Part shown: piece by piece, positions 1 through 64,000 of the stretch | Position numbering within the stretch: position 1 is the stretch's first letter | How the letters are laid out: every line of letters starts with the position of its first letter | Virus record (IMG/VR): IMGVR_UViG_3300033995_001164 | Span: 124,001 to 188,000 of that record | Reading direction: 5' to 3' (one strand) | Length of the DNA: 64,000 nt | Origin: a virus | Notes under the pieces: model-generated | Database searches by the model: none | What the model saw: only the letters and a program-made list of their open reading frames with translations | Told to the model about the DNA's origin: nothing | Translations under genes and position numbers: made by a program

Positions 1-2325
1 ACCAAGTCCTTTAACAATGTTGTTAACTTCCGATTCAACATTTAACTTAATTAATTCATCAATTTGATTAGAATTTGCTCTAATTAATCCGGAATAATGT
101 GATGTTAAAAATTGTCGTTCCCAAATTTCATAAAAGAATTTAACCTCTTCTTTATTGACATATGGTAATCCCGCAGATGGAAACTCAATTGCATTTATAT
201 TAATTCGATTAGTATCTCTTTCATTATCTAATGGTGGCGGGGCAATCGGAATTGTAAATTTTTGAGTTAGTCCCTTCATATACTCTTCGACAAATTCAAC
301 TTCAGGCCATTTATCAAAAAGATAACCTTGTGTTAAGTTAACAACTGTTGGGTCAGCAATATATTTTAATTGAAATCTTCCTTTTTTATCTTCGGGTGTT
401 TCAACAAAAAATAATGGCCATGGATATACCGGTTCTTCCGAATTCGATAAACCTTGATTAGATTCTTTGGCACTAACAGATATTGGGACTTTCTGTCTCG
501 TCTCAGAACTTTGAGCAGAAGACGGATTATCCATAATGGCTTGTTTTCTAACAGGGTCATATTTTACATTCCAAGCATTAGTATGAACATCATCTAATAA
601 TCTAATAAACGCCTCTGCAGATGCCATAACAACTGCAATCATATTTCTAACTGTTGGTTTAAATCCAAGACCACTGTCAGTGTCTTCAATTTTTCTTAAC
701 AATTCCGCAGAAATTGATGATTCATATTCTGATAATTTTTTATTTGCATCAGTCTCTAATAAAGATATCTGACCATCAAATCTATTCGTCCCTTCAAAGA
801 TAAAAAAACTTGGTGCCAATACTTCTGATTTTGAAATTACAGGAAGTTTTGTTTGATATAATTGTTCTTTAAAAGCATTTATGTCATCTTCTGTCGGTAA
901 TACTTTACCTGTTTGTAACCTTACTGTTTCTTTCCAATTGATAGCACCATCAACTGGTGGGTCAATTTTAAGAGTGTTAAATTTAATAGGATTTGGAATT
1001 GGGGATTCCCCATTTTTACCTAAAGTTTCATTTTCAGATAAAGCTTTGTTAAATTTATCAACATAACTTTCCAATAATTTACCGGCAGTTTCTTTTTCCC
1101 CCAAGGTTAATTTTTTATAAACATAAACTTTTTCATTTGTATTATTTAACACAATTGGTTTTGGGTCAATATAGGTATTAAACCATGAAATGTTTGTTCC
1201 CCTAATCGCAGAAAAATATTGTTTTAATATTTCTTTATAATTACGAATATTAGTAAGAGGCATAACCTTCGCTTTAGGAAATTTATCCATAATACGATTC
1301 TCAAATGTACTCAACTTAGTCATCAATTGGAATAATGTTAATTCCGGTAAATCAGCCGGAATTAATCCTTTTGCCTTATATTCACTATAAACCTCAACAA
1401 TTTTTTGATAACCCTTTTCCGAAACTATTTGAGTAACAACAGAGTTATCACTTTGAGAATTATTCTGTGAAATAACTCCTTGAGCCTTTGATTGTGATTC
1501 TGCCGTCTTATTAGATTCCTGTGTTCCTGTAGGAGATGTCGAAATATTAAATGTTTGACCATACATGTGTGGTACTGCCATTAAATGTCCCATTGATATT
1601 TCATTTAAGACATTAAACTTGTATCCTTTAAATTGTAAATCCACTTGATAGTTACCACTAAATGTATTAAATGTTGCATGAAATTTTTCCAAATTTAATT
1701 GATATCTAATTGCCTGTCCATAATACCCTTTTAATGTTAAATAAAAGGGTGGGTAAGGAAGATTAAAAAAAGCGGCATAAGGCGAATTATTACCCAACGA
1801 AAACAATGCTTTACCTTGAACATCCTCCAACCTCATACTAACTGAAGGTACAAAAGACGAATTAGTTGTTATATTAATTGATGTAATCCCAAGTAATCCA
1901 TTATCAAACACATTTGTTAAATTGGCCGGAGAACTGATTGAATATGCCTGATTACCGTCATTAGTCGGAACTGTCTTTTCCATCATTTGATTATCACCAT
2001 TAAACTTAGTTGAATTATTACCTGTCAATTCATCGTAATACCCAACCCCTAAAAAACTATCTTTGGTTGGTTTTAAAAAATTCATCTTGGCAACTGATAT
2101 AGTTCTAATTCTATCTTCAGGACTTGCACCAACTGCAAGTTTAGTTCTTGGAAGAACTTCCGCCTCCAAATTTGCAAACATTACTAAACTCTCATGGTCT
2201 ATTAATCTTTCTTGTATTTTCCCTTGTGAATCTATTGTTTTATTAGGGTCAACTACAATAATGTTATTGTAATCAAACTCAACTAATATATCTCCGCTGT
2301 TGTCCGCTCTTAAGTTACCTGCCAT
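1..2325 (-). CDS. large virion (probably baseplate-associated) protein, C-terminus outside window
   Basis: An uninterrupted minus-strand frame runs from an ATG at 2325 (protein begins MAGNLRADNSGDILVEF) to the window edge, giving 775 codons with no stop; the C-terminus lies outside. I do not recognise a named family. A central segment around residues 140-230 is rich in aromatic residues and glycine (YPPFYLTLKGYYGQA, then FSGNYQVDLQFKGYKF), a pattern I associate with large phage baseplate or structural proteins. The start overlaps the end of the gp53-like gene by 11 bases, and the giant OmpA-domain protein lies just upstream, so it belongs to the baseplate operon. The middle, about residues 245-285, is Ser/Gln/Asn-rich and looks like a flexible linker. 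Structural role is inferred from context; no catalytic motif was seen. Confidence 0.7.
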   Translation of the reverse strand, partial: MAGNLRADNSGDILVEFDYNNIIVVDPNKTIDSQGKIQERLIDHESLVMFANLEAEVLPRTKLAVGASPEDRIRTISVAKMNFLKPTKDSFLGVGYYDELTGNNSTKFNGDNQMMEKTVPTNDGNQAYSISSPANLTNVFDNGLLGITSINITTNSSFVPSVSMRLEDVQGKALFSLGNNSPYAAFFNLPYPPFYLTLKGYYGQAIRYQLNLEKFHATFNTFSGNYQVDLQFKGYKFNVLNEISMGHLMAVPHMYGQTFNISTSPTGTQESNKTAESQSKAQGVISQNNSQSDNSVVTQIVSEKGYQKIVEVYSEYKAKGLIPADLPELTLFQLMTKLSTFENRIMDKFPKAKVMPLTNIRNYKEILKQYFSAIRGTNISWFNTYIDPKPIVLNNTNEKVYVYKKLTLGEKETAGKLLESYVDKFNKALSENETLGKNGESPIPNPIKFNTLKIDPPVDGAINWKETVRLQTGKVLPTEDDINAFKEQLYQTKLPVISKSEVLAPSFFIFEGTNRFDGQISLLETDANKKLSEYESSISAELLRKIEDTDSGLGFKPTVRNMIAVVMASAEAFIRLLDDVHTNAWNVKYDPVRKQAIMDNPSSAQSSETRQKVPISVSAKESNQGLSNSEEPVYPWPLFFVETPEDKKGRFQLKYIADPTVVNLTQGYLFDKWPEVEFVEEYMKGLTQKFTIPIAPPPLDNERDTNRININAIEFPSAGLPYVNKEEVKFFYEIWERQFLTSHYSGLIRANSNQIDELIKLNVESEVNNIVKGLG

Positions 2326-2638
2326 AATAATAAAAATGATTTTCTAATGCCCCCTTATAGTCCTGTAATGAAGGTAGTAAAGGAAAAGGAATTATCAATA
2401 TACTACCATCCGGTATAGTATTCTCTAAACCACCATATTGAGGATTAGCTTGGAGAACTAACCATCCGAAATAAGGTGAGTTATAATAATCCTGAGATAC
2501 TTTATCCAATCTACTTCTACCAACTTTATATATAAATGCCTTATCGGTTGGTTTTTGAGGTAATTGCACGTAAGGTACAACGGTTTGTTCACCGTTAATT
2601 AAAAATTCACTATATCTGTTCCAATATTGAAATGCCAT
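2315..2638 (-). CDS. gp53-like baseplate wedge protein with LysM-type fold
   Basis: A 107-residue protein. The middle (residues 36-85) reads like a LysM/tail-protein-X module: a short FIYKVGRSRLDKVSQDYY helix, then FGWLVLQANP and a terminal DGSILIIPFP strand, the order expected in LysM and T4 gp53-type wedge proteins. In T4, gp53 joins neighbouring wedges around the hub. T4 gp53 is longer (about 196 residues), so this is a minimal version. The start codon shares bases with the stop of the upstream giant gene (TAATG arrangement), and the next gene overlaps its 3' end, indicating tight translational coupling in the baseplate operon. A generic LysM tail protein is the alternative. Confidence 0.6.
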   Translation of the reverse strand: MAFQYWNRYSEFLINGEQTVVPYVQLPQKPTDKAFIYKVGRSRLDKVSQDYYNSPYFGWLVLQANPQYGGLENTIPDGSILIIPFPLLPSLQDYKGALENHFYYYGR

Positions 2639-5600
2639 TAATTAAGTTTTATTTTTGATATGTATGCTCCCGCAGAAACTCCGTCTTCAGAATTCCATTT
2701 ATTATTGTCGGTATTTCTATTTGTTGTGTCTGATAATGTTGAAATCATAGTTTTTTGCGATTTTTTAATATCATCACTTCCATTTGTTTCTGTTGAATAA
2801 TTAAAAACTCTATCTTTTTTATCAAATGGAGTGTAAATTATATAATTTTTCAATTTGTTTTTTTCAACATAATTAATAAACTCTTTAGTAATATTATTTT
2901 CACTAACGAATAAAGGTCTAGTTTGAGTCACCCAATAGTTATCGAATTTAGATTCTACATCATCAAAACCACCTTTTAATAAATCACTATTATTAATTAT
3001 ATTACCAATCATAGCGGTTTTAAATGTTTCATATTTTTTAATATCCACAACATCATCAGACATTATCATATAAACTCTTCTGAAGATTTTATTTTCAAAT
3101 TGGGTGTTTTTACTAAAAGGAAAAAATACTTCTTCGACTGTCGGACCTTTCATACTTTTTCCTTTATCATTTGTTTCAAATACTAAAACACCTTTATATG
3201 TTAAACCATCAGAAGGATTAACAAATTCCGATTCACTCCATATAAGTCCATTAAATTCTTTAATACCGTCATATATTTTTCGAATGTCATTAGCCAACTC
3301 AATTAATGTATTTGACGCTCCATTTGAGGTTGGGCTGACATTAGTTGTTCCACTTGTTACATAAATTTTAACCGGCCCTGATTTTACTTGATATCCGTCA
3401 GTACCACTAACATAGGTCATTGCACCATCGAATATTGTAATGTTAGCTCTTCCTATTGTTTGGATATAATTTTGTTCCGTTGTTGTAATATCTTGAGTTA
3501 TTTTTGTAATTGCGTTCTGATATGACGCTCTTTTATTTTTAATTAAATTTTTATAATTTTCTTTTAATTGACGAATCACTTTTGGTGAAAAATTACAAGT
3601 ATCGGATGACATGAATTTAATAAATCCTTCATCCCCACTTTGAATATTTGTTTGTAATTCCGCAAAAATATCATCGAATCTTTTTTCAACATTATTTGGT
3701 TTGCCAAATAAAACTGATTTCTCAGTACTAACACCAAAATTACCTTGAGTGTATGAACGTTCTACCATCCATTGTTGTCTCACAGCATTATTATATTGAT
3801 TAACACTTTCTTTTGTTTTATTTACAACTGTTTGAAAATACGTCTGAGTTTCATTCATAAATTTAACCATAAAATCAGAATAACTAATAGTACCTGTTTC
3901 ACTGGTTTCCGTTACAACATTTGTAACTGTCACACCTATAGTACTATTATTACTTTGTCCATTCTCAACCGCCGCTTGATTAATTGCCGGTGCTTGAGGA
4001 GGTGATGTCATCGCTAAAAATTCTTTATCTAAAACTTTTAAGAAATCTTCTTGAGCCGTCACATCTGCTCTGTCATCCCAAATTTCAGTATTGGCATAAT
4101 AGTTGAATGTTAATGCGTTTTGTAACTTATCAATAGATTCTTTTAACCCACTCCCACCAACAAATTTAAATGATAAAGTTACATTTGCTATCATTGGTTG
4201 AATACCAATCCCTTCAGGGTTAATATCTAACGATTCATAAGCAAGACTTAAACCCTCAGGTATAATTTTAGTGTTATAAAAATCCCCGATTCGTAACACT
4301 AATACCGGTGGCGAACCAAATGAGGTATTAGTTGCGTTATTATATTGTAATTGTTGTTTACCCGCAATATCTTTAACCGTTGGGATTGTGTCTCCCGGTC
4401 TCATACATTGTTGTAAGAATGTTAAACGAGAGTTTAACCCTTCAGGTGTTGTCGAATGGAATGCAGGTTGAAAGAATTTTAACTTGTCTCTAAGATTATC
4501 ATAAACCATAGGTGTTTCAGCCTTGATAGTTTCAAAGTAGTCACATTCAGATAATAACGCTCTTAAAACTCGTTTAGTAATATTATCCCTTGGTTTCCAC
4601 TCTTGAGTAATAACTTCTTCTTTAACCGTTGAGGTAATTGTGTTCTCGGTTACTTTTGTAACATATTTAGGTGGTGGTGGGGTGTCCGGAGATGTTAAAG
4701 TTGAAACAATATTTGAAATATATGACCTTCTACATGCCATTGCACCATATGTGAAAATATCTTTACTACCAACTTGAACTTGTAATTCCGTATCACCTCC
4801 AATCACATTATTATCTTTATCAGTACAATTAATTGTTTTACCAGGACTTAACCCATCAACAGTATATGGACTTATGTTAGATGTCATTGGTTGTGTGTTT
4901 ACTGTTTCTCCACTAGCAACCCCCGGTTTAATTATTAATCTTTTAGGAGAACTTGTTATAAATTTTTTAAGTGATTCGTTTTCATTAAAAAATTTAATTG
5001 TTGACTCTATTCTTCTAGCAGATAATTGCTCGTTGTATTCAATACTTGCCGGTGCAGAACAACTTGAGTCAACACTAATAGTAACAGTACCTGTGGTATT
5101 TTGGGTTAATTGTTTGGCCAAATCAGTTACAAATTGTTTCATCACTTCATAATTTGGTGTCACAACCGTTGAAAACACTTGGCTTGTTTGTGCTGAATTT
5201 GGTTGAGTTTTGTAATAATTCTTATTTTGTTCACTAGTATATCTATCATATTCAACAGTATAATTTGGAACCGGTTGATTCTTTTTTGGATAATCATTCC
5301 CAAAATAAAACCCTAAATTTTTATATTTGTTAAAATAGTCTTTAGAATTTCCCCCTCCCCCTGATTGAGAGGTGTCATTTGGGACTTTTACCGTTTCTTT
5401 AATATATTGTGTTTGCTCCTTTGTAGTTTCTTTTGATGATATAGCTTCTTGTAATTGATACAAATCATTTGGATTAACCGTATAATATTTTTTAGCTAAT
5501 TCATATAAATCATATTTTCTACATCCAGCAAAGAATGATTCTAAAATACTATCAATTCTAACTTTATTAGTTTCATTACCCAATATTTTATCCACAACAA

Positions 5601-7692
5601 CATTTAATGCGGATGGATGGTCAACAACTATTTTCCACGTTAAATTACCCGAACGAGATGTACTTTTATATGTATAGATAGGTTCCGGTCTACCAAGGAA
5701 TTCAGTTGGGTTCCAATTTGCTTGGGTTTGTTCTGTAAAAGTTAGACCATATGGTGCAAACCACATAACTCTTCCTCCATTAGGCCCTCTTTCACATATT
5801 GGTAAATCCGCAACTGAAAAACCAGGAGTACTTGATGTTCTCCATGCTAGATTTTCTAATGAAAACATATACTTTTTAGCGTATCCATTATTCATCCCAC
5901 CAATAAGGTTTGTCGAATCTTGTCCCCCTTCTTGTTTGTTTGGTGCGATATTAAGGTTATAGGTATTATCAAACACAGAATCTGAAAATCGTCTTCCTGA
6001 TGTTGTTATACCATCTGTTTTTTGTAAATCATTATATTGTAGGTACGGTAAATCTTTTGCAAAAATACGGCAATATTCAGTTCCAACTTCTTGTCCAACA
6101 GCTCCAACGTATCGGTATACTTTAGAACCTTTAGTTATTTCTTTATAACCATCATGGAAAACTTTACTAACTTGGTCTATCGCATTACCTACATGTTGTA
6201 ATCTTCTTCCTCCTTGAGGTTGACTATTAATTAATCTCTGAGTATCATCTAAGATAGAACCCCCTTTAAAAGTTCTATTTGTTGATTCCGTTGTATTAAA
6301 TGATGATGGTTTAAAATCTTCATCTTCATTAGTAATTACTCCGCCTAAACCAACTTTTTTACCAGCATTGTCTTTATATTTTGGGGAAGTCCAAGTGAAT
6401 CCACCCTCAATACCACCTCCATTTGAATATGTTGGCCCGTTAGCACCTAATCGAATATCTTTGCTTGGTCCCTCATAAAGTTGTGATAACTCTTGAGGTC
6501 CATATACCGGTGATTGTTGTTCTTTACCAAATTGGTCAACAGGTAAATCACCACCAGGTGAGAATACTCTTGAAGGGTCAGAATTTCTTGACCCAACATA
6601 AAAATCGCTATTATTTGATAATGTTCCGGTTAAGGCGCCAGCAACTCTATCGAACACACCTCTATCATAATTTGGTTTGTATCTATTATAATCAATGTTT
6701 TTAAACAAACGTGATTTTTGACCAGCACCTGTATTATTATAAAAAATTTGTGACCCGGTTTGTCCGGCACCCAATAATTGATTAAAAAAGTTTCCAACTG
6801 TTGTTCCAGCAATTGCGTTTGTAACTTGTTGAATTGTTGTAGGTTGTCCCGGATTAATCTTTGGGTCAAAATAGGACCCCGGAATTAAACTCACGGGTAA
6901 AATACTACCACCTAAACGAAGTGCAAAATCAGCAGCGGCCGTTATTGGATTTGACGGAACTGAAATTTGCCAATTTGGTTCTAATATTGGAACTTGTCCT
7001 GATAAAATATTAACCAAGTCCGTTCCACTAGTTACATTTAAAATATTAGCTCTTCCTATTGTTTCTAACCTTATTCGAGCAGCAATTCTTTCTTGAAACT
7101 CGTTTCTAAGTGTTTGAGCACCTAAACGAGCAATATATGAATCTTGACTCATAGAACCATTACTACCATTAGGATTGTTAGATAATAATATTGATAATGG
7201 TGAATAAGTCGACACAACAATTGAACCAGGATATGGTTGTCCATTACCTTGTCTATCTTGGTCAGGTCTAACCGTTTCTAAACTTGAGAATGATTCTGCT
7301 GAGTCAAACACATTTAATCCGTCAGCATAGGCATTTAAAGGTCTCCATAACCTAACTGCATCGTAACCTTCATCAACAATATGAGCATCTTGTTGTCCCG
7401 GTCCATATGACCCTTGATTTGAAACTGAATTAGTTAATCTATTTGGGTCTGGAACTTGCTCATACCCACCCTCATTACCATATCTATTTAAAGGGTATAG
7501 TTGATTGGCTAATGAAGGAACATCAATAAGTTGGTCAGGACTATCAATAACTGATAAATCTGATTGAATATGCTCATACGGAACTTGAACAGAAGGTCTG
7601 TTTGGAGATTTAGTATAAGGAACTAAATTTCTTGTTATTAATTTCTTTCTGAAACCATCCGAATTTACGTAATCTAATGGACTGTTTGACAT
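2638..7692 (-). CDS. giant baseplate/tail protein with an OmpA-like domain
   Basis: A 1684-residue virion protein, much larger than T4 wedge proteins. Three segments stand out. Around residues 660-700 a phage structural motif reads WNPTEFLGRPEPIYTY followed by GNLTWKIVVDHPS. Around residues 845-930 there is an OmpA/MotB-like peptidoglycan-binding pattern: a TVTISVDSS strand, then YNEQLSARRIES and a helix leading to RLIIKPG. Around residues 1120-1225 a second structural domain contains INPEGIGIQPMIANVTLSF and LQNALTFNYYANTE. The first ~500 residues are Gly/Asn/Pro-rich and may be extended. An OmpA-type module would suit contact with the peptidoglycan layer during tail contraction. Position between tape measure and gp53-like genes supports a baseplate role. 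Function of the remaining regions is unknown. Confidence 0.65.
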   Translation of the reverse strand: MSNSPLDYVNSDGFRKKLITRNLVPYTKSPNRPSVQVPYEHIQSDLSVIDSPDQLIDVPSLANQLYPLNRYGNEGGYEQVPDPNRLTNSVSNQGSYGPGQQDAHIVDEGYDAVRLWRPLNAYADGLNVFDSAESFSSLETVRPDQDRQGNGQPYPGSIVVSTYSPLSILLSNNPNGSNGSMSQDSYIARLGAQTLRNEFQERIAARIRLETIGRANILNVTSGTDLVNILSGQVPILEPNWQISVPSNPITAAADFALRLGGSILPVSLIPGSYFDPKINPGQPTTIQQVTNAIAGTTVGNFFNQLLGAGQTGSQIFYNNTGAGQKSRLFKNIDYNRYKPNYDRGVFDRVAGALTGTLSNNSDFYVGSRNSDPSRVFSPGGDLPVDQFGKEQQSPVYGPQELSQLYEGPSKDIRLGANGPTYSNGGGIEGGFTWTSPKYKDNAGKKVGLGGVITNEDEDFKPSSFNTTESTNRTFKGGSILDDTQRLINSQPQGGRRLQHVGNAIDQVSKVFHDGYKEITKGSKVYRYVGAVGQEVGTEYCRIFAKDLPYLQYNDLQKTDGITTSGRRFSDSVFDNTYNLNIAPNKQEGGQDSTNLIGGMNNGYAKKYMFSLENLAWRTSSTPGFSVADLPICERGPNGGRVMWFAPYGLTFTEQTQANWNPTEFLGRPEPIYTYKSTSRSGNLTWKIVVDHPSALNVVVDKILGNETNKVRIDSILESFFAGCRKYDLYELAKKYYTVNPNDLYQLQEAISSKETTKEQTQYIKETVKVPNDTSQSGGGGNSKDYFNKYKNLGFYFGNDYPKKNQPVPNYTVEYDRYTSEQNKNYYKTQPNSAQTSQVFSTVVTPNYEVMKQFVTDLAKQLTQNTTGTVTISVDSSCSAPASIEYNEQLSARRIESTIKFFNENESLKKFITSSPKRLIIKPGVASGETVNTQPMTSNISPYTVDGLSPGKTINCTDKDNNVIGGDTELQVQVGSKDIFTYGAMACRRSYISNIVSTLTSPDTPPPPKYVTKVTENTITSTVKEEVITQEWKPRDNITKRVLRALLSECDYFETIKAETPMVYDNLRDKLKFFQPAFHSTTPEGLNSRLTFLQQCMRPGDTIPTVKDIAGKQQLQYNNATNTSFGSPPVLVLRIGDFYNTKIIPEGLSLAYESLDINPEGIGIQPMIANVTLSFKFVGGSGLKESIDKLQNALTFNYYANTEIWDDRADVTAQEDFLKVLDKEFLAMTSPPQAPAINQAAVENGQSNNSTIGVTVTNVVTETSETGTISYSDFMVKFMNETQTYFQTVVNKTKESVNQYNNAVRQQWMVERSYTQGNFGVSTEKSVLFGKPNNVEKRFDDIFAELQTNIQSGDEGFIKFMSSDTCNFSPKVIRQLKENYKNLIKNKRASYQNAITKITQDITTTEQNYIQTIGRANITIFDGAMTYVSGTDGYQVKSGPVKIYVTSGTTNVSPTSNGASNTLIELANDIRKIYDGIKEFNGLIWSESEFVNPSDGLTYKGVLVFETNDKGKSMKGPTVEEVFFPFSKNTQFENKIFRRVYMIMSDDVVDIKKYETFKTAMIGNIINNSDLLKGGFDDVESKFDNYWVTQTRPLFVSENNITKEFINYVEKNKLKNYIIYTPFDKKDRVFNYSTETNGSDDIKKSQKTMISTLSDTTNRNTDNNKWNSEDGVSAGAYISKIKLN

Positions 7693-7703
7693 CTATGACT
7701 TTT

Positions 7704-7715
7704 TATTTATAAATA
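7704..7715 (-). promoter_or_regulatory. RTATTTATA-type element (overlapping TATTTATA and TATAAATA)
   Basis: Twelve bases directly upstream of the giant baseplate gene contain both TATTTATA and the T4 late-promoter word TATAAATA, overlapping. The element ends about 11 bases before the ATG. The same word recurs before many genes in this window, and a gp55-like late sigma factor is encoded at 57776, so a late promoter is the leading reading. Confidence 0.45.
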
Positions 7716-7743
7716 GATTAAGGATGAGTTTTTATATTAAAAC

Positions 7744-9549
7744 TTAAGCGGAATAAGTTTTTGAAATAGGTTCTCTATTAGAGTCGGTTGGAGATGCTAC
7801 TCTGGCAATATAATCTTTAAATGAATTACTATTAAACGCGGTATCAAAAGATTGTTTTAATTGCTCAGTTGAAATCCCTAAAGGTGCCGTAACATTAATT
7901 TCAAGTTTTCCTCCTATATCTATTTTTGAATTTGTTGTTTGAGATGCAACATTGTTTTGGTTATTCTGTAACATTTCAACCTTATTTCCAACAGATGAGG
8001 TTAATGGAGACACAGAAGTTGACACCTTACCTCCATAAGATTCAACAACTTTATCGACAGTGCTTTTTGCTGTACTATCAATCACATTTTGATTTGTTAA
8101 CTTTTTAGAGATGTTTTCACCAATTCCTTTGAAAATTTCCGTGAAATTTTTTTGTGAGACATCCAAAGTATCACCAAATCTATTTAACCCATTTGCAAGA
8201 ACATCAGTAAGTGGTTTATTACCTTCTTTAAAATCTGTTACAACACCACCTAACGCTGTTAAAAATCCTTCACTTACATCTCTAAAATCTTTAGTTTTAA
8301 TTGCGCCCGAGGTTTCACCAAGAACTGTTTTAGTAACTCTTTGAACTCCTGCAATACCTTGTCGAATTTGTTTTGGACTTGTTATCCCTTGTACTACAGA
8401 CTCTCTAATTGCAGCAACATTTGATAATATTGTTTTATCAATTGTTAATTGAGACATGGTCATTTCCTCAAGAGTTTTAGGACCTGTTTTTTGTTGTTCA
8501 AGTAATTTATTAAATTCATCTTGTTTTAAGTCAGATAATTCTTTTTTAGTTCCATCTTCAAGAGTTACTTTATATGTCCCACCTTCCATATTTGCAATAT
8601 TAGAAAGATATTGTTTGTCTTCCTCATTTATAAATGTTAATCCCGCTAAATTAACTGCGGATAATCTTTGGTCCATTTCAGCAGCAGCAAGACCCATTTT
8701 ACTCATCTCCGCAGCGCTAACACCTGTTTGTTTTTCCATCTCTCTAAGTGTTAGAACACCCTGAGGATTAATTTTAAAAGTCTTAGTTTTATCATCAAAA
8801 TAAGTAAATTGTTTTGCAACATCGGCCAAACTATTTTGTAATCCTGAAGGGTCATTAATCGATTGATTCATTAATTGGAATGGGTCTGCCAAATCTCCGG
8901 CAGAAACACCTAATCTTTGAAACGCTGCCGCAACCTCAACAGCTCTTTCAGGGTCTAAAACATCATTAGCCAATTTAAATGTTTCGTTCATGTTAAATCG
9001 TAACATAGATGCTTGTGCCGCCATTTTTGTTAACCCCTGAACACCACCTTCAAATTGGTATCGATTCATCTGGTCCATGTTAGTAGTAACATCTTTCATT
9101 ACCGCTTTGGTATTTCCACCAATACTTCTGATATAATTAATTGAAGATTCTAATTGTGTTCCAATTTGACCAACCCCAACTCCAATGTCTAAGAAAGCAT
9201 TACTTAAAGTTTCCGCACTTCCATCAATAAGTTGTGTGGCAGCATAAAGTTTTTCAACATCTTCTGTATTTGCAATAACATTTCGTCTTGAAGCTTCAGC
9301 AATTCCACTAATTGATTCCTGAACATCTTTAACCGAACCACCTAAACGAGTAACTCTCGGTATTGCATCTGACACCGCACCCATCATTTCAGATAATCTT
9401 TCCTGGCCTTGACCAAAAGTTCTGTTAATTTCAACTGAAGTGTTGTATGCGTCCTGAATAGCCCTAGATAATGTTGTCCAATCTATCGTGGCTTCTTTTG
9501 CCAATTTCTGAGCAAAACTTAAATCCGGAGTAGTATCGCCTGTTGCCAT
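7744..9549 (-). CDS. tail tape measure protein candidate (gp29-like position)
   Basis: A 601-residue, mostly helical protein with long amphipathic stretches and Ala/Gly-rich segments, for example repeated VAAAFQRLGV and KMGLAAAEMDQRL. Its content resembles TP901-type tape measure proteins, which wind through the tail tube, fix its length and are ejected into the host. T4 gp29 has 590 residues, a good match. The position after the gp26-like chaperone and before the baseplate genes is the canonical one. The C-terminal quarter contains a Ser/Asn/Gln linker and a beta-rich end (IGGKLEINVTAP). No transmembrane hairpin is obvious. A separate baseplate hub protein is the main alternative. Confidence 0.6.
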   Translation of the reverse strand: MATGDTTPDLSFAQKLAKEATIDWTTLSRAIQDAYNTSVEINRTFGQGQERLSEMMGAVSDAIPRVTRLGGSVKDVQESISGIAEASRRNVIANTEDVEKLYAATQLIDGSAETLSNAFLDIGVGVGQIGTQLESSINYIRSIGGNTKAVMKDVTTNMDQMNRYQFEGGVQGLTKMAAQASMLRFNMNETFKLANDVLDPERAVEVAAAFQRLGVSAGDLADPFQLMNQSINDPSGLQNSLADVAKQFTYFDDKTKTFKINPQGVLTLREMEKQTGVSAAEMSKMGLAAAEMDQRLSAVNLAGLTFINEEDKQYLSNIANMEGGTYKVTLEDGTKKELSDLKQDEFNKLLEQQKTGPKTLEEMTMSQLTIDKTILSNVAAIRESVVQGITSPKQIRQGIAGVQRVTKTVLGETSGAIKTKDFRDVSEGFLTALGGVVTDFKEGNKPLTDVLANGLNRFGDTLDVSQKNFTEIFKGIGENISKKLTNQNVIDSTAKSTVDKVVESYGGKVSTSVSPLTSSVGNKVEMLQNNQNNVASQTTNSKIDIGGKLEINVTAPLGISTEQLKQSFDTAFNSNSFKDYIARVASPTDSNREPISKTYSA

Positions 9550-9568
9550 AATTTAAATAGTATTTTAA

Positions 9569-9577
9569 TATAAATAC
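9569..9577 (-). promoter_or_regulatory. GTATTTATA element before tape measure gene
   Basis: GTATTTATA read on the coding strand, 20 bases upstream of the tape measure ATG and directly after the hairpin at 9579-9602. This fits a terminator followed by a fresh late promoter. Confidence 0.4.
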
Positions 9578-9578
9578 A

Positions 9579-9602
9579 AAAGGACTGAGTTTTCAGTCCT
9601 TT
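9579..9602 (-). terminator. rho-independent terminator after tail assembly chaperone
   Basis: A perfect 10-bp stem (AAAGGACTGA / TCAGTCCTTT) with a 4-base loop is followed on the minus strand by TTTTGTATTT. The TGA stop of the frameshifted chaperone extension lies inside the stem, so the longer chaperone would end within the hairpin. Confidence 0.6.
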
Positions 9603-9754
9603 GTGTTATCTTCTAACCACTTATCTAATAAATATTTTCTAACGAATAGTGGCATTCCTTGAAAATCTTGATAGGTTATGTTCATTAATTTGTTCAAATA
9701 GTAGAATTCGTCTATTTGTCCTTTTCTATAATCAGAAGAAAGGACGAAAAAACT
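9593..9754 (-). CDS. probable frameshift extension of the tail assembly chaperone (T-like domain)
   Basis: An open frame of 53 codons overlaps the end of the gp26-like gene and continues past its stop to a TGA at 9593. It has no good start: the only ATGs are deep inside (first at NKLMNI). Its sequence is protein-like (DEFYYLNKLMNITYQDFQ, then GMPLFVRKYLLDKWLED) and resembles C-terminal domains of phage tail assembly chaperones, with a short helix, an acidic/aromatic turn and a second helix. The overlap contains six T residues (9747-9752) followed by CGT. A +1 slip of tRNA-Phe from UUU to UUC, or a -2 slip, would join the frames and give a longer form of about 298 residues. A G/GT-type programmed frameshift is standard at this locus in tailed phages. 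Not annotated by ordinary gene callers because it lacks a start. Confidence 0.55.
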   Translation of the reverse strand, partial: SFFVLSSDYRKGQIDEFYYLNKLMNITYQDFQGMPLFVRKYLLDKWLEDNTKD

Positions 9755-10475
9755 CTACCCCAAATCCGACATTAACTGTCATCTTTTCTCCTGATGGGGT
9801 GATTAAAACTCTACTTAAATCTAATCTTGGTTCATTTTCATTCATAAATTTTCTTATGAATTTTGAATCCATGATTGGCATTTGTTCAACAAACTTGGCA
9901 ATCTCTGATTTATCGGTACTTCCGTTCACCTCTACAATTTCTTTTTGAAGTCTCCAAGTAATTTTTGGAACTACTCTACCAACAGGGTAAGAATCTTCTA
10001 ATTTACTTATCTCTAAAATTTCACCATAACTCAAAGGTTTTAATTTAATAGTCGCCTGTGATTTTGGTAAATTAGTTATAAAGGTACCATCTTCATTAGG
10101 TGTCTGTCCATTAATAACTGATAATGTATCAAGTGTTACTGTCGCTTGAAATGGTTTTCGTGTTGATGGGTCAACTAAATTTAAATTAATTTCAGGACCA
10201 AATCCTGTATTTCTCAAAAATATTAGAACTGCCTCAACGTCTCCCTCTAACATATCCTCAACCTTAAGGTCCGGTTCATAGATTTTACTTCTTAATAGTG
10301 TTGTGGTCATATCATTACCACCAGCCATTAAAATGTTTTCATCATTTGCCGTTAGATAACCTACCTTGATAGATTTCTTTTTATTTTTGTAAAACACTCC
10401 TCCCGATGGTAGTGGTACTACATCATGTGGTAACGTAAAGTTTTGTTGTCCGTATTCGATTGCCTGATTTTCCAT
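9732..10475 (-). CDS. gp26/gp51-type baseplate hub assembly protein, tail assembly chaperone
   Basis: A 247-residue protein with the N-terminal signature of the T4 baseplate hub assembly family (PF12322-like): LPSGGVFYKNKKKSIKVGYL, then TANDENIL and a serial Leu/Val-rich helix pair (EDMLEGDVEAVLIFLRNTGF). T4 gp26 has 208 residues. In T4, gp26 and gp51 are needed to assemble the hub and are thought to act as tape-measure chaperones. Here it lies between the tube gene and the tape measure gene, exactly where lambda-type G/GT chaperones sit. The last codons, GAG TTT TTT CGT CCT TTC TTC TGA, form a candidate slippery site that leads into the extension at 9593-9754. Family call is firm in kind; chaperone role is inferred from position. 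Confidence 0.65.
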   Translation of the reverse strand: MENQAIEYGQQNFTLPHDVVPLPSGGVFYKNKKKSIKVGYLTANDENILMAGGNDMTTTLLRSKIYEPDLKVEDMLEGDVEAVLIFLRNTGFGPEINLNLVDPSTRKPFQATVTLDTLSVINGQTPNEDGTFITNLPKSQATIKLKPLSYGEILEISKLEDSYPVGRVVPKITWRLQKEIVEVNGSTDKSEIAKFVEQMPIMDSKFIRKFMNENEPRLDLSRVLITPSGEKMTVNVGFGVEFFRPFF

Positions 10476-10485
10476 ATAAAAAAAT

Positions 10486-10512
10486 AACCGTAAAGTTTAT
10501 GTCTTTACGGTT
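10486..10512 (-). terminator. rho-independent terminator after tail tube gene
   Basis: A perfect 10-bp stem (AACCGTAAAG / CTTTACGGTT) with a 7-base loop, followed on the minus strand by a T-rich tract (revcomp of 10476-10485). It lies between the tube gene and the chaperone gene and would let the abundant tube protein be transcribed separately. Confidence 0.7.
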
Positions 10513-10569
10513 AAATATAATTAGTATTGATTTTTTATCAACACATATGTTTTTATTAGTATTAAAAAA

Positions 10570-11058
10570 TCAATAAACTAATACACATCTATCCATTCTT
10601 AACGATACACTAATATCTGCAAGAGCGTCAGTACTATACGCCAATGAACCAAAGTCAACACTAGTTAAGAATGTACCATACAAAATCCATTTCTCAACAA
10701 CAACTCCTGTTGGGTCTAACATCTCAAGGTCAATATCTTTCTTATAACCCGCAGCATATCCCATACGACCTGTAACAGATTCAGCATGTAAACGAACCCA
10801 CTCCATAAGAGCTTGTGATGCAGATGGACCAATTGGGTCTCTAAATTTAACAGGTATCTCATCCCAATTAAATCTACCCGCAACATACGTTGAGGTATTT
10901 AGAAATTGAATTTCTGTAGGTTGAATTTTAATTTTAGGTCTTGCAGCACTTTCTACAAACCATTCGTTAATCCCTAAGCTTGATGGAAACCTTAGTATGA
11001 ATCGATTCTGTCTTTTCGGTTCGTAAGGAATCGGCATTTTCATCAATAAATCAGCCAT
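10570..11058 (-). CDS. tail tube protein, gp19-like
   Basis: A 162-residue protein that matches the T4 gp19 tail tube family in length (T4: 163) and pattern: N-terminal RQNRFILRFPSSLGINEWFVESAARPK, typical of tube subunits, then WDEIPVKFRDPIGPSASQALMEWVR and a beta-rich C-terminal half ending LRMDRCVLVY. Tube subunits stack as hexameric rings inside the sheath and around the tape measure. It lies between sheath and chaperone genes as in T4-like phages and has its own terminator downstream. The 176-base leader upstream carries an ATATTTATGA element (11091-11100) and the ACTAGT repeats. This is one of the most secure calls in the window. Confidence 0.9.
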   Translation of the reverse strand: MADLLMKMPIPYEPKRQNRFILRFPSSLGINEWFVESAARPKIKIQPTEIQFLNTSTYVAGRFNWDEIPVKFRDPIGPSASQALMEWVRLHAESVTGRMGYAAGYKKDIDLEMLDPTGVVVEKWILYGTFLTSVDFGSLAYSTDALADISVSLRMDRCVLVY

Positions 11059-11090
11059 ATTATTTTAAATTAGTTTTTCTTTGTTTATTA

Positions 11091-11100
11091 TCATAAATAT
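11091..11100 (-). promoter_or_regulatory. ATATTTATGA element before tail tube gene
   Basis: On the coding strand this reads ATATTTATGA, about 33 bases upstream of the tube ATG, in the same place and orientation as the RTATTTAT words before other virion genes. A late promoter is proposed. Confidence 0.35.
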
Positions 11101-11161
11101 ATCCTTTTGGAAAATATTTTTATTGACTTTCTGAATTTAATTTATTATCATTATAATCCAG

Positions 11162-11235
11162 ACTAGTTTATTTAATTCTAGTTAATTTAACTAGTTTTTA
11201 ATTAATTATTTAATACTAGTTCTTTATAACTAGTT
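11162..11235. repeat. array of five CTAGT-centred palindromic words
   Basis: Five copies of a CTAGT word (ACTAGT, TCTAGT, AACTAGTT, ACTAGT, AACTAGTT) lie at about 11162, 11177, 11189, 11215 and 11228, spaced 12-26 bases apart in A+T-rich sequence. AACTAGTT is a perfect palindrome, so neighbouring copies can pair as hairpins. The last overlaps the stop of the HAD gene. The array fills most of the leader between the HAD gene and the tube gene. Role unknown: operator array, terminator-like structure or packaging/replication element are possible. Confidence 0.5.
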
Positions 11236-12064
11236 AATATTCTTTTTTTATTCCTCCTGCTGTTGAATAAGTTTTAACAATATTGCCAGGCTTATCTTTG
11301 AAGTGTTTTTTCATAACTTCTACATTTCGTATATCGTCGTCAGAAAAACCAATTGTTGGTTTTGTTGGAACAAAATTATTACTCACATCTTTTTTTAGGA
11401 ACGCTTTTTTGTCTAAATTAGACGACATTTCTTTAATGTAATCCACAAATTTATCCATAGCACGAACTTTAGCTTCTTCAGGATTTGCCGCACCCTCCTC
11501 ATCATTGTAAGATACAGGATGGAATTTACACATATCCAAGTAAGCTTTGATTAATTCGTCATCACCCATTTCATCATCACCGGAAATACTTCTATATTTT
11601 TTAAGATTCTTAATCAACTCTTCTTTGTCTATCCCGTTGAATCCTTCTATGATATAATTGTATACGGCTTGTTTTAACGTATTAGGATTGTGTCCACGAG
11701 CGGTTATGATAGAAAAGATAGAACCTTCGTTAATAGCCTCTCTAAAGTCGTCAAATGCCGGTCCAATCTTGGCTCTCATTGCATCAATTAAAAAGTTTTT
11801 ATCTCCGGGTGTTTGAAAATTTTTAAAAGGTTCGTTTCCATATCCTACAACAGTCTCACCATTATATTCAAAAGGTTCTTTACCTAATTGATGTCTGTAT
11901 TCAGCAAAATCATCAGTACTCATCCCAATTTCGTCACCGTCCTCAGTTTTAACCATAATCTTGGTTGGCATATGAACAATATTATCGTCCCAATCGAATG
12001 CGTAATATTTCATATCAGGAGTACCCTGTTCACTAATTCCTTCTTTTAATGTATTTTTTTTCAT
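11234..12064 (-). CDS. HAD-superfamily phosphatase-like protein
   Basis: A 276-residue protein with the HAD hydrolase motifs in order: motif I FDWDDNI (DxD, residues 23-29), motif II SIITARGHNP (around 117-126) and motif IV IGFSDDDIRNVE (around 243-254). These residues carry the phosphoaspartate intermediate and bind Mg2+. The pattern resembles the phosphatase half of T4 polynucleotide kinase and related phage HAD enzymes, but no kinase P-loop is present. The substrate cannot be read from sequence. It sits between the sheath and tube genes, an unusual place for an enzyme; the N-terminus KKNTLKEGISE also fits an (L/I)-x-E prohead-protease site, so packaging in the virion is possible. Confidence 0.7.
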   Translation of the reverse strand: MKKNTLKEGISEQGTPDMKYYAFDWDDNIVHMPTKIMVKTEDGDEIGMSTDDFAEYRHQLGKEPFEYNGETVVGYGNEPFKNFQTPGDKNFLIDAMRAKIGPAFDDFREAINEGSIFSIITARGHNPNTLKQAVYNYIIEGFNGIDKEELIKNLKKYRSISGDDEMGDDELIKAYLDMCKFHPVSYNDEEGAANPEEAKVRAMDKFVDYIKEMSSNLDKKAFLKKDVSNNFVPTKPTIGFSDDDIRNVEVMKKHFKDKPGNIVKTYSTAGGIKKEY

Positions 12065-12075
12065 AATTGGCTAAA

Positions 12076-12097
12076 AAGTGGGGACGAATCCCCACTT
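12076..12097 (-). terminator. rho-independent terminator after tail sheath gene
   Basis: A perfect 9-bp GC-rich stem (AAGTGGGGA / TCCCCACTT) that, read on the minus strand, closes with a TTCG tetraloop and is followed by TTTTTAG. It lies 11 bases past the sheath stop and before the HAD gene. Confidence 0.8.
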
Positions 12098-12107
12098 ATG
12101 GTTTTTA

Positions 12108-15100
12108 TTAAATATTCTCGAACGAAGCTCCTGTTGGAGTAATGAAGAATTCAATATCGATGAACTCTAATGCTTTCGTCGGTTTTAAGTAAATTTTACC
12201 TGTTAAAGTATTTCTATCTAAATCCTCAGGTGAAGATGAAACAGTTACACGGAAATCGTATAAACCTCTATCTCTTCTAATTGAGTCTAAGATTGGGTTA
12301 ACACTATCTAAGAATTGTTGTCTAACAATTTGGTCGTTTTGTTCAAACAATAATCTTACAGCCACCGCTGAAATCAACTTACGAGCTTGAAGTAATAATC
12401 TTCTTACATTCAATCTATTAAGTGCCGTATCGGCAATTTGTAATGTTTTATTACCCCAAATTACTGTACCAACATCAGAGAAAGTTGCGATAGGGTTAAT
12501 TCTACCTTGGTACAATGTATCTCTATCTTCTTGAGTTAATTTAACTCTCGCCTTAACTGAGTTTACAAGACCTCTAGTATAACCCGCAGATGCGAACCAT
12601 GGGAAAGCGATGTTATCAGTTAACGCTAAGTTTCTACAAACCTCACCTGTTGCCGGTAAATAAATTTGTGTATTATTTACAGTATCTCTTGTTAAAACCC
12701 AAGGATAATAAGTTGCGGTATAGTTAGAGTCAATTCCGGTATTATCTAAATTATCTACTGATTCTTGAGGATAAATAATATCCTGTGGATTAGTTGAGTC
12801 CGGAGTATACATATTGTAATCCGGAGTTGTTGCAATATAAACTGAATCCGCTCTTTGGTATTGAATCATGTCAATAGTTTCTTCAACTAAGTTAGAGTTA
12901 TTGATGTAGTCAATACTTGATGTTGCAAATACATTAATGTTTGTAGCTTCAGGGTTTCTAAATGTTAGAATACCCAGTAAGTAAGCATAATAGTCGGTAT
13001 TAGCAAAATCTTGAGTGTTATCAGCAACAGTAATTCTTTTAAATAAACCACTTCCGGTTGCGTTAGGGTATCGAGTTGAAGATGATGCTCCCGCTAAAAA
13101 TCCTGATTGACCTAATTGGAATCTATCTTGATTTGTTCTAAATTCTCTATAGATGTCCCAACCGTCGAATCCACCAGCAAAACATACAGTATATTTTCTT
13201 GAGTAGATGAAATAGTATGGATTTTCTTGAGTTTCAGGGTCTGTTCTAAATTCTGCAGTACCACATTCAAATGCAGTTTGACCACTAGTTAATGAACTAT
13301 TTGAAATTGTGACTACGGTTGCACCGGAATCCATGTGGAAACCTTTACTTACATAATTCCAAGACGCCCCTTCAATTGGTTGTGGGGCAATAACCCAAGA
13401 TTCTGGGGTTTGTTTACCTTTGTAAGATAAAAATGATTCGTCAATACCATATTGAGTTGAGAAACCTAAATAAGTTCTTCTAACAATATCACCCGGAGAT
13501 TCTACTGTGTTTGGACCACCGGTTGGTGTACCGAATGGTGGATTAGCAATGGTTTCACCAGGGAAAAAATATTTTGTTTTAAATTTAGGGGTCGGTGATG
13601 GATTTAAAACTGAATCGTATTCTCTTTGAGTATATCCTTCAAACCCACAAGGAATTGCATCAATTGGGGCCTCATCCGCCATTTCAATCATTACGTATTT
13701 TGAAAGTAACGCGTATTCTCCGTTAGTGGAACCAAGTTTCTTAGCAACAAAGTTGTTAGAATTAGGGTCCATATTACAGTTAGTAAATTTTTCAATAACA
13801 ACTGGGTTTGAATCAGTGTCAAAGAAATTTCTAACTAACACATCAAATGTCATATTATTAAATGATAGGTTAGCAATTGAAACTTTAACTTCAGTATTTG
13901 CAGCATCTCCATCTGAGATTGAAACAAATTTAAATAATTTGTAAACTTTATTACCTCTTAATTCTGACACCAAATAAGGTGTACTTGGTGATTGATATTG
14001 ACCTACATTATACGCTATTGATGACGGATTTTCACTTTTAGCATCCGGTAATGCAACTAATTCAGGATTAATACCTTTTATATATCCTTGATTATAAGCG
14101 TATGCCAATGAACCAGGGTAAATCTCTTCAACAAATAAAGGAACCTCATTTCTTGATTTTCCAAAATTATCAACACCTAATACTTTAGTAATAAATTTTG
14201 AAGAAGCAGCAGATAAGTTAGTTTCAAATGTAAAATTATCCCCATCTTTAGTGACACCTGATAAACCAAATGAGGCATAAGGGTTTTTATCAATATCTGC
14301 GTATTGGTCAGTAGATAATAATGTAACATTAGTTAAACCACTTACCTCATAAATTGGTCCATGATTATCACTAGTTGAACTATTAGTATATAATGAAATA
14401 CCTCTTGAACGAAGAGTTGCAACAACCATGTCATTGTATTCAGTATAAGCCGTTCCGGTAAAACTGTAATAATCTCCCGATATAGTTCCCGAAAAACTAT
14501 CGGTTAATCCGGTAGTGATGGAATCAAACGCATAGTTAAATGAATAACCTGAATAAGAGTTACCCGCATAATTATTAAAATTCGCATAGTACCATGAATC
14601 ATTTTGACCGGCAGATAAATCATTATTTGTTAAATTAAGAGAGTCAACACCATATGAATTCACAACAGTACCATATTGACCTATTAAAACATAATAATCA
14701 CTTTCAGGGATTGAACCGTAAGCGATTGCCGTTGTTGCAGACAATGTAGGATTACCAACTAATGTTATTATAGTATTTGTAATGTCGTTATTATATGTTG
14801 ATGTACTTCCATCTGAAAGTCTGTATTGTGTATTAAAGTTAGCCTGAACCACAGTTGGAAATGAACCACTAATAAAATTAACAGTTTCAGCACTGGTTGA
14901 ACCTGTAAAAGATACAGACCAAGATGTTGCACCTGTTGGACTTTGATTTATTGTAGTAGGGTCAACATTTGCAGTAACTCTAATACTCCAAGATGGTCCT
15001 GCATCATATCCTGATAAACCTAAGATTCTTGTAACAAACAATTGGTTTGATTGTTGCAAGTAAGATTTAGCAATATATGCCGCTTCATATTTAGGGATTT

Positions 15101-15320
15101 GTGTGTTAACAAATTTGGTTGGTTCTGTTCCTCCGAAAAAGGCTTGGAATTCGTCATAGTTTGTTATAAATACCGGTTCAAATGCGGGACCTTTTAAAGT
15201 CTCACCAACTAAACCTAAGGTAGTAACACCTACACTTTGTGCTACGAATGATAAGTCAGTTTCTGAAGTGTATACTCCCGGTGAAACGAAAACTTTTTGA
15301 TTTGCTTGTGCTGTTGCCAT
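12108..15320 (-). CDS. tail sheath protein, gp18-like
   Basis: A 1070-residue contractile tail sheath protein. The N-terminus reads FVSPGVYTSETDLSFVAQS, then GLVGETLKGPAFEPV and ITNYDEFQAFFGG, the standard sheath opening. The C-terminal 150 residues hold the conserved fold (VIWGNKTLQIADTALNRLNV, then RRLLLQARKLISAVAVRLLF and an EFIDIEFFITPT end) that interlocks neighbouring subunits. T4 gp18 has 659 residues, so about 400 extra residues occupy the middle (roughly 120-450), rich in Ser, Thr, Asn and Tyr, presumably exposed domains on the outside of the tail. An ATATTTATC element lies 35 bases upstream and a strong terminator follows, fitting high independent expression. Confidence 0.92.
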   Translation of the reverse strand: MATAQANQKVFVSPGVYTSETDLSFVAQSVGVTTLGLVGETLKGPAFEPVFITNYDEFQAFFGGTEPTKFVNTQIPKYEAAYIAKSYLQQSNQLFVTRILGLSGYDAGPSWSIRVTANVDPTTINQSPTGATSWSVSFTGSTSAETVNFISGSFPTVVQANFNTQYRLSDGSTSTYNNDITNTIITLVGNPTLSATTAIAYGSIPESDYYVLIGQYGTVVNSYGVDSLNLTNNDLSAGQNDSWYYANFNNYAGNSYSGYSFNYAFDSITTGLTDSFSGTISGDYYSFTGTAYTEYNDMVVATLRSRGISLYTNSSTSDNHGPIYEVSGLTNVTLLSTDQYADIDKNPYASFGLSGVTKDGDNFTFETNLSAASSKFITKVLGVDNFGKSRNEVPLFVEEIYPGSLAYAYNQGYIKGINPELVALPDAKSENPSSIAYNVGQYQSPSTPYLVSELRGNKVYKLFKFVSISDGDAANTEVKVSIANLSFNNMTFDVLVRNFFDTDSNPVVIEKFTNCNMDPNSNNFVAKKLGSTNGEYALLSKYVMIEMADEAPIDAIPCGFEGYTQREYDSVLNPSPTPKFKTKYFFPGETIANPPFGTPTGGPNTVESPGDIVRRTYLGFSTQYGIDESFLSYKGKQTPESWVIAPQPIEGASWNYVSKGFHMDSGATVVTISNSSLTSGQTAFECGTAEFRTDPETQENPYYFIYSRKYTVCFAGGFDGWDIYREFRTNQDRFQLGQSGFLAGASSSTRYPNATGSGLFKRITVADNTQDFANTDYYAYLLGILTFRNPEATNINVFATSSIDYINNSNLVEETIDMIQYQRADSVYIATTPDYNMYTPDSTNPQDIIYPQESVDNLDNTGIDSNYTATYYPWVLTRDTVNNTQIYLPATGEVCRNLALTDNIAFPWFASAGYTRGLVNSVKARVKLTQEDRDTLYQGRINPIATFSDVGTVIWGNKTLQIADTALNRLNVRRLLLQARKLISAVAVRLLFEQNDQIVRQQFLDSVNPILDSIRRDRGLYDFRVTVSSSPEDLDRNTLTGKIYLKPTKALEFIDIEFFITPTGASFENI

Positions 15321-15353
15321 TATTTAATTATTCTATTGTAGATTTATTTTATA

Positions 15354-15362
15354 GATAAATAT
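15354..15362 (-). promoter_or_regulatory. ATATTTATC element before sheath gene
   Basis: ATATTTATC on the coding strand, about 34 bases upstream of the sheath ATG, matches the RTATTTAT word seen before other genes. A late promoter is proposed. Confidence 0.35.
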
Positions 15363-15381
15363 TCAATAGAATATCAAAAAA

Positions 15382-15409
15382 CTTTACTTTTAAATATCTA
15401 TTAGTAAAG
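15382..15409 (+). promoter_or_regulatory. inverted repeat upstream of small RHH gene
   Basis: CTTTACT (15382-15388) and AGTAAAG (15403-15409) form a perfect 7-bp inverted repeat with a 14-base AT-rich spacer, 31 bases before the RHH start. The word ACTTTAC also occurs before the RHH gene at 28023. An autoregulatory operator is proposed. Confidence 0.4.
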
Positions 15410-15440
15410 AGTATGAATAAATTCTACCTTTTTTCTACCT

Positions 15441-15602
15441 ATGAAACAGACAAAAGAAATCAAGAACATTAAAATAGACCCCGCCGTCCACGAGATACTC
15501 AAAAAGTACTGTGAAAAACGAGGATTAAAAATTTATAAGTTTTTAGAAAAATTAATTACAGAAACCTGTAAAGAGAAAAAAGATATATATGGTGAGGATT
15601 AA
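15441..15602 (+). CDS. small ribbon-helix-helix DNA-binding protein
   Basis: A 53-residue protein on the plus strand in the gap between sheath and the next virion gene. It reads as one ribbon-helix-helix unit: strand NIKIDPAV, helix EILKKYCEKRG, helix KIYKFLEKLITETC. Such proteins bind DNA as dimers through the N-terminal strand and usually repress their own promoter. Its stop shares the bases TTAA with the stop of the convergent gene at 15599. A perfect 7-bp inverted repeat lies just upstream. Two further RHH genes in the window (24544 and 28023) have a similar layout but stand directly before HNH endonucleases, whereas this one is solitary. Confidence 0.7.
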   Translation: MKQTKEIKNIKIDPAVHEILKKYCEKRGLKIYKFLEKLITETCKEKKDIYGED

Positions 15603-16639
15603 ACCAATAAGTTTTCAAACTGAATTGTGGATTCCAAATTGTCATCAGTTTTAACAACATCTATTCGTAAAATATCGTTAGTTGTTATTTGAATATTTTG
15701 GACATCTGTACCAAAATAATCTCCATTAATATAGACATCGTATGTCTCAACATTAGACCAAGTACCGAAAGAAAGATTTGCGGTGTAAGATACCATATCA
15801 CTTAGGGTATCATTCCCAACAACAAACAAATAATTCTCTAAAAATTCGTTAGGGTTCTTAGGGTATTTATCTCTTTTTTTGTTATTTTCGGTTCCACTTA
15901 ATTCCATAAGTTGGGTTACTCTTGCAATTGCCGGTTTAACCTCAAACTCTTCTTCGTCAATCAAATAACCTAACATTGTGAAGTCATAAGATTGAACATA
16001 ATACTTTCTAGAATCTAAACTCATTTGTGATTCGTCTGAAACATTATTCATAACAATTGGAACATATTGACCTTTGATAAATGTATAGGCTTGTCTTGAT
16101 GAGAATTTCTGCATAATCACTTTATTCAATTGATTAAGTTCTCTCATTCTATTACAAATAATTTTTACACTGTAATTAATATCTACAGGAACCGGTTGAG
16201 GTATTGTGTAAATGTCCATACCTTGAACATTTCCATTCCAAGTCGGAACGGATGCGTAATAAAATTGTTTTCTATCCGGAATCGTATATTTCAAAGCAGG
16301 GTTGGTTCCAAATTTAACTTCGGGACTTCTAACCACTGTGATGAAGGGCGGGGATGGATTATAATCTAAATCCACAAATAAAGCAGTTTCAACATATTGA
16401 GACCAATTTTGTGATGTGATTATAATATCAACCATTGGAACTGTTTTTCCTGCGGTAATGACCTCTAAATCAGTTTTAACAAAATCTAACATTCCTCTAT
16501 CCAAATCTGCATGCAACACTGATTTAGGAAGATATGTTCCATCCTCATTAATATATTCCAATAGTTGTTCCCTACGAGCTGACAAGGTCTTCTGTGGAAC
16601 TAAAGGTAATGTTGGTATAACTTTTTTTGGTAATGGCAT
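15599..16639 (-). CDS. tail-completion / sheath-stabiliser-type virion protein
   Basis: A 346-residue protein immediately upstream (in transcription) of the sheath. A recognisable block reads PVDINYSVKIICNRMRELNQ, followed by KFSSRQAYTFIKGQYVPIVM and GYLIDEEEFEVKPA, the type of segment seen in T4 gp15-like tail terminator/sheath stabiliser proteins of divergent phages, where the domain shows mixed beta strands around a helix. T4 gp15 has 272 residues. The C-terminal 60 residues (SFGTWSNVETYDVYINGDYFG) form an additional beta-rich module. Position next to the sheath supports a tail-completion job, but the family assignment is by pattern and context only. Confidence 0.4.
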   Translation of the reverse strand: MPLPKKVIPTLPLVPQKTLSARREQLLEYINEDGTYLPKSVLHADLDRGMLDFVKTDLEVITAGKTVPMVDIIITSQNWSQYVETALFVDLDYNPSPPFITVVRSPEVKFGTNPALKYTIPDRKQFYYASVPTWNGNVQGMDIYTIPQPVPVDINYSVKIICNRMRELNQLNKVIMQKFSSRQAYTFIKGQYVPIVMNNVSDESQMSLDSRKYYVQSYDFTMLGYLIDEEEFEVKPAIARVTQLMELSGTENNKKRDKYPKNPNEFLENYLFVVGNDTLSDMVSYTANLSFGTWSNVETYDVYINGDYFGTDVQNIQITTNDILRIDVVKTDDNLESTIQFENLLV

Positions 16640-16640
16640 A

Positions 16641-17084
16641 TTATTTAGTTATATATATTTTGTCTTTTAAATTTATCATTTCTACTTCACCCGCACTATA
16701 AACTGGTTCATCAGTTCCTTTATAAACAAACGAATCATATTTATATGGATTATAAGTCGCCACCACATCAGATGGTGGAATTGGCATATCCTCACACGGG
16801 TATTCACAAAAATCAATTAAATCTCCAATAACAAACGCATGGACATTTTTTTGTTTTTCAGAACGAACTCTTTCTTTTCCTCCCGGTCTAACTCTAAATT
16901 CAACATTCTCTAACTTGACGTAATCGGCATGTAAAATTATTTTATTATTATATCTAACTGAAAATGTATGTTTGTGTAAATTATAGTACGCCATAACTCG
17001 TTTACCAATAAAGTCATCTTCTTCTTTATTGATAACAATTTCATATATCCTTCTTAACTGTGATTCTTTTACTAATACTTTCAT
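16641..17084 (-). CDS. small protein with N-terminal MKVLVKESQL tag
   Basis: A 147-residue protein of unknown function. Its first ten residues, MKVLVKESQL, closely match the starts of the next two genes (MKVLITESKL, MKYIITESRL), while the remaining sequences do not resemble one another. The body is beta-rich with Cys at positions in CEYPCED and a basic stretch GGKERVRSEKQK. The tag contains an L/I-x-E-S pattern like the T4 prohead-protease cleavage site after capsid targeting sequences, so an internal head protein is a reasonable guess. The gene ends one base before the gp15-like gene start and begins where the next gene's stop lies, so the three tagged genes form one compact operon. Confidence 0.55.
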   Translation of the reverse strand: MKVLVKESQLRRIYEIVINKEEDDFIGKRVMAYYNLHKHTFSVRYNNKIILHADYVKLENVEFRVRPGGKERVRSEKQKNVHAFVIGDLIDFCEYPCEDMPIPPSDVVATYNPYKYDSFVYKGTDEPVYSAGEVEMINLKDKIYITK

Positions 17085-17479
17085 TATTCGTAATATGTTG
17101 ACACCGTATTAACCGGTAAATTAAAATTATCTTCAAACCATTTTTTCATAGGTTCTTCCCAATGTTTATTAAACATACTGTCTAAATGTTCTCCATATTC
17201 ACCCATAACTTCTAAAATTGGAGCTTCGTCTTTGTAGCTTCCGGGGGTATCTTCATAATAATCTACCATAAAGTAATTAAAAACTATATCACTATAATCT
17301 TCTCCCGTCCAAGTACCTCCTTTATAAAAGACTAAAGAGTCTTCATTATCAGGATACTCGTCATTATCTTCATCCCCATCTCTACCATAAACCCAATTAA
17401 TTTCGTTTGAGTTTAAATAACTATCAATATACTGATAGATGGCGTTAAATAATTTACTTTCTGTTATTAATACTTTCAT
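17084..17479 (-). CDS. small acidic protein with N-terminal MKVLITESKL tag
   Basis: A 131-residue, strongly acidic protein: Asp/Glu clusters in GRDGDEDNDEYPDNEDS and around DYYEDTPG, with many Tyr and Trp. It begins with the shared tag MKVLITESKL and continues into an amphipathic helix (FNAIYQYIDSYL). It overlaps the downstream gene by one base and the upstream gene by four. The acidity would suit a DNA-mimic or a condensate-type internal protein, but no known family was recognised. The shared tag is discussed under findings. Confidence 0.55.
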   Translation of the reverse strand: MKVLITESKLFNAIYQYIDSYLNSNEINWVYGRDGDEDNDEYPDNEDSLVFYKGGTWTGEDYSDIVFNYFMVDYYEDTPGSYKDEAPILEVMGEYGEHLDSMFNKHWEEPMKKWFEDNFNLPVNTVSTYYE

Positions 17480-17781
17480 ATTTCATCTACCTTAGCAAGG
17501 TTTTTTATCCTAAACCCAAATTTATTACTACACCAATTTAATAGAATTTTTTCCGTCTCATCATAATCTAATCCAAACATATCTGTAATAAAATTCCATA
17601 CCTCACTAAGAATATATAATCGTTTTGCCTTTATATTATACATAAATTTAAACCTCCCATTTTTGGATAAATAAATTTCTCTAAATTCAGTACGATTAAA
17701 TTTTTCTAAGTCACCATAGTTTTCATTTAACCAATTTTCAATAATTGAATTTAACCTACTTTCTGTTATTATGTATTTCAT
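17476..17781 (-). CDS. small protein with N-terminal MKYIITESRL tag
   Basis: A 101-residue protein opening with the tag MKYIITESRL, followed by a helix (NSIIENWLNENYGDLEKF) and a beta-rich core (GRFKFMYNIKAKRLYILSE) that ends in a helix and a short basic tail. No family was recognised. It overlaps the next tagged gene by four bases (ATGA arrangement) and shares the base at 17781 with the neck-like gene upstream. Together with the two following genes it forms a set with unrelated bodies behind a common first ten residues. Confidence 0.55.
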   Translation of the reverse strand: MKYIITESRLNSIIENWLNENYGDLEKFNRTEFREIYLSKNGRFKFMYNIKAKRLYILSEVWNFITDMFGLDYDETEKILLNWCSNKFGFRIKNLAKVDEI

Positions 17782-18293
17782 TATATCCCTCTAAATTCGT
17801 TTTCACTAACATATGTCGCTATGATAGTCCTGTAAAAAGGTTTGTAACCCGCGTACGAATGGCGGTTATCTGACCTAACATATCCATCATCACTCACAAC
17901 ATAATATCTAACTCGGTCTTCAGTTTCATAATACCCAAGATAATCTCCCAAAAATACCTCAACACCTAATTCATCAAGTGTTTTTTGATACACCGAAAAT
18001 TTCATATTACCAGGTTCCTGACTCTCAAGTTTAGAACTGGCAATTAGTTTAGAGGTTGGAGCCATTACTTGAACCAAACCTTGTAATTCAACCGGTGCCA
18101 TGAATTGGATTCCATCTTCGGTCACCTCACCATAAACATCATCAGTTTTAGTTTTATATCTATCAACTCTATAAAGAATAACGGTAAAGTTCATATCTCC
18201 CAATAACCATTCCTCACCCATACCTATGTCGAGAGAATAATCTTCGGCTCCGAAGAACTTACCTAATCTTGTTATTGGAACTAATTTTTGCAT
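17781..18293 (-). CDS. putative neck/head-closure protein
   Basis: A 170-residue, beta-rich protein of Tyr/Val-rich character. A segment near the C-terminus (LGVEVFLGDYLGYYETEDRVRYYVVSDDG) resembles the barrel of phage neck or head-closure proteins (gp14/gp15-type connectors), which describe a property axis such as a required interface thickness. The start MQKLVPITRLGKFFG is basic. It lies at the beginning of the tail operon, next to a hypothetical protein and before the tagged genes. The assignment rests on overall feel and neighbourhood and is weak; a small hypothetical virion protein is the alternative. Confidence 0.35.
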   Translation of the reverse strand: MQKLVPITRLGKFFGAEDYSLDIGMGEEWLLGDMNFTVILYRVDRYKTKTDDVYGEVTEDGIQFMAPVELQGLVQVMAPTSKLIASSKLESQEPGNMKFSVYQKTLDELGVEVFLGDYLGYYETEDRVRYYVVSDDGYVRSDNRHSYAGYKPFYRTIIATYVSENEFRGI

Positions 18294-18297
18294 ATTA

Positions 18298-18615
18298 TCA
18301 CTGTTTTAATCTATTATGATATGACTCAGATTCAATAGACGATGAACTAATAACAACATTAACATTAAAATAATTTTTAATTGTATTTTTAATCTCACGA
18401 TTCCATTGGTCTCTATAAACATCAGTTTTTTTCATGTTGTCTCTTTTTAAAAATTCACTTCCATCAGGGACAACATATGTAACCATCATATAGTATTCAT
18501 CCTTATAAGTTTCCATTGGTTTTAAATTAAAACCCATATCGGATACACCATTAGGTTTAATGACATTCATCATTTTACCTATCATTTTTTCTAATTGTGT
18601 TTGATTCATACTCAT
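18298..18615 (-). CDS. hypothetical protein at the head of the tail operon
   Basis: A 105-residue protein with an N-terminal helix (MNQTQLEKMIGKMMNVI) followed by beta strands (YYMMVTYVVPDG) and a C-terminal half rich in Lys, Asn and Ser. No family was recognised. Two ATGs, at 18615 and 18609, are possible starts. A GTATTTATC element (18621-18629) ends only six bases before the first ATG, so the transcript would be nearly leaderless. It is divergent from the helicase gene at 18671. Confidence 0.5.
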   Translation of the reverse strand: MSMNQTQLEKMIGKMMNVIKPNGVSDMGFNLKPMETYKDEYYMMVTYVVPDGSEFLKRDNMKKTDVYRDQWNREIKNTIKNYFNVNVVISSSSIESESYHNRLKQ

Positions 18616-18620
18616 ATCTT

Positions 18621-18629
18621 GATAAATAC
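18621..18629 (-). promoter_or_regulatory. GTATTTATC element before the tail operon
   Basis: GTATTTATC on the coding strand ends six bases before the ATG at 18615. If it is a -10 type element, transcription would start at or near the start codon. Confidence 0.4.
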
Positions 18630-18670
18630 TTCAATATCAACTATATTTAATTAAAATATTTTTTGTATAA

Positions 18671-21559
18671 ATGGATGTAAGTCTCGAGTCAAAAGCATTG
18701 TCCTTATTGGAAACCTATGAAGGTGGTAATAACTACCTTATTGAATTAAAACGAAAGTCACAATTAAATAGAAAGTTTTACCCAACAAGGAGTCAATCAG
18801 AATACATAATTAACAATCACGATAAACAACCCAAAGTTGCCAAGAAATGGGTAATTCTTGATACCTACTTCGCACAGAAACTTGCGGATGATAAATTGTA
18901 TACTGAAATACCACAAAAGGTATGGGTTGAGAAATTATTATCGGATAAAGAAAAAGCGTATCATATTTGGGGTAGAGTATTTGAAACCGAAGAGTTCCAT
19001 CATTTTTGGTTACCTAAAGCGGCAATCATTAAAGATAACACCGTTAAAAACGTTGTAATTGATTATTCAAAATACTCTAATCGTCCTCCTCTTGAACATC
19101 AAAAAGAAGCCGTCCAAAAATTAGTTGAGAATAAGAAGTTTATTCTTGCTGACGATATGGGGTTGGGTAAAGCTGAATTTGTTGAGAATAAAGTATTTAC
19201 CCCATATGGTAGAAAAAGAATTGGAGATTTAGAAATTGGTGATGAAGTTATTGGTAGTGATGGTAAGAAATGTAATGTTCAAGGTGTTTATCCTCAAGGA
19301 ATTAAAGATTTATATAGAGTAACATTTAACGATGGAGTTTCTGTCTTAGTCTGTAAAGAACATTTATTTTCTGTTAGGGCGCGAAGTTTTGGTCATAATA
19401 CTAAAAATTCTCGTAATAAAAAAAACATTGTTTTATCTATTGGTCAAATGATTGATGAAGAATTATTTTTAGAAGTCTCAGGTGAGAAAAATAATATTAA
19501 TAGAAATTATAAATTTAAAACTTATTTTAAGGAAAAAGGAGGTAATAGTAAGTGGCAAATACCTATTGTTAAACCAATTGAATTTGTTGATAATGAAATC
19601 CCGGTAAATCCTTATTTACTTGGGTTAATTTTAGGTGATGGAGGTATCAGTCAAAAAAGTATTATGTTTAGTTCCGCAGATGATGAAATCATAGAATATA
19701 TTAAAGAATTATTACCTGAAAATACTCAAATAATTAAAAAGAAAAATACTAAATATGATTATTCCATTACAAAAAAAAATGGTCACAATAATCCTATCAC
19801 ACAAATTCTTAAAAATTTAAATTTAATGGGTTGTACTTCTCATAATAAATTTGTCCCGGATTGTTTTAAATATACCTCAATTGAAAATAGATTAGAAATT
19901 TTAAAAGGTTTAATGGATACTGATGGAACTTGTTGCCTCAATAAAAAAGGAAATTTTGAAGGGACTGAATTTTCAACTGTATCGGAAAGATTATGTGATG
20001 ATGTTATTGAAATCGTACATAGTTTAGGTGGTATTGCCAAAAAAAAAAGTAGAACAACTAACTATACATACAAGGGTGAAAAAAAAGAAGGTAAAAAATC
20101 TTATAGAGTTAACATAAAATTACCATCAGGGATGAATCCATTTAAACTTAAAAGAAAATACGATTTATACAATACTCCCGAAAAATATAAGGTTGGTAGA
20201 TATATTAAAGATATTAAATTTGAGGGTAATGGTGAGGCTATTTGTATTTCAGTAGATTCTCCTGATAAATTATATGTAACTGAACACGCAATTGTTACAC
20301 ATAACACAACTTCTACCATTATTGCCGCTTTAGAAACGGGAGCGAAGAAAATTTTAATTATTTGTCCCGCAACTCTTAAAATTAACTGGAAAAGAGAAAT
20401 TGAAAATTATTCGGATAGAAGTATCTATATCTCAGAAGGAAAACAATTTAGTACCGAAGATGATTTTGTTATCGTTAATTACGATATTATGAAGAATTTT
20501 CACGACCCAAAAAAGAAAGATGATTCTTTAATCTTAATGTCAAAATTTGATTTAATTATTATTGATGAAGCTCATTATATTAAAAATGCTCAAGCTCAAC
20601 GAACAAAACTTATTAATGACATTACAAAAAGTGTTGATAGGTTGTGGTTATTAACTGGTACACCAATGACTTCCCGTCCAATCGATTATTTTAATTTACT
20701 TAGTTTAATTGATTCACCTGTAGCCAAGAATTGGATGGCATATGTTATTCGTTATTGTTCTGGTTTTCAATTTAAAGTTGGTCCAAGAAAAATTTGGAAT
20801 GTTCAAGGGGCATCTAATCTTGAAGAATTACGAGATAGAACTGCAGGTCTTACTTTGAGAAGGTTGAAAGAAAATGTTTTAGATTTACCAGATAAAATTA
20901 TTACTCCGGTTTACTTAAGATTAAAGTCTAAACTTTATGAAGAAGTAATGGGTGATTATTACAATTGGTATGAAAAGAACCCTGAAGAATCAAAATCCTT
21001 AACAGTTCAATTCACAAAACTTACTAAAATTCGTCAAATTATTGCAGATGAAAAAATTACTCAAACAATAGAAATTGCGGAAAATATTATCGAACAAGAT
21101 AAAAAAGTCATAATTTTTTGTAACTTTACCGATTCATTAAATAAAATTACAGAACATTTTGGAAAAGCGGCGGTTAAACTCGATGGTTCAATGTCTAAAG
21201 TTGAGAGACAATTCAGTGTGGACCAATTCCAAGAAAATGATAAGATAAAAGTATTTGTCGGTAATATTAAAGCTGCCGGTGTTGGTATTACATTGACATC
21301 TGCTGAAGCGGTAATTTTTAATGATTTATCGTTTTTACCTTCCGACCATGCACAATCAGAAGACCGGGCATATAGATATGGACAAAAAAACAACGTATTA
21401 GTTTATTACCCAATTTTTGAAAATACAATTGAGGGAATTATCTACGACATACTTCATAATAAGAAACAAGTGATTGCAACCGTCATGGGAGATAATCAAA
21501 ATACTGCTGACGCAGCTGAAGAAATTATGACAAAAATTAATAGTTTAAGAAAAAAATAA
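18671..21559 (+). CDS. SNF2-family DNA helicase/translocase interrupted by an intein
   Basis: A 962-residue precursor. Without the intein (residues 168-545) the host protein is 584 residues. It has a short N-terminal region, then motif I DDMGLGKT split by the intein, Ia ILIICPATLKINWKREI, motif II IIDEAHYIKN (DEAH, about residue 631), motif III LLTGTPMTSRP, and the helicase-C block: VIIFCNFTDSLNKI, GITLTSAEAVIFND, then SEDRAYRYGQKN (motif VI). These are the signatures of SNF2/SMARCAL1-like ATP-dependent translocases. In phages such enzymes remodel forks or replace UvsW in replication and recombination. The intein sits in the ATP-binding loop, so splicing is required for activity. It starts at 18671 with an ATG and is divergent from the tail operon. 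Confidence 0.9.
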   Translation: MDVSLESKALSLLETYEGGNNYLIELKRKSQLNRKFYPTRSQSEYIINNHDKQPKVAKKWVILDTYFAQKLADDKLYTEIPQKVWVEKLLSDKEKAYHIWGRVFETEEFHHFWLPKAAIIKDNTVKNVVIDYSKYSNRPPLEHQKEAVQKLVENKKFILADDMGLGKAEFVENKVFTPYGRKRIGDLEIGDEVIGSDGKKCNVQGVYPQGIKDLYRVTFNDGVSVLVCKEHLFSVRARSFGHNTKNSRNKKNIVLSIGQMIDEELFLEVSGEKNNINRNYKFKTYFKEKGGNSKWQIPIVKPIEFVDNEIPVNPYLLGLILGDGGISQKSIMFSSADDEIIEYIKELLPENTQIIKKKNTKYDYSITKKNGHNNPITQILKNLNLMGCTSHNKFVPDCFKYTSIENRLEILKGLMDTDGTCCLNKKGNFEGTEFSTVSERLCDDVIEIVHSLGGIAKKKSRTTNYTYKGEKKEGKKSYRVNIKLPSGMNPFKLKRKYDLYNTPEKYKVGRYIKDIKFEGNGEAICISVDSPDKLYVTEHAIVTHNTTSTIIAALETGAKKILIICPATLKINWKREIENYSDRSIYISEGKQFSTEDDFVIVNYDIMKNFHDPKKKDDSLILMSKFDLIIIDEAHYIKNAQAQRTKLINDITKSVDRLWLLTGTPMTSRPIDYFNLLSLIDSPVAKNWMAYVIRYCSGFQFKVGPRKIWNVQGASNLEELRDRTAGLTLRRLKENVLDLPDKIITPVYLRLKSKLYEEVMGDYYNWYEKNPEESKSLTVQFTKLTKIRQIIADEKITQTIEIAENIIEQDKKVIIFCNFTDSLNKITEHFGKAAVKLDGSMSKVERQFSVDQFQENDKIKVFVGNIKAAGVGITLTSAEAVIFNDLSFLPSDHAQSEDRAYRYGQKNNVLVYYPIFENTIEGIIYDILHNKKQVIATVMGDNQNTADAAEEIMTKINSLRKK
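19172..20305 (+). mobile_element. class 3-like intein with LAGLIDADG endonuclease in SNF2 helicase
   Basis: A 378-residue in-frame insert between GLGK and TTS of the Walker A motif. It begins with Ala (168), lacking the usual Cys/Ser nucleophile, and ends VTHN followed by Thr (546). Block F carries Cys525 in AICISV and block G has Thr543 at the G:5 position, matching two of the three class 3 'WCT' residues; block B reads VCKEHLFSV, with Phe233 where class 3 inteins have Trp. Two LAGLIDADG motifs, LLGLILGDGG (about 316-325) and LKGLMDTDGT (about 411-420), mark a dodecapeptide homing endonuclease. The terminal HN pair needed for Asn cyclisation is present. Boundaries are set by restoring an intact helicase motif I. 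Confidence 0.9.
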
Positions 21560-21568
21560 TTGAATAAT

Positions 21569-21599
21569 TTTGATTATTGTTTTTATTTATATATATTTG
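21569..21599 (+). promoter_or_regulatory. Bacteroidota-type promoter (TTTG-N19-TATATTTG)
   Basis: TTTG at 21569-21572 and TATATTTG at 21592-21599 are separated by 19 bases, matching the -33/-7 consensus (TTTG, TAnnTTTG) known in Bacteroides and Flavobacterium. It lies 27 bases before the ATG at 21626. A TATTTATA word at 21584-21591 overlaps it, so host and late promoters may be stacked here. Confidence 0.45.
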
Positions 21600-21625
21600 T
21601 TCCCTAATTATAAAAACAAGCCTAT

Positions 21626-22462
21626 ATGACAACTGTTAAGACAAGTACATATTTAATTTTACTGACTGAAAAAGCCGAAAAATGTTCTCCATCCAAAGTG
21701 GAAGAATGTAGATTATTATTTAATAATAATCCCACCGTTAAGAATCTATTTAAAAATAGTATTAACCAAATCTTAAAAGAAGTTTTTCACCAATATTACT
21801 ATGAAAAAGATAAGTATTCTCCGGGAGAATCTTATGGTATTTATGATTTAGAAATGCCGGGTCGGTCAGTAATTAACAAACTAAACACAAACTATAGTGC
21901 GTTTAGTGTATTATTACGAGATGTTAATAAAGTACTCTCGGCCTTACAACAACCCATAATCATATTCCAATTCCAAACAGCCCAAGGACAAATTAGTGAA
22001 GTTAAAAGATTAAATCAATTTATCTACGAATATAAAAATAGAATATTCAATACCACTTCCCCTACATTCCAATCTTTAATGATGGTTCTGAATCAAACTC
22101 ACGCTTGGGGTCAAAAACGAGAAGACACCACAATTGAAATACTTAAAAAACGATTCGGGGGTAATAATATTATACCAATTGGTAAACTTGGAAGTAGTGA
22201 AGATATGATTGGTGGTGTTGATTGTAAAATAACTGTCGATGGTGTTTTAAAAACCTCTCAAATTAAACCATTTACTCATTTTAAAACCGAAAATGGTGCT
22301 ACTACAATAATGGGGTCCGGAAATGTTAAACGATATGATACTAATTGGTTGATATTCGCAAAAAATAATAAAGAAATTTTAATATTTGAAAATAAAAATA
22401 TTAAAATTGACGAAGGTAATTTTGTTTTTCCAGAACAAAATTTAATTTATAGTCTTTCTTGA
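21626..22462 (+). CDS. putative PD-(D/E)XK-type nuclease
   Basis: A 278-residue protein I cannot name with certainty. The C-terminal third has a nuclease-like core: HAWGQKREDTTIEILKKRFG, then GGVDCKITVDGVLKTSQIKPF, which offers an acidic residue, an Asp after a hydrophobic strand and a Q-x-K in a second strand, the usual PD-(D/E)XK arrangement. Many restriction-type and repair nucleases share it. The N-terminal half is helical and Asn/Lys-rich. It has its own host-like promoter and ends just before the ATATTTATA element that precedes the neck-like gene. Anti-host defence or genome processing would both suit. Alternative: a non-catalytic structural relative. Confidence 0.35.
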   Translation: MTTVKTSTYLILLTEKAEKCSPSKVEECRLLFNNNPTVKNLFKNSINQILKEVFHQYYYEKDKYSPGESYGIYDLEMPGRSVINKLNTNYSAFSVLLRDVNKVLSALQQPIIIFQFQTAQGQISEVKRLNQFIYEYKNRIFNTTSPTFQSLMMVLNQTHAWGQKREDTTIEILKKRFGGNNIIPIGKLGSSEDMIGGVDCKITVDGVLKTSQIKPFTHFKTENGATTIMGSGNVKRYDTNWLIFAKNNKEILIFENKNIKIDEGNFVFPEQNLIYSLS

Positions 22463-22470
22463 TATTTATA
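22462..22470 (+). promoter_or_regulatory. ATATTTATA element before neck-like gene
   Basis: ATATTTATA overlaps the stop of the nuclease-like gene and ends three bases before the ATG at 22474. A leaderless late transcript would be produced. Confidence 0.4.
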
Positions 22471-22473
22471 ATT

Positions 22474-23601
22474 ATGGCAGTTATACCGGAACCAGAAAGA
22501 AGTAAAATATATACGAGGGTCAAACATCAATTAGGAGCACCACTTAGAAGTGTTGAACTTGAAGATGAAATGATGGATTCGTTAATGGAATTATCTATTG
22601 GAGATTACGAAGAATATGTTCTTCAGTGGTTGATAGATAGTCAATGGGTTAATTTAGTTAATCTAAACATGAATGAGAAATCAGTTGCGAAGGCATTGAT
22701 TACTCGAACAATGGACTTTGAACAACAATTTAGTTATTCATATTCAAAAATTGTGGGTCTTCAAACAGAAGGTCCTTGGGTTCTAAAGAAGGACTATTTT
22801 GTATTAAGTGCAAACACTCAAACTTATGAGATTCCAGCGGGTCGAGAGGTTAATGAATTATTATGGTTTAGTGATAGACCATGGAACGCATTTGGATTAG
22901 GAGGGGCTGCCGGTGGATTTGGTATGGGTATGGGTCTTGGTGCTAGTGAGGCGGGGTTCGCCCAAATGGGAAATCAAGGTTCTTACTTTATGATGTCAGG
23001 TTTTGATTATTTATCGAGAATGCAAGAAGCAAATGTCATGAGTAGAATTTTAGGAGGTTCGCTTACCTATAGAATTACCGGATTACCTGATGGTAAGAAA
23101 AATATTCATTTATACAATACACCGGGAGGAAGATTTAATTGGAATAATATTAATGGTTATGTGGGTAAAGCCGTGTGGTATTGGTATTATGATGTGTCTC
23201 CTGATAATAGAGCCGATTGTTTAAAAAATAATCCTGATGTAATTAAATTACCGTCAGATGTTCCAATGGATAATTTAACTTGGGAAGAGTTAAATATACC
23301 GGGTCAACAATGGGTTAGAAGATGGTTTACTGCATATTGTAAAGAAACATTGGCAAGAGTTAGAGGAAAGTATAGTGGTAATCTTAAGACACCTGATAGT
23401 GAATTAACAATGGATTATCAATCATTATCGACTGAATCAAAAGATGAAAAATCAAAATTAATTGAAGAATTAACAGGTGCTGAAGGTTGGTTAACAAGAT
23501 TAAGACCTGAAAAAGTAATGGAAAGAGAAGCATTAATTGCTGAAAACTTAAACAAACAAATGAAATTTAGAGCAATGCCTCGACAAATTTACGTAATATA
23601 A
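22474..23601 (+). CDS. putative neck/connector virion protein (gp13-like)
   Basis: A 375-residue protein from the ATG at 22474; a TTG at 22459 is in frame but less likely because it lies inside the promoter-like element. The N-terminus (YTRVKHQLGAPLRSVELEDEMM) and the C-terminal block (WVRRWFTAYCKETLARVRGK, then YSGNLKTPDSELTMDYQSL) resemble phage neck proteins that link the portal to the tail; the C-terminal block has the helix-loop-helix with RGK seen in T4 gp13-type connectors. T4 gp13 has 309 residues. A Gly/Met-rich patch (GGAAGGFGMGMGLGASEAG) in the middle is unusual. Context is consistent: it is followed by a small virion-type gene. The assignment is by pattern and position. Confidence 0.45.
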   Translation: MAVIPEPERSKIYTRVKHQLGAPLRSVELEDEMMDSLMELSIGDYEEYVLQWLIDSQWVNLVNLNMNEKSVAKALITRTMDFEQQFSYSYSKIVGLQTEGPWVLKKDYFVLSANTQTYEIPAGREVNELLWFSDRPWNAFGLGGAAGGFGMGMGLGASEAGFAQMGNQGSYFMMSGFDYLSRMQEANVMSRILGGSLTYRITGLPDGKKNIHLYNTPGGRFNWNNINGYVGKAVWYWYYDVSPDNRADCLKNNPDVIKLPSDVPMDNLTWEELNIPGQQWVRRWFTAYCKETLARVRGKYSGNLKTPDSELTMDYQSLSTESKDEKSKLIEELTGAEGWLTRLRPEKVMEREALIAENLNKQMKFRAMPRQIYVI

Positions 23602-23602
23602 T

Positions 23603-23938
23603 ATGGCAATAGTAAAATCAATTCCTTCAAGAAGGATTATAAATGGAATGGTAATTGACACCTCGGAAATATCTGTAGTGTCTGAATCGGATTATAGGAC
23701 AAATGGAGAAAGTTGTATTATTGTTAGAGGTGTCTCAGAATCAATAATTATTTTAGACTCAAAAACAACTGACCATATTGTAATTAAATCAATGACTAAA
23801 GTTACGATAAAACCGGACATTGGAAAAATAGATGAAGACTATGATGAAATAGTTGCCGACCAATATGCTTGTATTGAATTTAGGTTTGTTGGAGGTAATT
23901 GGTACGTGTTGAGCTCAGATGGACTTAAACAATCATAA
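23603..23938 (+). CDS. small beta-rich virion-associated protein
   Basis: A 111-residue protein with alternating hydrophobic strands (CIIVRGVSESIIILDS, then HIVIKSMTKVTIKP) typical of a beta-solenoid or small decoration domain, ending WYVLSSDGLKQS. It is separated by one base from the stop of the neck-like gene and is followed by a strong terminator. No named family was recognised; a head-decoration or tail-associated role is a guess from fold character and operon context. Confidence 0.5.
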   Translation: MAIVKSIPSRRIINGMVIDTSEISVVSESDYRTNGESCIIVRGVSESIIILDSKTTDHIVIKSMTKVTIKPDIGKIDEDYDEIVADQYACIEFRFVGGNWYVLSSDGLKQS

Positions 23939-23965
23939 AAAAAGTGGATTATATCCACTTTTTTT
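23937..23965. terminator. bidirectional terminator between convergent genes
   Basis: A perfect 12-bp stem (7 A plus GTGGA / TCCAC plus 7 T) with a 5-base loop lies between the plus-strand virion gene and the minus-strand HNH gene. Runs of T follow on both strands, so it can stop both transcripts. Confidence 0.85.
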
Positions 23966-24563
23966 ATGTCACTCTATTTCCCTTTTTCATATTATCCTTT
24001 CCCCACAATGGTTGTAGATTAGTATAATTAGATAGTCTGATAATGTCTTCCTCATTTTTTGCCGAAGATAATGGAATTATATGGTCAATATGCCACCCGT
24101 AAAATCCCTTGTTATCCCAAGTCATACCTTCACTAAATTTATCTTCTAAGTATTTTTTCAAAAATGTTGTATCACACCCTAAATAATCTATCGAGCGATT
24201 TTTTTTAATAAGATTATTATCTCTAAAAATATCTTTTAACCTATTTCGATAATTTGTAATTAATTTAAATAATATATCATTGTTATATCTTTCTTTATTT
24301 TTCTTTGACTGATAATTCCTAATTTTATCTTTGTTTTTATCTCTCCATTTTTTATTATATTCGTATAATCTTCCCGGATTTTTTTTAAGAAATTTTTTTT
24401 TAATGTCGTCAGATTTTTCCTGATTATTTTTTCTCCAATTCTCACTGTTCTTATTTTGACATTTTTTACAGTTAGACCTTAATCCATCATGAGAATCCCC
24501 ATTTCTATAAAAATCACAAACATTTTTTTCTTCTTTACATTTACTACAAGTTTTTGTTTCCAT
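23964..24563 (-). CDS. free-standing HNH homing endonuclease
   Basis: A 199-residue protein. The N-terminus has a CxxC...CxxC zinc site (CSKCKEEK, CKKCQN). The C-terminus carries the HNH core: WHIDHIIPLSS, then NLQPLWGKDNMKKGN. A long Lys/Asn-rich helical middle probably reads the DNA target. The start overlaps the end of the RHH gene at 24544-24705 by 20 bases. It lies downstream of the DNA polymerase gene, so polymerase or its surroundings may be the homing locus. It closely resembles the second HNH gene at 28156 in domain order and zinc-finger sequence, with which it shares an upstream RHH gene. Confidence 0.85.
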   Translation of the reverse strand: METKTCSKCKEEKNVCDFYRNGDSHDGLRSNCKKCQNKNSENWRKNNQEKSDDIKKKFLKKNPGRLYEYNKKWRDKNKDKIRNYQSKKNKERYNNDILFKLITNYRNRLKDIFRDNNLIKKNRSIDYLGCDTTFLKKYLEDKFSEGMTWDNKGFYGWHIDHIIPLSSAKNEEDIIRLSNYTNLQPLWGKDNMKKGNRVT

Positions 24564-24705
24564 CTTTTCTATAATCTTTAAGTAATTGATTCACTAATGA
24601 TGATAAATTAATGTGAAGTCCTCGATAATAAGTTAATAGTTCAGGGTCTAACGCCACCGATACTTTAGTTTTCCTTTCTTCTTCTAATTTTAATTTTCTT
24701 CCCAT
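24544..24705 (-). CDS. ribbon-helix-helix regulator paired with HNH endonuclease
   Basis: A 53-residue protein not found by long-ORF searches. It contains one RHH unit: basic arm MGRKLKLEEERK, strand TKVSVALD, helix PELLTYYRGL, helix NLSSLVNQLLKDY. RHH proteins bind DNA as dimers and commonly act as repressors. Its last 20 bases overlap the start of the HNH gene, so the two are co-translated. Two ATATTTATN words and a TGTGA-N4-TCACA inverted repeat lie in the 47 bases upstream. The RHH/HNH pair is repeated at 28023-28812, which argues that the pair is a functional cassette and not an accident. Confidence 0.75.
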   Translation of the reverse strand: MGRKLKLEEERKTKVSVALDPELLTYYRGLHINLSSLVNQLLKDYRKDGNKNL

Positions 24706-24708
24706 AAT

Positions 24709-24749
24709 AATAAATATCTATAAATATAGTAAAAGTGTGATGATTCACA
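24709..24749 (-). promoter_or_regulatory. promoter and operator candidate before RHH-HNH cassette
   Basis: On the minus strand the leader reads TGTGA-ATCA-TCACA (24736-24749), then CTTTTACT, then TATTTATAG (24718-24726) and ATATTTATT (24709-24717), ending four bases before the ATG. GTGA...TCAC also occurs as GTGAAGTTCAC at 27506-27516, before the polymerase gene. Confidence 0.4.
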
Positions 24750-24752
24750 AAA

Positions 24753-27467
24753 TTATTTTATATATTCTTCCCACCCTTCTTCCGCCAAATCATAAATGTA
24801 ATCAGGGCTAACACCAACTCTGTCCCAAAATTTTAGTTCTAAGTCTGTAATTTCTAATAACTCCTCCACAGTGTCTTGGTCACCATCTTTTAACGGATTC
24901 CCACTAATTAATTCACATTGAGACTTGGTAAATATACCTCTTTTTTCAGGTTCATTGACTAATAAATTATTTCTGACCTCATCTTGAAATACAACCATTA
25001 GTGGTAATAGTTTTTTATTGAAAGTAACAACAGCCCTTGCGACATTATAATCACCTTTTAAATCAGGGTTATCCGTTAGAATATCTTTATCTAATAAATA
25101 ACAATTCAATTGAACCCCGTCATTCTTTTTTTGTACATCTCCATGAGAAGCTCTTAACCCATTGTTAACATACATAATAACATCACCCAAATTAACTTTT
25201 AAGTTTTCTTGTATTGCTAATTCCAAATGAGCCATGCGTGACATACTATTTCCAGATTTTGTTTTAGTCGTCAATCGTTTCTTATAATCATCTAACGATA
25301 ATTTAACTCTAGCCCTTTGAGCAATTTTACTTAATGAAATTTCTTTATTATAAATCTTTTGTAGGTATTCATAGTAATATTCAACAAACCCCTGACCATT
25401 ACCCTCTAATAATAATTTAACACCTTTGTCTAAAAATTCCTCAATATATAAAGGTAGTTTTTTAGATTTAATTGAATTTCCGGTTAGTTTAATTTTACCA
25501 TTAGTTTCCATTACGGCATAATTTTTTCGAGCGAGATTAATACAACTCACCCAAGTTCCGTCACAGTCTAAGGCCATTTCACCTTTTTGGAAAATATCGT
25601 TATATTCAGCAACATCGGCGTAATAACCCTCATAAACTTTATCTTTTTTTACTTTCCAATTTAACCCTTTACCAATATATCTACGAGTTTCAACTCCATC
25701 GGGGATTGTAAAGTTCATACCATCAGTATCGCAAACCAAAGAAGTATAACCTTTTTTGGTAAAAAACTTTAACATCTGTCTTAAATATTGTCTACCGGTA
25801 CAGGTAATTTTTTCACCCTTATTCATATCTCCCCAAGCGTATACTTGTGGAGCCGATAAAGCACCAAATAACGAATTAATGAAAATCTTAATTGGTAACT
25901 GCTTATTACCATATGACTCAGATTTTGCTTTGTCTGTTTCATAAAACTCCTCAGCTAATTGTTTATATTTGATACGAGTATTACGGAAATAGGTTAACAT
26001 ACCTTTCATTGCTCCCGTAACATCACAATCAGGAAATACATCGTGTACCAATTGAATTGAGGGATATAGGGAGCTAAAGTCAAGTTTTAGTACATTCTTA
26101 CTATAACCAACTTTTAAGAGTCTTGAAAGACCCCCTACGAAGTCAGTCTTAGGTTCTTTAACTGGAATGGCTAAATTATATTTATATGACCACGCTAAAA
26201 GTAACATTCTCCACAGACTTGCAGTACCCATTGTTGAAACCCTTTCATATGTTGTTGGAATCATTGCCGCCAATAAGAATGAACCTTGGTTGAACTCTTG
26301 GTCAACTTTAAGGGTTTCATCTAAGTCATCGTCAAGATACATCTCTACTAACTTATCTCCACTAGTTTTCTCGTAAGTATCAATTCGTCTTTTACATATT
26401 TCATCAATCTTAGGGTCAACACCAACTTTCTTGTAATTACCATTAGTAGTGTTTAACCAAAAATCTTCCTTGTTGGCATAAAATGGACCAATGTCTAAGT
26501 GGTCAATGTAAACACGACTTGGAGATTCCGCATTAATGTATTTGGTGATATATTTTAAACCAGCCGCTTTAATACTTGAGTTGATTGCTTGAGCCCTACG
26601 AACCGCATGGATAATATCAATAACGTTATAACCCCAAATAGAAGTTTGAGTATAAGTCTCAACCTCATTAGCCAATTTTAACATACCATCTTTACGAGTA
26701 TAAGAATGGTTAGGGTTTAATGATTTACATACCTTTTTCAAATCAATCCCCAATATTTTACTTCTTTCAAATATCCAATGCCAGTCAAAGTTTGCCGAGT
26801 TATATCCACCAATAATTGATGGCTTAAGTTCATTGATTACTTTAAAAAATTCAATGATTGCCCCCTTTTCTTCGTTTTCATCAGTACACTCAATCACTCT
26901 ATGGAATCCTTTATTGGTTTTGATTCCAATCATAAAGATACGACCATCCTTAGGTTCAAGGGAGGTCGTCTCCAAGTCATAAACCATTCGAGTAACCTCG
27001 TTATAGTTTTCAAACCCTTTGAATAATCTTTTTTCTTTGGATACAAGGTATTGTTCCACCGGAGATAAAAGAGTTATTTTATCCTTGGCTTTATCACCCC
27101 ATGGGTCACATCCTCCATCTCTAAAGAATTGGATAAGTTCTCTATATCCTTTCATGGATTTAACCAAATAGGTTAAGCCCTTTTCAAGACGTTCATTTCC
27201 ATGAGTTTCCAATTTCTCAATCAGAATTCCATACTTGGACATGGCTTCTTTCTGAGCAGCCCTTGAATCGTTATAAAATTTTAGTTGTTTTAAATCACCC
27301 ACCCAAGCGAACGGGGTAAAAGTGTCTTTACGGATTTCTTTTCCTTTGCCAGGAACTTCACGTACTTTGTAAATACAGTTGTCTCGGTAGTCATACTCGA
27401 TGGCAACTATAAATTCTTCCGGGTCATTTCCGTGGAGGAATGACTCAATTTCTTTACTGTCTATCAT
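24753..27467 (-). CDS. family B DNA polymerase with 3'-5' exonuclease, gp43-like
   Basis: A 904-residue replicative polymerase (T4 gp43: 898). Exonuclease motifs: Exo I MVYDLETTSLEP (about residue 163-174), Exo II IIGGYNSANFDWHW, and a third acidic block further on. Polymerase motifs: A KLDFSSLYPSI (about 462-472), B KIFINSLFGALSAPQ (about 525-540), C CDTDGMNF (about 578-585). The metal-binding Asp residues in motifs A and C and the exonuclease Asp/Glu pair are present, so both activities should be intact. The enzyme copies the phage genome and proofreads. Its ATG at 27467 is 64 bases downstream of an ATATTTATC element and 39 bases from a GTGAAGTTCAC palindrome. The RHH-HNH cassette lies 47 bases past its stop. 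Confidence 0.95.
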   Translation of the reverse strand: MIDSKEIESFLHGNDPEEFIVAIEYDYRDNCIYKVREVPGKGKEIRKDTFTPFAWVGDLKQLKFYNDSRAAQKEAMSKYGILIEKLETHGNERLEKGLTYLVKSMKGYRELIQFFRDGGCDPWGDKAKDKITLLSPVEQYLVSKEKRLFKGFENYNEVTRMVYDLETTSLEPKDGRIFMIGIKTNKGFHRVIECTDENEEKGAIIEFFKVINELKPSIIGGYNSANFDWHWIFERSKILGIDLKKVCKSLNPNHSYTRKDGMLKLANEVETYTQTSIWGYNVIDIIHAVRRAQAINSSIKAAGLKYITKYINAESPSRVYIDHLDIGPFYANKEDFWLNTTNGNYKKVGVDPKIDEICKRRIDTYEKTSGDKLVEMYLDDDLDETLKVDQEFNQGSFLLAAMIPTTYERVSTMGTASLWRMLLLAWSYKYNLAIPVKEPKTDFVGGLSRLLKVGYSKNVLKLDFSSLYPSIQLVHDVFPDCDVTGAMKGMLTYFRNTRIKYKQLAEEFYETDKAKSESYGNKQLPIKIFINSLFGALSAPQVYAWGDMNKGEKITCTGRQYLRQMLKFFTKKGYTSLVCDTDGMNFTIPDGVETRRYIGKGLNWKVKKDKVYEGYYADVAEYNDIFQKGEMALDCDGTWVSCINLARKNYAVMETNGKIKLTGNSIKSKKLPLYIEEFLDKGVKLLLEGNGQGFVEYYYEYLQKIYNKEISLSKIAQRARVKLSLDDYKKRLTTKTKSGNSMSRMAHLELAIQENLKVNLGDVIMYVNNGLRASHGDVQKKNDGVQLNCYLLDKDILTDNPDLKGDYNVARAVVTFNKKLLPLMVVFQDEVRNNLLVNEPEKRGIFTKSQCELISGNPLKDGDQDTVEELLEITDLELKFWDRVGVSPDYIYDLAEEGWEEYIK

Positions 27468-27505
27468 ATATTATCTTGGAGTGGTATATTAGCAATCACT
27501 TAGTT

Positions 27506-27516
27506 GTGAAGTTCAC
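27506..27516 (-). promoter_or_regulatory. GTGAAGTTCAC palindrome in polymerase leader
   Basis: An 11-bp perfect inverted repeat between the polymerase start and its ATATTTATC element (27531-27539). A related GTGA-N4-TCAC repeat precedes the RHH gene at 24705, so an RHH operator controlling both is possible. Confidence 0.35.
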
Positions 27517-27562
27517 CTTACTCATCGTAGATAAATATAGTTAATTAAATTTAAGAATCAAA

Positions 27563-27940
27563 TTAACAACAAGCGGTTTCCGAAATAAAACTTGGTTGGA
27601 TATTAATATAGAGTTCTTCTCTAATTGGAAGTATTAGATTACCCTCATCATTTTTAATCAGCACCTGACCTTGAAACCTTCCCGGAGTATTTGTATCTCT
27701 TGAAGTAAATTTATAATATACATAATATTCAGTTGGTGCACCGTCAGGTAATATTAAAGAAACTATACTACAAGGAGCCGAAACGATTTTAGGTATTCCC
27801 GTCTCCACGTCAATCATTGTAAAAAATATTGTAGAAACTTCCAAATCTCTCATAAGTTGTTCATACCCTGAGCGCCCATCTTTTACAATTTGAAATTTTA
27901 AGACCGGTAAGTTTGAATTCTGTTTAATAAAAAATTCCAT
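27563..27940 (-). CDS. small virion-type protein, BppU-N-like
   Basis: A 125-residue protein with a beta-sandwich feel. Blocks: LPVLKFQIVKDG, IFFTMIDVETGIPKIVSAPCSIV, YYVYYKFTSRDTNTPGRFQGQVLI and LILPIREELYINIQPSF. The RDTNTPGRF...LPIREELYINI pattern recurs in phage baseplate/fibre proteins that start with a BppU N-terminal-like fold, and I read it as a relative. It ends in CC. It is divergent from the RHH gene at 28023 and its 95-base downstream gap leads to the polymerase. A role in the virion surface is inferred; function is unproved. Confidence 0.45.
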   Translation of the reverse strand: MEFFIKQNSNLPVLKFQIVKDGRSGYEQLMRDLEVSTIFFTMIDVETGIPKIVSAPCSIVSLILPDGAPTEYYVYYKFTSRDTNTPGRFQGQVLIKNDEGNLILPIREELYINIQPSFISETACC

Positions 27941-27982
27941 TTTTTTTGTTTATTAATAAATATATCGTATTTTTGTTTTAAT

Positions 27983-28020
27983 AAAGTATAACTTTTCATA
28001 CTTTACAAGATATTTATAGT
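27983..28020 (+). promoter_or_regulatory. inverted repeat and ATATTTATAG element before RHH-HNH cassette
   Basis: AAAGTAT (27983-27989) and ATACTTT (27998-28004) form a 7-bp inverted repeat, directly followed by AC-AAG and ATATTTATAG (28011-28020), two bases before the RHH ATG. The layout (ACTTTAC then TATTTATAG) matches the leader of the RHH gene at 24705. Confidence 0.45.
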
Positions 28021-28022
28021 AT

Positions 28023-28175
28023 ATGAAACCAAGAAAAAAAGAAGAAGAGAAAAAGATTAAATTTGCCATTAGTTTAGACCCTAAATTATTTAAACGAATG
28101 GAAGATGATATCACAAATAAATCGAGACTAATCGAAACTTTACTTAAAGAACATTATGGAAAAAAAGATTTGTAG
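28023..28175 (+). CDS. ribbon-helix-helix regulator paired with second HNH endonuclease
   Basis: A 50-residue protein with a basic arm (MKPRKKEEEKK), RHH strand IKFAISLD, helix PKLFKRMEDDI and helix KSRLIETLLKEH. It is a different sequence from the RHH protein at 24544, but the fold and size agree. Its end overlaps the start of the HNH gene at 28156 by 20 bases, the same overlap as in the first cassette. An inverted repeat and an ATATTTATAG element lie upstream. Autorepression of the endonuclease by the RHH protein is the working idea. Confidence 0.75.
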   Translation: MKPRKKEEEKKIKFAISLDPKLFKRMEDDITNKSRLIETLLKEHYGKKDL

Positions 28176-28812
28176 TAAGTGTAAAGAAGAAAAGGAATTT
28201 TGTGAGTTTAATAAAAGAAAAGATTCGAAAGACGGTCATAGAAATGAGTGTAAAATTTGTTGGTATTTAAAAAGCCAAAATTATATTAAAAAATTTCCAC
28301 AAAAAAAACAAGAATATAATAACAAGTGGTTTTCTAAAAATACTTCTTATTATAAACAATATTATAAAAATAATGAAAAAAAATTTTTAGAGTATAAAAT
28401 AAAATTTAACGGTTTAAACCCGGATTATAATAAAAATTATTATGTTAATAATAAGGATTATTTTTCTGATTATGTAATGTTTAAATACGTTAATAATAAT
28501 TTATTTAGATTATCTCACATCATAAGAAATAGAATTAGAACATTTCTTAAATTAAAAAATCTAACTAAAACAAATAAAACTTTTGATATTGTAGGATGTT
28601 CTCCGGAATTCCTTAAAGAACATTTAGAACAACAATTCACGGAAGGAATGTCTTGGGGTAATCAAGGATTGTACGGATGGCACATTGACCACAAAATACC
28701 ATTATCTTCCTCCAATACCGAAGAAGAAATATATAAACTTTGTCATTATACAAATCTTCAGCCACTATGGGCTGAAGATAATTTGAAAAAAAGTAATAAA
28801 ATAATAAATTAA
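28156..28812 (+). CDS. free-standing HNH homing endonuclease
   Basis: A 218-residue protein with the same layout as the HNH enzyme at 23964: N-terminal zinc site (CSKCKEEKEF, CKICW), a Lys/Asn/Tyr-rich middle and the C-terminal HNH core WHIDHKIPLSSS followed by NLQPLWAEDNLKKS. It overlaps the RHH gene at its start and meets the minus-strand glycosyltransferase gene by a 4-base stop overlap. As a free-standing element it may home into a phage lacking it; the target site cannot be read. Small differences between the two copies suggest independent acquisition or old duplication. Confidence 0.85.
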   Translation: MEKKICSKCKEEKEFCEFNKRKDSKDGHRNECKICWYLKSQNYIKKFPQKKQEYNNKWFSKNTSYYKQYYKNNEKKFLEYKIKFNGLNPDYNKNYYVNNKDYFSDYVMFKYVNNNLFRLSHIIRNRIRTFLKLKNLTKTNKTFDIVGCSPEFLKEHLEQQFTEGMSWGNQGLYGWHIDHKIPLSSSNTEEEIYKLCHYTNLQPLWAEDNLKKSNKIIN

Positions 28813-30482
28813 GATTCTTTTCTTAAAGAACCATCATAGTGGTCAAATCGGTCATGCTCAGTTGGAGTTAATAACAAAATACCTGGTTTAATATTACCTT
28901 TAACAGTTTCCTGATAACAATGAGACATGAGAGTCTGCTCGAATGCGTGCGCCCATTGTGTCTCTAAATAACATTTATAATTACCTATTTTATTTAACAC
29001 AATTGGCCAGTTGGATAAATAGATTTCACCATCAACGTAAGGTAACCCCTGATGTGTTTTAATGTTATTGAATTTAGTTCTTGGTGCGTTTGGGTCTAAT
29101 CCTTGAACAGGTAATAATGGTTTTTCGGGGAATAATTCTACCCTAACATTTTGGGGTACATTGTACCATGAAAATTGTATGTCATTTGAACCATAAAATT
29201 CAGTAAAACTTAATTTTAAAAAATCAAAATTTTCATTTTTAATAATTTGTAATGATTTTGAATATAAGTTTGAAACAAATCTATTAAAACCGTTTTTACA
29301 CACTTCACCTTTTTTAGGGTAAAACGCCATGTCATCTTCAAAAAAGTAATAAAAATCCAAATCAGTTTCATCGAAATGTTCGGCAACAAATACTCTACCA
29401 CCAACAATTCCAATATTATCTTTTTTGATGTGTTCAAATCCATATTCTTCACATAGTTCCTGATATCTTGAAGTTGTCGATAGGTCAGTTGAGTTATCAA
29501 GTAAGAACTTTTTTGGTTTAAGTATGAAGTCCTTATCGTATTCCAACATTGATTTAATTAGGGTTTCAAATTGATTAGGACTATTGAATGTAATAACATA
29601 AAGTCCAACTTTGTTGGTATCCAAGGTATTCTCGACAGACACTTTCCCCTCATTTTTTGGTATTAACTTATCGTCTTTTAAATCTTCAAAAAACTTTCCA
29701 ATTAGTCCACTTGACTCAATTTCAAAATAATTAATTAAATCAGAATGTTTATATGTCATAATACTAAAGATTGATTCTTCAGTACCCATATACCCTTCTT
29801 CTAAAGTTGATTTTAACAATCCATAATAAATTCCGTTAATATCACTTATTGAACTTTTGGGACCACCAAAGAATCCACCTCGAGAAACTTTAGTTACTTC
29901 ATCACCTGCAATTGAATTTAATTTGTCATATTCAAACCCGTGTATTTCGGTCTCAGCTCCATATGGAAAACTGATAAATGAAAACTTTGACACATATTTT
30001 GATAATTTATCAAGAACTTTATCATGAGTAAAATAACCCGGATGTACAGTATTGGTTAAACCTCCATCAATCCAAAACATATATTCCGATTCAAACTTAT
30101 CCATTATTTTTGCGTCGTGTAGTAAGAACACTTTGGACATCACAAGAGGATTATAGTTTTTTAATTTTGCTTGGGTTGATTCCCCTAACCAACCAACTTG
30201 GTCTATCCAACTTGGTCTTGTTCTAATAACTTGAATTATATTGTAAAACTCAGAATTTGTGAACCAAGATAAAGGTCTTTCAATAAATTGAGTGTTTGAT
30301 TCATTTCTTTTTTTGAAAACAAACTCTTTAAGTTCATTATCACCAAATATTATCATATTTTCTTGAACATCTAATAATTGTTCAAATTTATCTAAATAAT
30401 GTTGATAAGACCTAGACCAACCTTCAGATAAGTCACCTCTACCAATATCCCAAATTCCGGTTACTAATGTTATTTTATTCAT
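28809..30482 (-). CDS. two-domain glycosyltransferase, HtrL/YibB-like N-terminal domain
   Basis: A 557-residue protein. The N-terminal half starts ITLVTGIWDIGRGDLSEGW, a HtrL/YibB-like opening, with a metal-site candidate MFWIDGG near residue 135, then RGGFFGG further on. The C-terminal half starts VGLYVITFNSPNQFETL and includes YYFFEDDMAF, a GT-A type DxD-like acidic cluster. Two glycosyltransferase-like domains in one chain suggest sequential sugar additions, or one active and one binding domain. It sits at the end of a six-gene glycosyltransferase run downstream of the fibre genes. Donor and acceptor are unknown. The neighbour at 31860 has a similar N-terminal domain fused to a methyltransferase. 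Confidence 0.65.
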   Translation of the reverse strand: MNKITLVTGIWDIGRGDLSEGWSRSYQHYLDKFEQLLDVQENMIIFGDNELKEFVFKKRNESNTQFIERPLSWFTNSEFYNIIQVIRTRPSWIDQVGWLGESTQAKLKNYNPLVMSKVFLLHDAKIMDKFESEYMFWIDGGLTNTVHPGYFTHDKVLDKLSKYVSKFSFISFPYGAETEIHGFEYDKLNSIAGDEVTKVSRGGFFGGPKSSISDINGIYYGLLKSTLEEGYMGTEESIFSIMTYKHSDLINYFEIESSGLIGKFFEDLKDDKLIPKNEGKVSVENTLDTNKVGLYVITFNSPNQFETLIKSMLEYDKDFILKPKKFLLDNSTDLSTTSRYQELCEEYGFEHIKKDNIGIVGGRVFVAEHFDETDLDFYYFFEDDMAFYPKKGEVCKNGFNRFVSNLYSKSLQIIKNENFDFLKLSFTEFYGSNDIQFSWYNVPQNVRVELFPEKPLLPVQGLDPNAPRTKFNNIKTHQGLPYVDGEIYLSNWPIVLNKIGNYKCYLETQWAHAFEQTLMSHCYQETVKGNIKPGILLLTPTEHDRFDHYDGSLRKES

Positions 30483-30500
30483 ATTATTTTTTAGTTATTT

Positions 30501-31184
30501 TTATTTATAATTTTCGTATATATTATAATATAGGTTAAAAATAGGGGGGACATTAAGAAATGAGTGTACTTTGTGTTCCGAACTTAAAATCCAATTTTCC
30601 GAAGAATATCTATGTTCAAATAAAATAGATTCGTCTAATTTTTTAACATAATTAGATTTGGTCCAAAAAAAGTTACCATTAAATATTTGAATCAACTTTG
30701 TTTTACCTCTAACATTACCGGCATGGTCTTGGTAATTAATTCCACAACAATCAAATCCGTTATCTAATGTTTCAACACAGATTTTCCAATTAGTAATTAA
30801 AAAATGTTCCATCATTAATCTCCACTCTTTAACAGGTTTTTCTCGTATTGACTCGTATTGTGTAACACCTTTAGTATGAAGATAAAGAATATTAGTATTA
30901 TCATTATCGGACATAGAAAATTCTTTAAGTTTACTTAAAGTTTTTGATTCTCCAAATGAATTATTTTCATTAATGAACATTAAATTAAGACTCGGTATTT
31001 TTAATAAAAGTTCCATTAATGTTTCTTCTTCGTTATCAATTTTTTTGTCAAAAAAAACACCAATATTTAATGTTGATACTTCTAATAATCCTGAATTAGT
31101 TAATGATTCAATTTGTTCTTTTACAATATTAACCCAATTATTAATTAAAAAAATGTGATAAAATATTTGTATTTTTTTACCCAT
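30501..31184 (-). CDS. glycosyltransferase-like protein
   Basis: A 227-residue protein from ATG 31184 (MGKKIQIFYHIFLINNWVN); an in-frame ATG at 31235 is also open but would overlap the neighbour by 59 bases, while 31184 gives an 8-base overlap and a more typical start. Blocks IFYHIFLINNWVNIVKEQ, ILYLHTKGVTQ and FNGNFFWTKSNYVKKLDES fit a GT-A-like transferase fold seen in capsule-type enzymes. No clear DxD can be placed, so activity is uncertain. It is the second gene of the cluster and translationally linked to the one before it. Confidence 0.5.
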   Translation of the reverse strand: MGKKIQIFYHIFLINNWVNIVKEQIESLTNSGLLEVSTLNIGVFFDKKIDNEEETLMELLLKIPSLNLMFINENNSFGESKTLSKLKEFSMSDNDNTNILYLHTKGVTQYESIREKPVKEWRLMMEHFLITNWKICVETLDNGFDCCGINYQDHAGNVRGKTKLIQIFNGNFFWTKSNYVKKLDESILFEHRYSSENWILSSEHKVHSFLNVPPIFNLYYNIYENYK

Positions 31185-31860
31185 AAATTGTGTTAAATGA
31201 TATAAACGATTTATATGATGAGGCATTGGTGGCATTTAGTAAATAATTATAGAATTCGAAATTTTTATTTGGCATATCCTGTATAATGTCCTTAGTAATT
31301 TCCCAAGGAATATGTCTTGCGCTATATGGTAAATTAGTGGCACAACTATGTCCATGAGGATGTCTATCGATATGATATAATGCAAATGTTGTATCAACTA
31401 ACTGTTTTGTCAATAATCCATCAATGATAGTATCTTCACCCCAATTATTTAAACCCCAAGTTTTTAAAAAATGATGATAAGGGGATTCTTCAGATACATT
31501 CCAATTATAAAGTGATAATCCAATTTTTGAATATTCCAAATGGGAATCTAATTTTTCTTTCAATTGGAGTAATGAATTTTTAGGTGTTTTAGATAGGTCT
31601 AAATCAGAGTCAGTGACCACGTAATAATCAAACCCTAATTTATTTGGTAAATTTAAAATCCATGGAGCTCCTTGACCTAAATTTTCAGAATAAATTATTG
31701 TACAAGGATTTGTCTTATACCATTCTAAAAGAGGTTCGTAAGTTGACCCATTATCTAAGATAATAATTTCACCAACATTTTCAAAAGTCTGTAAATCTTC
31801 AACCATTTTTGACGGCCAAGTAAGTAAATTTCTATTATTTATTATTATTGGTATTTTCAT
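31177..31860 (-). CDS. GT-A family glycosyltransferase
   Basis: A 227-residue protein with a GT2-type start (IPIIINNRNLLTWPSKMVED, then IIILDNGSTYEPLLEWY) and the metal-binding motif YVVTDSDLDLS (residues ~82-92). The DSD cluster is the expected nucleotide-sugar/metal site. The C-terminal half has NWGEDTIIDGLL and a His-rich HIDRHPHGHSC stretch, probably the acceptor side. It overlaps the next gene by one base upstream and has an 8-base overlap with the following one, in the compact cluster. The sugar is unknown. Confidence 0.75.
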   Translation of the reverse strand: MKIPIIINNRNLLTWPSKMVEDLQTFENVGEIIILDNGSTYEPLLEWYKTNPCTIIYSENLGQGAPWILNLPNKLGFDYYVVTDSDLDLSKTPKNSLLQLKEKLDSHLEYSKIGLSLYNWNVSEESPYHHFLKTWGLNNWGEDTIIDGLLTKQLVDTTFALYHIDRHPHGHSCATNLPYSARHIPWEITKDIIQDMPNKNFEFYNYLLNATNASSYKSFISFNTIYG

Positions 31861-33320
31861 TATTTAGTTATTATCCATAATTTATCGTTATTAACTAATT
31901 CTTTATTAGTTACCTCAAACTTATATTCATCTATAATTGAGTTTATAGTTGATATAGTGTAATCTCTATTAGCATATTCAGGGTGTAAATCTTCAATAAA
32001 GTAATAACCCCCCTTTTTTATATGAGGATATAATGTTTTAAAACTAGTTATAATATGTTCCGAAATGTGACTACCATCATCGATAATAAAATCAACCTTA
32101 CCCGATAAATCATATGTTTTAATCATCCTCATTAAATCTTCAGGTTTATTTTGGTCCCCTATAATTGTGGTAATTTTTTCTCTATTACATTTTAAATGGT
32201 TACAGTCTACTATATCAAACCCATAATATTCCATATTAGGGAAAATTAAATCCCAAAATTTTAAACATCCACCAGGAAATCTTGTATCATGTACCCCAAT
32301 TTCAATTATTACTGGAGTTTTATTGATATACTTTGATAACATTTTTTCATAAACCTCACTATACATATGGTTTTCATATATAGAACCTTTATCAATACCC
32401 AACTTATCAGATAATTCGGTAAAACTATTAAAAGTAATGTCCTCATCTAAAATATTTTCTATATTTGTATCCGTTGTATATCCCAAAATACTATCTATCT
32501 TATATTTATTGTTATCTAACAAATCCATAAGGTCTAATATACCTTTTTGTAAATCTAACCAATCCTCAAAATTAAAAAATTTAACATCGTTAGTATGAGT
32601 TAGAATCGATAAAACTTCTTGTTCACTAATTAATTTATTTGTTTTTGTGTAGTATGTTTCAAAAATTGACGAATAATTAGATAAAACTTTTTTAACGGAT
32701 TCACTGTCCCCACCAAATAACCCACCGGGTACTAATTTAAAATCAGTGTTGAACATATCAACTAAAACCGCTTTAAGTTCATAATTTACTTGAATTGATT
32801 CTCCTCTTAAACAAATAAACCCATTATCCGATATTTTTTCATTTATTTTATTTAAAAATAGTTCTGAATGGGCGAAAACATTGATATAATCTCTCCATCT
32901 ATCATGACAACTAGTCCCAAATAAACCAGAATCAATCCATACAACGTTTTTATTATCTTCACACTCATCAAGTAAAAATTGTAATTTATTAAAAATAACT
33001 TCAATATAATTTTTAACACTATAAATTCTATCATGAATTTCCCCTTCAGAAAATTTAAGGTTTCTAATTGGATTTATATTATTAAGATAGTTTTCAGAGT
33101 TTAATTCATGAAATTTTATGGTTATGTTAGGTTGATTAAATTGGTCACCCAAATGATACTTATCATAAGTGTATTGGTTTGTGTAAATCACATACTCAAA
33201 ATCATCAAAAATAATATTTCGTAATGTTTGAGTTAATAATGGGTATGATTTATATACCATACCTCCTCTTGCGTCTTCATAGTTTAACTCGTAAACTGAT
33301 GTCACTATTTTTAGTACCAT
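31860..33320 (-). CDS. fused glycosyltransferase-like and SAM-dependent methyltransferase protein
   Basis: A 486-residue protein. Residues 1-230 resemble the HtrL-like domain of the gene at 28809: IVTSVYELNYEDARGG at the start and NVVWIDSGLFG near residue 125. Residues ~300-480 form a class I methyltransferase: motif I VIIEIGVHDTRFPG, YYGFDIVDC, then VDFIIDDGSHIS and HIKKGGYYFIEDLHPEY, the pattern of sugar O-methyltransferases acting on natural-product glycans. A fused glycosyltransferase plus methyltransferase suggests addition and capping of a sugar. It overlaps the next gene by 10 bases. Both functions are inferred from motif type. Confidence 0.65.
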   Translation of the reverse strand: MVLKIVTSVYELNYEDARGGMVYKSYPLLTQTLRNIIFDDFEYVIYTNQYTYDKYHLGDQFNQPNITIKFHELNSENYLNNINPIRNLKFSEGEIHDRIYSVKNYIEVIFNKLQFLLDECEDNKNVVWIDSGLFGTSCHDRWRDYINVFAHSELFLNKINEKISDNGFICLRGESIQVNYELKAVLVDMFNTDFKLVPGGLFGGDSESVKKVLSNYSSIFETYYTKTNKLISEQEVLSILTHTNDVKFFNFEDWLDLQKGILDLMDLLDNNKYKIDSILGYTTDTNIENILDEDITFNSFTELSDKLGIDKGSIYENHMYSEVYEKMLSKYINKTPVIIEIGVHDTRFPGGCLKFWDLIFPNMEYYGFDIVDCNHLKCNREKITTIIGDQNKPEDLMRMIKTYDLSGKVDFIIDDGSHISEHIITSFKTLYPHIKKGGYYFIEDLHPEYANRDYTISTINSIIDEYKFEVTNKELVNNDKLWIITK

Positions 33321-34018
33321 TTATCGTGATTGGGAATTAATAAGTTTATATGTTTACTGGAGTTATTATGTAATTCAACCCCATTATTAAATGCAGAAAA
33401 ACACATTTCGTCAATATTTCCTGCGGGTATATTATGTAATTTATCCGAATATTTAATTTCAATACATTTATCCCAAGTGGATAAAAAAGAGTAAAATTTT
33501 TCTTTTTCAATATCCAAAAATTGAATACAGTCTTCCGGCATCCACATATCTTTTTTGTCGTAATTAACACCAAATTTTGATTCGTAATGGGTAAATCGTC
33601 TACCTAACATACTATTAGTCTCAACTTCTTTTTCAAAAAGATATGTTACTTGCCCCGATACACTATTAGGAATGAAACATTCTAAAATATTTTCCCGATT
33701 GAATAATTGTTGATTTGGAATAATATCTGTATCTGTTAAAATTATCTTAGTAAACCCATTATCTAATGCAAATTTTACTGAAAATCTTTTAACCGAGAAA
33801 TCAAAATCATAGTAATTAGTATTATATGTTGAGTATTTTTCATCGTACTCTTTAATATCGGCAACAAATACAAAATCTTCTTTAGTAATTGATTCCGGAC
33901 TATCCGTTACAATAAAAATTTTTGGTTTATCTTTAAGGTTTTTAAATGATTCTATCATTCTATTTGTTTGGTTATAATATCTTTCCCCATAACAAAATGT
34001 TGCAATTGCGTAACTCAT
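33311..34018 (-). CDS. GT-A-like nucleotide-sugar transferase
   Basis: A 235-residue protein starting SYAIATFCYGERYYNQTNRM, with a DxD motif in KIILTDTDIIPN (residues ~89-100), the typical donor/metal site of retaining GT-A enzymes such as GT8-type. The C-terminal part has AGNIDEMCFSAFNNGVE, reminiscent of a GT8-like NIDE/acceptor block. It lies between the fused methyltransferase gene and the GlcNAc-transferase-like gene. No close named family; sugar unknown. Confidence 0.65.
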   Translation of the reverse strand: MSYAIATFCYGERYYNQTNRMIESFKNLKDKPKIFIVTDSPESITKEDFVFVADIKEYDEKYSTYNTNYYDFDFSVKRFSVKFALDNGFTKIILTDTDIIPNQQLFNRENILECFIPNSVSGQVTYLFEKEVETNSMLGRRFTHYESKFGVNYDKKDMWMPEDCIQFLDIEKEKFYSFLSTWDKCIEIKYSDKLHNIPAGNIDEMCFSAFNNGVELHNNSSKHINLLIPNHDKWY

Positions 34019-34029
34019 ATTATTATTTA

Positions 34030-35295
34030 TTAACTAACATGATTGTGTGTAATTCTTCCTGTTATTCTATCACACCATCCTTTAGATTCAGAGTGAGGCC
34101 ATACAACCCAATAATCAGGTAATGCATCCGTTTGGAATTCTCTCCAAATTTTACAATAACCATCAGGGTCTCTCAACATATTAGTAATTTCGTTTTTATC
34201 CGCATCTTTTCTAAATAAAGTTTCGTCTTTATTATTGTGAAATGCTACCACCCAAAAATCATAATCTTTTTCAGGAACACTAGTATATCCAACATCAACA
34301 CAATGTTTAAACACCATACAAAAACTATTTTTCCATTCTTCTTCTGTTTCAAAATTATATGGATTTGGTGGATAATTTTTATCTAAAGTATGTTTATCAA
34401 TTGCTCGTTTTTCAAATAAAAGTCCTGAATATTTTTCATATTCAGTTAATGTCCTAACAGGCCCAAAGCCATATGGACCATCATGACCTTCTTGAACTTC
34501 TCCATCCATACCAAATAGTTTTCGATTTGTATGATGAGAATGTTTATTCTTATCCCCCCAACTCTTATCGTCATCCCATTGTTTGGTTCTACCTTTTCTA
34601 GTGTATTCATGATAAACCACCGGAATTTGTGGGTGAAATAAATCATAACCCCAAGTATATGCTCTTGCTGCAATTGAAATCTCTTCACCATGGAAGTAAT
34701 ATTCCGGATTATGTTGAACTTCGATTGAAAAGGCACCTAAAGTAAAACAAAAGTGAGCAGAATAGAATCTTGCTGTAACAGGCTTTTTTAATTCTTTCCA
34801 TCCCGGAATTGTCTCAGGTAAAAAGAATACTGCCCCTTCAGGGATGAATCTATCAAACACCATTCTCCAAGCTTCATTTACTCGACCAGCAGGGTCATTT
34901 TCAGGGTCAAAGGATGGAACATAACCCGTAAGTAGAGGCTTCTCATAACCATCCTTTTGTAACCCCTTAATCATTTTAATTAAAATGTCGTCCCAATTTT
35001 TTACAAATCTCATATGGGAATCTATTTGAAGGGTATATGTTTCACCGTCGTATAATTGTTGAGTTAGATTTCTTGCCCAACAAACTCCTTTAGAATCTTC
35101 GTGAGGAATATCAAGTATTCTAAATCTTTTGTCTTTTCTATAGTCTTCTAATTTATCAAATCCGTCTTCTTCACTAAATTGTCTTGCAATCCCAAACGTG
35201 ATGTTTTTAGGTTTTTTTGCGTTTGACAACATATCTTTGATTGTTGGTTCTAATTGTGGGTCTCTATACGACGCGATTTGAACAAATATTTTCAT
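34030..35295 (-). CDS. GlcNAc-transferase-like protein (PF11397/GT60 type)
   Basis: A 421-residue protein that fits the 'glycosyltransferase (GlcNAc)' family: N-terminal IFVQIASYRDPQLEPTIKDM, then GVCWARNLTQQLY, the signature LQIDSHMRFVKNWDD and later FSIEVQHNPEYYFHGEEI, then DLFHPQIPVVYHEY. QIDSHM and HGEE are the family's metal and catalytic blocks. The eukaryotic founder transfers GlcNAc to hydroxyproline on Skp1; bacterial and phage members are common but their acceptors are unstudied. In this phage the gene stands immediately downstream of fibre genes whose linkers are rich in Pro and Thr, making virion protein decoration an attractive guess. Start at 35295 (MKIFVQIASY) has no alternative. 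Confidence 0.85.
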   Translation of the reverse strand: MKIFVQIASYRDPQLEPTIKDMLSNAKKPKNITFGIARQFSEEDGFDKLEDYRKDKRFRILDIPHEDSKGVCWARNLTQQLYDGETYTLQIDSHMRFVKNWDDILIKMIKGLQKDGYEKPLLTGYVPSFDPENDPAGRVNEAWRMVFDRFIPEGAVFFLPETIPGWKELKKPVTARFYSAHFCFTLGAFSIEVQHNPEYYFHGEEISIAARAYTWGYDLFHPQIPVVYHEYTRKGRTKQWDDDKSWGDKNKHSHHTNRKLFGMDGEVQEGHDGPYGFGPVRTLTEYEKYSGLLFEKRAIDKHTLDKNYPPNPYNFETEEEWKNSFCMVFKHCVDVGYTSVPEKDYDFWVVAFHNNKDETLFRKDADKNEITNMLRDPDGYCKIWREFQTDALPDYWVVWPHSESKGWCDRITGRITHNHVS

Positions 35296-35320
35296 ATTAC
35301 TACTTTTTAGTTTAAAAATA

Positions 35321-35350
35321 AAAAACCCCCGAGATAAGTCGAGGGTTTTT
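35321..35350. terminator. rho-independent terminator between fibre genes and glycosyltransferases
   Basis: A 12-bp stem with one C-A mismatch (AAAAACCCCCGA / TCGAGGGTTTTT) and a 6-base loop, followed by T runs on the minus strand. It separates the fibre cluster from the GT60-type gene, so the latter would need its own promoter or readthrough. Confidence 0.65.
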
Positions 35351-35373
35351 AAAATATATTTTAAATTAAAATG

Positions 35374-35537
35374 TTATGCGCATTGATTAAAATTATTTAA
35401 ATTAATTTCTCTCACACCACCGGTAATTAAATACCGTGAGTGTCATTCGAATAATGACCATAAGGTGTTATAACCCTAAAACTTATGTTAGAGTATTAGT
35501 TAAAGTTGGTGTATTAGGTTCTTGTCGGCGTTGGAGT
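35374..35537 (-). pseudogene. decayed continuation of a tail-fibre gene
   Basis: After the TAA at 35538 the same frame goes on with TPTPTRT and then another stop; neighbouring frames carry EPNTPTLTNTLT, RVITPYGHYSNDTH and finally SRYLITGGVREINL ending at a TAA at 35374. Read in order these give a Thr/Pro linker and a fibre C-terminus, requiring one nonsense and at least two frameshifts. The likely intact gene was longer than today's 73 codons. Sequencing indels are an alternative cause; the pattern is protein-like but short, so confidence is moderate. Confidence 0.4.
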
Positions 35538-35759
35538 TTAAGTTACACTAACCGGTGGGAAAACCCCTTGATTCACTAAAGAGACCGAATTTTTAAAAAA
35601 TGGTGCAATTGAATACGTATTATCTATCAACCATATATTTTTTGATTGGGATGGATTTAATTCAACTTGGTATTCCCATAGTGAATCTTCACATCTTCGG
35701 TAATTAAAGTTCACTAAAGTTGAACCGGTGTTCGTTAAAGTATATTTGCTACATGCCAT
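35538..35759 (-). CDS. small fibre-domain protein, probably truncated
   Basis: A 73-residue protein: CSKYTLTNTGSTLVNFNYRRC, then VELNPSQSKNIWLIDNTYS and VFPPVSVT. The Cys-x-Y-l-n...Y-x-x-C pattern followed by a Pro-rich end resembles N-terminal modules of phage fibres, which usually lead into a Pro-Thr linker. In frame after its stop comes TPTPTRT, so it is probably truncated by a nonsense change; see the adjacent pseudogene. It lies at the 3' end of the fibre cluster and has a GTATTTATA element 17 bases upstream. Whether the short product is made and assembled is unknown. Confidence 0.55.
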   Translation of the reverse strand: MACSKYTLTNTGSTLVNFNYRRCEDSLWEYQVELNPSQSKNIWLIDNTYSIAPFFKNSVSLVNQGVFPPVSVT

Positions 35760-35879
35760 GTTATTTCTATTTAAATATAAATACTACGATAGTATTGATT
35801 TTATGTTTTTATGCTAAAAAAAAATATAATTGACCCTTATCACCGAGATTAATGAACCGTAGGGTCTGTGGGTTAATTT
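35760..35879 (-). promoter_or_regulatory. intergenic leader with GTATTTATA element and stem-forming repeats
   Basis: This 120-base gap between two fibre genes has GTATTTATA on the minus strand (35776-35784). It also has repeated GACCCT/AGGGTC and AACC/GGTT words near 35833-35876 that can fold into alternative hairpins. No gene was seen. A terminator/promoter relay is likely. Confidence 0.4.
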
Positions 35880-36740
35880 TTAATTAATATTAGTTGATGT
35901 TACTGTTGGGGTTGGAGTTGAACCAGTAGGGGAAATACCTTGTTTTAATCTAATAGAATATCCTTTACCTTTACTATCAGGTCCGTGATAAACATCGGTA
36001 CGCCCGTAATTTAAGTTCATAACCATTACTGAACCACCAATTTCTGTGGTCGTCCAAAAACTTGCACGTTCATTAAGTAAATCTGGAAAACCTCCATCGG
36101 ACATAACACCACTAGGAACGCCTGAGAAACCGATTTCGTTTGTTGCACCTGCATTAGGAGCGTACCATAATCCGTTATTGTCTTCTATTGTACCCGTTGT
36201 TTTTAACTTCCCACCAGCAATAGAATTACCCCCTAAACATATCTCAAAAGTATCCCAATCAGATTCACTTGGAACTATATAACCCACCGAACCAATTCCT
36301 CTACTATCCTCAACAACATACCAATTATATAGTTTACCATAAATTATACCAATATCAAAATCAAAGTTATAATAACACCAAGCAGGCGTTTGATTAGTGT
36401 TAGCATCAGCCCATTCTGTACTGTTTATTGCTTGTGGTATTATATCCCCATTTCTAAACGTTGTACCGTTGAAATTTTCGGTCATCCAACCATCGAGACA
36501 AGTTGGTATTGGTGTTGTTGTGGGTGTAGGTGTTGGAGTCGGTTCCGGAACTTCTAAACTATATGTGTAACCATATGTAGGAACATAACAATTATAAGTC
36601 CCATAGATATATCCTGAGAGGTAATTAAATGGAAATACTTGAGTCCCAAGATTAACTGTCCCCCCTGATAGAGGTAAAAATGTTACATCAGTGGTTTGTC
36701 CACTTAAATTATTACTTAAAATCCTTATTCCAATTGGCAT
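35880..36740 (-). CDS. tail fibre protein with FISUMP domain
   Basis: A 286-residue protein. Residues 1-70 are a beta-rich fibre N-terminus; then a [14 protein letters not shown] linker (about 70-85); then a FISUMP-type domain: WMTENFNGTTFRNGDIIP, YNFDFDIGIIYGKLYNWYVV, YIVPSESDWDTFEICLGG and GATNEIGFSGVPSG, followed by ASFWTTTE and IRLKQ. This domain was defined in Fibrobacter succinogenes and is frequent in Bacteroidota surface proteins; it has a C-type-lectin-like arrangement. A second PTPTV segment closes the protein. It is a good candidate for receptor binding. It lies in the fibre cluster with a GTATTTATT element just upstream (36744-36752). Confidence 0.75.
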   Translation of the reverse strand: MPIGIRILSNNLSGQTTDVTFLPLSGGTVNLGTQVFPFNYLSGYIYGTYNCYVPTYGYTYSLEVPEPTPTPTPTTTPIPTCLDGWMTENFNGTTFRNGDIIPQAINSTEWADANTNQTPAWCYYNFDFDIGIIYGKLYNWYVVEDSRGIGSVGYIVPSESDWDTFEICLGGNSIAGGKLKTTGTIEDNNGLWYAPNAGATNEIGFSGVPSGVMSDGGFPDLLNERASFWTTTEIGGSVMVMNLNYGRTDVYHGPDSKGKGYSIRLKQGISPTGSTPTPTVTSTNIN

Positions 36741-36743
36741 ATC

Positions 36744-36752
36744 AATAAATAC
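36744..36752 (-). promoter_or_regulatory. GTATTTATT element before FISUMP fibre gene
   Basis: GTATTTATT on the coding strand, three bases before the ATG at 36740. It matches the RTATTTAT word before other late genes. Confidence 0.35.
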
Positions 36753-36777
36753 TCAATTATTTTATTTTATCTTATTT

Positions 36778-37347
36778 CTAAAAACAAAGACCCTGATTTA
36801 TTATTAATGTTCCGGATATTTGTATAAACCTAGCACCATCAGATATTGTAAAATTGGCGTTAATTGGAGGGAATGTCATAGTCTTATCTCCAAATACGTG
36901 GTCACCAACAGTCAATAATGAAAAAGGTTTCGTCGAATATACCGCAACATTTGCGGGATTGGCAAATGAATTAACTGACTCACAAACATTTTGATACCAA
37001 CCTCCCGTTCTTAAATTTTGAACATACAATGGTGATGGTGTAATCGACGGTGTTACGGTATTTGTAGGGGTTGGAGTTTGTGTCGTTGGAGTTGCAGATA
37101 AACTAACCGTAGGGGTAACCGTAGGAGTTACCGTAGAAGTTGCAGTAGATGTTGGACATAATCCAATATTAGCGATTGTTAAAGGTGCACCATAATCTTC
37201 CTGAACTAATTCGTTGGCACAAACATAATCCGTTTGTAATGGATTAATTTGTGAGACATTTACAATTCCAGTACACCCTGTCCATGTATAATACCCTATT
37301 TGAATATTATTATAATTTACTATTCTAAAATAATTACAATTGACCAT
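36778..37347 (-). CDS. tail fibre protein with Thr-Pro-Ser linker
   Basis: A 189-residue protein. Residues 1-65 are beta-rich with Cys pairs (MVNCNYFRIVNYNN, CTGIVNVSQINP); about residues 67-105 form a Thr/Ser/Pro linker (TVTPTVTPTVSLS, TPTPTNTVTPSI); residues ~106-189 form a second domain (GGWYQNVCESVNSFANPANV, TMTFPPINANFTIS) ending LCF. The Cys/Pro/Thr layout is shared with the other fibre genes. A short tail tip or fibre piece is likely; the receptor is unknown. Confidence 0.6.
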   Translation of the reverse strand: MVNCNYFRIVNYNNIQIGYYTWTGCTGIVNVSQINPLQTDYVCANELVQEDYGAPLTIANIGLCPTSTATSTVTPTVTPTVSLSATPTTQTPTPTNTVTPSITPSPLYVQNLRTGGWYQNVCESVNSFANPANVAVYSTKPFSLLTVGDHVFGDKTMTFPPINANFTISDGARFIQISGTLIINQGLCF

Positions 37348-37358
37348 ATATGACGTTG

Positions 37359-40094
37359 TTAATAAATTTTAGTAAGTGTAAAATTTCTTGAAAATATTTG
37401 ATTTCCTGCATTATTGGTATTCCATTGGACATTCACTGATAATGTGTTGATTATTGTGGTGTCGAATGTTGTATTATTAATCTCACTTAACGGATATCCT
37501 TCATAGGTAAGTCCAGAATCTTTAAGGTAGGAGAATAGTCCACCGGATGATATTGAAGCAACGGTGGTTCCTCCGATTTGTCTTATTGTGAAATATAAAG
37601 TCAACAACCAAGGTCTTGAGGTTGAGGTATCCAAATCTATTACTCCTGTGTCAATGAGTAATGCACCACCAGTTGTTCTAACGTGAACATGGATTGTTGC
37701 AGTGTTAATACAAGATAAAATACCATCGAATGATGCCTGAAACGAATCACCTACTTTGAAACCATTTGCTGGAACAGACAAAGTTCCAACTCCTGGTCCC
37801 ATTACACTAGTCTCGACAGTGGTCGCTGATACCGTAGCACTATCACCTGTTTGAGCAAATAAACCATATGCCGTTGGGTATGGAGAAACGGGTGCAGTTA
37901 CCAACAACCCATTTGAACCAACACAAACTGAACTCCCTGAGGAACCTGTAAAACTACAAATAGATAAATCATTTACAAATGTTGTACAAGCTCTGTTTGC
38001 TGTGATATTACTACCAATTATATTAGTATGGGTAAATGCGGATGATATGGTATTACACATTCCCCCAAGAATTGACGAACAAGAAGAACAAACTCTATTT
38101 CCAAAACCACCACCTATTGTTGAATGAGAACCAGAGGCAGTATTATACGAACCACCACCAATTGTTGAACAAAAACCAGAAGCAAGATTGAAAAACCCAC
38201 CGCCAACTGTTGAATAACCATTTGAAGTGCAATTACTATAACCACCTCCAATTGTTGACCAATTTCCAAGTGATGAATTATTCTTTCCTCCACCAATTGT
38301 TGAACAATCACCATAAGCGGTATTTAGATACCCACCACCAATTGTTGAACTATTACCAGAAGAAGTATTACGATAACCACCACCAATTGTTGAATAATCA
38401 CCTAAAGCAAGATTAGAACTACCCCCACCAATTGTTGAGTAAGTACAAGAAGCGGTATTACCACGACCTCCACCAATTGTTGAAGTACCAGAAGCAGTGT
38501 TATCACGACCACCTCCAATTGTTGAATAATTATTTGAAGAAGTATTATACGAACCGCCGCCAACGGTTGAAAGATACCCAGTTGCAGTATTGTCACGACC
38601 CCCACCTATTGTTGAATAACATCCAGAAGCGATATTACTTAGACCTCCTCCAATTGTTGATGTAGCACCTGTTGCTGAATTATAAGAACCTCCACCAATG
38701 AATGATGAAAAACCTAATGCACAATTACCTCTACCACCACCAATTGTTGAACTAGCTCCTGTTGCACAGTTTCTAAATCCACCTCCAATTGTCGATAGTC
38801 TACCAGCATTACAACAAACAATTGTCCCTGATAATATACCTGTATACATATCAAATGTTCCACCTGAAGTATTGTGTCCAATACCACCACCAATTGTAAC
38901 GCCTAATGAACAATATTCGTTTATTGGTGATTGAATTATATTTCTTTGTCCACCGGCAATAACCGAATATCTTGAATTTGTAATGTTACAACGACCACCA
39001 CCAATTGTTGAAGTATTACCGGAAGCAGTATTAGAATAACCACCACCAACTGTTGAATTAAGTCCTGTAGCATTATTATAAGAACCACCACCAATTGTTG
39101 ATTGGTAACCTAATGCAATAATATTACTTCTACCACCACCAATTGTTGAATAATCACCATTAGCAATATTAGAACCGCCACCACCAATTGTTGAGCAATT
39201 TCCAGATGCGATGTTGCGATAACCACCGCCAATAGACGACAATCCAGAAGCAATGTTATTAAAACCTCCGGCAACTGTTGAAGGGCCTAAAGAAGCGGTG
39301 TTTCCACCCCCACCACCAACTGTTGAATAAGTACCTGACACATTATTACATCTACCTCCTCCAATCGATGTCCAAGTACCTGAAGCAACATTAGTTTGAC
39401 CACCACCAATTGTTGAGCAATTTCCAGATGAGATGTTGCGATAACCACCGCCAATAGACGACAATCCAGAGGCGGTATTAAAAAGACCACCACCAACTGA
39501 TGAAGTACTGGAAGAAGTGTTCCTACCCCCTCCACCAACTGTTGAATAACATCCATAAGCATTATTACAATAACCACCACCAATTGTTGAACAATCTCCA
39601 GAAGCAATGTTATGATAACCACCTCCAATTGTTGAGCCACTACCCAAAGTGGTGTTGTTATAACCACCCCCAATTGTTGAACTACTACAATAAGTAATAT
39701 TGCTAAAACCACCCCCGATTGTTGTTGTATGTCCGGAAGCGGTGTTCCCTTGACCACCCCCGATTGTAGAATTAACCCCATAAGCACTATTTAAAGCTCC
39801 ACCACCAATTTTTGCAAACACATTTGTTGCTTTATTATCTTTACCACCACCAATTGTACTATAAAAACCTGTCGATGTATTAGTACCTGAAATAGGTTCG
39901 ATTCCGGTTGGTGTTGAACTATTAAATCTAAATGGTGAATTAACACTACTTCCTGAAAATTGTTCGGTTAATGAGGAAAAATATATTGAATTTGTAATTC
40001 CTGATGATTCTACATCATAATTAACAATCACCATTAAAGACGATGGTTGTCCTGATATTGCTAATGGTAATTGAGATATTGGTAAATTAGGCAT
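37359..40094 (-). CDS. long tail fibre with trimeric-adhesin-like IGGG repeats
   Basis: A 911-residue protein. After an N-terminal anchor (PNLPISQLPLAISGQPSS), more than 30 units of about 15-16 residues follow, each with STIGGGxxNxASG (e.g. STIGGGYNNTTLGSG) over residues ~80-680. This is the left-handed beta-roll repeat of YadA-type trimeric adhesin heads, so a trimeric fibre is predicted. The C-terminal ~230 residues (VNDLSICSFTGSSGSS, then PVSPYPTAYGLFAQTGDS) form a beta-sandwich tip. The repeats should make a rigid rod. It lies in the fibre cluster between two Pro-Thr-linker proteins. Confidence 0.8.
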   Translation of the reverse strand: MPNLPISQLPLAISGQPSSLMVIVNYDVESSGITNSIYFSSLTEQFSGSSVNSPFRFNSSTPTGIEPISGTNTSTGFYSTIGGGKDNKATNVFAKIGGGALNSAYGVNSTIGGGQGNTASGHTTTIGGGFSNITYCSSSTIGGGYNNTTLGSGSTIGGGYHNIASGDCSTIGGGYCNNAYGCYSTVGGGGRNTSSSTSSVGGGLFNTASGLSSIGGGYRNISSGNCSTIGGGQTNVASGTWTSIGGGRCNNVSGTYSTVGGGGGNTASLGPSTVAGGFNNIASGLSSIGGGYRNIASGNCSTIGGGGSNIANGDYSTIGGGRSNIIALGYQSTIGGGSYNNATGLNSTVGGGYSNTASGNTSTIGGGRCNITNSRYSVIAGGQRNIIQSPINEYCSLGVTIGGGIGHNTSGGTFDMYTGILSGTIVCCNAGRLSTIGGGFRNCATGASSTIGGGRGNCALGFSSFIGGGSYNSATGATSTIGGGLSNIASGCYSTIGGGRDNTATGYLSTVGGGSYNTSSNNYSTIGGGRDNTASGTSTIGGGRGNTASCTYSTIGGGSSNLALGDYSTIGGGYRNTSSGNSSTIGGGYLNTAYGDCSTIGGGKNNSSLGNWSTIGGGYSNCTSNGYSTVGGGFFNLASGFCSTIGGGSYNTASGSHSTIGGGFGNRVCSSCSSILGGMCNTISSAFTHTNIIGSNITANRACTTFVNDLSICSFTGSSGSSVCVGSNGLLVTAPVSPYPTAYGLFAQTGDSATVSATTVETSVMGPGVGTLSVPANGFKVGDSFQASFDGILSCINTATIHVHVRTTGGALLIDTGVIDLDTSTSRPWLLTLYFTIRQIGGTTVASISSGGLFSYLKDSGLTYEGYPLSEINNTTFDTTIINTLSVNVQWNTNNAGNQIFSRNFTLTKIY
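38090..39860 (-). repeat. tandem repeat region coding IGGG units
   Basis: About 45-48-base units with the core CCACCACCAATTGTTGA on the plus strand repeat over 1.7 kb, with many synonymous and a few spacing variants. Unit count may vary by recombination. Some units differ strongly at the third codon positions, so the array is not freshly duplicated. Confidence 0.75.
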
Positions 40095-40095
40095 A

Positions 40096-42501
40096 TTAAT
40101 AAGTTATTATTATTTTATTTAAATCTTCTTGTAATAAATACGCAAGATTTTCTTGTAATAAGAAATTTGTGTCTTCAATCGGTGTATTTGTCGGTGTAGG
40201 TGTAGGTGTTTCAGTATTTGTATTTGTCGGTGTAGGTGTAGGTGTTTCAGTATTTGTAGGCGTTGGAGTAGTCGTTGGAGTAGGTGTAGGTGTTTCAGTA
40301 TTTGTAGGCGTTGGAGTAGGCGTTGGAGTAGGTGTTGGAGTTTCAGTATTTGTTGGCGTTGGAGTAGGTGTTGGAGTTTCAGTATTTGTTGGCGTTGGAG
40401 TAGTCGTTGGAGTTTCAGTATTTGTTGGCGTTGGAGTAGTCGTTGGAGTAGTCGTTGGAGTTTCAGTATTTGTTGGCGTAGGTGTTGGAGTTTCGGTATT
40501 TGTAGGCGTTGGAGTATTCGTTGGAGTTTCAGTATTTGTGGGTGTTGGTGTGGGTGTTGGTGTAGGAGTTGGTGTAGGTTCAATTAATTCATAGTATAAA
40601 TCATTTGATGGTATGGTGATTCTACAGTTCAAACAATTAGGGTCTAATAAATTATATTTTAATTTTAATAAATTAAAATTGTGTTTTATTTGGGAGGTAT
40701 TTAATGGTTCGGTATACATTCTAAATGAACTAATATCTCCAATCATACTTCCCCCAAATATTTCTTCTAATCTAATATTAGTTGTTAAACCGGAATATTC
40801 TGTGTGTGTGAGGTCGTTAGTTGTAAGGCATTCGGGGTCTTGTTGGTAAACCATTTCTTCTAAATTTGGTGGGCATCCACCTGAGAATGTTAAATTATCG
40901 TGAAGACCTTGGGTTCCACCCCCCAATGAAATATTATAACCAACACCGATTTGTTTTTCTTTTGGGGTGTTAAGTAATCTTGGAATGATTTCCTCAAAGT
41001 TTTCGGCAACCATAAACAACTTACCATTAACATAGAACTTCATAGTTCCTAGTCTATATTTCTCTTCTGCTGTCCAATTATCATTAAATGTTACTACTTC
41101 GGTAGTTGCCGGGTCATAAGTTTCTTGATGAGTAATTGGAGGTTCAATTAGACTAATACTATTATTAGCGGTAGTTGCGGTATAAATTTCTTTAACTATT
41201 AATCCAAGACCTCCTTTGATATTTAAATCACAAGTATCTAACCATTCATATCTTTGAAATACTGCATCAATCTGAACCCAATGTTCCACATTTGAATAAG
41301 TTGTCCCACTACAATCATCAAAAATACCTCTTGTTGAGCACCATTCGGTCACCGATGTTCCAGTAGTATATGTAATTCCTGTAACACAAGTTCCAGTTGT
41401 CTCACATCCACCTGTAATTCTATAGGTTTTAACACATAGTTTAGGACTTCCGGTGTCACCACTTAATCTCAACGATAATGCGTTTGATACTCCGTCATAT
41501 AATGGGTCTGTTTCAGGATACTGTGCCGATACACCACAAGAACAAGGACATCCACAACTACAATTGTATGAAGTACCACCAGATTGTTGATAAACTTTTA
41601 AACAATCATGAGGGTCACTGCCTAATAAACCACACGCACAAGTGTCCATACAAGTTAAACCTGAGGTAACTCTTGTATATCCTGAATCTTGAATTGGGGA
41701 ACCGTCAGGGTAATGGTAGAATTTATTTTCAGCCCTTGCACCCATATAAAAGAAAGTTCCTTTGTTATTTGGGTATCGAGAATTTAATCCAACCGAAGTG
41801 TCGCCCGTCCATCTATATCTTAACATAATTTCCGTACTCCAACCTAAACTTGGTCTTTGTGGAAAAATTTGATAATCATATCCCGCAATTTTATAAAATC
41901 CTTGGAAGAATCCTCCATTTAATTTCGCAACATATCCTACATCTCCACCATCATTACTATAAGATAAATCATATGAATATGAATTATCATTCCACAATCT
42001 ATTTTCAGAAGTTGTAAATCCTGTAATAGGGTGCATTTTCATTCTCCTATCGTACTTGTATCTACTAAATTTGTCTGATTGTGAAATATAAAGACCTGTA
42101 TTGATTTGAATTGTCTCTCCGGACATATTTTTTACAAGACCATTATCAATACCTGTTAATCCAACATCACATAAATCAGTAATAATTGGACAAAGATTTG
42201 GGTCAGTATTAGTGGGGTTCCAATAGTTTTCAGATACAATGGTGTCATAATTAAAGGTACAGGCACTTATTGGACATAATGTTGTTCCTGAACTATTAAA
42301 ATCAAACTTAAATGGCATTCTGTTACCATCTAATTCCCCTATTAATAAAGGTGAAAATACAACCTCTTGGTCGTAGTCTTTTTCGTCTGAAGCAAGACAA
42401 ATGTCCGTGATTTCATTCGCCGGTTTTAGACCCCATCGTCTAAAATTATACTGATTAATGTTTTGATATGCCATATACAATTGATAAATACCTTGGTTCA
42501 T
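40096..42501 (-). CDS. tail fibre/adhesin with LamG-like domain and Pro-Thr stalk
   Basis: An 801-residue protein. Residues ~1-470 include a LamG/concanavalin-type region: [32 protein letters not shown] and [18 protein letters not shown], and a Cys-rich stretch ([24 protein letters not shown]). Residues ~625-770 are a (TPTPTNTE)n stalk. The last 30 residues ([19 protein letters not shown]) form a short coiled end. A LamG-like domain suits glycan binding, while the stalk is mucin-like. It is the first gene of the minus-strand fibre cluster. Its promoter lies in the 24-base gap to the plus-strand gene at 42526. Confidence 0.7.
40165..40590 (-). repeat. short tandem repeats coding the TPTPTNTE stalk
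   Basis: Repeats of 6, 12 and about 36 bases (GTTGGAGTAGGTGTTGGAGTTTCAGTATTT type on the plus strand) code only Thr, Pro, Asn and Glu. They mimic a hydrophobic Val-Gly-Phe frame on the plus strand. Copy number is likely unstable. Confidence 0.75.
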
Positions 42502-42503
42502 AG

Positions 42504-42512
42504 TATTTATAG
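42504..42512. promoter_or_regulatory. TATTTATAG element shared by divergent genes
   Basis: TATTTATAG on the plus strand (TATAAATA on the minus strand) is the only motif in the 24 bases between the divergent starts at 42501 and 42526. It could serve both directions, with T4-like TATAAATA on the fibre side. Confidence 0.45.
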
Positions 42513-42525
42513 TTAAAAAGAACAG

Positions 42526-43338
42526 ATGATTTCCGTAGATAAAGAATTTTATTCGTCACCATATTATTTTCTCCTTCGTGATAAAGGAGACAAATATTCA
42601 TTATATTTCTCAGTAGAGGAAACTTTAACTGAATCTCGTAAAAAAGATGAGGTAATTCATTTCGATAAAAAGAAAGGAAAAAAAGTTAAAAATCATTTAG
42701 AAAAAGTGGCAAAAGAAAAAAAAGTTAAGTCAACCAAAACATTAAAAACTGATTTGGAAGAATTAGTAAATGCCGATGGGGCTATGTCAAATTCATCAAT
42801 TCCAATCCTTGACCCAAAACTCCATCCAAAGAAAACTATGGACCAGACAATATCCATGGCTCGTATAACTAATGACCCGATTGCTCGTGGTTATAGAACT
42901 TATTATGGGGAATCAGTTGAAGAAATTGAAGAAATTGACATGTCAGGAGCGTTCGGATACGAAGAAACCGAAGATATGGATGGTGAAGAAACTTTTGAAT
43001 ATTTGGTTAAAGATATGGGAATGGAACCGGAAGAAGCCAAAGAAAGAACAAAACAAAAAGGACAAGACCCATCAGGAAAAAAAGATAAAAAGTCGGCATA
43101 TTATAAAGACCCAAATTTTATCACAAGAGCAACCCTATCTGAGATTCAAAAACAAAAGGCGATTAAAGTTGTTGAAGATTTATTAGTTAAGAAAAAATCA
43201 TCTGATAGTAGAGACGTAAATAAAAAAGATTTAGAAACCTCAAGAATGTTAAAAAGAAATTTAACGGTTTTGAAAAGACAAGCCGAAAAAGAAGGTATTT
43301 CAGTTTCTGATTTAATTAAAATGTTAAAAAGTGAATAA
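42526..43338 (+). CDS. hypothetical highly charged virion-type protein
   Basis: A 270-residue, very Lys/Glu-rich protein. It begins [22 protein letters not shown] and contains an [14 protein letters not shown] segment, a Lys-rich region ([21 protein letters not shown]), a central acidic block ([19 protein letters not shown]) and a C-terminal helix ([19 protein letters not shown]). ETLTES is an L-x-E-S site that fits T4-type prohead protease cleavage. It may be a prohead core or internal protein, inferred only from composition and site. It leads an operon of four small proteins and is divergent from the LamG fibre gene. Confidence 0.5.
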
Positions 43339-43807
43339 AGACCTATACAATTCATCCAAAGGTGAAATCGAATTCCCAAAAGACAAACAGGAACATATGA
43401 GAAAATGTTTCTCCATTGTTAAAGGAGCTGACGAAAATACTGAAGGTTTTAATCGAAATAAGGAGTTACAACATCAAAATTTCATAGAATACAAACAATT
43501 AAAAAGAATTAAAAACTTCTTTGATAATTTCATAGGTAATCAAAATGAACCTTCATTTATTTTAAATGGTGGTGCCATTATGAAAAATTGGGTTAATGAT
43601 GAATTAAGAAAAATGAGGGAATTTGGAGATTTAACTAAAAGAAATAAGATGGATACGGGAATGCAAAATTCTTATATCAAACCTCACGAGAAAAAAGACT
43701 TTACAAATGTAAGAAAATCTCAAGAACATTCTAAAACTGTTGAACGATATGACGAAGCGGTTACGAATACCTTGAAAAGAATAAATGAAATAATGTTAAA
43801 ATTATAA
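43331..43807 (+). CDS. hypothetical protein
   Basis: A 158-residue protein starting with a GTG at 43331, overlapping the stop of the previous gene by 8 bases. It is Lys/Asn-rich and helical, with FPKDKQEHMRKCFSIVKGAD near the start and FILNGGAIMKNWVNDELRKMRE in the middle. No named family was recognised. Position in a run of virion-type genes suggests a head or core protein. Confidence 0.5.
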   Translation: MNKDLYNSSKGEIEFPKDKQEHMRKCFSIVKGADENTEGFNRNKELQHQNFIEYKQLKRIKNFFDNFIGNQNEPSFILNGGAIMKNWVNDELRKMREFGDLTKRNKMDTGMQNSYIKPHEKKDFTNVRKSQEHSKTVERYDEAVTNTLKRINEIMLKL

Positions 43808-43809
43808 TT

Positions 43810-44109
43810 ATGGCTAACGAAATAACAATCGATTTATCACAAAATGTTGAAAACAACCTAACAGCAATTGCTGAAATGGAGAGAGCTAAATTAATACCTA
43901 AAAACGATTACAATGCGGCGGGTAATGAATATTCCTCAGTGAATAGAGATGCCGTTGCGGATGGTGATAATAAAGGTAGAGGGACAGGAGTATTTCTTGA
44001 TGTTTATAATACGGCAGCAGGAACATCAACGGATGTAGTTGAAAGAAAAAGTGAAATTAAAATAAACAAGTTCAATGCTTCTAATACTTATCCGAATTTT
44101 CAACTATAA
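43810..44109 (+). CDS. small hypothetical virion-type protein
   Basis: A 99-residue protein: MANEITIDLSQNVENNLTAI and a Gly/Asn-rich region ending NASNTYPNFQL. No family was recognised. It starts two bases after the previous stop and its own stop shares a base with the next start, so it belongs to the same operon as the genes at 42526-44768. Confidence 0.45.
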   Translation: MANEITIDLSQNVENNLTAIAEMERAKLIPKNDYNAAGNEYSSVNRDAVADGDNKGRGTGVFLDVYNTAAGTSTDVVERKSEIKINKFNASNTYPNFQL

Positions 44110-44768
44110 TGAAATTACAAGAATCCCTTAAAGGTTTAATCTTAGAAATTGCTTCTATTGAAAGTGTCGTGGACTCAATCAAAAGAAAACAAGTTATTGT
44201 TTTATATTACACCGGTGACGCTCCGGGTGGAGATGGTTTAAGAACCATTGAGCCTGTATGTCTTGGGGTTAGTAAAGCAGGTAATAAAGTTTTACGGGCT
44301 TGGGATTATGAAGGAGCCTCACATACGGCAACATTAGGTACCCAACCATTACCGGGATGGAGACTTTTTAGATTAGATAAAATAACCTCATACAAACCAA
44401 ATGGACAAGTCTTTAATGAAATGAGACCAAACTTTAATCCAAATGGAGATAAAAGTATGGTGTCTATAATAACCTTAGCGAATTTTGGGCAACCAGCACA
44501 ACCATCAATAATCCCACGAGAGTTACAACAACCTCAACAAACACCTGAAACACCACAAGTAAATACTGATGAAATCATTAATAAAACAATTGATTCATTA
44601 ACAACAGAATTTACACAAAAATACGGTGAAGGAGGATTTGACTTATCTAAATCAGCTGAAGCTTTCAAACGAATCTACTCGGCAATAGAGTCAGAAACCG
44701 GAAATCGATTAACTGATACCGAAAGAACAACATTAAGAACAACAATAACAAACAAATTACAAAAATAA
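44109..44768 (+). CDS. WYL-like domain protein with capsid-targeting-type N-terminus
   Basis: A 219-residue protein. The N-terminus MKLQESLKGLILEIASIES has two helices and an L-I-L-E site. Residues ~28-100 form a WYL-type fold: VIVLYYTGDAPGGDG, LRTIEPVCLGVSKAGNKVLR and PGWRLFRLDKITSY, the same order as the WYL ligand/nucleotide-binding domain found in CRISPR and phage regulators. The C-terminal half has a Gln/Pro-rich linker (PQQTPETPQ) followed by a helical region. A regulatory or DNA/RNA-sensing role is possible; here it lies among virion-type genes, so a virion-borne regulator is also possible. Confidence 0.5.
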   Translation: MKLQESLKGLILEIASIESVVDSIKRKQVIVLYYTGDAPGGDGLRTIEPVCLGVSKAGNKVLRAWDYEGASHTATLGTQPLPGWRLFRLDKITSYKPNGQVFNEMRPNFNPNGDKSMVSIITLANFGQPAQPSIIPRELQQPQQTPETPQVNTDEIINKTIDSLTTEFTQKYGEGGFDLSKSAEAFKRIYSAIESETGNRLTDTERTTLRTTITNKLQK

Positions 44769-44829
44769 TTTTAACCTTATAGTGACAAAATAATAATATC
44801 GGTTATGATTAAATTAAAATTAAAAACTT

Positions 44830-45459
44830 ATGAGTGATTTAATGCAAAAATTAGCAATGTCAAATGCTAAAACCCTTATGGGCCAAACAGATAGTCCAAA
44901 AAGAATGGATTCATCTCGTCAATCAATGGTTCAAGAATTTGAAGTCCCAAATATTAAATATAATATACCTCAAGAGTACTTACAAGAAAATCCACAACAA
45001 TCTTCACAACCGTATCTATCATCATTACCGGTAGAAAATACTAAACCTGTTGGTGTTCCAACAGTTGACGCTATTAAAAATTCAAAATTACCGGATGAAA
45101 TTAAAAAATTAATGATGGAACATCCAATTGGTCAACCCGCACAACAACAAACAATGACTATGTCAAATGAGTTGATTGAAAAGTCGAGAAGATTAATGGG
45201 TAATTCAGACGCAGGATACTTACCTGAATCCGCAAGACCAAAAACAGTACCACAACAATCACAACCCCAATCACAACCATCAAACACAGGAATTGATTAT
45301 AAATTAATTCAAAAAATGATTAATGAGGCAGTAACCAAATCATTAAGAGAAAATGGGTTAATTGCTGAAAGTTCTGAAAAATCTAATGAAGTGTTTAGTT
45401 TTAAAGTTGGAAAACACATATTCGAGGGTAAAGTAACAAAAATTAAAAAATTAGCATAA
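44830..45459 (+). CDS. Gln/Pro-rich protein, scaffold/core candidate
   Basis: A 209-residue protein with disordered Ser/Gln/Pro/Asn-rich middle (QQSQPQSQPSN) and short conserved ends: MQKLAMSNAKTLMGQ at the N-terminus and EVFSFKVGKHIFEGKVTKIKK at the C-terminus. KSRRLMGNS repeats the N-terminal LMGQ-type helix. Composition fits prohead core/scaffold proteins, which are removed by the prohead protease. It has a 61-base leader and a terminator 21 bases downstream. Family not identified. Confidence 0.45.
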   Translation: MSDLMQKLAMSNAKTLMGQTDSPKRMDSSRQSMVQEFEVPNIKYNIPQEYLQENPQQSSQPYLSSLPVENTKPVGVPTVDAIKNSKLPDEIKKLMMEHPIGQPAQQQTMTMSNELIEKSRRLMGNSDAGYLPESARPKTVPQQSQPQSQPSNTGIDYKLIQKMINEAVTKSLRENGLIAESSEKSNEVFSFKVGKHIFEGKVTKIKKLA

Positions 45460-45479
45460 GAAACTAAAATAATTTAGAG

Positions 45480-45500
45480 CCCACTTTTGTGGGTTTTTTT
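45480..45500 (+). terminator. rho-independent terminator
   Basis: CCCAC-TTTT-GTGGG stem-loop followed by seven T, 21 bases after the stop of the gene at 44830. A typical strong plus-strand terminator. Confidence 0.8.
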
Positions 45501-45511
45501 ATATAAAAAAT

Positions 45512-45540
45512 GTTCCGTCTGACAGAACGAAATATTTATA
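45512..45540 (+). promoter_or_regulatory. imperfect palindrome and ATATTTATA element before homing endonuclease
   Basis: GTTCCGTCTGACAGAAC (45512-45528) is a 17-base palindrome with one mismatch. It lies directly before ATATTTATA (45532-45540) and the ATG at 45545. The downstream gene has an N-terminal helix-turn-helix, so this could be its own operator. Confidence 0.4.
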
Positions 45541-45544
45541 AAAT

Positions 45545-46306
45545 ATGGATACTAAAATTAAAAATAAGATAATTAAAGAATATCTAAAAGGTAAGGGTTC
45601 TACAACAATTGAGAGGGAATTAAAAGTTTCAAAAAAAACAATATTATTAATTCTTAACAATGAAGGTATTGTTAGAAAAAGAGATAGATGCAATTCTTTA
45701 AATATTGTGAAATCCGAAAATTATTTTATAGTTAATCGAATATGCCCTATATGCAACAAAAATGTTGAAACTAAATCAATAGATAGGGCAATTGCCTGTA
45801 GGAACCATTATAGAAAAATTAATAATAATACTCCTTGTAAGACATGTTCTATAAAATTACAAACAGGTGAGGGAAATCCATTTTACGGAAAAAAACACAC
45901 AAAAGAATCTCTTAATAAATTGTCAAAAACATTATCGGACAACCCAAGAAAATTTAGTTCATCGTCAAAACCCGAAAAACAAATTGAAAAAATTATTAAA
46001 GGTCTTGGGTATGAGGTTAAGAGAACATATAAAGTCAATGAATATATTTGTGATATCTACATACCTAAATTTAATCTAATAATTGAATATAATGGGGATT
46101 ATTGGCATTGTAATCCAAATAAATATGATTCTAATTATGTCCACCCTCATAAGAAAAAACCCTCATCTCAAATATGGTGTGAGGATAAAATAAGAATTGA
46201 CAACATCATTGATTATGATTATAATTTGGAAGTGGTTTGGGAATCTAATTTTAATGAAAAAACCACAATTCAAAATATAATTAAAAAATATGAAACAAAA
46301 AATTAA
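45545..46306 (+). CDS. homing endonuclease with HTH, zinc site, NUMOD3 and VSR-like nuclease
   Basis: A 253-residue modular enzyme. N-terminal HTH (IIKEYLKGKGSTTIERELKV, then SKKTILLILNNEGI), Cys pairs (CPICNK, CKTC), a NUMOD3-type motif GNPFYGKKHTKESL and a C-terminal nuclease: PEKQIEKIIKGLGYEVKRTY, YICDIYIPKFNLIIEYNGDYWH and KIRIDNIIDYDYNLEVVWES. The D-x(n)-E-x-N/W-H pattern matches the VSR-like fold of EDxHD homing endonucleases. It stands free between head-type genes and a glycosyltransferase, whose start it overlaps by 17 bases. Target unknown; the adjacent gene or the operon border is likely. Confidence 0.85.
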   Translation: MDTKIKNKIIKEYLKGKGSTTIERELKVSKKTILLILNNEGIVRKRDRCNSLNIVKSENYFIVNRICPICNKNVETKSIDRAIACRNHYRKINNNTPCKTCSIKLQTGEGNPFYGKKHTKESLNKLSKTLSDNPRKFSSSSKPEKQIEKIIKGLGYEVKRTYKVNEYICDIYIPKFNLIIEYNGDYWHCNPNKYDSNYVHPHKKKPSSQIWCEDKIRIDNIIDYDYNLEVVWESNFNEKTTIQNIIKKYETKN

Positions 46307-47507
46307 TGTTGTAGTAATACCCAGCGATAAAAGTGGAGTTGGAAAATTTCGTTCTGTTGACCCTCATGTCTTTCTTCAAAATCTTTATAAAGATGAATTT
46401 CATATCGATATCGTCTATGACCCACCATACGATGATATGAACTTTTGGAAACAATATCAAATAGTTTCATACCATAGGAGTATTGGAGCAGATTTTGAAA
46501 GAGCAAACGCCCTTATCAGAATTTTAAACTCCATGGGTATTGTTACTGTTTGTGATATTGACGATTATTGGATGCCGGGTAAAGAACACCCAATTCACGA
46601 TATTATTAAATTTAATAAAATAAATGAAAAAATTGTCGAGAATCTTAAGGTTTCAAAATACGTTACAACAACAACAACTTTATTTGCGGATGAAATTAAA
46701 AAAATAAATAAAAATGTTTTTGTAATCCCCAACGCGATAAATCCAAATGAACCACAATTTAAAGAACCAACATTAGAGTCAGATAGATTGAGAATTGGTT
46801 GGTTAGGCGGTTCATCTCACTTACATGATTTAGATATTTTAAATCCATCATTTGGTAAATTAGCACAACACAAAGATAAATTACAATATGTTCTTTGTGG
46901 ATTTGATGTTAGGGGAACTGTCACAGAAATCAATTCTCAAACAGGGGAGCACGTAAAAAGAGATATTAGACCGGAAGAAACAGTTTGGGCTCAATATGAA
47001 AAGATTTTTACACAGAATTACGGAAATATTTCTGAAGAATACAAAAAACATTTAGTAAATTATAATACTAATTCGTTTCCGGATGAAATGACTGAATCAT
47101 ACTTAAGAGTTTGGACTAAACCAGTTACATCTTATGCTAAGAATTATTCAAAATTTGATGTATCTTTGTCTCCAATTAAGAATCATATGTTTAATAGAAT
47201 GAAATCTCAATTAAAAGTTATTGAGGCGGGATTCTATAAAAAGGCGTTAATCGCGTCTAACATTGGACCATACACTCTTGATTTGAAACATTGTTTAAAA
47301 AATGGGGAATTTGTTGATGGAAATGCGATGTTAGTTGATGAGGTTAGAAACCATTCTGATTGGGCAAAATGTATTGAAAAACTGATGAAGAACCCTAATT
47401 TAGTTAAAGATATGGGGGAAAGATTATATGAAACCGTTAAAGACAGATACGATTTGAATATAGTAACAAAAGATAGAAGAGATTTTTACTTAAGCATTAT
47501 TAAATAA
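46290..47507 (+). CDS. GT-B glycosyltransferase (GT4-type)
   Basis: A 405-residue protein with a GT-B fold outline: INVVVIPSDKSGVGKFRSVDP, GIVTVCDIDDYW, KYVTTTTTLFADEI, VFVIPNAINPNE, then RIGWLGGSSHLHDLD and a C-terminal Glu-rich block (MKSQLKVIEAGFYKKALIAS). PNAI...GWLGG is typical of GT4 enzymes. The donor sugar and acceptor are unknown. It starts within the end of the homing endonuclease gene; the previous neighbour in the ancestral order is therefore uncertain. The 3' neighbour is the exonuclease gene. Confidence 0.75.
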   Translation: MKQKINVVVIPSDKSGVGKFRSVDPHVFLQNLYKDEFHIDIVYDPPYDDMNFWKQYQIVSYHRSIGADFERANALIRILNSMGIVTVCDIDDYWMPGKEHPIHDIIKFNKINEKIVENLKVSKYVTTTTTLFADEIKKINKNVFVIPNAINPNEPQFKEPTLESDRLRIGWLGGSSHLHDLDILNPSFGKLAQHKDKLQYVLCGFDVRGTVTEINSQTGEHVKRDIRPEETVWAQYEKIFTQNYGNISEEYKKHLVNYNTNSFPDEMTESYLRVWTKPVTSYAKNYSKFDVSLSPIKNHMFNRMKSQLKVIEAGFYKKALIASNIGPYTLDLKHCLKNGEFVDGNAMLVDEVRNHSDWAKCIEKLMKNPNLVKDMGERLYETVKDRYDLNIVTKDRRDFYLSIIK

Positions 47508-47508
47508 T

Positions 47509-48210
47509 ATGATAAACATTCCATTAAATAAGATTTTATTTTTAGATATTGAAACCGTTGGGATTGAACCCACTTGGGAATCGTTATGTACGAATAGACC
47601 GGAACTTTCCTTTCAGTTTGAAAAATATTTTGATTGGTTTCAAAAAAGGTTCCCCGAAGATGCCGATGAAGGTCCGGGAAAAATGTTTGTTAATCGGGCA
47701 GCACTAGTCCCTGAATTCTTAAGAATTGCTTGTGTTAGTGTTGCCTTTATTGGGCCTGATGGTGAAACAAAAATGCAGTCATTTAGTAATCTTGATGAAA
47801 AAGAATTACTAATAGATGTTCAAAAAATGCTTTATCGTACCGGTGAATTAGGGTTTTTTCTTTGCGGACATAATGTTAAAGGTTTTGATATTCCTGTTCT
47901 TGCTAAAAGAATGATAATGAATGGGTTACTACCTCCAAAAATTTTACCAGGTCACGATACTAAACCTTGGGAAATTAAAGCTCTTGATACTAAAGAAGTG
48001 TGGCAATATGGTGGTTATGGGTCAATTGCCTCATTAGAGTTAATGTGTGTGTGTTTAGGTGTTGAATCGTCTAAAAATATGGAAGTAACAGGAAATAAAG
48101 TTCATGAAGCCTTTTGGATTAAAAAAGACATTAAAGGTATTGTAGAATACTGCGAAAAAGATGTTGAGGTACTAGTGGAAGTAATTAAAAAATTAAAAGA
48201 ATTAAAATAA
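47509..48210 (+). CDS. DEDD-family 3'-5' exonuclease, PolB-exonuclease-like
   Basis: A 233-residue protein with exonuclease motifs: LFLDIETVGIEPTW (Asp-x-Glu, residues 10-20), LCGHNVKGFDIPVLAKRM (second Asp) and IVEYCEKDVEVLVEV (Tyr...Asp), the DEDDy pattern of predicted exonucleases related to the PolB proofreading domain (PF10108-like). It should remove nucleotides from 3' ends and may process DNA or RNA during replication. Its stop shares one base with the dUTPase start (TAATG), so the two are coupled. Alternatives include oligoribonuclease-type activity. Confidence 0.8.
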   Translation: MINIPLNKILFLDIETVGIEPTWESLCTNRPELSFQFEKYFDWFQKRFPEDADEGPGKMFVNRAALVPEFLRIACVSVAFIGPDGETKMQSFSNLDEKELLIDVQKMLYRTGELGFFLCGHNVKGFDIPVLAKRMIMNGLLPPKILPGHDTKPWEIKALDTKEVWQYGGYGSIASLELMCVCLGVESSKNMEVTGNKVHEAFWIKKDIKGIVEYCEKDVEVLVEVIKKLKELK

Positions 48211-48926
48211 TGGGAGGATTTGATGGTTTAGATGGTTTAGGGTTTGACCCTGAAATATTAAATGATATTCAAAATCATTTTAAAAAAATACAGGAAGAAT
48301 CAGGTGTTGAGATTGACGAAGACGACGAATACCAAAAAGAGTTGGAAGAATTGATTGGTATGACGTATGAGGAGATGAACGAAGACGCGTTAAAAGCAAT
48401 TAAGACTAAAAATTTAAAAGTGGAATTATTAAATGAGGATGCGAAGTTTCCTGAATACGCTTACCCAAGTGATTCAGGATTTGACCTATTTTCGACGGAA
48501 GAAGTTATTCTACCTCCATTTGGTCGGGGATTAGTCCCAACAGGTATTAAATTATCAATCCCTGATGAATTTGAAATACAAGTAAGACCAAAAAGCGGTT
48601 TAGCGATTAATCAAGGTTTAACAGTATTAAATACTCCCGGAACTGTAGATTGTTTCTCTGAGGATATGAAAATACTTACAGTTGATGGTGAGAAATTATT
48701 ATCGGAATTAAAAATAAACGATGTTGTTTTTTCAGTTAATGAAAAAACTTTTGAGATTGAAAAAGATGTCGTATCCAACATATTTGATACAGAAACTCAA
48801 GAAGTTCTTATTATTGAAACGGAATTAGGTGTGCTAGAAGTCACACCAAATTCCGAGGTATATACGACTAACGGAATTATTTTAGCCAAAAATTTAAAAG
48901 AAAATGATGAAATTATAATCTTTTAA
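48210..48926 (+). CDS. dut: dUTPase N-terminal half fused to N-intein
   Basis: A 238-residue protein: residues 1-70 are an acidic N-terminal extension (GVEIDEDDEYQKELEELIGM), residues 71-147 the N-terminal dUTPase half and residues 148-238 the N-intein. dUTPase motif I is YPSDSGFDLFSTEE (85-98) and motif II RPKSGLAINQGL (126-137). Motif III begins NTPGTVD and breaks at Cys148. dUTPase hydrolyses dUTP to dUMP, keeping uracil out of phage DNA and feeding dTMP synthesis. The missing motifs III-V are in the gene at 49841. Activity requires trans-splicing with that product. The start overlaps the exonuclease stop by one base. Confidence 0.95.
   Translation: MGGFDGLDGLGFDPEILNDIQNHFKKIQEESGVEIDEDDEYQKELEELIGMTYEEMNEDALKAIKTKNLKVELLNEDAKFPEYAYPSDSGFDLFSTEEVILPPFGRGLVPTGIKLSIPDEFEIQVRPKSGLAINQGLTVLNTPGTVDCFSEDMKILTVDGEKLLSELKINDVVFSVNEKTFEIEKDVVSNIFDTETQEVLIIETELGVLEVTPNSEVYTTNGIILAKNLKENDEIIIF
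48651..48926 (+). mobile_element. N-terminal half of split intein in dUTPase
   Basis: A 91-residue N-intein beginning Cys148: CFSEDMKILTVDGEKLLSEL (block A), then a beta-rich core and VLEVTPNSEVYTTNGIIL (block B) ending EIIIF and a stop. Cys1 is the expected nucleophile. Block B reads TPNS; most inteins have T-x-x-H there, so the catalytic His is replaced by Ser. Length matches N-halves of natural split inteins (about 90-105 residues). Confidence 0.9.
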
Positions 48927-48938
48927 TCACCAGTATAC

Positions 48939-48960
48939 TATCTATCAATAAAGATAGATA
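48939..48960 (+). promoter_or_regulatory. hairpin in the gap before the nested endonuclease gene
   Basis: TATCTATC (48939-48946) and GATAGATA (48953-48960) form a perfect 8-bp stem with a 6-base loop, ending six bases before the ATG at 48967. It may hide the endonuclease start or stop the dUTPase-N transcript. No T-run follows, so a terminator is less likely. Confidence 0.5.
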
Positions 48961-48966
48961 TAGAGT

Positions 48967-49854
48967 ATGTCGGTAAAATGTCAAATATGCGGGGTTGAGA
49001 AAGAATACTCAATAGTGGAACACTTAAAGTACGAACACAAAATAACCTCAAAAGAATATAAAGAAAGGTTTCCTAAATCTAATGTTAAGTCAGTTGAATT
49101 TTTTAAAATGAATTCAAATAATATGAAGTCAAAATGGTCGGAACCTGAGTTTAAAGAAAAGATGAAAATTTCAAGAAAAATTTCACATAATAAACCAGAA
49201 TTTATTGAAAAAATGAGTGAAATTGTGAAAAAAAAACACAAGGAAACTCCTGAAATTTACTCCGGTTTTACATCGTGGTCTAAAAGTGAAAGGTTTAAAG
49301 AATGGGTTAAATCTGAAGAAAGAATTAAAAAAATATCAAAAAGTTCAAAAGAAAGATGGGAAGATGATGATTATCGAAAAAGAACTATACAAACAATTAA
49401 AGAGAGATTAAATGATGGGAGATGTCAAAAAAGTGACGATTTTAAAGAAAAAATGTCGGAGATAATATCAAAATTATATAGTTCAGGTAAGTTCTCTAAT
49501 GACAGTAATAGATATAAAACAGGAACATACACATCAAATAAACAAGAAACTTTTTATTATTCATCATCATACGAGTTAGATTCTATGAAGTTTTTGGACT
49601 CTATAGATTATGTTAAAACATGGACAAATAAACACGGAATAAGAATCAAATATTATTATAATAATATGAATAGATACTATATTCCTGATTTCTATGTTGA
49701 ATTAGAAAATGGTAATAAATTTATTATTGAAATGAAGGGATGGGAAACCGAAGAAGTTTTAATTAAACAAAAATATACATTAAAACAATACCCAAACTAT
49801 AAACTATTTTATTCAGTCGACGATTTAAAAAAATTCATATATGAAAACAAGTAA
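48967..49854 (+). CDS. homing endonuclease (zinc finger plus PD-(D/E)XK) nested in split dUTPase
   Basis: A 295-residue protein with N-terminal zinc finger (VKCQICGVEKEYSIVEHLKY, then EHKITSKEYKERFP), a long Lys/Ser/Glu-rich helical middle with repeated K(P/S)EF-type segments (KWSEPEFKEKMKIS, NKPEFIEKMSEI, KSDDFKEKMSEI) that probably track DNA, and a C-terminal nuclease: YYSSSYELDSMKFLDS, RYYIPDFYVELENG and NKFIIEMKGWE, a clear PD-(D/E)XK core (PDF...E-M-K). It lies in the 914-base space between the two halves of the split intein. Its end overlaps the C-half start by 14 bases. It would home into intact or split intein-free dUTPase alleles. Confidence 0.9.
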   Translation: MSVKCQICGVEKEYSIVEHLKYEHKITSKEYKERFPKSNVKSVEFFKMNSNNMKSKWSEPEFKEKMKISRKISHNKPEFIEKMSEIVKKKHKETPEIYSGFTSWSKSERFKEWVKSEERIKKISKSSKERWEDDDYRKRTIQTIKERLNDGRCQKSDDFKEKMSEIISKLYSSGKFSNDSNRYKTGTYTSNKQETFYYSSSYELDSMKFLDSIDYVKTWTNKHGIRIKYYYNNMNRYYIPDFYVELENGNKFIIEMKGWETEEVLIKQKYTLKQYPNYKLFYSVDDLKKFIYENK

Positions 49855-49948
49855 AATTAAAAAAATCACCAAAACGGAAAAACAAACTTATGATATAACA
49901 GTAAAAAACAATCATAATTTTTTTTGTAATAAACATCTAATACACAAT
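49841..49948 (+). mobile_element. C-terminal half of split intein in dUTPase
   Basis: A 36-residue C-intein: basic start MKTSKIKKITKTEKQ, block F TYDITVKNNHNFFCN and block G KHLIHN, followed by Cys+1. The penultimate His and final Asn for Asn cyclisation are present. The length is the classic C-half of naturally split inteins, and the basic character complements the acidic N-half, as in known split pairs. Confidence 0.92.
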
Positions 49949-50146
49949 TGTGGTTATAATGGAGAAATTAAAGTAATCGTCTTCAACACAAATAATATAA
50001 CAAAATCAATCCCTAAAGGGACAAAAATCGCTCAAGCAGTTTTATGTCCAGTGGTTAATGGAAAATATGTCAACTTAATTCAAGTTGATTCAATAACTGA
50101 AGGGGAACGAGGAAATAACGGATTTGGGTCAACAGGTTTAATTTAA
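49841..50146 (+). CDS. dut: C-intein fused to dUTPase C-terminal half
   Basis: A 101-residue protein: residues 1-36 are the C-intein, residues 37-101 the C-terminal dUTPase half. The extein starts CGYNGEIKVIVFN (motif III), has KGTKIAQAVLCPV (motif IV) and ends RGNNGFGSTGLI (motif V, residues 90-101), the phosphate-binding tail. Joined to the N-half, Asp147-Cys37 restores a GTVD-CGYNGEI motif III; Cys is accepted in place of the usual Asp or Ala. The spliced protein would be 212 residues. Start at 49841 lies within the endonuclease's end, so translation is coupled. Confidence 0.95.
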   Translation: MKTSKIKKITKTEKQTYDITVKNNHNFFCNKHLIHNCGYNGEIKVIVFNTNNITKSIPKGTKIAQAVLCPVVNGKYVNLIQVDSITEGERGNNGFGSTGLI

Positions 50147-50153
50147 AACAATC

Positions 50154-50717
50154 ATGAAAATAATACAGTTAGGAACAAATGATGGCCAGGATGATTTAAC
50201 AAAAATAGTTATGTCGTATAAACCATCGGACATTGAACTTTTGGTTTTAGTTGAACCTCAAGAAATTTTTAATAGTAGTATTAAAAATATATATCAAGAT
50301 TATAATTTTAATATTGAAAATAAAATTATAAATTTAGACGAAAGTAAAAAATCTGAAATTTTTTATACTTGTATTCATAAACATTTAAGCAGTTTAAAAA
50401 AAGAAAACATTGAAAATCATGGTTTAGGTGTTCCAATATCAGAGGTTGTTTACGAATCAATAACATTGAATGAGTTATTTGAAAAATATAATGTGGTTGA
50501 TTTGGATATTTTATTTGTTGATGTTGAAGGTATGGACGACAAAATAATATCAAGTATTGATTTTAATAAAGTTTCTATAAAACAAATTTACTACGAATTT
50601 TCTCACATAGATGACGAATCTTTTATTAATTTTTTAAATACAAGGGGATATGAAGTCCATAAAAATATTTTTTATAATGGATATACCAATTTGGCAACTA
50701 AAAAATGTAATTTATGA
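50154..50717 (+). CDS. FkbM-family methyltransferase
   Basis: A 187-residue protein with a compact SAM-dependent methyltransferase fold: motif I MKIIQLGTNDGQDDLTK, LLVLVEPQE, SITLNELFEKYNVVDLDILF and VDVEGMDDKIISS, the order in the FkbM family, which methylates sugar hydroxyls in glycans. It sits between the dUTPase C-half and a row of glycosyltransferases, so sugar capping is the probable role. Its stop overlaps the next gene start by four bases. Confidence 0.8.
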   Translation: MKIIQLGTNDGQDDLTKIVMSYKPSDIELLVLVEPQEIFNSSIKNIYQDYNFNIENKIINLDESKKSEIFYTCIHKHLSSLKKENIENHGLGVPISEVVYESITLNELFEKYNVVDLDILFVDVEGMDDKIISSIDFNKVSIKQIYYEFSHIDDESFINFLNTRGYEVHKNIFYNGYTNLATKKCNL

Positions 50718-51445
50718 AAATATCGTTAGTTTGTATTGCGAAAAATGAGGATAATTATATTCAGGAATGGATTAATTATCATTTAAAATTAGGGTTTGAT
50801 AATATTTTTATTTACGAAAATGATTGGGACTCAAAAATTGAAAATCATAAAGTCACTAAATACCCTGTTGTGGGAGTTAAACAACAAATTCCCGTCTATA
50901 ATGAGTTTATTTCAAAACATAAAAACAGTTATGATTGGGCAGCGTTTTTAGATGTTGATGAGTTTTTGGTATTAAAAAAACATAAAACAATTCACGAATT
51001 TATTGAGGACTACAAAGACAATGATTCTATTGGGGTTAATTGGGTTTTGTTCGGTGACAATAATTTAACTAAAAGTGACGACTACGGAATGATTAATCGT
51101 TTTACAATGAGACAAAATTCACCAAATCACCACATTAAATCAATAATTAATTTAAAAAATGCTGGATATATGTCGGTACATAACCATAGTGGTAAATGTG
51201 TTGATACCAATTATAAAAGAATTGACAATTCACCATTTAATTATAATGGACCTATAGATGTCGCACAAATAAATCATTATTTTTGTAAAACAAAAGATGA
51301 GTTTATCGAGAAATTAAATAGGGGTAGGGCCGACAATGGAACACATAGAGACATTTCCGATTTTAACGACAATAATTTCAATGAAATTGAAGACTTAACA
51401 GCAATGAACTTTTTATATGATAACAATAATTTACTCAACACATAA
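50714..51445 (+). CDS. GT92-like glycosyltransferase
   Basis: A 243-residue protein with a GT-A fold: ISLVCIAKNEDNYIQEWINY, YHLKLGFDNIFIYENDWD, AAFLDVDEFLVLKK and NSPNHHIKSI, then HNHSGKCVD and QINHYFCKTKDEFIEKLNRG. FLDVDEF is the metal motif of the GT92/Glyco_transf_2_4 group. It probably extends an oligosaccharide. Overlaps both neighbours slightly (4 and 29 bases). Confidence 0.8.
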   Translation: MKISLVCIAKNEDNYIQEWINYHLKLGFDNIFIYENDWDSKIENHKVTKYPVVGVKQQIPVYNEFISKHKNSYDWAAFLDVDEFLVLKKHKTIHEFIEDYKDNDSIGVNWVLFGDNNLTKSDDYGMINRFTMRQNSPNHHIKSIINLKNAGYMSVHNHSGKCVDTNYKRIDNSPFNYNGPIDVAQINHYFCKTKDEFIEKLNRGRADNGTHRDISDFNDNNFNEIEDLTAMNFLYDNNNLLNT

Positions 51446-52928
51446 AGACGAAATTTATAATAACAAATTTAGACAACATTTGTTACAAAGTTCCGGGCTA
51501 AAAGATATTCAAATATTAGAATACATTAATCACAATCAATATAGTTTATCTGAATTATACAATAGAGGTATATCCGAATCAGAAAACGACATCATTGTAT
51601 GTTGTCATAACGATATAAAACTTGAAAATGGTTGGGGTAAAAAATTACTTAATGATTTTGATAAAAATCCTGATTATGGGATTATAGGTAAAGCTGGTTC
51701 TTGTTATTTTCCGGAATCCGGAATTTATTGGGAAAAAATGCGTCAGACAATGGTTGGTCAAGTTTATCATCACCCTGAAGGTCGGAAAAAATGGTTAAAT
51801 ACTTATTCATCAAAATTACCGTATTTAATCCCTGTCGTAACTATTGATGGATTATTTATATCGTTTAATAAATTAAAAGTTAAGAACCAATTTGATGAAA
51901 CAATTGGTAAATTTCACTTTTATGACCATTTATTTTGTATACCAAATTATTTAGACGGTGTTAAAATTGGTGTAACCTCATCATTTGAAATTACTCATGA
52001 ATCCGTAGGACAACCGAATCAAGAATTTTTTGAATCAAAAGATAAATTTATTTTAAAGTGGGGAAAAAAATTACCCTTAGATTTGAAACCTGAAAAAATA
52101 TATGTCCCCGAAATTAAAGAAAAACCAATTAAAAATATTGGTAAAGTTGCCATTATTATTCCGACCAAAAGTAAATTAGATTTATTATTACCTTGTATCG
52201 AATCATTTTACGAACATTGTAACGAAAATTTATTTGAAATATTCATATCAGACACTGGTTCATCAGAAGAAGAAAAAAATGAAATTAAAAATTTTATTTC
52301 ATTTAAACAAAACATAAAGTTAATTGAATATGATTATTACAATTTTGCGAAAATAAATAATGATGTCGTTAAAAATCATTTAACTGACTCTCATGAGTTC
52401 ATTTTATTTTGTAATAATGATATTAAGGTTTGTAATAATGCGATTTACGGAATGTTAAAAATCTTCAAAGAAAATAAAAAAGTTGGGACCGTAGGTGCTA
52501 GACTTCACTTTAAAGATAATACAATACAACATGGAGGTATTACAATGTTAATTAATGGTAATAATATTTTAGGTGTCACCCATAATAATTTAGGTAGTTA
52601 CTATGGTGATTCGATTAGTAAGAAAACTATTCTCGGAAGTACCGGAGCGTTATTAATGATAAAAAAGATAGTATTTGAACAATCCGGATATTTTAACGAA
52701 AATTACATCAATTGTTTTGAAGATGTTGAATTAAATTTAAAAACTAACTTGTTAGGCTACTCTAATGTGTATGACGGAAATATAGTTGCGTATCACTATG
52801 AAAGCAGTACAAGAAATGAAGATGAAGATAATATAAAAAAATTAATGTCAGATTACCACAATAATTTATTACCATTCATAATTAAACATTTTAATCATTT
52901 AAAAGATAAAATTCAAATTATTAATTAA
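51417..52928 (+). CDS. tandem GT2 glycosyltransferase
   Basis: A 503-residue two-domain protein. The first domain (MITIIYSTHKDEIYNNKFRQ, SENDIIVCCHNDIKLENGWG) is a compact GT2-like fold; the second (VAIIIPTKSKLDLLLPCIESF, FILFCNNDIKVCNNAIYGM, STGALLMIKKIVFEQSGYF, INCFEDVELNLKTNLLGYS) is a complete GT2 of the rhamnosyl-transferase type. Tandem enzymes often add two sugars in series. The start ATG overlaps the previous gene by 29 bases; a later ATG is not favoured. A 111-base gap follows. Confidence 0.8.
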   Translation: MITIIYSTHKDEIYNNKFRQHLLQSSGLKDIQILEYINHNQYSLSELYNRGISESENDIIVCCHNDIKLENGWGKKLLNDFDKNPDYGIIGKAGSCYFPESGIYWEKMRQTMVGQVYHHPEGRKKWLNTYSSKLPYLIPVVTIDGLFISFNKLKVKNQFDETIGKFHFYDHLFCIPNYLDGVKIGVTSSFEITHESVGQPNQEFFESKDKFILKWGKKLPLDLKPEKIYVPEIKEKPIKNIGKVAIIIPTKSKLDLLLPCIESFYEHCNENLFEIFISDTGSSEEEKNEIKNFISFKQNIKLIEYDYYNFAKINNDVVKNHLTDSHEFILFCNNDIKVCNNAIYGMLKIFKENKKVGTVGARLHFKDNTIQHGGITMLINGNNILGVTHNNLGSYYGDSISKKTILGSTGALLMIKKIVFEQSGYFNENYINCFEDVELNLKTNLLGYSNVYDGNIVAYHYESSTRNEDEDNIKKLMSDYHNNLLPFIIKHFNHLKDKIQIIN

Positions 52929-53039
52929 AAAAAAATGAGAATAGAGTTACACACAAAACCGTGGTGGGGTTATAATAAATAAAGAAAAGTATTACTCATC
53001 AAATGTTACTAAATAAATAAAACAAAAATATATTATAAT
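52929..53039 (+). other. intergenic gap with a possible 15-codon remnant ORF
   Basis: The only open frame, ATG at 52934 to TAA at 52981, reads MRIELHTKPWWGYNK, a short aromatic peptide resembling the start of a sugar or lipid enzyme. No promoter or terminator of standard form was recognised. It may be the remnant of a lost glycan gene or a leader peptide; function unknown. Confidence 0.2.
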
Positions 53040-54197
53040 ATGAAAATTGGAGTTATTGGGGCAAACACGTTAGGAGTTGCCTTTTCATTAATATGTGAAA
53101 AAGCTGGATACGATGTCACGATTTATGATGAAAATGAAGACGTTATTTCGAATCTGAATCAAGAAATATACAACACAACCGAACCATTAATTCAAAAAAT
53201 GTTATTCGACTCATATGAGTTTTCCGGAACTACAAATGTTATTGAATTAATAGAGAGATGTGATTTTATATTTACATTCGTCGACACAATACCAACCATT
53301 GATGGTGGAAATGATACTACAAAAGTTTTTGAGGTGTCAAATCATTTTTTCACAGCGTCACAATTAGATATACCGATTCATAATAAAAAATTCATAATTG
53401 GGTCAACAATGAATCCTGGTGAAACAGAACAGATTCAAGAAAAATTACATATGTTCAATATAGAAGTTGGGTATTGCCCAACAATGTCATCTGAAGGTAA
53501 TATAATTAACGGGTATTATAGTTCTGACATTATAATAATTGGGACTGAACACCAAGAACTCTCGAATCATTTAATTTATTTGTTTAGTAAAATTCAACCA
53601 AACGGACTTAATGTTCATACAATGTCTTCTAAAGCGGCAGAGATTTCTAAATTATCAATAAATGCATATTTGTCTATGAAAATTAGTTTCGTTAATATGT
53701 TAGGTGATTTATTTATTAAATCCGGATTAAAAGAAGAATGTGGTGTGATATTAAATGCTATTGGGGGAGATTCGAGGATTGGTTCAAAATCACTTAAATA
53801 TGGGTTCGGATATGGAGGACTTAATCTCCCAAGAGATTCTAAAACACTAACTGAATTTATAAAAAAATATGAAATCGATGATACATTAATATCATCGATT
53901 AAAAATAGTAATGAAAATCATTTAAAATTCTTAAAAGAACATTACATATCTCAAAATCCGAATAAAGAAACCCCTTTTGTTGTTGAATATATTGGGTTTA
54001 AAAAAGGGACTGAAAATTTAATGAATTCACAACAATGGAATCTTTGTCTTGATTTACTTAAGGAGGGGTATTATATTAATGTGATTGATGACAATAAACT
54101 TGGTATTCAATTCCATGAGTTATGTTTATTTTATAATAATAGACTTAAATTTTATAAATCAGGTACGACGCCTGAAGGATATAAAATCAAATTATAA
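53040..54197 (+). CDS. UDP-glucose/GDP-mannose dehydrogenase-like protein lacking the catalytic Cys
   Basis: A 385-residue protein with the three UGDH segments: NAD-binding KIGVIGANTLGVAFSLICEK at the start, the middle dimer region (SSKAAEISKLSINAYLSMKI) and the catalytic loop KYGFGYGGLNLPRDSKTL. In active enzymes the loop is GGSCFPKD-like with a catalytic Cys; here that place is Asn. The substrate strand usually reading NPEFLREG is CPTMSSEG. Oxidation of UDP-sugars is therefore doubtful; it may bind NAD or have altered chemistry. It neighbours glycosyltransferases. Ends in a TAATGA overlap with the next small gene. Confidence 0.7.
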   Translation: MKIGVIGANTLGVAFSLICEKAGYDVTIYDENEDVISNLNQEIYNTTEPLIQKMLFDSYEFSGTTNVIELIERCDFIFTFVDTIPTIDGGNDTTKVFEVSNHFFTASQLDIPIHNKKFIIGSTMNPGETEQIQEKLHMFNIEVGYCPTMSSEGNIINGYYSSDIIIIGTEHQELSNHLIYLFSKIQPNGLNVHTMSSKAAEISKLSINAYLSMKISFVNMLGDLFIKSGLKEECGVILNAIGGDSRIGSKSLKYGFGYGGLNLPRDSKTLTEFIKKYEIDDTLISSIKNSNENHLKFLKEHYISQNPNKETPFVVEYIGFKKGTENLMNSQQWNLCLDLLKEGYYINVIDDNKLGIQFHELCLFYNNRLKFYKSGTTPEGYKIKL

Positions 54198-54298
54198 TGA
54201 AATTTATAACAGAAAGAACCGACCAAGAACTTATTAGAGAGATATGTGATAAGAATAAGTTTATAATACTATACTACTATAAATCAAATAAAAACTAA
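54197..54298 (+). CDS. 33-residue protein with MKFITE start
   Basis: MKFITERTDQELIREICDKN followed by KFIILYYYKSNKN. The start resembles the MKxLITES tag of the tail-operon proteins at 16641-17781 and contains I-T-E. The stop codon of the UGDH-like gene overlaps its ATG (TAATGA), and the next gene starts two bases after its own stop. Too short for a family call, but the tight spacing and tag make it a likely real gene. Confidence 0.45.
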   Translation: MKFITERTDQELIREICDKNKFIILYYYKSNKN

Positions 54299-54300
54299 AA

Positions 54301-55044
54301 ATGCAAAAACCTACAAAAGGAATTAAACCAAAACCAACATCTGATGTTACAGGTGACAAAGTTGATAAAAAAACTAAAAAACAATTAATTTGTTCGTTGG
54401 TTAAAAAGAAAACTAAAGAAAAATTTTTATCAGAGGGTCAAAGAAAATATTACGATATTCTTAACAACAATCAGATAACAATTTGTTCCGGACCCGCAGG
54501 TGTAGGTAAAAGTTATATCGCAATGAAAGCAGCTGTTGATTTATTGTTAGATGAAACAAATTTTTATGAAAAAATAATAATTGTTAGGCCAGCCGTTGAA
54601 GCAGAAGAAAAACTTGGTAGTTTACCAGGTGGAGTAGAAGAAAAATTAGACCCTTATATTTTTCCATCTTATTATCTTTTAAATAAAATTATAGGTAAAG
54701 AGACAAGGGAAAAATTAAAAGAAATTGAAGCGATTGAAGTATTTGCATTGGCTTACATGAGAGGAATGAATATCGACAATTCAATATTAATTTTTGAAGA
54801 AGCCCAAAATTCCACCCCAAGTCAAATGAAACTTCTTTTAACAAGAATTGGATTTAATTCAAAATTCTTTATTTCAGGGGATTTGGAACAATTTGATAGA
54901 CATAAAGATAGAACACAAACCGGGTTATGGGATGCTCTTAAAAAGTTTCAAGATTTAGAAGATGTTGGGACATTTGAATTTAGTTCTGAGGATATTGTGA
55001 GAAATCCATTAATTTCTAAAATATTAAAAAGATACGAACCATGA
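54301..55044 (+). CDS. phoH: PhoH-like P-loop ATPase
   Basis: A 247-residue protein with Walker A CSGPAGVGKSYIAMKAA, then IIIVRPAVEAEEKLGSLPGG, the PhoH signature, Walker B LIFEEAQNSTPSQMK and FISGDLEQFDR. PhoH proteins are common in phages and act as RNA helicase/ATPases of unknown exact role. The basic N-terminus (KPTKGIKPKPTSD) differs from bacterial PhoH. Its stop overlaps the next ATG by four bases. Confidence 0.9.
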   Translation: MQKPTKGIKPKPTSDVTGDKVDKKTKKQLICSLVKKKTKEKFLSEGQRKYYDILNNNQITICSGPAGVGKSYIAMKAAVDLLLDETNFYEKIIIVRPAVEAEEKLGSLPGGVEEKLDPYIFPSYYLLNKIIGKETREKLKEIEAIEVFALAYMRGMNIDNSILIFEEAQNSTPSQMKLLLTRIGFNSKFFISGDLEQFDRHKDRTQTGLWDALKKFQDLEDVGTFEFSSEDIVRNPLISKILKRYEP

Positions 55045-55640
55045 GAATTGGGATAGAGTTAAATGGGGTGTTGAGAGATACCCTTAAAAAAATACAACAA
55101 GAGTACGAAAAATGGTATATTGAAAATCCATTTAAAGAAGAAGGTGAAGAGGGATTTGAATATCAAGTAATCTCTGATTTGACAACTTTGAATATCATGA
55201 CTCACCTTAAATTTAAAAATGAGGACGAATTATATGATTTTCTTTATAAAGAACATACAATGGAGATTTTCGGTCATTCGGGGTCTGTTGAAATATCGAG
55301 TATGTCCGACTTTAACGAATTTTATTTGGACATTAGGGATAATCATGATGTTTTAATTGTTTCCGATGAAATGGGTAAATCAAAACCAGCTTCATTATTT
55401 TTTATTTCAAAATTTGGTTGTTTAGTCGAAACTATAAAATTTTATAGCGAATCAACAATAAATTTGATGTGGGATTCAATAGACGTTTTACTTACCGCAA
55501 ATCCTAAACTATTATTAGACTATCCTGAGGGTAAAACGATAATAAAGTTTAACACCATTTATAACTCAGAAATTAACATCGAGCACTCAATATCAAGTAT
55601 TAAAGAGCTCAAATCTAAAATCGAAAAAATTTATGATTAA
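55041..55640 (+). CDS. degenerate HAD-fold protein
   Basis: A 199-residue protein starting RIGIELNGVLRDTLKKIQQEYE; related phage HAD enzymes begin IDIDGVLRD, with catalytic Asp residues. Here Asp becomes Glu and Asn (ELN), so phosphatase activity is doubtful. Residues 60-100 are acidic, and LIVSDEMGKSKPASLFF (around 110-125) corresponds to HAD motif II/III, and VLLTANPKLL near 155 to the last motif. It may be a structural or regulatory relative. It follows PhoH and overlaps the next gene. Confidence 0.55.
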   Translation: MRIGIELNGVLRDTLKKIQQEYEKWYIENPFKEEGEEGFEYQVISDLTTLNIMTHLKFKNEDELYDFLYKEHTMEIFGHSGSVEISSMSDFNEFYLDIRDNHDVLIVSDEMGKSKPASLFFISKFGCLVETIKFYSESTINLMWDSIDVLLTANPKLLLDYPEGKTIIKFNTIYNSEINIEHSISSIKELKSKIEKIYD

Positions 55641-55911
55641 TGTATTAGGAGAAGTTTATTATATTGACTTAGACTTAGTTGAAGAATACATTGGAATCTC
55701 CAATGATAATGAGACACTGTCAGGAGACACATCCGAAGTGAAAATAAATATTGTTAAGTTTGACTTAGTAAAAATGATGTTAGACACGGTATTATCAGAG
55801 CATGATGAGCTTGACGAAACATTAGGTATGAAACAAACATCAAATACCAGTATACCATTTAGAATTGCCTTCAATAGCCTATTAAACAAAAAACTTATAA
55901 ATCACTATTAA
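55633..55911 (+). CDS. small hypothetical protein
   Basis: A 92-residue acidic protein (MINVLGEVYYIDLDLVEEYI, DETLGMKQTSNTSIPFRIAF) that overlaps the end of the HAD-like gene by 8 bases. No family was recognised. Predicted a short beta segment and two helices. Confidence 0.4.
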   Translation: MINVLGEVYYIDLDLVEEYIGISNDNETLSGDTSEVKINIVKFDLVKMMLDTVLSEHDELDETLGMKQTSNTSIPFRIAFNSLLNKKLINHY

Positions 55912-55914
55912 AAT

Positions 55915-56967
55915 ATGGAAAATTCGTTAGAAGAAAAAGTAAAACAATCCATCCAAACATTAAGAGACAAACAATCAAGAATTTATCTATTAGTTCAAGA
56001 CACTAAAGGTAATGCAAGAGCATCTGTTCGTTTTATGTATCAAATGGGCAAAACATTAAAAGACAATGGGTTCAACCCAATCATACTTCATGAAAAGGTA
56101 GATTATGCCGGAGTTGTTGCATGGTTAGACGAATCTTATATGGAGTTACCTCACAAGGCAATTGAAGGTCAAAATTTGGAGATATCTCCTGAAGATTTTT
56201 TGATTATTCCAGAAGTATTTGGTTACATAATGGACCAAGTTAAACAATTACCATGTGCTAAAATTGTGTTGACTCAATCATACTCATATATGTTAGAAAC
56301 GTTACAACCAGGTCAAACTTGGTCTCAATTTGGGTTTATGAAATGTATCACAACTAATAATAAACAAAAAGAATATATTGAGAAAGTTATGAGAAGTTGT
56401 TCTTTTGATATTCTTGAACCTTATATTAGTGAAGTTTTTACACCTAAATTATTACCCGCAATGCCAATCATTGGTATTCATACTAAAGACCAAAGTGATG
56501 CAGTCAATCTAATTAAAACATTTTATTTGAGGTTTCCTCAGTATCGTTGGTTTACCTTTAGAGATTTAAGAGGTTTATCTGAAGTAGAATTTGCTAATTC
56601 TCTTAAAGATTGTTTTGTTAGTGTTTGGGTAGATAATGAAAGTGGATTTGGTACATTTCCATTAGAATCTATGAAATCAAATGTTCCTGTGATAGGTAAA
56701 GTTCCCGACTTACCTCCGACTTGGATGAATGAAGATAACGGTATTTGGATAACAGACCATACATTACTTGCTGATGTTATTTCAGATTTTATTCAAAATT
56801 GGTTAGAGGATAATATTAAACCTGAACTTTATGATGAAATGAAAAAAACATCAGAACAGTTTTCGGACAAACAAAAATTTGAATCATCAGTAGTTTCATT
56901 ATTTGAAAATTACCTAAATACGAGAGCGGATGCGTTCGAACAACAAATCACTAAAACAGAAGAATAA
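55915..56967 (+). CDS. GT-B glycosyltransferase-like protein
   Basis: A 350-residue protein: RIYLLVQDTKGNARASVRFM, KIVLTQSYSYMLETL, then a C-terminal half with FRDLRGLSEVEFANSLKDCF and VSVWVDNESGFGTFPLESMK, the Glu-containing segment of GT4-type enzymes. No clear DxD, as expected for GT-B. It lies before another GT2 gene and near PhoH. Sugar and acceptor unknown. Confidence 0.6.
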   Translation: MENSLEEKVKQSIQTLRDKQSRIYLLVQDTKGNARASVRFMYQMGKTLKDNGFNPIILHEKVDYAGVVAWLDESYMELPHKAIEGQNLEISPEDFLIIPEVFGYIMDQVKQLPCAKIVLTQSYSYMLETLQPGQTWSQFGFMKCITTNNKQKEYIEKVMRSCSFDILEPYISEVFTPKLLPAMPIIGIHTKDQSDAVNLIKTFYLRFPQYRWFTFRDLRGLSEVEFANSLKDCFVSVWVDNESGFGTFPLESMKSNVPVIGKVPDLPPTWMNEDNGIWITDHTLLADVISDFIQNWLEDNIKPELYDEMKKTSEQFSDKQKFESSVVSLFENYLNTRADAFEQQITKTEE

Positions 56968-56968
56968 T

Positions 56969-57775
56969 ATGGAAAACAAATTATCACTTTCAATTATATT
57001 ACCAATCAAATCTTCAAAAGTAAAAGACTTTGAAGACTATTTTAATAAGGCAATTGAGTCTATTAAAAATCAACAAGTCAGTATTGAAGAATTAGTAATA
57101 GTACATACTCCTGAAGAATCATTAGTGTCTTTCATTAGCGGATACGACTTTGGAGAATTAAAGATTAATAAATTAGTTTGGGATAAAGACCCGAGTTATA
57201 TGGACCAAGTTAACCATGGTATTAAAAACGCTAAAGGTGAGTGGATTTCATTATTTGAGTTTGATGATGAATATTCTTCAATTTGGTTTAAAAATGTTAA
57301 AAAATATACAGAATCTTACCCCGAAATACAAATGTTTTTACCGGTAGTTGTTGAGACTGACGATAAAGGAGTGTTCGCAGGATTCACCAATGAGGCTACT
57401 TTTGCGGCAAATTTTACACAAGAGATGGGATTTTTGACAAATGAAACATTGCAGAATTATCAAAATTTCCAAACTGCCGGGTCAGTTTTTAAAAAAGAAA
57501 TTATTGAAGATTTTGGAGGATTTAAATCGTCAATTAAATTAACATTTATCTATGAATTTTTATTAAGGTTAACTTATAATTCAGTTTCAATTATGACCAT
57601 CCCAAAGCTTGGATACAAACATATTAATATGAGAGAAGGTTCTATTTTTTGGAACTATAAGTTTGGTGAATCAGTAATGACTGAAGATGAGGTAAAATTT
57701 TGGATTCAAACGGCAAAACGAGAATACTTTTTCGTTGAGGATAGAGCCATAAAGTATGAACCATTAAATGAGTAA
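56969..57775 (+). CDS. GT2 glycosyltransferase
   Basis: A 268-residue protein from ATG 56969 (MENKLSLSIILPIKSSKVKD), immediately after the previous stop; an in-frame ATG at 56930 would overlap the previous gene by 38 bases and is less likely. Motifs: LSIILPIKSS, SLFEFDDEYSSIWF with FDD as the metal site, TAGSVFKKEIIEDFGGF and YEFLLRLTYNSVSIMT. It completes the run of glycosyltransferases before the sigma factor gene. Confidence 0.75.
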   Translation: MENKLSLSIILPIKSSKVKDFEDYFNKAIESIKNQQVSIEELVIVHTPEESLVSFISGYDFGELKINKLVWDKDPSYMDQVNHGIKNAKGEWISLFEFDDEYSSIWFKNVKKYTESYPEIQMFLPVVVETDDKGVFAGFTNEATFAANFTQEMGFLTNETLQNYQNFQTAGSVFKKEIIEDFGGFKSSIKLTFIYEFLLRLTYNSVSIMTIPKLGYKHINMREGSIFWNYKFGESVMTEDEVKFWIQTAKREYFFVEDRAIKYEPLNE

Positions 57776-58522
57776 ATGCAAGAAACTCTATCTGCGTCAA
57801 CAGAAGATGTTTTATCGAAAAAAAGAGGTAGGAAAACCGTTAATTTAAACTATTTTGATGTAAGAGAAGAATTAGCCGTAAGGAATTTTTTAATTGCGGA
57901 AACCTTTGAGGAAAAAAATAAAATTTATAATGAATTTTTAAGAGGGCCTTTAGATAAAATGATATCTTCTATTATTAGACGATACAAATTATATCGTAAA
58001 GATATGAATTTTACTGAAATTCATACGGACACTCACTCATTTTTGATGACAAAAGTTGATAAATTCAAACCATCAAAAGAGAAAAAAGCGTATTCGTATT
58101 TTGGTACCATTTGTAAAAATTATTTAATGGGTCAAATAATTAAAGACCAAAAAGAAACTAATAGGAGAGTATCTTATGAAGACATTTCCACCAGTATTGA
58201 AGAAAGACCGGATATGATTTATAGAATTGATGATGATATTGTTGAAAGTCATGCCATCATCAATGAGTATCTTAAGGAATTAAAAGACTTCATTGAGAAA
58301 GAATCATTAAACGATAATGAAAAAAAATTAGGTTACGCTCTTATTGATTTATTTGATAATTATGAACAGATTTTTTCAGGGGCGGATAATAACAAATTTA
58401 ATAAAAATGTTATACTTCTTTCGTTAAGAGAAATGACTAACTTGAGTACTAAAGAAATTCGTAGTTCAATTAAACGATTTAAAAAACTTTACCTAATTAT
58501 TCAGGTAAAAATGAAAAACTAA
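57776..58522 (+). CDS. late transcription sigma factor, gp55-like
   Basis: A 248-residue protein with reduced sigma-70 region 2 typical of T4 gp55: LRGPLDKMISSIIRRYKLY, DTHSFLMTKVDKFKPSKEKK, AYSYFGTICKNYLMGQIIKD and RRVSYEDIS. T4 gp55 has 185 residues; extra residues lie at both ends. gp55 directs host RNA polymerase to TATAAATA late promoters. Many genes here have RTATTTATA elements, compatible with such a factor. The start ATG directly follows the previous stop. A C-terminal part (IIQVKMKN) is basic. Confidence 0.75.
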   Translation: MQETLSASTEDVLSKKRGRKTVNLNYFDVREELAVRNFLIAETFEEKNKIYNEFLRGPLDKMISSIIRRYKLYRKDMNFTEIHTDTHSFLMTKVDKFKPSKEKKAYSYFGTICKNYLMGQIIKDQKETNRRVSYEDISTSIEERPDMIYRIDDDIVESHAIINEYLKELKDFIEKESLNDNEKKLGYALIDLFDNYEQIFSGADNNKFNKNVILLSLREMTNLSTKEIRSSIKRFKKLYLIIQVKMKN

Positions 58523-58530
58523 ATGGGAAG

Positions 58531-58538
58531 TATTTATT
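58531..58538 (+). promoter_or_regulatory. GTATTTATT element
   Basis: TATTTATT preceded by G, three bases before the ATG at 58542. It matches the RTATTTAT word before other late genes. Confidence 0.35.
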
Positions 58539-58541
58539 AAT

Positions 58542-58907
58542 ATGGCAAGACCTACAAGAAAAGAAATTAATTTTTCAAAAGACTCTATATTATCTCTTAT
58601 GCAAGAAATCTACAATGAACTTGTTGAGCAAAGACAAACCGCGATTAGAATTCAAAACAAAATGTTGGCAATGTTGAAGGACCCTTCCGATATGATTACT
58701 ATTGGTCCGGTAATTGAAAAACAACAAAAAATTGTTAATGATTGCGTCGAGAAAAAAATTAGTCTTTCTAAACTACAGTCAAGTATTTGGGAAAAATCTA
58801 GTAATAATACTGAGTCATTTTCAATGGCTGACTTAGACGATGATTTAATACAGAATCTTATTGAAAAGGATGTTTCTGATGATTTGGAAACATATAAAAT
58901 GAAATAA
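58542..58907 (+). CDS. helical hypothetical protein next to gp55-like gene
   Basis: A 121-residue, helical, Gln/Lys-rich protein: INFSKDSILSLMQEIYNELV, IRIQNKMLAMLKDPSDMITI and a long acidic C-terminus (SMADLDDDLIQNLIEKDVSD). No sequence family was recognised. T4 gp33, the late co-activator, is similarly small (112 residues), but no motif supports this. A TATTTATT element lies right before its start. It stands between the sigma factor gene and a baseplate operon. Confidence 0.45.
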   Translation: MARPTRKEINFSKDSILSLMQEIYNELVEQRQTAIRIQNKMLAMLKDPSDMITIGPVIEKQQKIVNDCVEKKISLSKLQSSIWEKSSNNTESFSMADLDDDLIQNLIEKDVSDDLETYKMK

Positions 58908-58913
58908 GATATT

Positions 58914-60983
58914 ATGGCAATACCTGATTTAGTAAATTCTGAACAAAAAATTCAAAGTAGACTTAACGCAATTAAGACATTTAATGATGTGTCTCAATCG
59001 GAAAAGTCTTTAATTAAAAATGCGGGTAATTCATTATCTAAATCTACCGCAGAAATATCGACACAACTTAATAAAATTAAAGACTTACAAAAAAGGTATT
59101 TAAAAGACCCTCTAAATTCAACTGACAAATTATTAAATTTTTTAGGGACAACTAAAGGAAATGGGTCTGAGTCATTAGGATACCTTAAAAAAAAAGTACT
59201 CGAAGTTGCGGTTAAAATTGAACCAACAATTGCAGCAATAGTTAAAGAACAAACAATTAAGGCTTTGGGGTGTTCTCAGGAACAAACCTATACAGGTTTT
59301 AATCTTAACGGACTTCAAATAAGTCCATTATCCACATTACCTCAATCTGAAGGTATTTACATTCCTATACAATCGATTGATTTCTTTTCTAATTTAAAAA
59401 ATTCACCAGACACTAAATTTGGTAAAATGTTTTATGAAAAACCGGTTCCGTCCGCTAGTACGATATTTAAACCGTATGGTGGGACAAAGTCATTTCCAAT
59501 GAACAAACAAATGTATCAACTTACCGAGACTCAAAATTTAGGTAAATCATTTTCACAAATTAACGGTAAAAATTACTTAGGTAAATCCGGTCAAAATTTA
59601 TTTGATTTCCAATACACTAAACAAAATAGCTTTCAAGTAACCGGAGATTATTATAGAGTATTGTTACTTAATCGAGAAAATAATATAAATAATGTTGGTG
59701 AATTTTTATCGGATTATTATAGTACTATTAAATTAATTGACCCAGTTGATGTTGGAATGCAATTAGTTAATATTGTTTCAGGCGCAATCAGTATAAATTC
59801 TCAAATTGGTAGTGGGGAAATAACTAATCAATCAAAATTTATGCTAATCGCTCAACGAATTTTAGGACTTTGTTTTGATTCAAGGCAAGAAATTGATGTT
59901 AGTGGTACCGCTAAAATTGCGGAATTAGATGGGGTTGATGATAGTTTTTTTGAATTAACGGAGATTGATTTAAGAAATATAGAAATTGAAATTTCAAATA
60001 TTCAAAACGGGGTAATGGAATTTGTTGATTGTGATAACGTTAAATTACCTGTTGATACAGAATCATTGGTTTCTCAGCTTGTTGATTTTCGAGATAATGT
60101 TGATAATCAAACAACTGAACAACAAGTTAACACTATTAATACAATTGTTAATTCAATTTCACAAAACCCTCAGTGGTCTCTGATGATTCCATCTAATTTT
60201 AATGCTAGTGTTGCAATTGATAAAAATATAATTAAAAAAATACCTTTGGCGGTTGCATCTGGAGTTTTATCTCCCAAAGTCTTATTACCACTTTATACTT
60301 TACTCTCAGTTGTTCAATCAGGGGCGACCTATACTTATAACCAACAGGTAACTTCAGTAAATCAAGTTATTCAATCAGGTAATAGTAATACAACACAAGG
60401 GAGTAATATTGTTGCAGATGGTGCTGATTTTTTAAAGAAATATAAAAAATTCTCAATCGAAGTTATATCTTTAATTAATAGCGAATTCTTAAAAGTGTTA
60501 TTTCAAGAATTAAAAAAAGATATTTTAAATTTAGTCGTATTAATTTTAAAGGATGTGACAAAATCTCAAAGATTAAAAAAATACGCAATTATTTTAAAAT
60601 TAGTTCAGTTGGCATTAATTGTATCACAACTAATCAATGACTATCGAAAATGTAAGTCATTAATGAGTAACATTTTATTATTACTTAACACAATTAACGG
60701 ATTAGGTCCTAAACAATTAATTAGTAGGAATGCTATACCCCTACCATTATTATACATGGCTCAATTTTTACCGGGATTTTCACCTGAAAGAGCTTCGATT
60801 AATACTATTGAATTACTACAAGGGATAGGAATACCAACAGGTACATTACCTGACGGTTCCCCGAATTTAATGTTATTATATAATTTAATGGCGAATAAAG
60901 GTGTTGATACGGAAAGAGCAGAAAATGAATGGGTGCAAGTCGCCATTACAAGTCCCGCCACAGGTGTCGGAAAACCAGTATAA
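58914..60983 (+). CDS. large baseplate-type virion protein
   Basis: A 689-residue protein. The first ~120 residues are helical (LKNAGNSLSKSTAEISTQLN type), the middle is beta-rich with Gly/Asn, and the C-terminal ~200 residues contain long hydrophobic helices (LFQELKKDILNLVVLILKDV and KYAIILKLVQLALIVSQLIN), which may contact membrane or the hub. It is followed directly by a small coiled protein and the gp5-like gene, so a baseplate hub or wedge role is inferred. Family not recognised. The start ATG at 58914 is the only one nearby. Confidence 0.55.
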   Translation: MAIPDLVNSEQKIQSRLNAIKTFNDVSQSEKSLIKNAGNSLSKSTAEISTQLNKIKDLQKRYLKDPLNSTDKLLNFLGTTKGNGSESLGYLKKKVLEVAVKIEPTIAAIVKEQTIKALGCSQEQTYTGFNLNGLQISPLSTLPQSEGIYIPIQSIDFFSNLKNSPDTKFGKMFYEKPVPSASTIFKPYGGTKSFPMNKQMYQLTETQNLGKSFSQINGKNYLGKSGQNLFDFQYTKQNSFQVTGDYYRVLLLNRENNINNVGEFLSDYYSTIKLIDPVDVGMQLVNIVSGAISINSQIGSGEITNQSKFMLIAQRILGLCFDSRQEIDVSGTAKIAELDGVDDSFFELTEIDLRNIEIEISNIQNGVMEFVDCDNVKLPVDTESLVSQLVDFRDNVDNQTTEQQVNTINTIVNSISQNPQWSLMIPSNFNASVAIDKNIIKKIPLAVASGVLSPKVLLPLYTLLSVVQSGATYTYNQQVTSVNQVIQSGNSNTTQGSNIVADGADFLKKYKKFSIEVISLINSEFLKVLFQELKKDILNLVVLILKDVTKSQRLKKYAIILKLVQLALIVSQLINDYRKCKSLMSNILLLLNTINGLGPKQLISRNAIPLPLLYMAQFLPGFSPERASINTIELLQGIGIPTGTLPDGSPNLMLLYNLMANKGVDTERAENEWVQVAITSPATGVGKPV

Positions 60984-60984
60984 T

Positions 60985-61191
60985 ATGAAAAAAGAAGAAT
61001 TTGAAAATATAATTAAGGAGCAATCTAATCTCAAAAACTTACCTAACCAAAAATTAGTTGAGTTCATGGATTTACTATCTTCAGATTTTGAAGGTACTAA
61101 ACAAAGTATAATAAACTCAACACTTTATTTAGATAAAGTCGAGGAGTTATATAATAACACTTTAAAAGTTTATCAAGAAAGAACTAAATAA
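60985..61191 (+). CDS. small helical protein before gp5-like gene
   Basis: A 68-residue protein from ATG 60985 (MKKEEFENIIKEQSNLKNLP); an upstream in-frame ATG at 60901 would run inside the previous gene and is rejected. It is entirely helical (FENIIKEQ, NQKLVEFMDLLSSD) and its stop overlaps the start of the gp5-like gene by one base. The segment NIIKEQ has an (L/I)-x-E pattern. Confidence 0.5.
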   Translation: MKKEEFENIIKEQSNLKNLPNQKLVEFMDLLSSDFEGTKQSIINSTLYLDKVEELYNNTLKVYQERTK

Positions 61192-62711
61192 TGAGTAAAC
61201 CTATATTTTATCAATGTATTGTCTTAGATAATCAAGACCCTCTAATGCTTGGGAGAGTAAGGGCTAGAATAGTTACGGACAATTACGAAGATATTCTTAA
61301 GAGTATTGATAGTCCTAAATGGAATCCTGAAAAAGACCCATGGACTTCAAGGGACCCGTTAGTGTTTAATTCATTATTACCTTATTTTGTTTATCAAGTT
61401 CCAAAGGTTGACGAGTTAATTCAAGTAATGTTTTTAAATGTTGATTTTAAATATCAAAATCAATATTACGTTCAGAATAATTTCTCAAGTCCGACATCCA
61501 CATTTAAAGAATTTAATTTTGGTGCAAATAAATTCACTGGGACCGGTTTTCAGATTGAGAACCCAAGACCACTAAAAAATCAAAATGGGACTTACACCGA
61601 TAATGGTATTCATGAGGGGGTATTTCCTCAACCAGGTGATAACGCTTTATTAGGACGTGGTAGTGCCGATATTGTTATAAAACAAGATGAGGTTTTATTA
61701 AGGGCGGGAAAATTTAAAGGTGAAACATTACAACCGAATGTAGTACCTGTCGGTAATTCTCAAAGAGGATTTTTCCAACTTACCAAATTTAATAGTGTTA
61801 AACAAAGTTTGGCACCAAAAACTTATTTTGAACTTAAAGAAAATGTTCTTTTAACCAAATATCTAATAGAATGGGTTGTTAATAATCCTGAAAATAGTCA
61901 AGATAAGTTTGGAGGTTCCGTTTATTTATATCAATTAAAATCAGATATTTCTGTTAATACAAAAAATTTAACAGTTGGTAGTCCTATTAATGAAAATCTA
62001 AAACAATTAATAACAACACAAGATTTTTCATTATTAACTAAATCGGACACAATTAAATTCATTAACGCATTTATTAAAAAATGTAATGATAAAAGTCCTT
62101 CAATTGGGGGAGTTGTAACTTTTTCATCTAATGCTCAAGACACCAATTTCCCAATATTTTTTAGACCATCAAATTCAATGTATTCATTAATTAATTCAAC
62201 CTCATCTAGCATTGAATCAATTAATATTTCTCAAATATATAAAGAGGTTAAATTAAACTCTGCAGACCCAGGAGGTTATGGATTTATTTATGTTAAAGGT
62301 AAAGTGACTTTACGTACTCCTTTAGTTCCTGTTAAAGTAGTTGTCCCACAAGATACTTATATTAGTACAGAGTCAACATATGGCGCTATTGGTGCGGATA
62401 AATTATATTTGTTGTCTCATCTATCTCAAATACCGGGTAAATCAAAAATAAATTTTGATAATACATTATATGGAATTGATACTAAAAAATTCGCAGATGA
62501 CATTGAACCTAATACTTCAAGTATGGTTAGAGGTGAAGAACTTTTAGAATTAATCAGTTTAATTGTTAGATTCTTGGTTAGTCACACACACGCTTATCCA
62601 GGATTACCCCCTGTTAATGTCACTCAAGATGGTTCTAACGTTGCAAACATACTTACTGAAATGCAAAATGCCTATACTAAAATACTTAATGAAAATATTC
62701 GACTTAATTGA
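61191..62711 (+). CDS. gp5-like baseplate hub/spike protein
   Basis: A 506-residue protein. The N-terminal OB-fold reads FYQCIVLDNQDPLMLGRVRARI, the T4 gp5-type opening (family phage baseplate hub). The core contains FPQPGDNALLGRGSADIVIKQDEVLLRAG and the C-terminus has ELLELISLIVRFLVSHTHAYPGLPPV, a trimer tip. No lysozyme domain or T4-type triplicate helix is visible, so this is a hub without a peptidoglycan hydrolase, which may explain the OmpA-like domain elsewhere. It follows the large virion protein gene and precedes the last partial gene. Confidence 0.65.
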   Translation: MSKPIFYQCIVLDNQDPLMLGRVRARIVTDNYEDILKSIDSPKWNPEKDPWTSRDPLVFNSLLPYFVYQVPKVDELIQVMFLNVDFKYQNQYYVQNNFSSPTSTFKEFNFGANKFTGTGFQIENPRPLKNQNGTYTDNGIHEGVFPQPGDNALLGRGSADIVIKQDEVLLRAGKFKGETLQPNVVPVGNSQRGFFQLTKFNSVKQSLAPKTYFELKENVLLTKYLIEWVVNNPENSQDKFGGSVYLYQLKSDISVNTKNLTVGSPINENLKQLITTQDFSLLTKSDTIKFINAFIKKCNDKSPSIGGVVTFSSNAQDTNFPIFFRPSNSMYSLINSTSSSIESINISQIYKEVKLNSADPGGYGFIYVKGKVTLRTPLVPVKVVVPQDTYISTESTYGAIGADKLYLLSHLSQIPGKSKINFDNTLYGIDTKKFADDIEPNTSSMVRGEELLELISLIVRFLVSHTHAYPGLPPVNVTQDGSNVANILTEMQNAYTKILNENIRLN

Positions 62712-62719
62712 TATTTATA
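62711..62719 (+). promoter_or_regulatory. ATATTTATA element before the last gene
   Basis: ATATTTATA starts at the stop codon of the gp5-like gene and ends 14 bases before the ATG at 62733, as with other late genes. Confidence 0.4.
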
Positions 62720-62732
62720 ATTAAAAAGATAG

Positions 62733-64000
62733 ATGTCAATTTTAAGGTCTTATATAGATAAAAACAATACCATTATTTCAAACTCTTATGTTAATACAGG
62801 AAGGAACCCTGTTATTGAGTTAAATTTTGGTGCTTCTGATTTAATTGTTCCAAACTTTGGGTATACGAGATTCATCTTCGATTTAGATTTATCTTTACTA
62901 CGTCAAAACATTCAATCGGGTGTAATCTCAACAGGTTGTACTACCGGAATGACACATACATTAAACATGACTAATACCTCTTCATTTGATAACGAATTAT
63001 TAAATACTTTCATGTCAAACGAAAGAAGAAGGGCAACCTCATTTGATTTAATCCTATTTAGAATCCCTGAGATTTCCGGAACTACCGGAGGACCTCAACT
63101 ATGGGATGAAGGTGTTGGATTTGATTATAGTGATTTTAATGTTAGTAAAGGAACCTCAAATGGTTCTTCAACCCCACTTACCTATGTTGATAGTCGTGCA
63201 TATTCGTCAAGACCATCTAACTGGTTTCAAACAACCACAATAGATAATTGGTCTCAACCGGGAATATATGACAACACTAATCAAGGGGTTGTTAATTATT
63301 CGGGATTAACTATTGTTAGTCGACAACATTTTGAATTAGGTAATGAAGACTTATATATGGATATGTCCGCCGAAATTAATGGAGTGTTAAATGGAAGTAT
63401 CACAGGAGTTACCGGGTGGGGATTGGCGTATCTCCCTCAAATTGAGAATATTTCAGGTCTTACCGATAGTTATAGTGTTGCATTCTTTTCAAGACAAACC
63501 CAGACGTTTTACCAACCATTCCTACAAACAACATATAATGATTTAATTCAAGACGATAGAAATCAATTTCTAAAAAACCAAGTTAATAAACTTTATCTAT
63601 ATATCTACCAAAATGGGAATTTTGTAAATTTAGATAGAAACCCTATTGTAAACGTTTATACTCGAGATAATTCACTTTGGTCAGGTGCGACCGGATTAAC
63701 TTCTTGTCTAATTACAAAAGGAATATATGAAGTCACTATTCCTAATGTATTTTCAGGATGTGCCGCCCCATGTGTTTTTTACGATGTATGGTCAAACCTT
63801 TCAATAAATGGACAAGGAATACCAAATGTAGAAAATCAATTTATTCTCCAAGAATATACTTCAGGAATACAAATTGGGTCAACATCTAAGGAGCCTCAAA
63901 AATATGGATTTAATTTTTATGGTATATTACAAAATGAAAATATCCTTAATACCGACATCAGGAAAGTTGGGGTAACCATTAAAAAGGCGTATACCGCTCA
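62733..64000 (+). CDS. large virion protein, C-terminus outside window
   Basis: An open frame from ATG 62733 (MSILRSYIDKNNTIISNSYV) to the window edge, 422 codons. The protein is rich in Asn, Ser and Thr with beta strands (GYTRFIFDLDLSLLRQN, RATSFDLILFRIPE, GWGLAYLPQIENIS). No family was recognised; position after the gp5-like gene and composition fit a baseplate or fibre-attachment protein such as gp8/gp10-type. An ATATTTATA element lies just upstream. Confidence 0.6.
   Translation, partial: MSILRSYIDKNNTIISNSYVNTGRNPVIELNFGASDLIVPNFGYTRFIFDLDLSLLRQNIQSGVISTGCTTGMTHTLNMTNTSSFDNELLNTFMSNERRRATSFDLILFRIPEISGTTGGPQLWDEGVGFDYSDFNVSKGTSNGSSTPLTYVDSRAYSSRPSNWFQTTTIDNWSQPGIYDNTNQGVVNYSGLTIVSRQHFELGNEDLYMDMSAEINGVLNGSITGVTGWGLAYLPQIENISGLTDSYSVAFFSRQTQTFYQPFLQTTYNDLIQDDRNQFLKNQVNKLYLYIYQNGNFVNLDRNPIVNVYTRDNSLWSGATGLTSCLITKGIYEVTIPNVFSGCAAPCVFYDVWSNLSINGQGIPNVENQFILQEYTSGIQIGSTSKEPQKYGFNFYGILQNENILNTDIRKVGVTIKKAYTA

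Follow-up and report, generated by a model that had tools for sequence, protein, structure and literature searches.

Optional HNH endonuclease cassettes with candidate RHH autorepressors on both sides of a viral family B DNA polymerase gene

The window, i.e., the whole stretch of DNA analyzed here, comprises 64,000 nucleotides and spans 124001-188000 in a virus record that is 309,177 bases long. It contains two gene pairs, each consisting of a small RHH gene followed by a gene for an HNH nuclease: RHH1/HNH1 on the minus strand (24705-23964) and RHH2/HNH2 on the plus strand (28023-28812), with a polymerase gene (polB) and its neighbor g125 between them. An earlier note made from the sequence alone had described two such cassettes. 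A comparison of the ORFs matched its positions, sizes, opposite orientations and 20-bp overlaps of RHH with HNH in both cassettes exactly, and the inverted repeat it had assigned to each was found as well. The RHH genes, which the earlier note considered too short for most gene callers, measure 153 to 162 nt; common gene callers accept 90 nt. The features of the region are as follows.

24544-24705, minus strand: RHH1, 53 aa, strand type KTKVSVAL, CcdA match with an E value of 1.6e-5
23964-24563, minus strand: HNH1, 199 aa, N-terminal CxxC..CxxC zinc ribbon, helical linker and C-terminal beta-beta-alpha-metal (HNH) domain
28023-28175, plus strand: RHH2, 50 aa, strand type KFAISL
28156-28812, plus strand: HNH2, 218 aa, architecture as in HNH1
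24753-27467, minus strand: polB, family B DNA polymerase; occupied and empty alleles differ in the last codons
27563-27940, minus strand: g125, conserved neighbor gene, 125 aa (from the ORF and conserved gene order)
24736-24749, unstranded: palindrome TGTGATGATTCACA, candidate RHH1 operator (from sequence inspection, shuffles and palindrome retrieval)
27983-28004, unstranded: palindrome AAAGTATAACTTTTCATACTTT (AAAGTAT-N8-ATACTTT), candidate RHH2 operator (from shuffles and palindrome retrieval)
24710-24716, minus strand: TATTTAT promoter-like element of RHH1, 11 nt upstream of the RHH1 ATG
24720-24726, minus strand: second TATTTAT copy in the RHH1 leader
28011-28017, plus strand: TATTTAT promoter-like element of RHH2, 12 nt upstream of the RHH2 ATG
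23969-24764, minus strand: site-A insertion, approximate limits; comprises polB tail TATATAAAATAA, leader, RHH1 and HNH1 and is missing from close relatives
27968-28811, plus strand: site-B insertion, approximate limits; comprises leader, RHH2 and HNH2, between the stop of a 557-aa gene and the g125 promoter
23934-23968, unstranded: terminator-like two-way inverted repeat between HNH1 and a 111-aa gene; empty sites carry it too
27955-27967, minus strand: CGATATATTTATT, g125 promoter-like element, also present at empty site B; insertion boundary

The RHH genes are real and not spurious ORFs. RHH1 scored above the Pfam cut-off for CcdA (25.6 versus 22.4 bits), with a match limited to profile positions 1-36 of 71, the DNA-binding half. 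RHH2 searched alone against Pfam gave no match; it can be aligned over its full length with RHH1 and 32 relatives, and its predicted helices (20-28 and 33-45) lie at the positions expected for RHH helices. Across the family, CcdA matches at E<0.1 were obtained for 13 of 34 members, and relatives also match RHH_3 and BrnA, weakly. Pooled pN/pS outside the overlap was 0.215 over 103 non-independent pairs, which indicates purifying selection. A monomer model (pLDDT 69.5) contained both helices with the strand unformed, and its top fold match in the PDB, Reg576, was not significant. Comparison of the RHH profile with PDB sequences returned designed repeat proteins and, as the best full-length match, 2kel at a weak E value of 0.07. 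We take this entry to be SvtR of Sulfolobus virus SIRV1, which on this weak match resembles the family as a viral RHH protein of 56 aa; we know of no linkage of SvtR to a nuclease.

For both HNH proteins, the best family match was the PHROG endonuclease VII family phrog_1035 (E values of 1e-18 for HNH1 and 5e-22 for HNH2); these matches are strong and those to PF01844 weak. The catalytic residues of the HxDH...N...N motif (H176, D178, H179, N200 and N209) and the two CxxC pairs did not vary among 31 sequences. A structural model (pLDDT 83.5) showed a zinc-ribbon-like N terminus and a beta-beta-alpha-metal C terminus, joined by a helical linker whose length varies. Its best fold match was the beta-beta-alpha-Me domain of Hpy99I, with a probability of 0.90 but an E value of 1.4, above usual limits; sequences of published structures gave no match to the HNH. 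The linker of HNH2 (residues ~45-135) varies in length among relatives, with whole proteins of ~180-265 aa, as if it were made of variable helical repeats. F-CphI, a phage homing enzyme, carries an endonuclease VII motif (PMC6083498); the likeness lies at the level of the PHROG endonuclease VII family, the motif here being HIDH...NLQPLW...DN..K.

A small gene with a CcdA-like half ahead of an overlapping effector gene might suggest a type II toxin-antitoxin system, in which RHH would be a CcdA-like antitoxin neutralizing an HNH toxin and the pair would thereby keep the cassette in the phage. Although the score of RHH1, the CcdA matches in the family, the antitoxin-first overlapping order and the upstream palindrome would be typical of such a system, the RHH proteins end at 50-54 aa, with the CcdA match confined to the first half of the profile, and have no toxin-binding C-terminal tail. 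Moreover, the HNH is a beta-beta-alpha-Me nuclease and not a CcdB-like toxin, and PADLOC gave no match of note. Taken with the re-pairing of RHH and HNH described below, we regard a toxin-antitoxin function as highly improbable.

The 309-kb record contains HNH-family genes at seven places, four of them with an RHH gene directly upstream: the two cassettes in the window and two more at ~114.5 kb and ~67.5 kb of the record. The paralogues at 69.6, 95 and 196 kb of the record (G000:C1; L069, L066, L070) have no RHH, which shows that this nuclease family can do without such repression. The 196-kb paralogue has a different N-terminal extension and also a TATTTAT leader. The earlier note had recommended a search for RHH genes overlapping HNH genes elsewhere, and profile searches with the collected family retrieved 52 distinct RHH-HNH cassettes in IMG/VR loci. 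Of the 46 cassettes with a near-complete HNH, 27 have an overlap of 20 bp, 9 one of 23 bp and 6 one of 11 bp. The 20-bp value results in part from the HNH Cys-Ser codons (tgTAGt), which supply the RHH stop codon, and is thus inherited and not repeatedly invented. The HNH start codon is its own, usually ATG, and the HNH frame is +1 relative to RHH.

In a tree of 58 HNH sequences, those with an RHH partner clustered (6 label changes versus 18 in shuffles, with 0 of 500 shuffles as low); deep support in this tree is weak. A role of RHH as general partner of the HNH family was rejected on three results: 80 cellular loci with 85 HNH ORFs contained no RHH match, tblastn likewise gave none in INPHARED, and the HNH genes of Flavobacterium elemovirus have no annotated RHH-sized partner overlapping upstream. 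No relatives emerged when phage records were searched at the DNA level.

A PolB search yielded 80 loci, which were dereplicated at 95% polB identity to 53. These loci share a conserved gene order (557-aa gene, 125-aa gene, polB, 111-aa gene, 380-aa gene), in which we distinguish site A (polB/111-aa gene), site B (557-aa gene/125-aa gene) and site C (125-aa gene/polB). In the dereplicated set, RHH and HNH were present together at 14 of 155 intergenic positions (site A, 4/53; site B, 9/50; site C, 1/52), and HNH-only or RHH-only occupancy was found at none. The remaining positions carry neither gene and are mostly tight empty junctions. The earlier note had named missing conservation of RHH with HNH in relatives as the finding that would speak against its proposal; no exception to their co-occurrence was seen at the polB-region positions.

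Site B is empty in most loci, where it measures exactly 19 bp up to the ATG of the 125-aa gene and reads TAACAATATATTTATTGTT or a close variant; at occupied sites, the insert lies between the upstream stop codon and g125's own TATTTAT element, which is retained. In nearly all other loci, site A has no insert and measures 6-55 bp. Occupied site A goes with the polB tails WEEYIK, WEEHIK, WEQYIK or WENFM, and most empty alleles have a longer tail, WEEKL.... One locus (L105) has no cassette and a gap of 7 bp, yet it carries the occupied-type tail WEEHIK and is likely the scar of a precise cassette loss. Empty sites are present in relatives of 88-90% PolB identity, which supports mobility of the cassettes. 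The cassettes are intergenic, between intact genes, and terminal or target-site repeats were not evident at the insertions. An intron origin was considered and rejected, as an Rfam scan of 22000-31000 gave no match.

Different cassette lineages occupy the same site, and the RHH type is tied to the insertion site. Other optional inserts occur at the junction of the 125-aa gene and polB (L096, L101, L121, L123, L130, L141 and L147) and at that of polB and the 111-aa gene (L106 and L117). They encode unrelated small proteins, e.g., MKLTNLL... and MKYIITENRLDK..., which indicates that these junctions are insertion hotspots beyond the HNH cassettes. The cassette genes could be ordinary optional cargo of a homologous-recombination hotspot, an HNH plus a small regulator of g125 or polB, without homing. 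Since the site-B palindrome is flanked by divergent promoters, RHH2 could also act on g125. However, related cassettes are also found at unrelated sites, including the two others in the record, the insert is confined to leader, RHH and HNH, and the palindrome goes with RHH and not with the neighboring gene. We consider this explanation unlikely.

The leaders of both cassettes contain the element ATATTTATA, which the earlier note had listed as a cassette feature. Its presence was confirmed, but its attribution to the cassettes was not. Of the 21 non-cassette transcription-unit starts in the window, 10 have TATTTAT in sense orientation no more than 60 nt away (expected, 1.3), but only 2 of 32 inner genes of transcription units do. 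The motif also precedes g125 at empty sites and HNH genes that lack an RHH. A cassette-specific role of ATATTTATA was therefore rejected in favor of a general phage promoter-like motif. TATTTAT is found ~11-22 nt 5' of the ATG at many unit starts, e.g., at 45533, 58531, 36751(-), 18628(-) and 42504. It looks like the -10 element of the phage's own promoters. In L316, L339, L352, L363 and L364, the spacing between TATTTAT and palindrome is constant though the ATG lies ~12 nt farther away, which indicates that TATTTAT is part of the promoter and is not tied to the start codon. For most cassettes, the position of TATTTAT implies an mRNA start near the ATG, and the mRNAs it would drive are possibly leaderless.

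For every main RHH subtype, a distinct inverted repeat stands at a typical place ahead of the promoter motif: TGTGANNNNTCACA for KTKVSVAL, GTATRACTTTTCATAC for KFAISL and AAAGTGAAACTTT(T) for KFGISL. In the window, TGTGANNNNTCACA was found once, against an expectation of 0.07. Over 29 representatives, leader palindromes exceeded dinucleotide shuffles with a combined p of 7e-5, a value that is optimistic because the representatives share ancestry. Some of the leaders examined, e.g., those of RHH types KVGVSI and KIGITV, have no clear palindrome. In a stronger test, the palindromes alone were used as queries against 2.9 million viral contigs (IMG/VR); the retrieved set includes some cassettes from which the patterns had been read. 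TGTGANNNNTCACACTTTT gave 60 matches, 25 of them directly 5' of an RHH gene (16 distinct), and all 25 were of type KTKVS(V/I)AL. With GTATRACTTTTCATAC, 19 of 67 matches lay 5' of an RHH gene (8 distinct; 19/19 KFAISL), and with AAAGTGAAACTTTTACTAT 3 of 4 (3/3 KFGISL). An HNH gene followed all 47 RHH genes retrieved in this way. This concordance of RHH subtype and palindrome supports autorepression.

In two further matches (L285 and L375), the palindrome is followed by an HNH remnant and the RHH has been lost; these are decaying cassettes. A second perfect palindrome, TTGTGATACATCACAA, lies within a 742-aa ORF in L247 (G000:C1:71851-71866) and is possibly an extra RHH1 site or a chance occurrence.

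Sequence distances between cassettes revealed which parts travel together. RHH distance correlated with leader distance (r = 0.42, p = 2e-4; 0.415 with HNH distance removed), and the value for leader versus HNH distance given RHH was -0.01. The correlation was 0.23 for RHH versus HNH and 0.26 for the N- versus C-terminal parts of HNH. Adjacency of RHH and leader could account for part of their correlation through linkage; RHH and HNH are equally adjacent, yet correlate less. Individual pairs agree in kind: L006 and L147 have 100% identical RHHs and 47% identical HNHs, and HNH2 of the window is 80% identical to the HNH of L036, the RHHs being 62% identical and of different subtypes with different palindromes. 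RHH thus tracks the leader and not the HNH, which indicates that RHH and palindrome form one block behind which nuclease bodies are swapped. Such a block would be predicted for an RHH that acts on leader DNA and surprising for one that must fit the HNH protein, and the re-pairing argues against a toxin-antitoxin pair.

The same data bear on the idea that RHH is mainly an accessory DNA-binding guide of HNH, or is fused to it by frameshifting in the overlap. Invariable adjacency and overlap, and the tie between RHH type and insertion site, would be in line with such a role. However, the palindromes that go with RHH are located in the leader of the cassette itself and not in the empty target, RHH and HNH exchange partners freely, and the HNH has its own start codon and zinc ribbon in the +1 frame, with no slip site evident. 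A guide or fusion partner is accordingly a very unlikely function of RHH.

From these patterns we infer binding, repression, cleavage and homing, and we consider it likely that the cassettes are free-standing HNH homing-endonuclease genes, each equipped with a dedicated RHH autorepressor. The self-regulated homing module suggested in the earlier note is thereby supported at the sequence level by co-occurrence, empty sites and RHH-palindrome concordance. A cassette of ~0.8 kb (leader, RHH and HNH) would insert as a block into conserved intergenic junctions such as sites A and B. An RHH dimer would bind the palindrome ~10-40 nt upstream of TATTTAT and shut off its own RHH-HNH transcript, and the 20-bp overlap would couple low-level HNH translation to that of RHH. 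When phage DNA enters an RHH-free cell, the leader would be unrepressed, and RHH plus a little HNH would be made from one transcript in a burst of nuclease that could cut cassette-less alleles of coinfecting phages. RHH would then close the promoter and silence HNH, with less damage to the host phage.

Small autoregulators directly upstream of, and often overlapping, a nuclease gene are familiar from C-protein restriction-modification systems, which are mobile modules in which the C protein delays or dampens nuclease expression. The likeness is a small autoregulator gene before a nuclease gene; C proteins are helix-turn-helix proteins that activate as well as repress, and the cassettes described here contain no methyltransferase. 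The aca operons, exemplified by Aca10, likewise combine a phage cargo gene with a small regulator that represses the operon (PMC9410881), cargo and regulator both differing from those found here.

Parallels exist in phage T4, whose homing endonucleases are controlled through binding of the enzyme itself (I-TevI), through borrowed promoters or through overlap with an upstream host gene; for segC, segF, mobA and mobC, an overlap of 11-24 bp with the upstream ORF has been read as low-level coupled translation (PMC2988022). The seg and mob genes resemble the cassettes in being intergenic, optional, located beside replication or conserved genes and overlapping an upstream ORF. In contrast to these genes, which overlap a pre-existing phage gene and in several cases use its promoter, the overlapped gene here encodes a small regulator, travels together with the nuclease gene and is preceded by a promoter and palindrome of its own. 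Expression of I-TevI, from the T4 td intron, is likewise curbed by repressor binding at the nuclease's promoter (PMC2988022), but there the nuclease itself is the repressor, whereas a separate RHH protein is proposed here. A separate RHH repressor carried with a nuclease was not described in the open-licence literature on phage homing endonucleases and RHH proteins, mostly titles and abstracts. The cassettes may be a seemingly undescribed variant of free-standing homing endonuclease genes with their own repressor gene, a statement for which such a body of text is weak evidence of absence.

Free-standing homing endonucleases are widespread in phages, but how they spare the phage carrying them is understood for only a few T4 examples, in which the nuclease is its own repressor or relies on host signals. 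A repressor that is portable, independent of the nuclease and equipped with readable operators would, if true, be a distinct solution. The palindromes alone already find further cassettes in viral contigs, and their sequences are suited to direct binding tests. Dedicated repressors would also explain the coexistence of several related nucleases in one genome. More tentatively, RHH gene and operator might form a separable control and docking module, with endonuclease bodies exchanged behind a site-conserved autorepressor and RHH-operator specificity diversifying among sites, so that cassettes coexist without cross-repression; we regard this extension as possible but doubtful. If it is true, an incoming cassette would be silenced wherever the matching RHH resides, which would amount to a superinfection-like immunity between selfish genes.

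What the first reader, a model, noticed from the sequence alone, without database searches (positions are those of the whole stretch)
48210..50146. Fractured dUTPase: split intein with a nested homing endonuclease gene
The sequence shows a dUTPase cut in motif III. The N-half ends GTVD then Cys1 of a 91-residue N-intein and a stop. A 295-codon PD-(D/E)XK endonuclease gene follows, then a 36-residue C-intein ending HN joined to CGYNGEIKVIV. Motifs I-II lie in the first gene and III-V in the last. Such 'fractured genes' are known from marine metagenomes for helicase, IMPDH and ribonucleotide reductase genes (Dassa and colleagues), but I do not recall one in dUTPase. This also makes the endonuclease a mobile gene resident in an essential enzyme's intein.
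Basis: partly seen in the sequence, partly recalled or inferred. Interest (0 to 1): 0.95.

Follow-up and report, generated by a model that had tools for sequence, protein, structure and literature searches.

The report
Split-intein dUTPase carrying a homing endonuclease
In this giant phage the gene for dUTPase, an enzyme that keeps uracil out of DNA, is broken in two by a self-splicing protein element with a DNA-cutting gene wedged in the middle, and relatives in other phages show that the three-part insert moves between dUTPase genes as one unit.

Summary
The dUTPase (48210-50146) is split after the catalytic Asp of motif III (GTVD|CGYNGE). A 91-aa N-intein and a 36-aa C-intein end and begin the two genes, with a separate 295-codon nuclease gene between. 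Joined exteins align full length with solved dUTPases (1.4e-34). This 309-kb phage record has no other dUTPase match.

IMG/VR holds about 28 distinct alleles at this site; all are split, none contiguous.

Mobility is shown by comparison. The dUTPase tree places this allele among intein-free ones (98/95), and one origin is rejected (p=0.002). Synonymous divergence inside the cassette is several-fold lower than in the flanks in the clearest pairs. Intein-free kin have Ser or Gln where this allele has Cys+1.

The nuclease is PD-(D/E)XK (TnsA-like fold) with a predicted zinc finger; other alleles carry a Vsr-like nuclease. Every allele lacks the block B histidine. Hairpins often cover the nuclease start.

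The kind is known (fractured genes, Dassa 2009); dUTPase host, nuclease and missing histidine make it a variant. That paper was not readable here, so dUTPase may already be listed. Splicing and cutting are untested.

The parts
48210..48650 (+). N-extein of dUTPase, 147 aa: N-terminal extension, motif I (SDSGFDL), motif II (RPKSGLA), first half of motif III ending at the catalytic Asp (LNTPGTVD)
   Evidence: PF00692 positions 2-63, E 1.6e-9; NCBIfam PRK00601 8e-22; PHROG 135 dUTPase 7e-27; 88-93% identical to intein-free dUTPases L009-L015
48651..48923 (+). N-intein, 91 aa, Cys1; block B reads VTPNSEVYT (Thr65 kept, Ser68 in place of His); stop TAA 48924-48926
   Evidence: PF14890, PT-HINT and TIGR01445 partial matches below cut-off; joined IntN+IntC profile matches gp41-1, NrdJ-1 and DnaX mini-intein structures, 4e-11 to 2e-18
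48927..48966 (+). Leader of the nuclease gene with a hairpin (about 48934-48969) reaching the start codon; contains TATCAATAAAGATA (48943-48956), exact in 9 of 11 close alleles (L008 and L117 differ by one base)
   Evidence: fold z-score -2.7 here, -2.8 to -6.2 in six other alleles, no significant fold in L124 and L127; 92.8% of cells paired against 28-46% when slid, but covariation not above shuffles; element occurs exactly once in the window
48967..49854 (+). Free-standing homing-type endonuclease, 295 aa: N-terminal CxxC...HxxxxH zinc-finger motif (C5, C8, H19, H24), helical middle, C-terminal PD-(D/E)XK core (E203, P240-D241, E255-x-K257)
   Evidence: these residues invariant in 11 alleles down to 36% identity; AlphaFold2 model and Foldseek best hit TnsA 1t0f, prob 1.00, E 1.5e-3; DUF1064 and TnsA-like Pfam matches below cut-off
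49841..49948 (+). C-intein, 36 aa, block F (YDITVKNNHNFF) and block G (LIHN); its ATG overlaps the end of the nuclease gene
   Evidence: PF14890 positions 121-155, 1.7e-5; TIGR01443; overlapping start in all close alleles
49949..50146 (+). C-extein of dUTPase, 65 aa plus stop: Cys+1, second half of motif III (GYNGE), motif IV, motif V (GFGSTG)
   Evidence: PF00692 positions 71-129, 2.5e-10; spliced 148-aa core matches dUTPase structure 8y1q at 1.4e-34 across the junction

Best explanation
This is a mobile tripartite cassette (N-intein, endonuclease gene, C-intein) inserted in a phage dUTPase gene at motif III. The two half-enzymes are made separately, the intein halves associate, and a class-1-like trans-splicing reaction (Cys1, Cys+1, terminal His-Asn) joins the exteins into a 212-residue dUTPase with Cys where intein-free relatives have Ser, next to the catalytic Asp. 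The endonuclease most likely cuts intein-free dUTPase alleles at the junction, so that repair copies the cassette, including the +1 Cys codon, into them. A hairpin over its start codon probably limits its translation from the dUTPase transcript. Shown: anatomy, conservation, purifying selection, horizontal transfer of the cassette. Inferred: splicing activity, cleavage site, hairpin function.
For: Both halves and intein motifs. About 28 alleles with one split point, none contiguous. Intein-free homologues up to 93% identical in the N-extein give an exact empty site. dUTPase tree: this allele sits among intein-free rows (98/95), L008 among others (100/98); a single clade of intein-bearing rows is rejected, p-AU 0.002. 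Intein and nuclease trees place L008 with L026/L030 instead. dS for L029/L117: 0.39 IntN, 0.36 nuclease, 0.32 IntC against 1.95 and 1.23 in the flanks; L008/L030: 0.43-0.64 against 2.0-2.2; dN/dS at most 0.26 in every part and pair. The +1 residue is Ser or Gln in 18 intein-free rows, Cys here. PD-(D/E)XK residues invariant and TnsA-like fold.
Against: No splicing or cleavage has been measured. The block B histidine, essential in many inteins, is absent in every allele. Two alleles have damaged C-halves (L026 lacks motif V, L027 lacks about 45 aa). No long co-conversion tract is visible next to the insertion. In more diverged pairs, such as WIN/L037, dS is near saturation throughout and shows little contrast.
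Confidence: 0.87

Rival explanations
1. The intein halves no longer splice (no block B His); the dUTPase halves assemble non-covalently, or the enzyme is dead.
For: Block B His absent in every allele; L026 and L027 have truncated C-halves.
Against: Cys1, the final Asn and Cys/Ser+1 are kept in all alleles, and block B Thr and block F Asp in most, although these positions would be free if splicing were lost; dN/dS for both intein parts is at most 0.21; in the sampled set +1 Cys occurs only in intein-bearing alleles. Natural inteins without block B His that splice are known (Tko CDC21-1 group, cited in PMC6333167), and the histidine is dispensable in the PolB16 OarG split intein (PMC10189870).
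Confidence: 0.08
2. The nuclease is not a homing enzyme but a freestanding nuclease of other function that happened to land between the halves.
For: Its nearest annotated relative among catalogued phages is a freestanding NUMOD3-domain endonuclease in Bacillus phage Moonbeam; no cleavage data.
Against: The loci found with the nuclease profile lie in dUTPases at this site, down to 34% identity; it moves together with the intein; other alleles have an unrelated nuclease in the same place.
Confidence: 0.07
3. Assembly or sequencing artefact that joins unrelated fragments or breaks an open frame.
For: Metagenomic records only.
Against: Identical locus in five further metagenome records, about 28 different alleles with the same architecture, three genes in three frames.
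Confidence: 0.01

Closest known systems
Fractured genes with split inteins and a free-standing endonuclease (Dassa et al. 2009, NAR 37:2560; known to me from memory of the abstract, full text not held)
   Same: Enzyme gene of DNA metabolism broken by a split intein with a free-standing endonuclease gene between the halves; phage setting; Vsr-like nuclease in some alleles; control element brought in with the nuclease gene
   Different: Host enzyme is dUTPase (I could not check whether it is one of the eight enzyme types of that paper); the nuclease here is a zinc-finger PD-(D/E)XK type, not Vsr-like; block B His missing in every allele
gp41-1, NrdJ-1 and IMPDH-1 natural split inteins
   Same: Similar split point (about 90 + 36 aa) and fold; joined intein matches gp41-1 (4e-11) and NrdJ-1 (8e-13) structures
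   Different: Other host enzymes; NrdJ-1 has TPDH at block B where this family has TPNS; by recall gp41-1 keeps the His as well
Phage MIJ3 PolB split intein with HNH endonuclease (PMC6892783)
   Same: Split intein halves flanking a homing endonuclease gene in a jumbo phage
   Different: DNA polymerase host, HNH nuclease, block B TEDH present
Inteins lacking or not needing block B His (Tko CDC21-1 group; PolB16 OarG)
   Same: Block B His absent (CDC21-1) or dispensable (PolB16) (PMC6333167, PMC10189870)
   Different: CDC21-1 has Leu at -1 and PolB16 is a Ser1 intein; here -1 is always the enzyme's catalytic Asp and residue 1 is Cys

Membership tests
Fractured gene (split intein + intervening free-standing endonuclease gene) | Enzyme split in two genes, N-intein at end of first, C-intein at start of second | tested here: met
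Fractured gene (split intein + intervening free-standing endonuclease gene) | Separate endonuclease gene between the halves | tested here: met
   48967-49854, PD-(D/E)XK fold and residues
Fractured gene (split intein + intervening free-standing endonuclease gene) | Protein trans-splicing restores the enzyme | not testable with these tools
   needs expression
Class 1 intein | Nucleophile at position 1, Cys/Ser/Thr at +1, terminal His-Asn, block F Asp | tested here: met
   Cys1, Cys+1, LIHN, YDITV in this allele; exceptions elsewhere: L123 ends GN; L128, L295, L298, L300 have YH in place of YD
Class 1 intein | Block B TxxH | tested here: not met
   TPNS/TSNT/TPGT/TDTQ and similar in all alleles; His missing, Thr mostly kept. 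Hence 'class-1-like', not a textbook class 1 intein
All-beta dUTPase (PF00692) | Motifs I-V in order once the halves are joined | tested here: met
   full-length alignment with 8y1q, 1.4e-34
PD-(D/E)XK nuclease | E...PD...ExK residues and alpha/beta core | tested here: met
Homing endonuclease | Cuts the allele that lacks the element, at the insertion site | not testable with these tools
   only indirect: co-transfer with the intein
Vsr/EDxHD homing endonuclease family (Dassa 2009) | Vsr-like catalytic domain | tested here: not met
   window nuclease is TnsA-like PD-(D/E)XK; a Vsr-like protein is seen instead in allele L130 (weak MTES_1575/DUF559 matches) and, by eye, in L295, L298, L300

The most novel reading that the evidence does not exclude
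The dUTPase motif III site carries an obligately split intein lineage that never occurs in one piece, has dispensed with the block B histidine (perhaps with the enzyme's own catalytic Asp at -1 taking part), and serves as a docking site for interchangeable homing nucleases, so that the three-part cassette rather than the intein is the unit that spreads.
Probability: 0.3. Interest if true: 0.82.

Novelty: new variant of a known kind. Interest (0 to 1): 0.66.

Why it matters
Comparative data of this depth (about 28 alleles, matched empty sites, synonymous divergence inside and outside the cassette) make the question of how a split intein can spread directly testable: the cassette moves whole although its halves are separate genes. 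The set supplies naturally split inteins that lack the block B histidine, useful for the splicing mechanism and as orthogonal tools, and a zinc-finger PD-(D/E)XK nuclease family predicted to recognise a conserved site in dUTPase genes.

Tried and rejected
Dassa 2009 full text: not held. Literature search for 'split intein' with 'dUTPase': no paper; of the papers holding intein with dUTPase or deoxyuridine, those I opened did not describe a dUTPase intein; not all listed papers were opened. Genome scan with A5 returned only ordinary-looking cellular dUTPases because one pattern was too loose; not inspected further. Catalogued phages: tblastn with three N-halves found no record covering 80% of the query; Rhizobium phage RHph_I4 looked possible but is an ordinary single-gene dUTPase. 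Rfam: no match over the locus. T4-type late promoter (TATAAATA, CTAAATA) as the meaning of the leader: not enriched. Structure of the N-half: model too poor to use. Covariation test of the leader hairpin: not above shuffles within close alleles, where the stems barely vary. Alignment A8 had a wrong L142 coordinate and was replaced by A9. A search of translated L128 used the wrong strand and was dropped.

Full report
The locus. Gene 1 (48210-48926) encodes 147 residues of dUTPase and a 91-residue N-intein; a 295-codon nuclease gene follows (48967-49854); gene 3 (49841-50146) encodes a 36-residue C-intein and 65 residues of dUTPase. HMM searches identify each part. The joined exteins align end to end with solved dUTPases (8y1q, 1.4e-34), and the break falls between the catalytic Asp and the GYxGE half of motif III. 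The joined intein profile matches DnaX mini-intein, NrdJ-1 and gp41-1 structures. The three genes are in three different frames. The record is a 309,177-base virus contig with no other PF00692 match; since the record may be incomplete, this does not prove that the phage lacks a second dUTPase.

Relatives. Scans of IMG/VR with each gene, with profiles, and with a degenerate DNA pattern for the N-junction gave the same locus at 100% identity in five further metagenome records and many other alleles. A systematic pass over all fetched loci found 23 distinct intein-N peptides, all ending 90-102 codons after the junction, and no contiguous intein. Five more diverged alleles (L286, L294, L295, L298, L300) that this pass missed were seen, so about 28 in all. 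A nuclease gene lies between the halves in the loci long enough to show it that I inspected. Most have a zinc-finger PD-(D/E)XK nuclease like the window's, down to about 36% identity. L130, L295, L298 and L300 have a nuclease with zinc repeats and a Vsr-like end (L130 by weak Pfam matches; the others by eye); L127/L128/L154 and L125 have zinc-rich frames whose catalytic part I did not identify. The junction pattern was neutral as to split or contiguous inteins.

Mobility. In a dUTPase tree built from the exteins only, the window allele falls inside a set with nine intein-free rows (98/95) and L008 inside another intein-free group (100/98). With long branches removed, a single clade of intein-bearing rows is rejected (p-AU 0.0021), as is WIN plus L008 (0.0019). 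These tests were run after the first tree had been seen, so the p values are somewhat flattering. The intein and nuclease trees put L008 with L026/L030 instead. Synonymous divergence gives the clearest picture: L029/L117 have dS 0.39 (IntN), 0.36 (nuclease) and 0.32 (IntC) but 1.95 and 1.23 in the exteins; L008/L030 have 0.64, 0.55 and 0.43 against 2.17 and 2.00. The contrast starts at the intein boundaries, so the cassette moves as a unit. Values near 2 are close to saturation and should be read only as 'much larger'; pairs such as WIN/L037 are too diverged inside the cassette to show the contrast. dN/dS of at most 0.26 in all parts and pairs indicates that dUTPase halves, intein and nuclease are all under purifying selection.

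Empty site. Thirteen intein-free representatives have Ser and five have Gln at the position after GTVD; this allele and most intein-bearing ones have Cys, two (L121, L123) have Ser. From the closest intein-free allele to the window two bases of that codon change (TCC to TGT). The simplest reading is that the +1 Cys codon arrives with the cassette. No longer co-conversion tract is visible.

Block B. All alleles lack the block B histidine (TPNS, TSNT, TENT, TPGT, TDTQ, IPKSK and so on), while Cys1 and the final Asn remain in all. The block F Asp is kept except in L128, L295, L298 and L300, which have His there (YHxT), and L123 ends GN instead of HN. Friedel et al. (PMC6333167) report that bulky -1 residues can compensate for the block B histidine and that a small natural group lacks it; Pasch et al. 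(PMC10189870) found it dispensable in PolB16. Here the -1 residue is the enzyme's catalytic Asp throughout, which invites, but does not show, a similar role.

Nuclease. The AlphaFold model (pLDDT 73.9, low pTM 0.40) has a confident C-terminal alpha/beta core; Foldseek puts TnsA first (E 1.5e-3, probability 1.00). E203, PD240-241 and ExK255-257 are invariant in eleven alleles, as are C5, C8, H19 and H24. There is one copy of this nuclease in the record. None of the libraries searched names it as a homing endonuclease family.

Leader. Between the N-intein stop and the nuclease start lies a hairpin that reaches the start region; z-scores are -2.7 (window), -3.3, -4.4, -3.6, -6.2, -4.4 and -2.8 in alleles with partly unrelated sequence, but 0.3 in L124 and -1.6 in L127, and L129 and L130 have almost no leader. 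Within close alleles pairing is register-specific but there is no covariation signal. Translational damping of the nuclease, as for T4 I-TevI (recall), is a plausible but untested function.

Novelty. The arrangement is the fractured gene of Dassa et al. 2009, which by my recollection lists eight enzyme types, a Vsr-like nuclease in about half the loci and control elements brought in with the nuclease. I could not read it, so priority for dUTPase is unresolved. What appears additional is the depth of the dUTPase family, the zinc-finger PD-(D/E)XK nuclease, the uniform absence of the block B histidine, and the evidence that the split cassette is transferred whole.

Noticed in passing
G000:C1:204326-205243 (-), outside the window (locus L166): A second intein in the same phage, contiguous and with an HNH endonuclease inside, interrupts the portal protein (PHROG 213, 6e-62), next to a terminase large subunit gene; it seems to keep a block B His (TTWEH).
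   Followed up: partly
L027 950-2250; L026 3457-3615: Two alleles have damaged C-halves: L027 lacks about 45 aa of the C-extein and about 20 aa of the nuclease; L026 ends before motif V. Either decay or assembly error.
   Followed up: no
L128 (minus strand), reverse-complement 9818-11980: The phage with the L127/L128 dUTPase allele carries, directly downstream, what looks by eye like an IMP dehydrogenase with a contiguous intein (GNG|CFG...VHN|SG) that has a block B His, so fractured and ordinary inteins sit side by side.
   Followed up: partly
L128, L295, L298, L300 C-inteins: In the alleles with zinc-repeat nucleases (Vsr-like or unassigned) the block F Asp is replaced by His (YHxT), so a histidine reappears near the active site where the block B His is missing.
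   Followed up: no
window 46290-52928: The dUTPase locus is followed by an FkbM methyltransferase and glycosyltransferase genes and preceded by a PolB-like exonuclease; L117 shares parts of this neighbourhood.
   Followed up: no
window 48210-48410: These phage dUTPases carry a 65-70 aa acidic N-terminal extension that is kept in intein-free relatives; function unknown.
   Followed up: no
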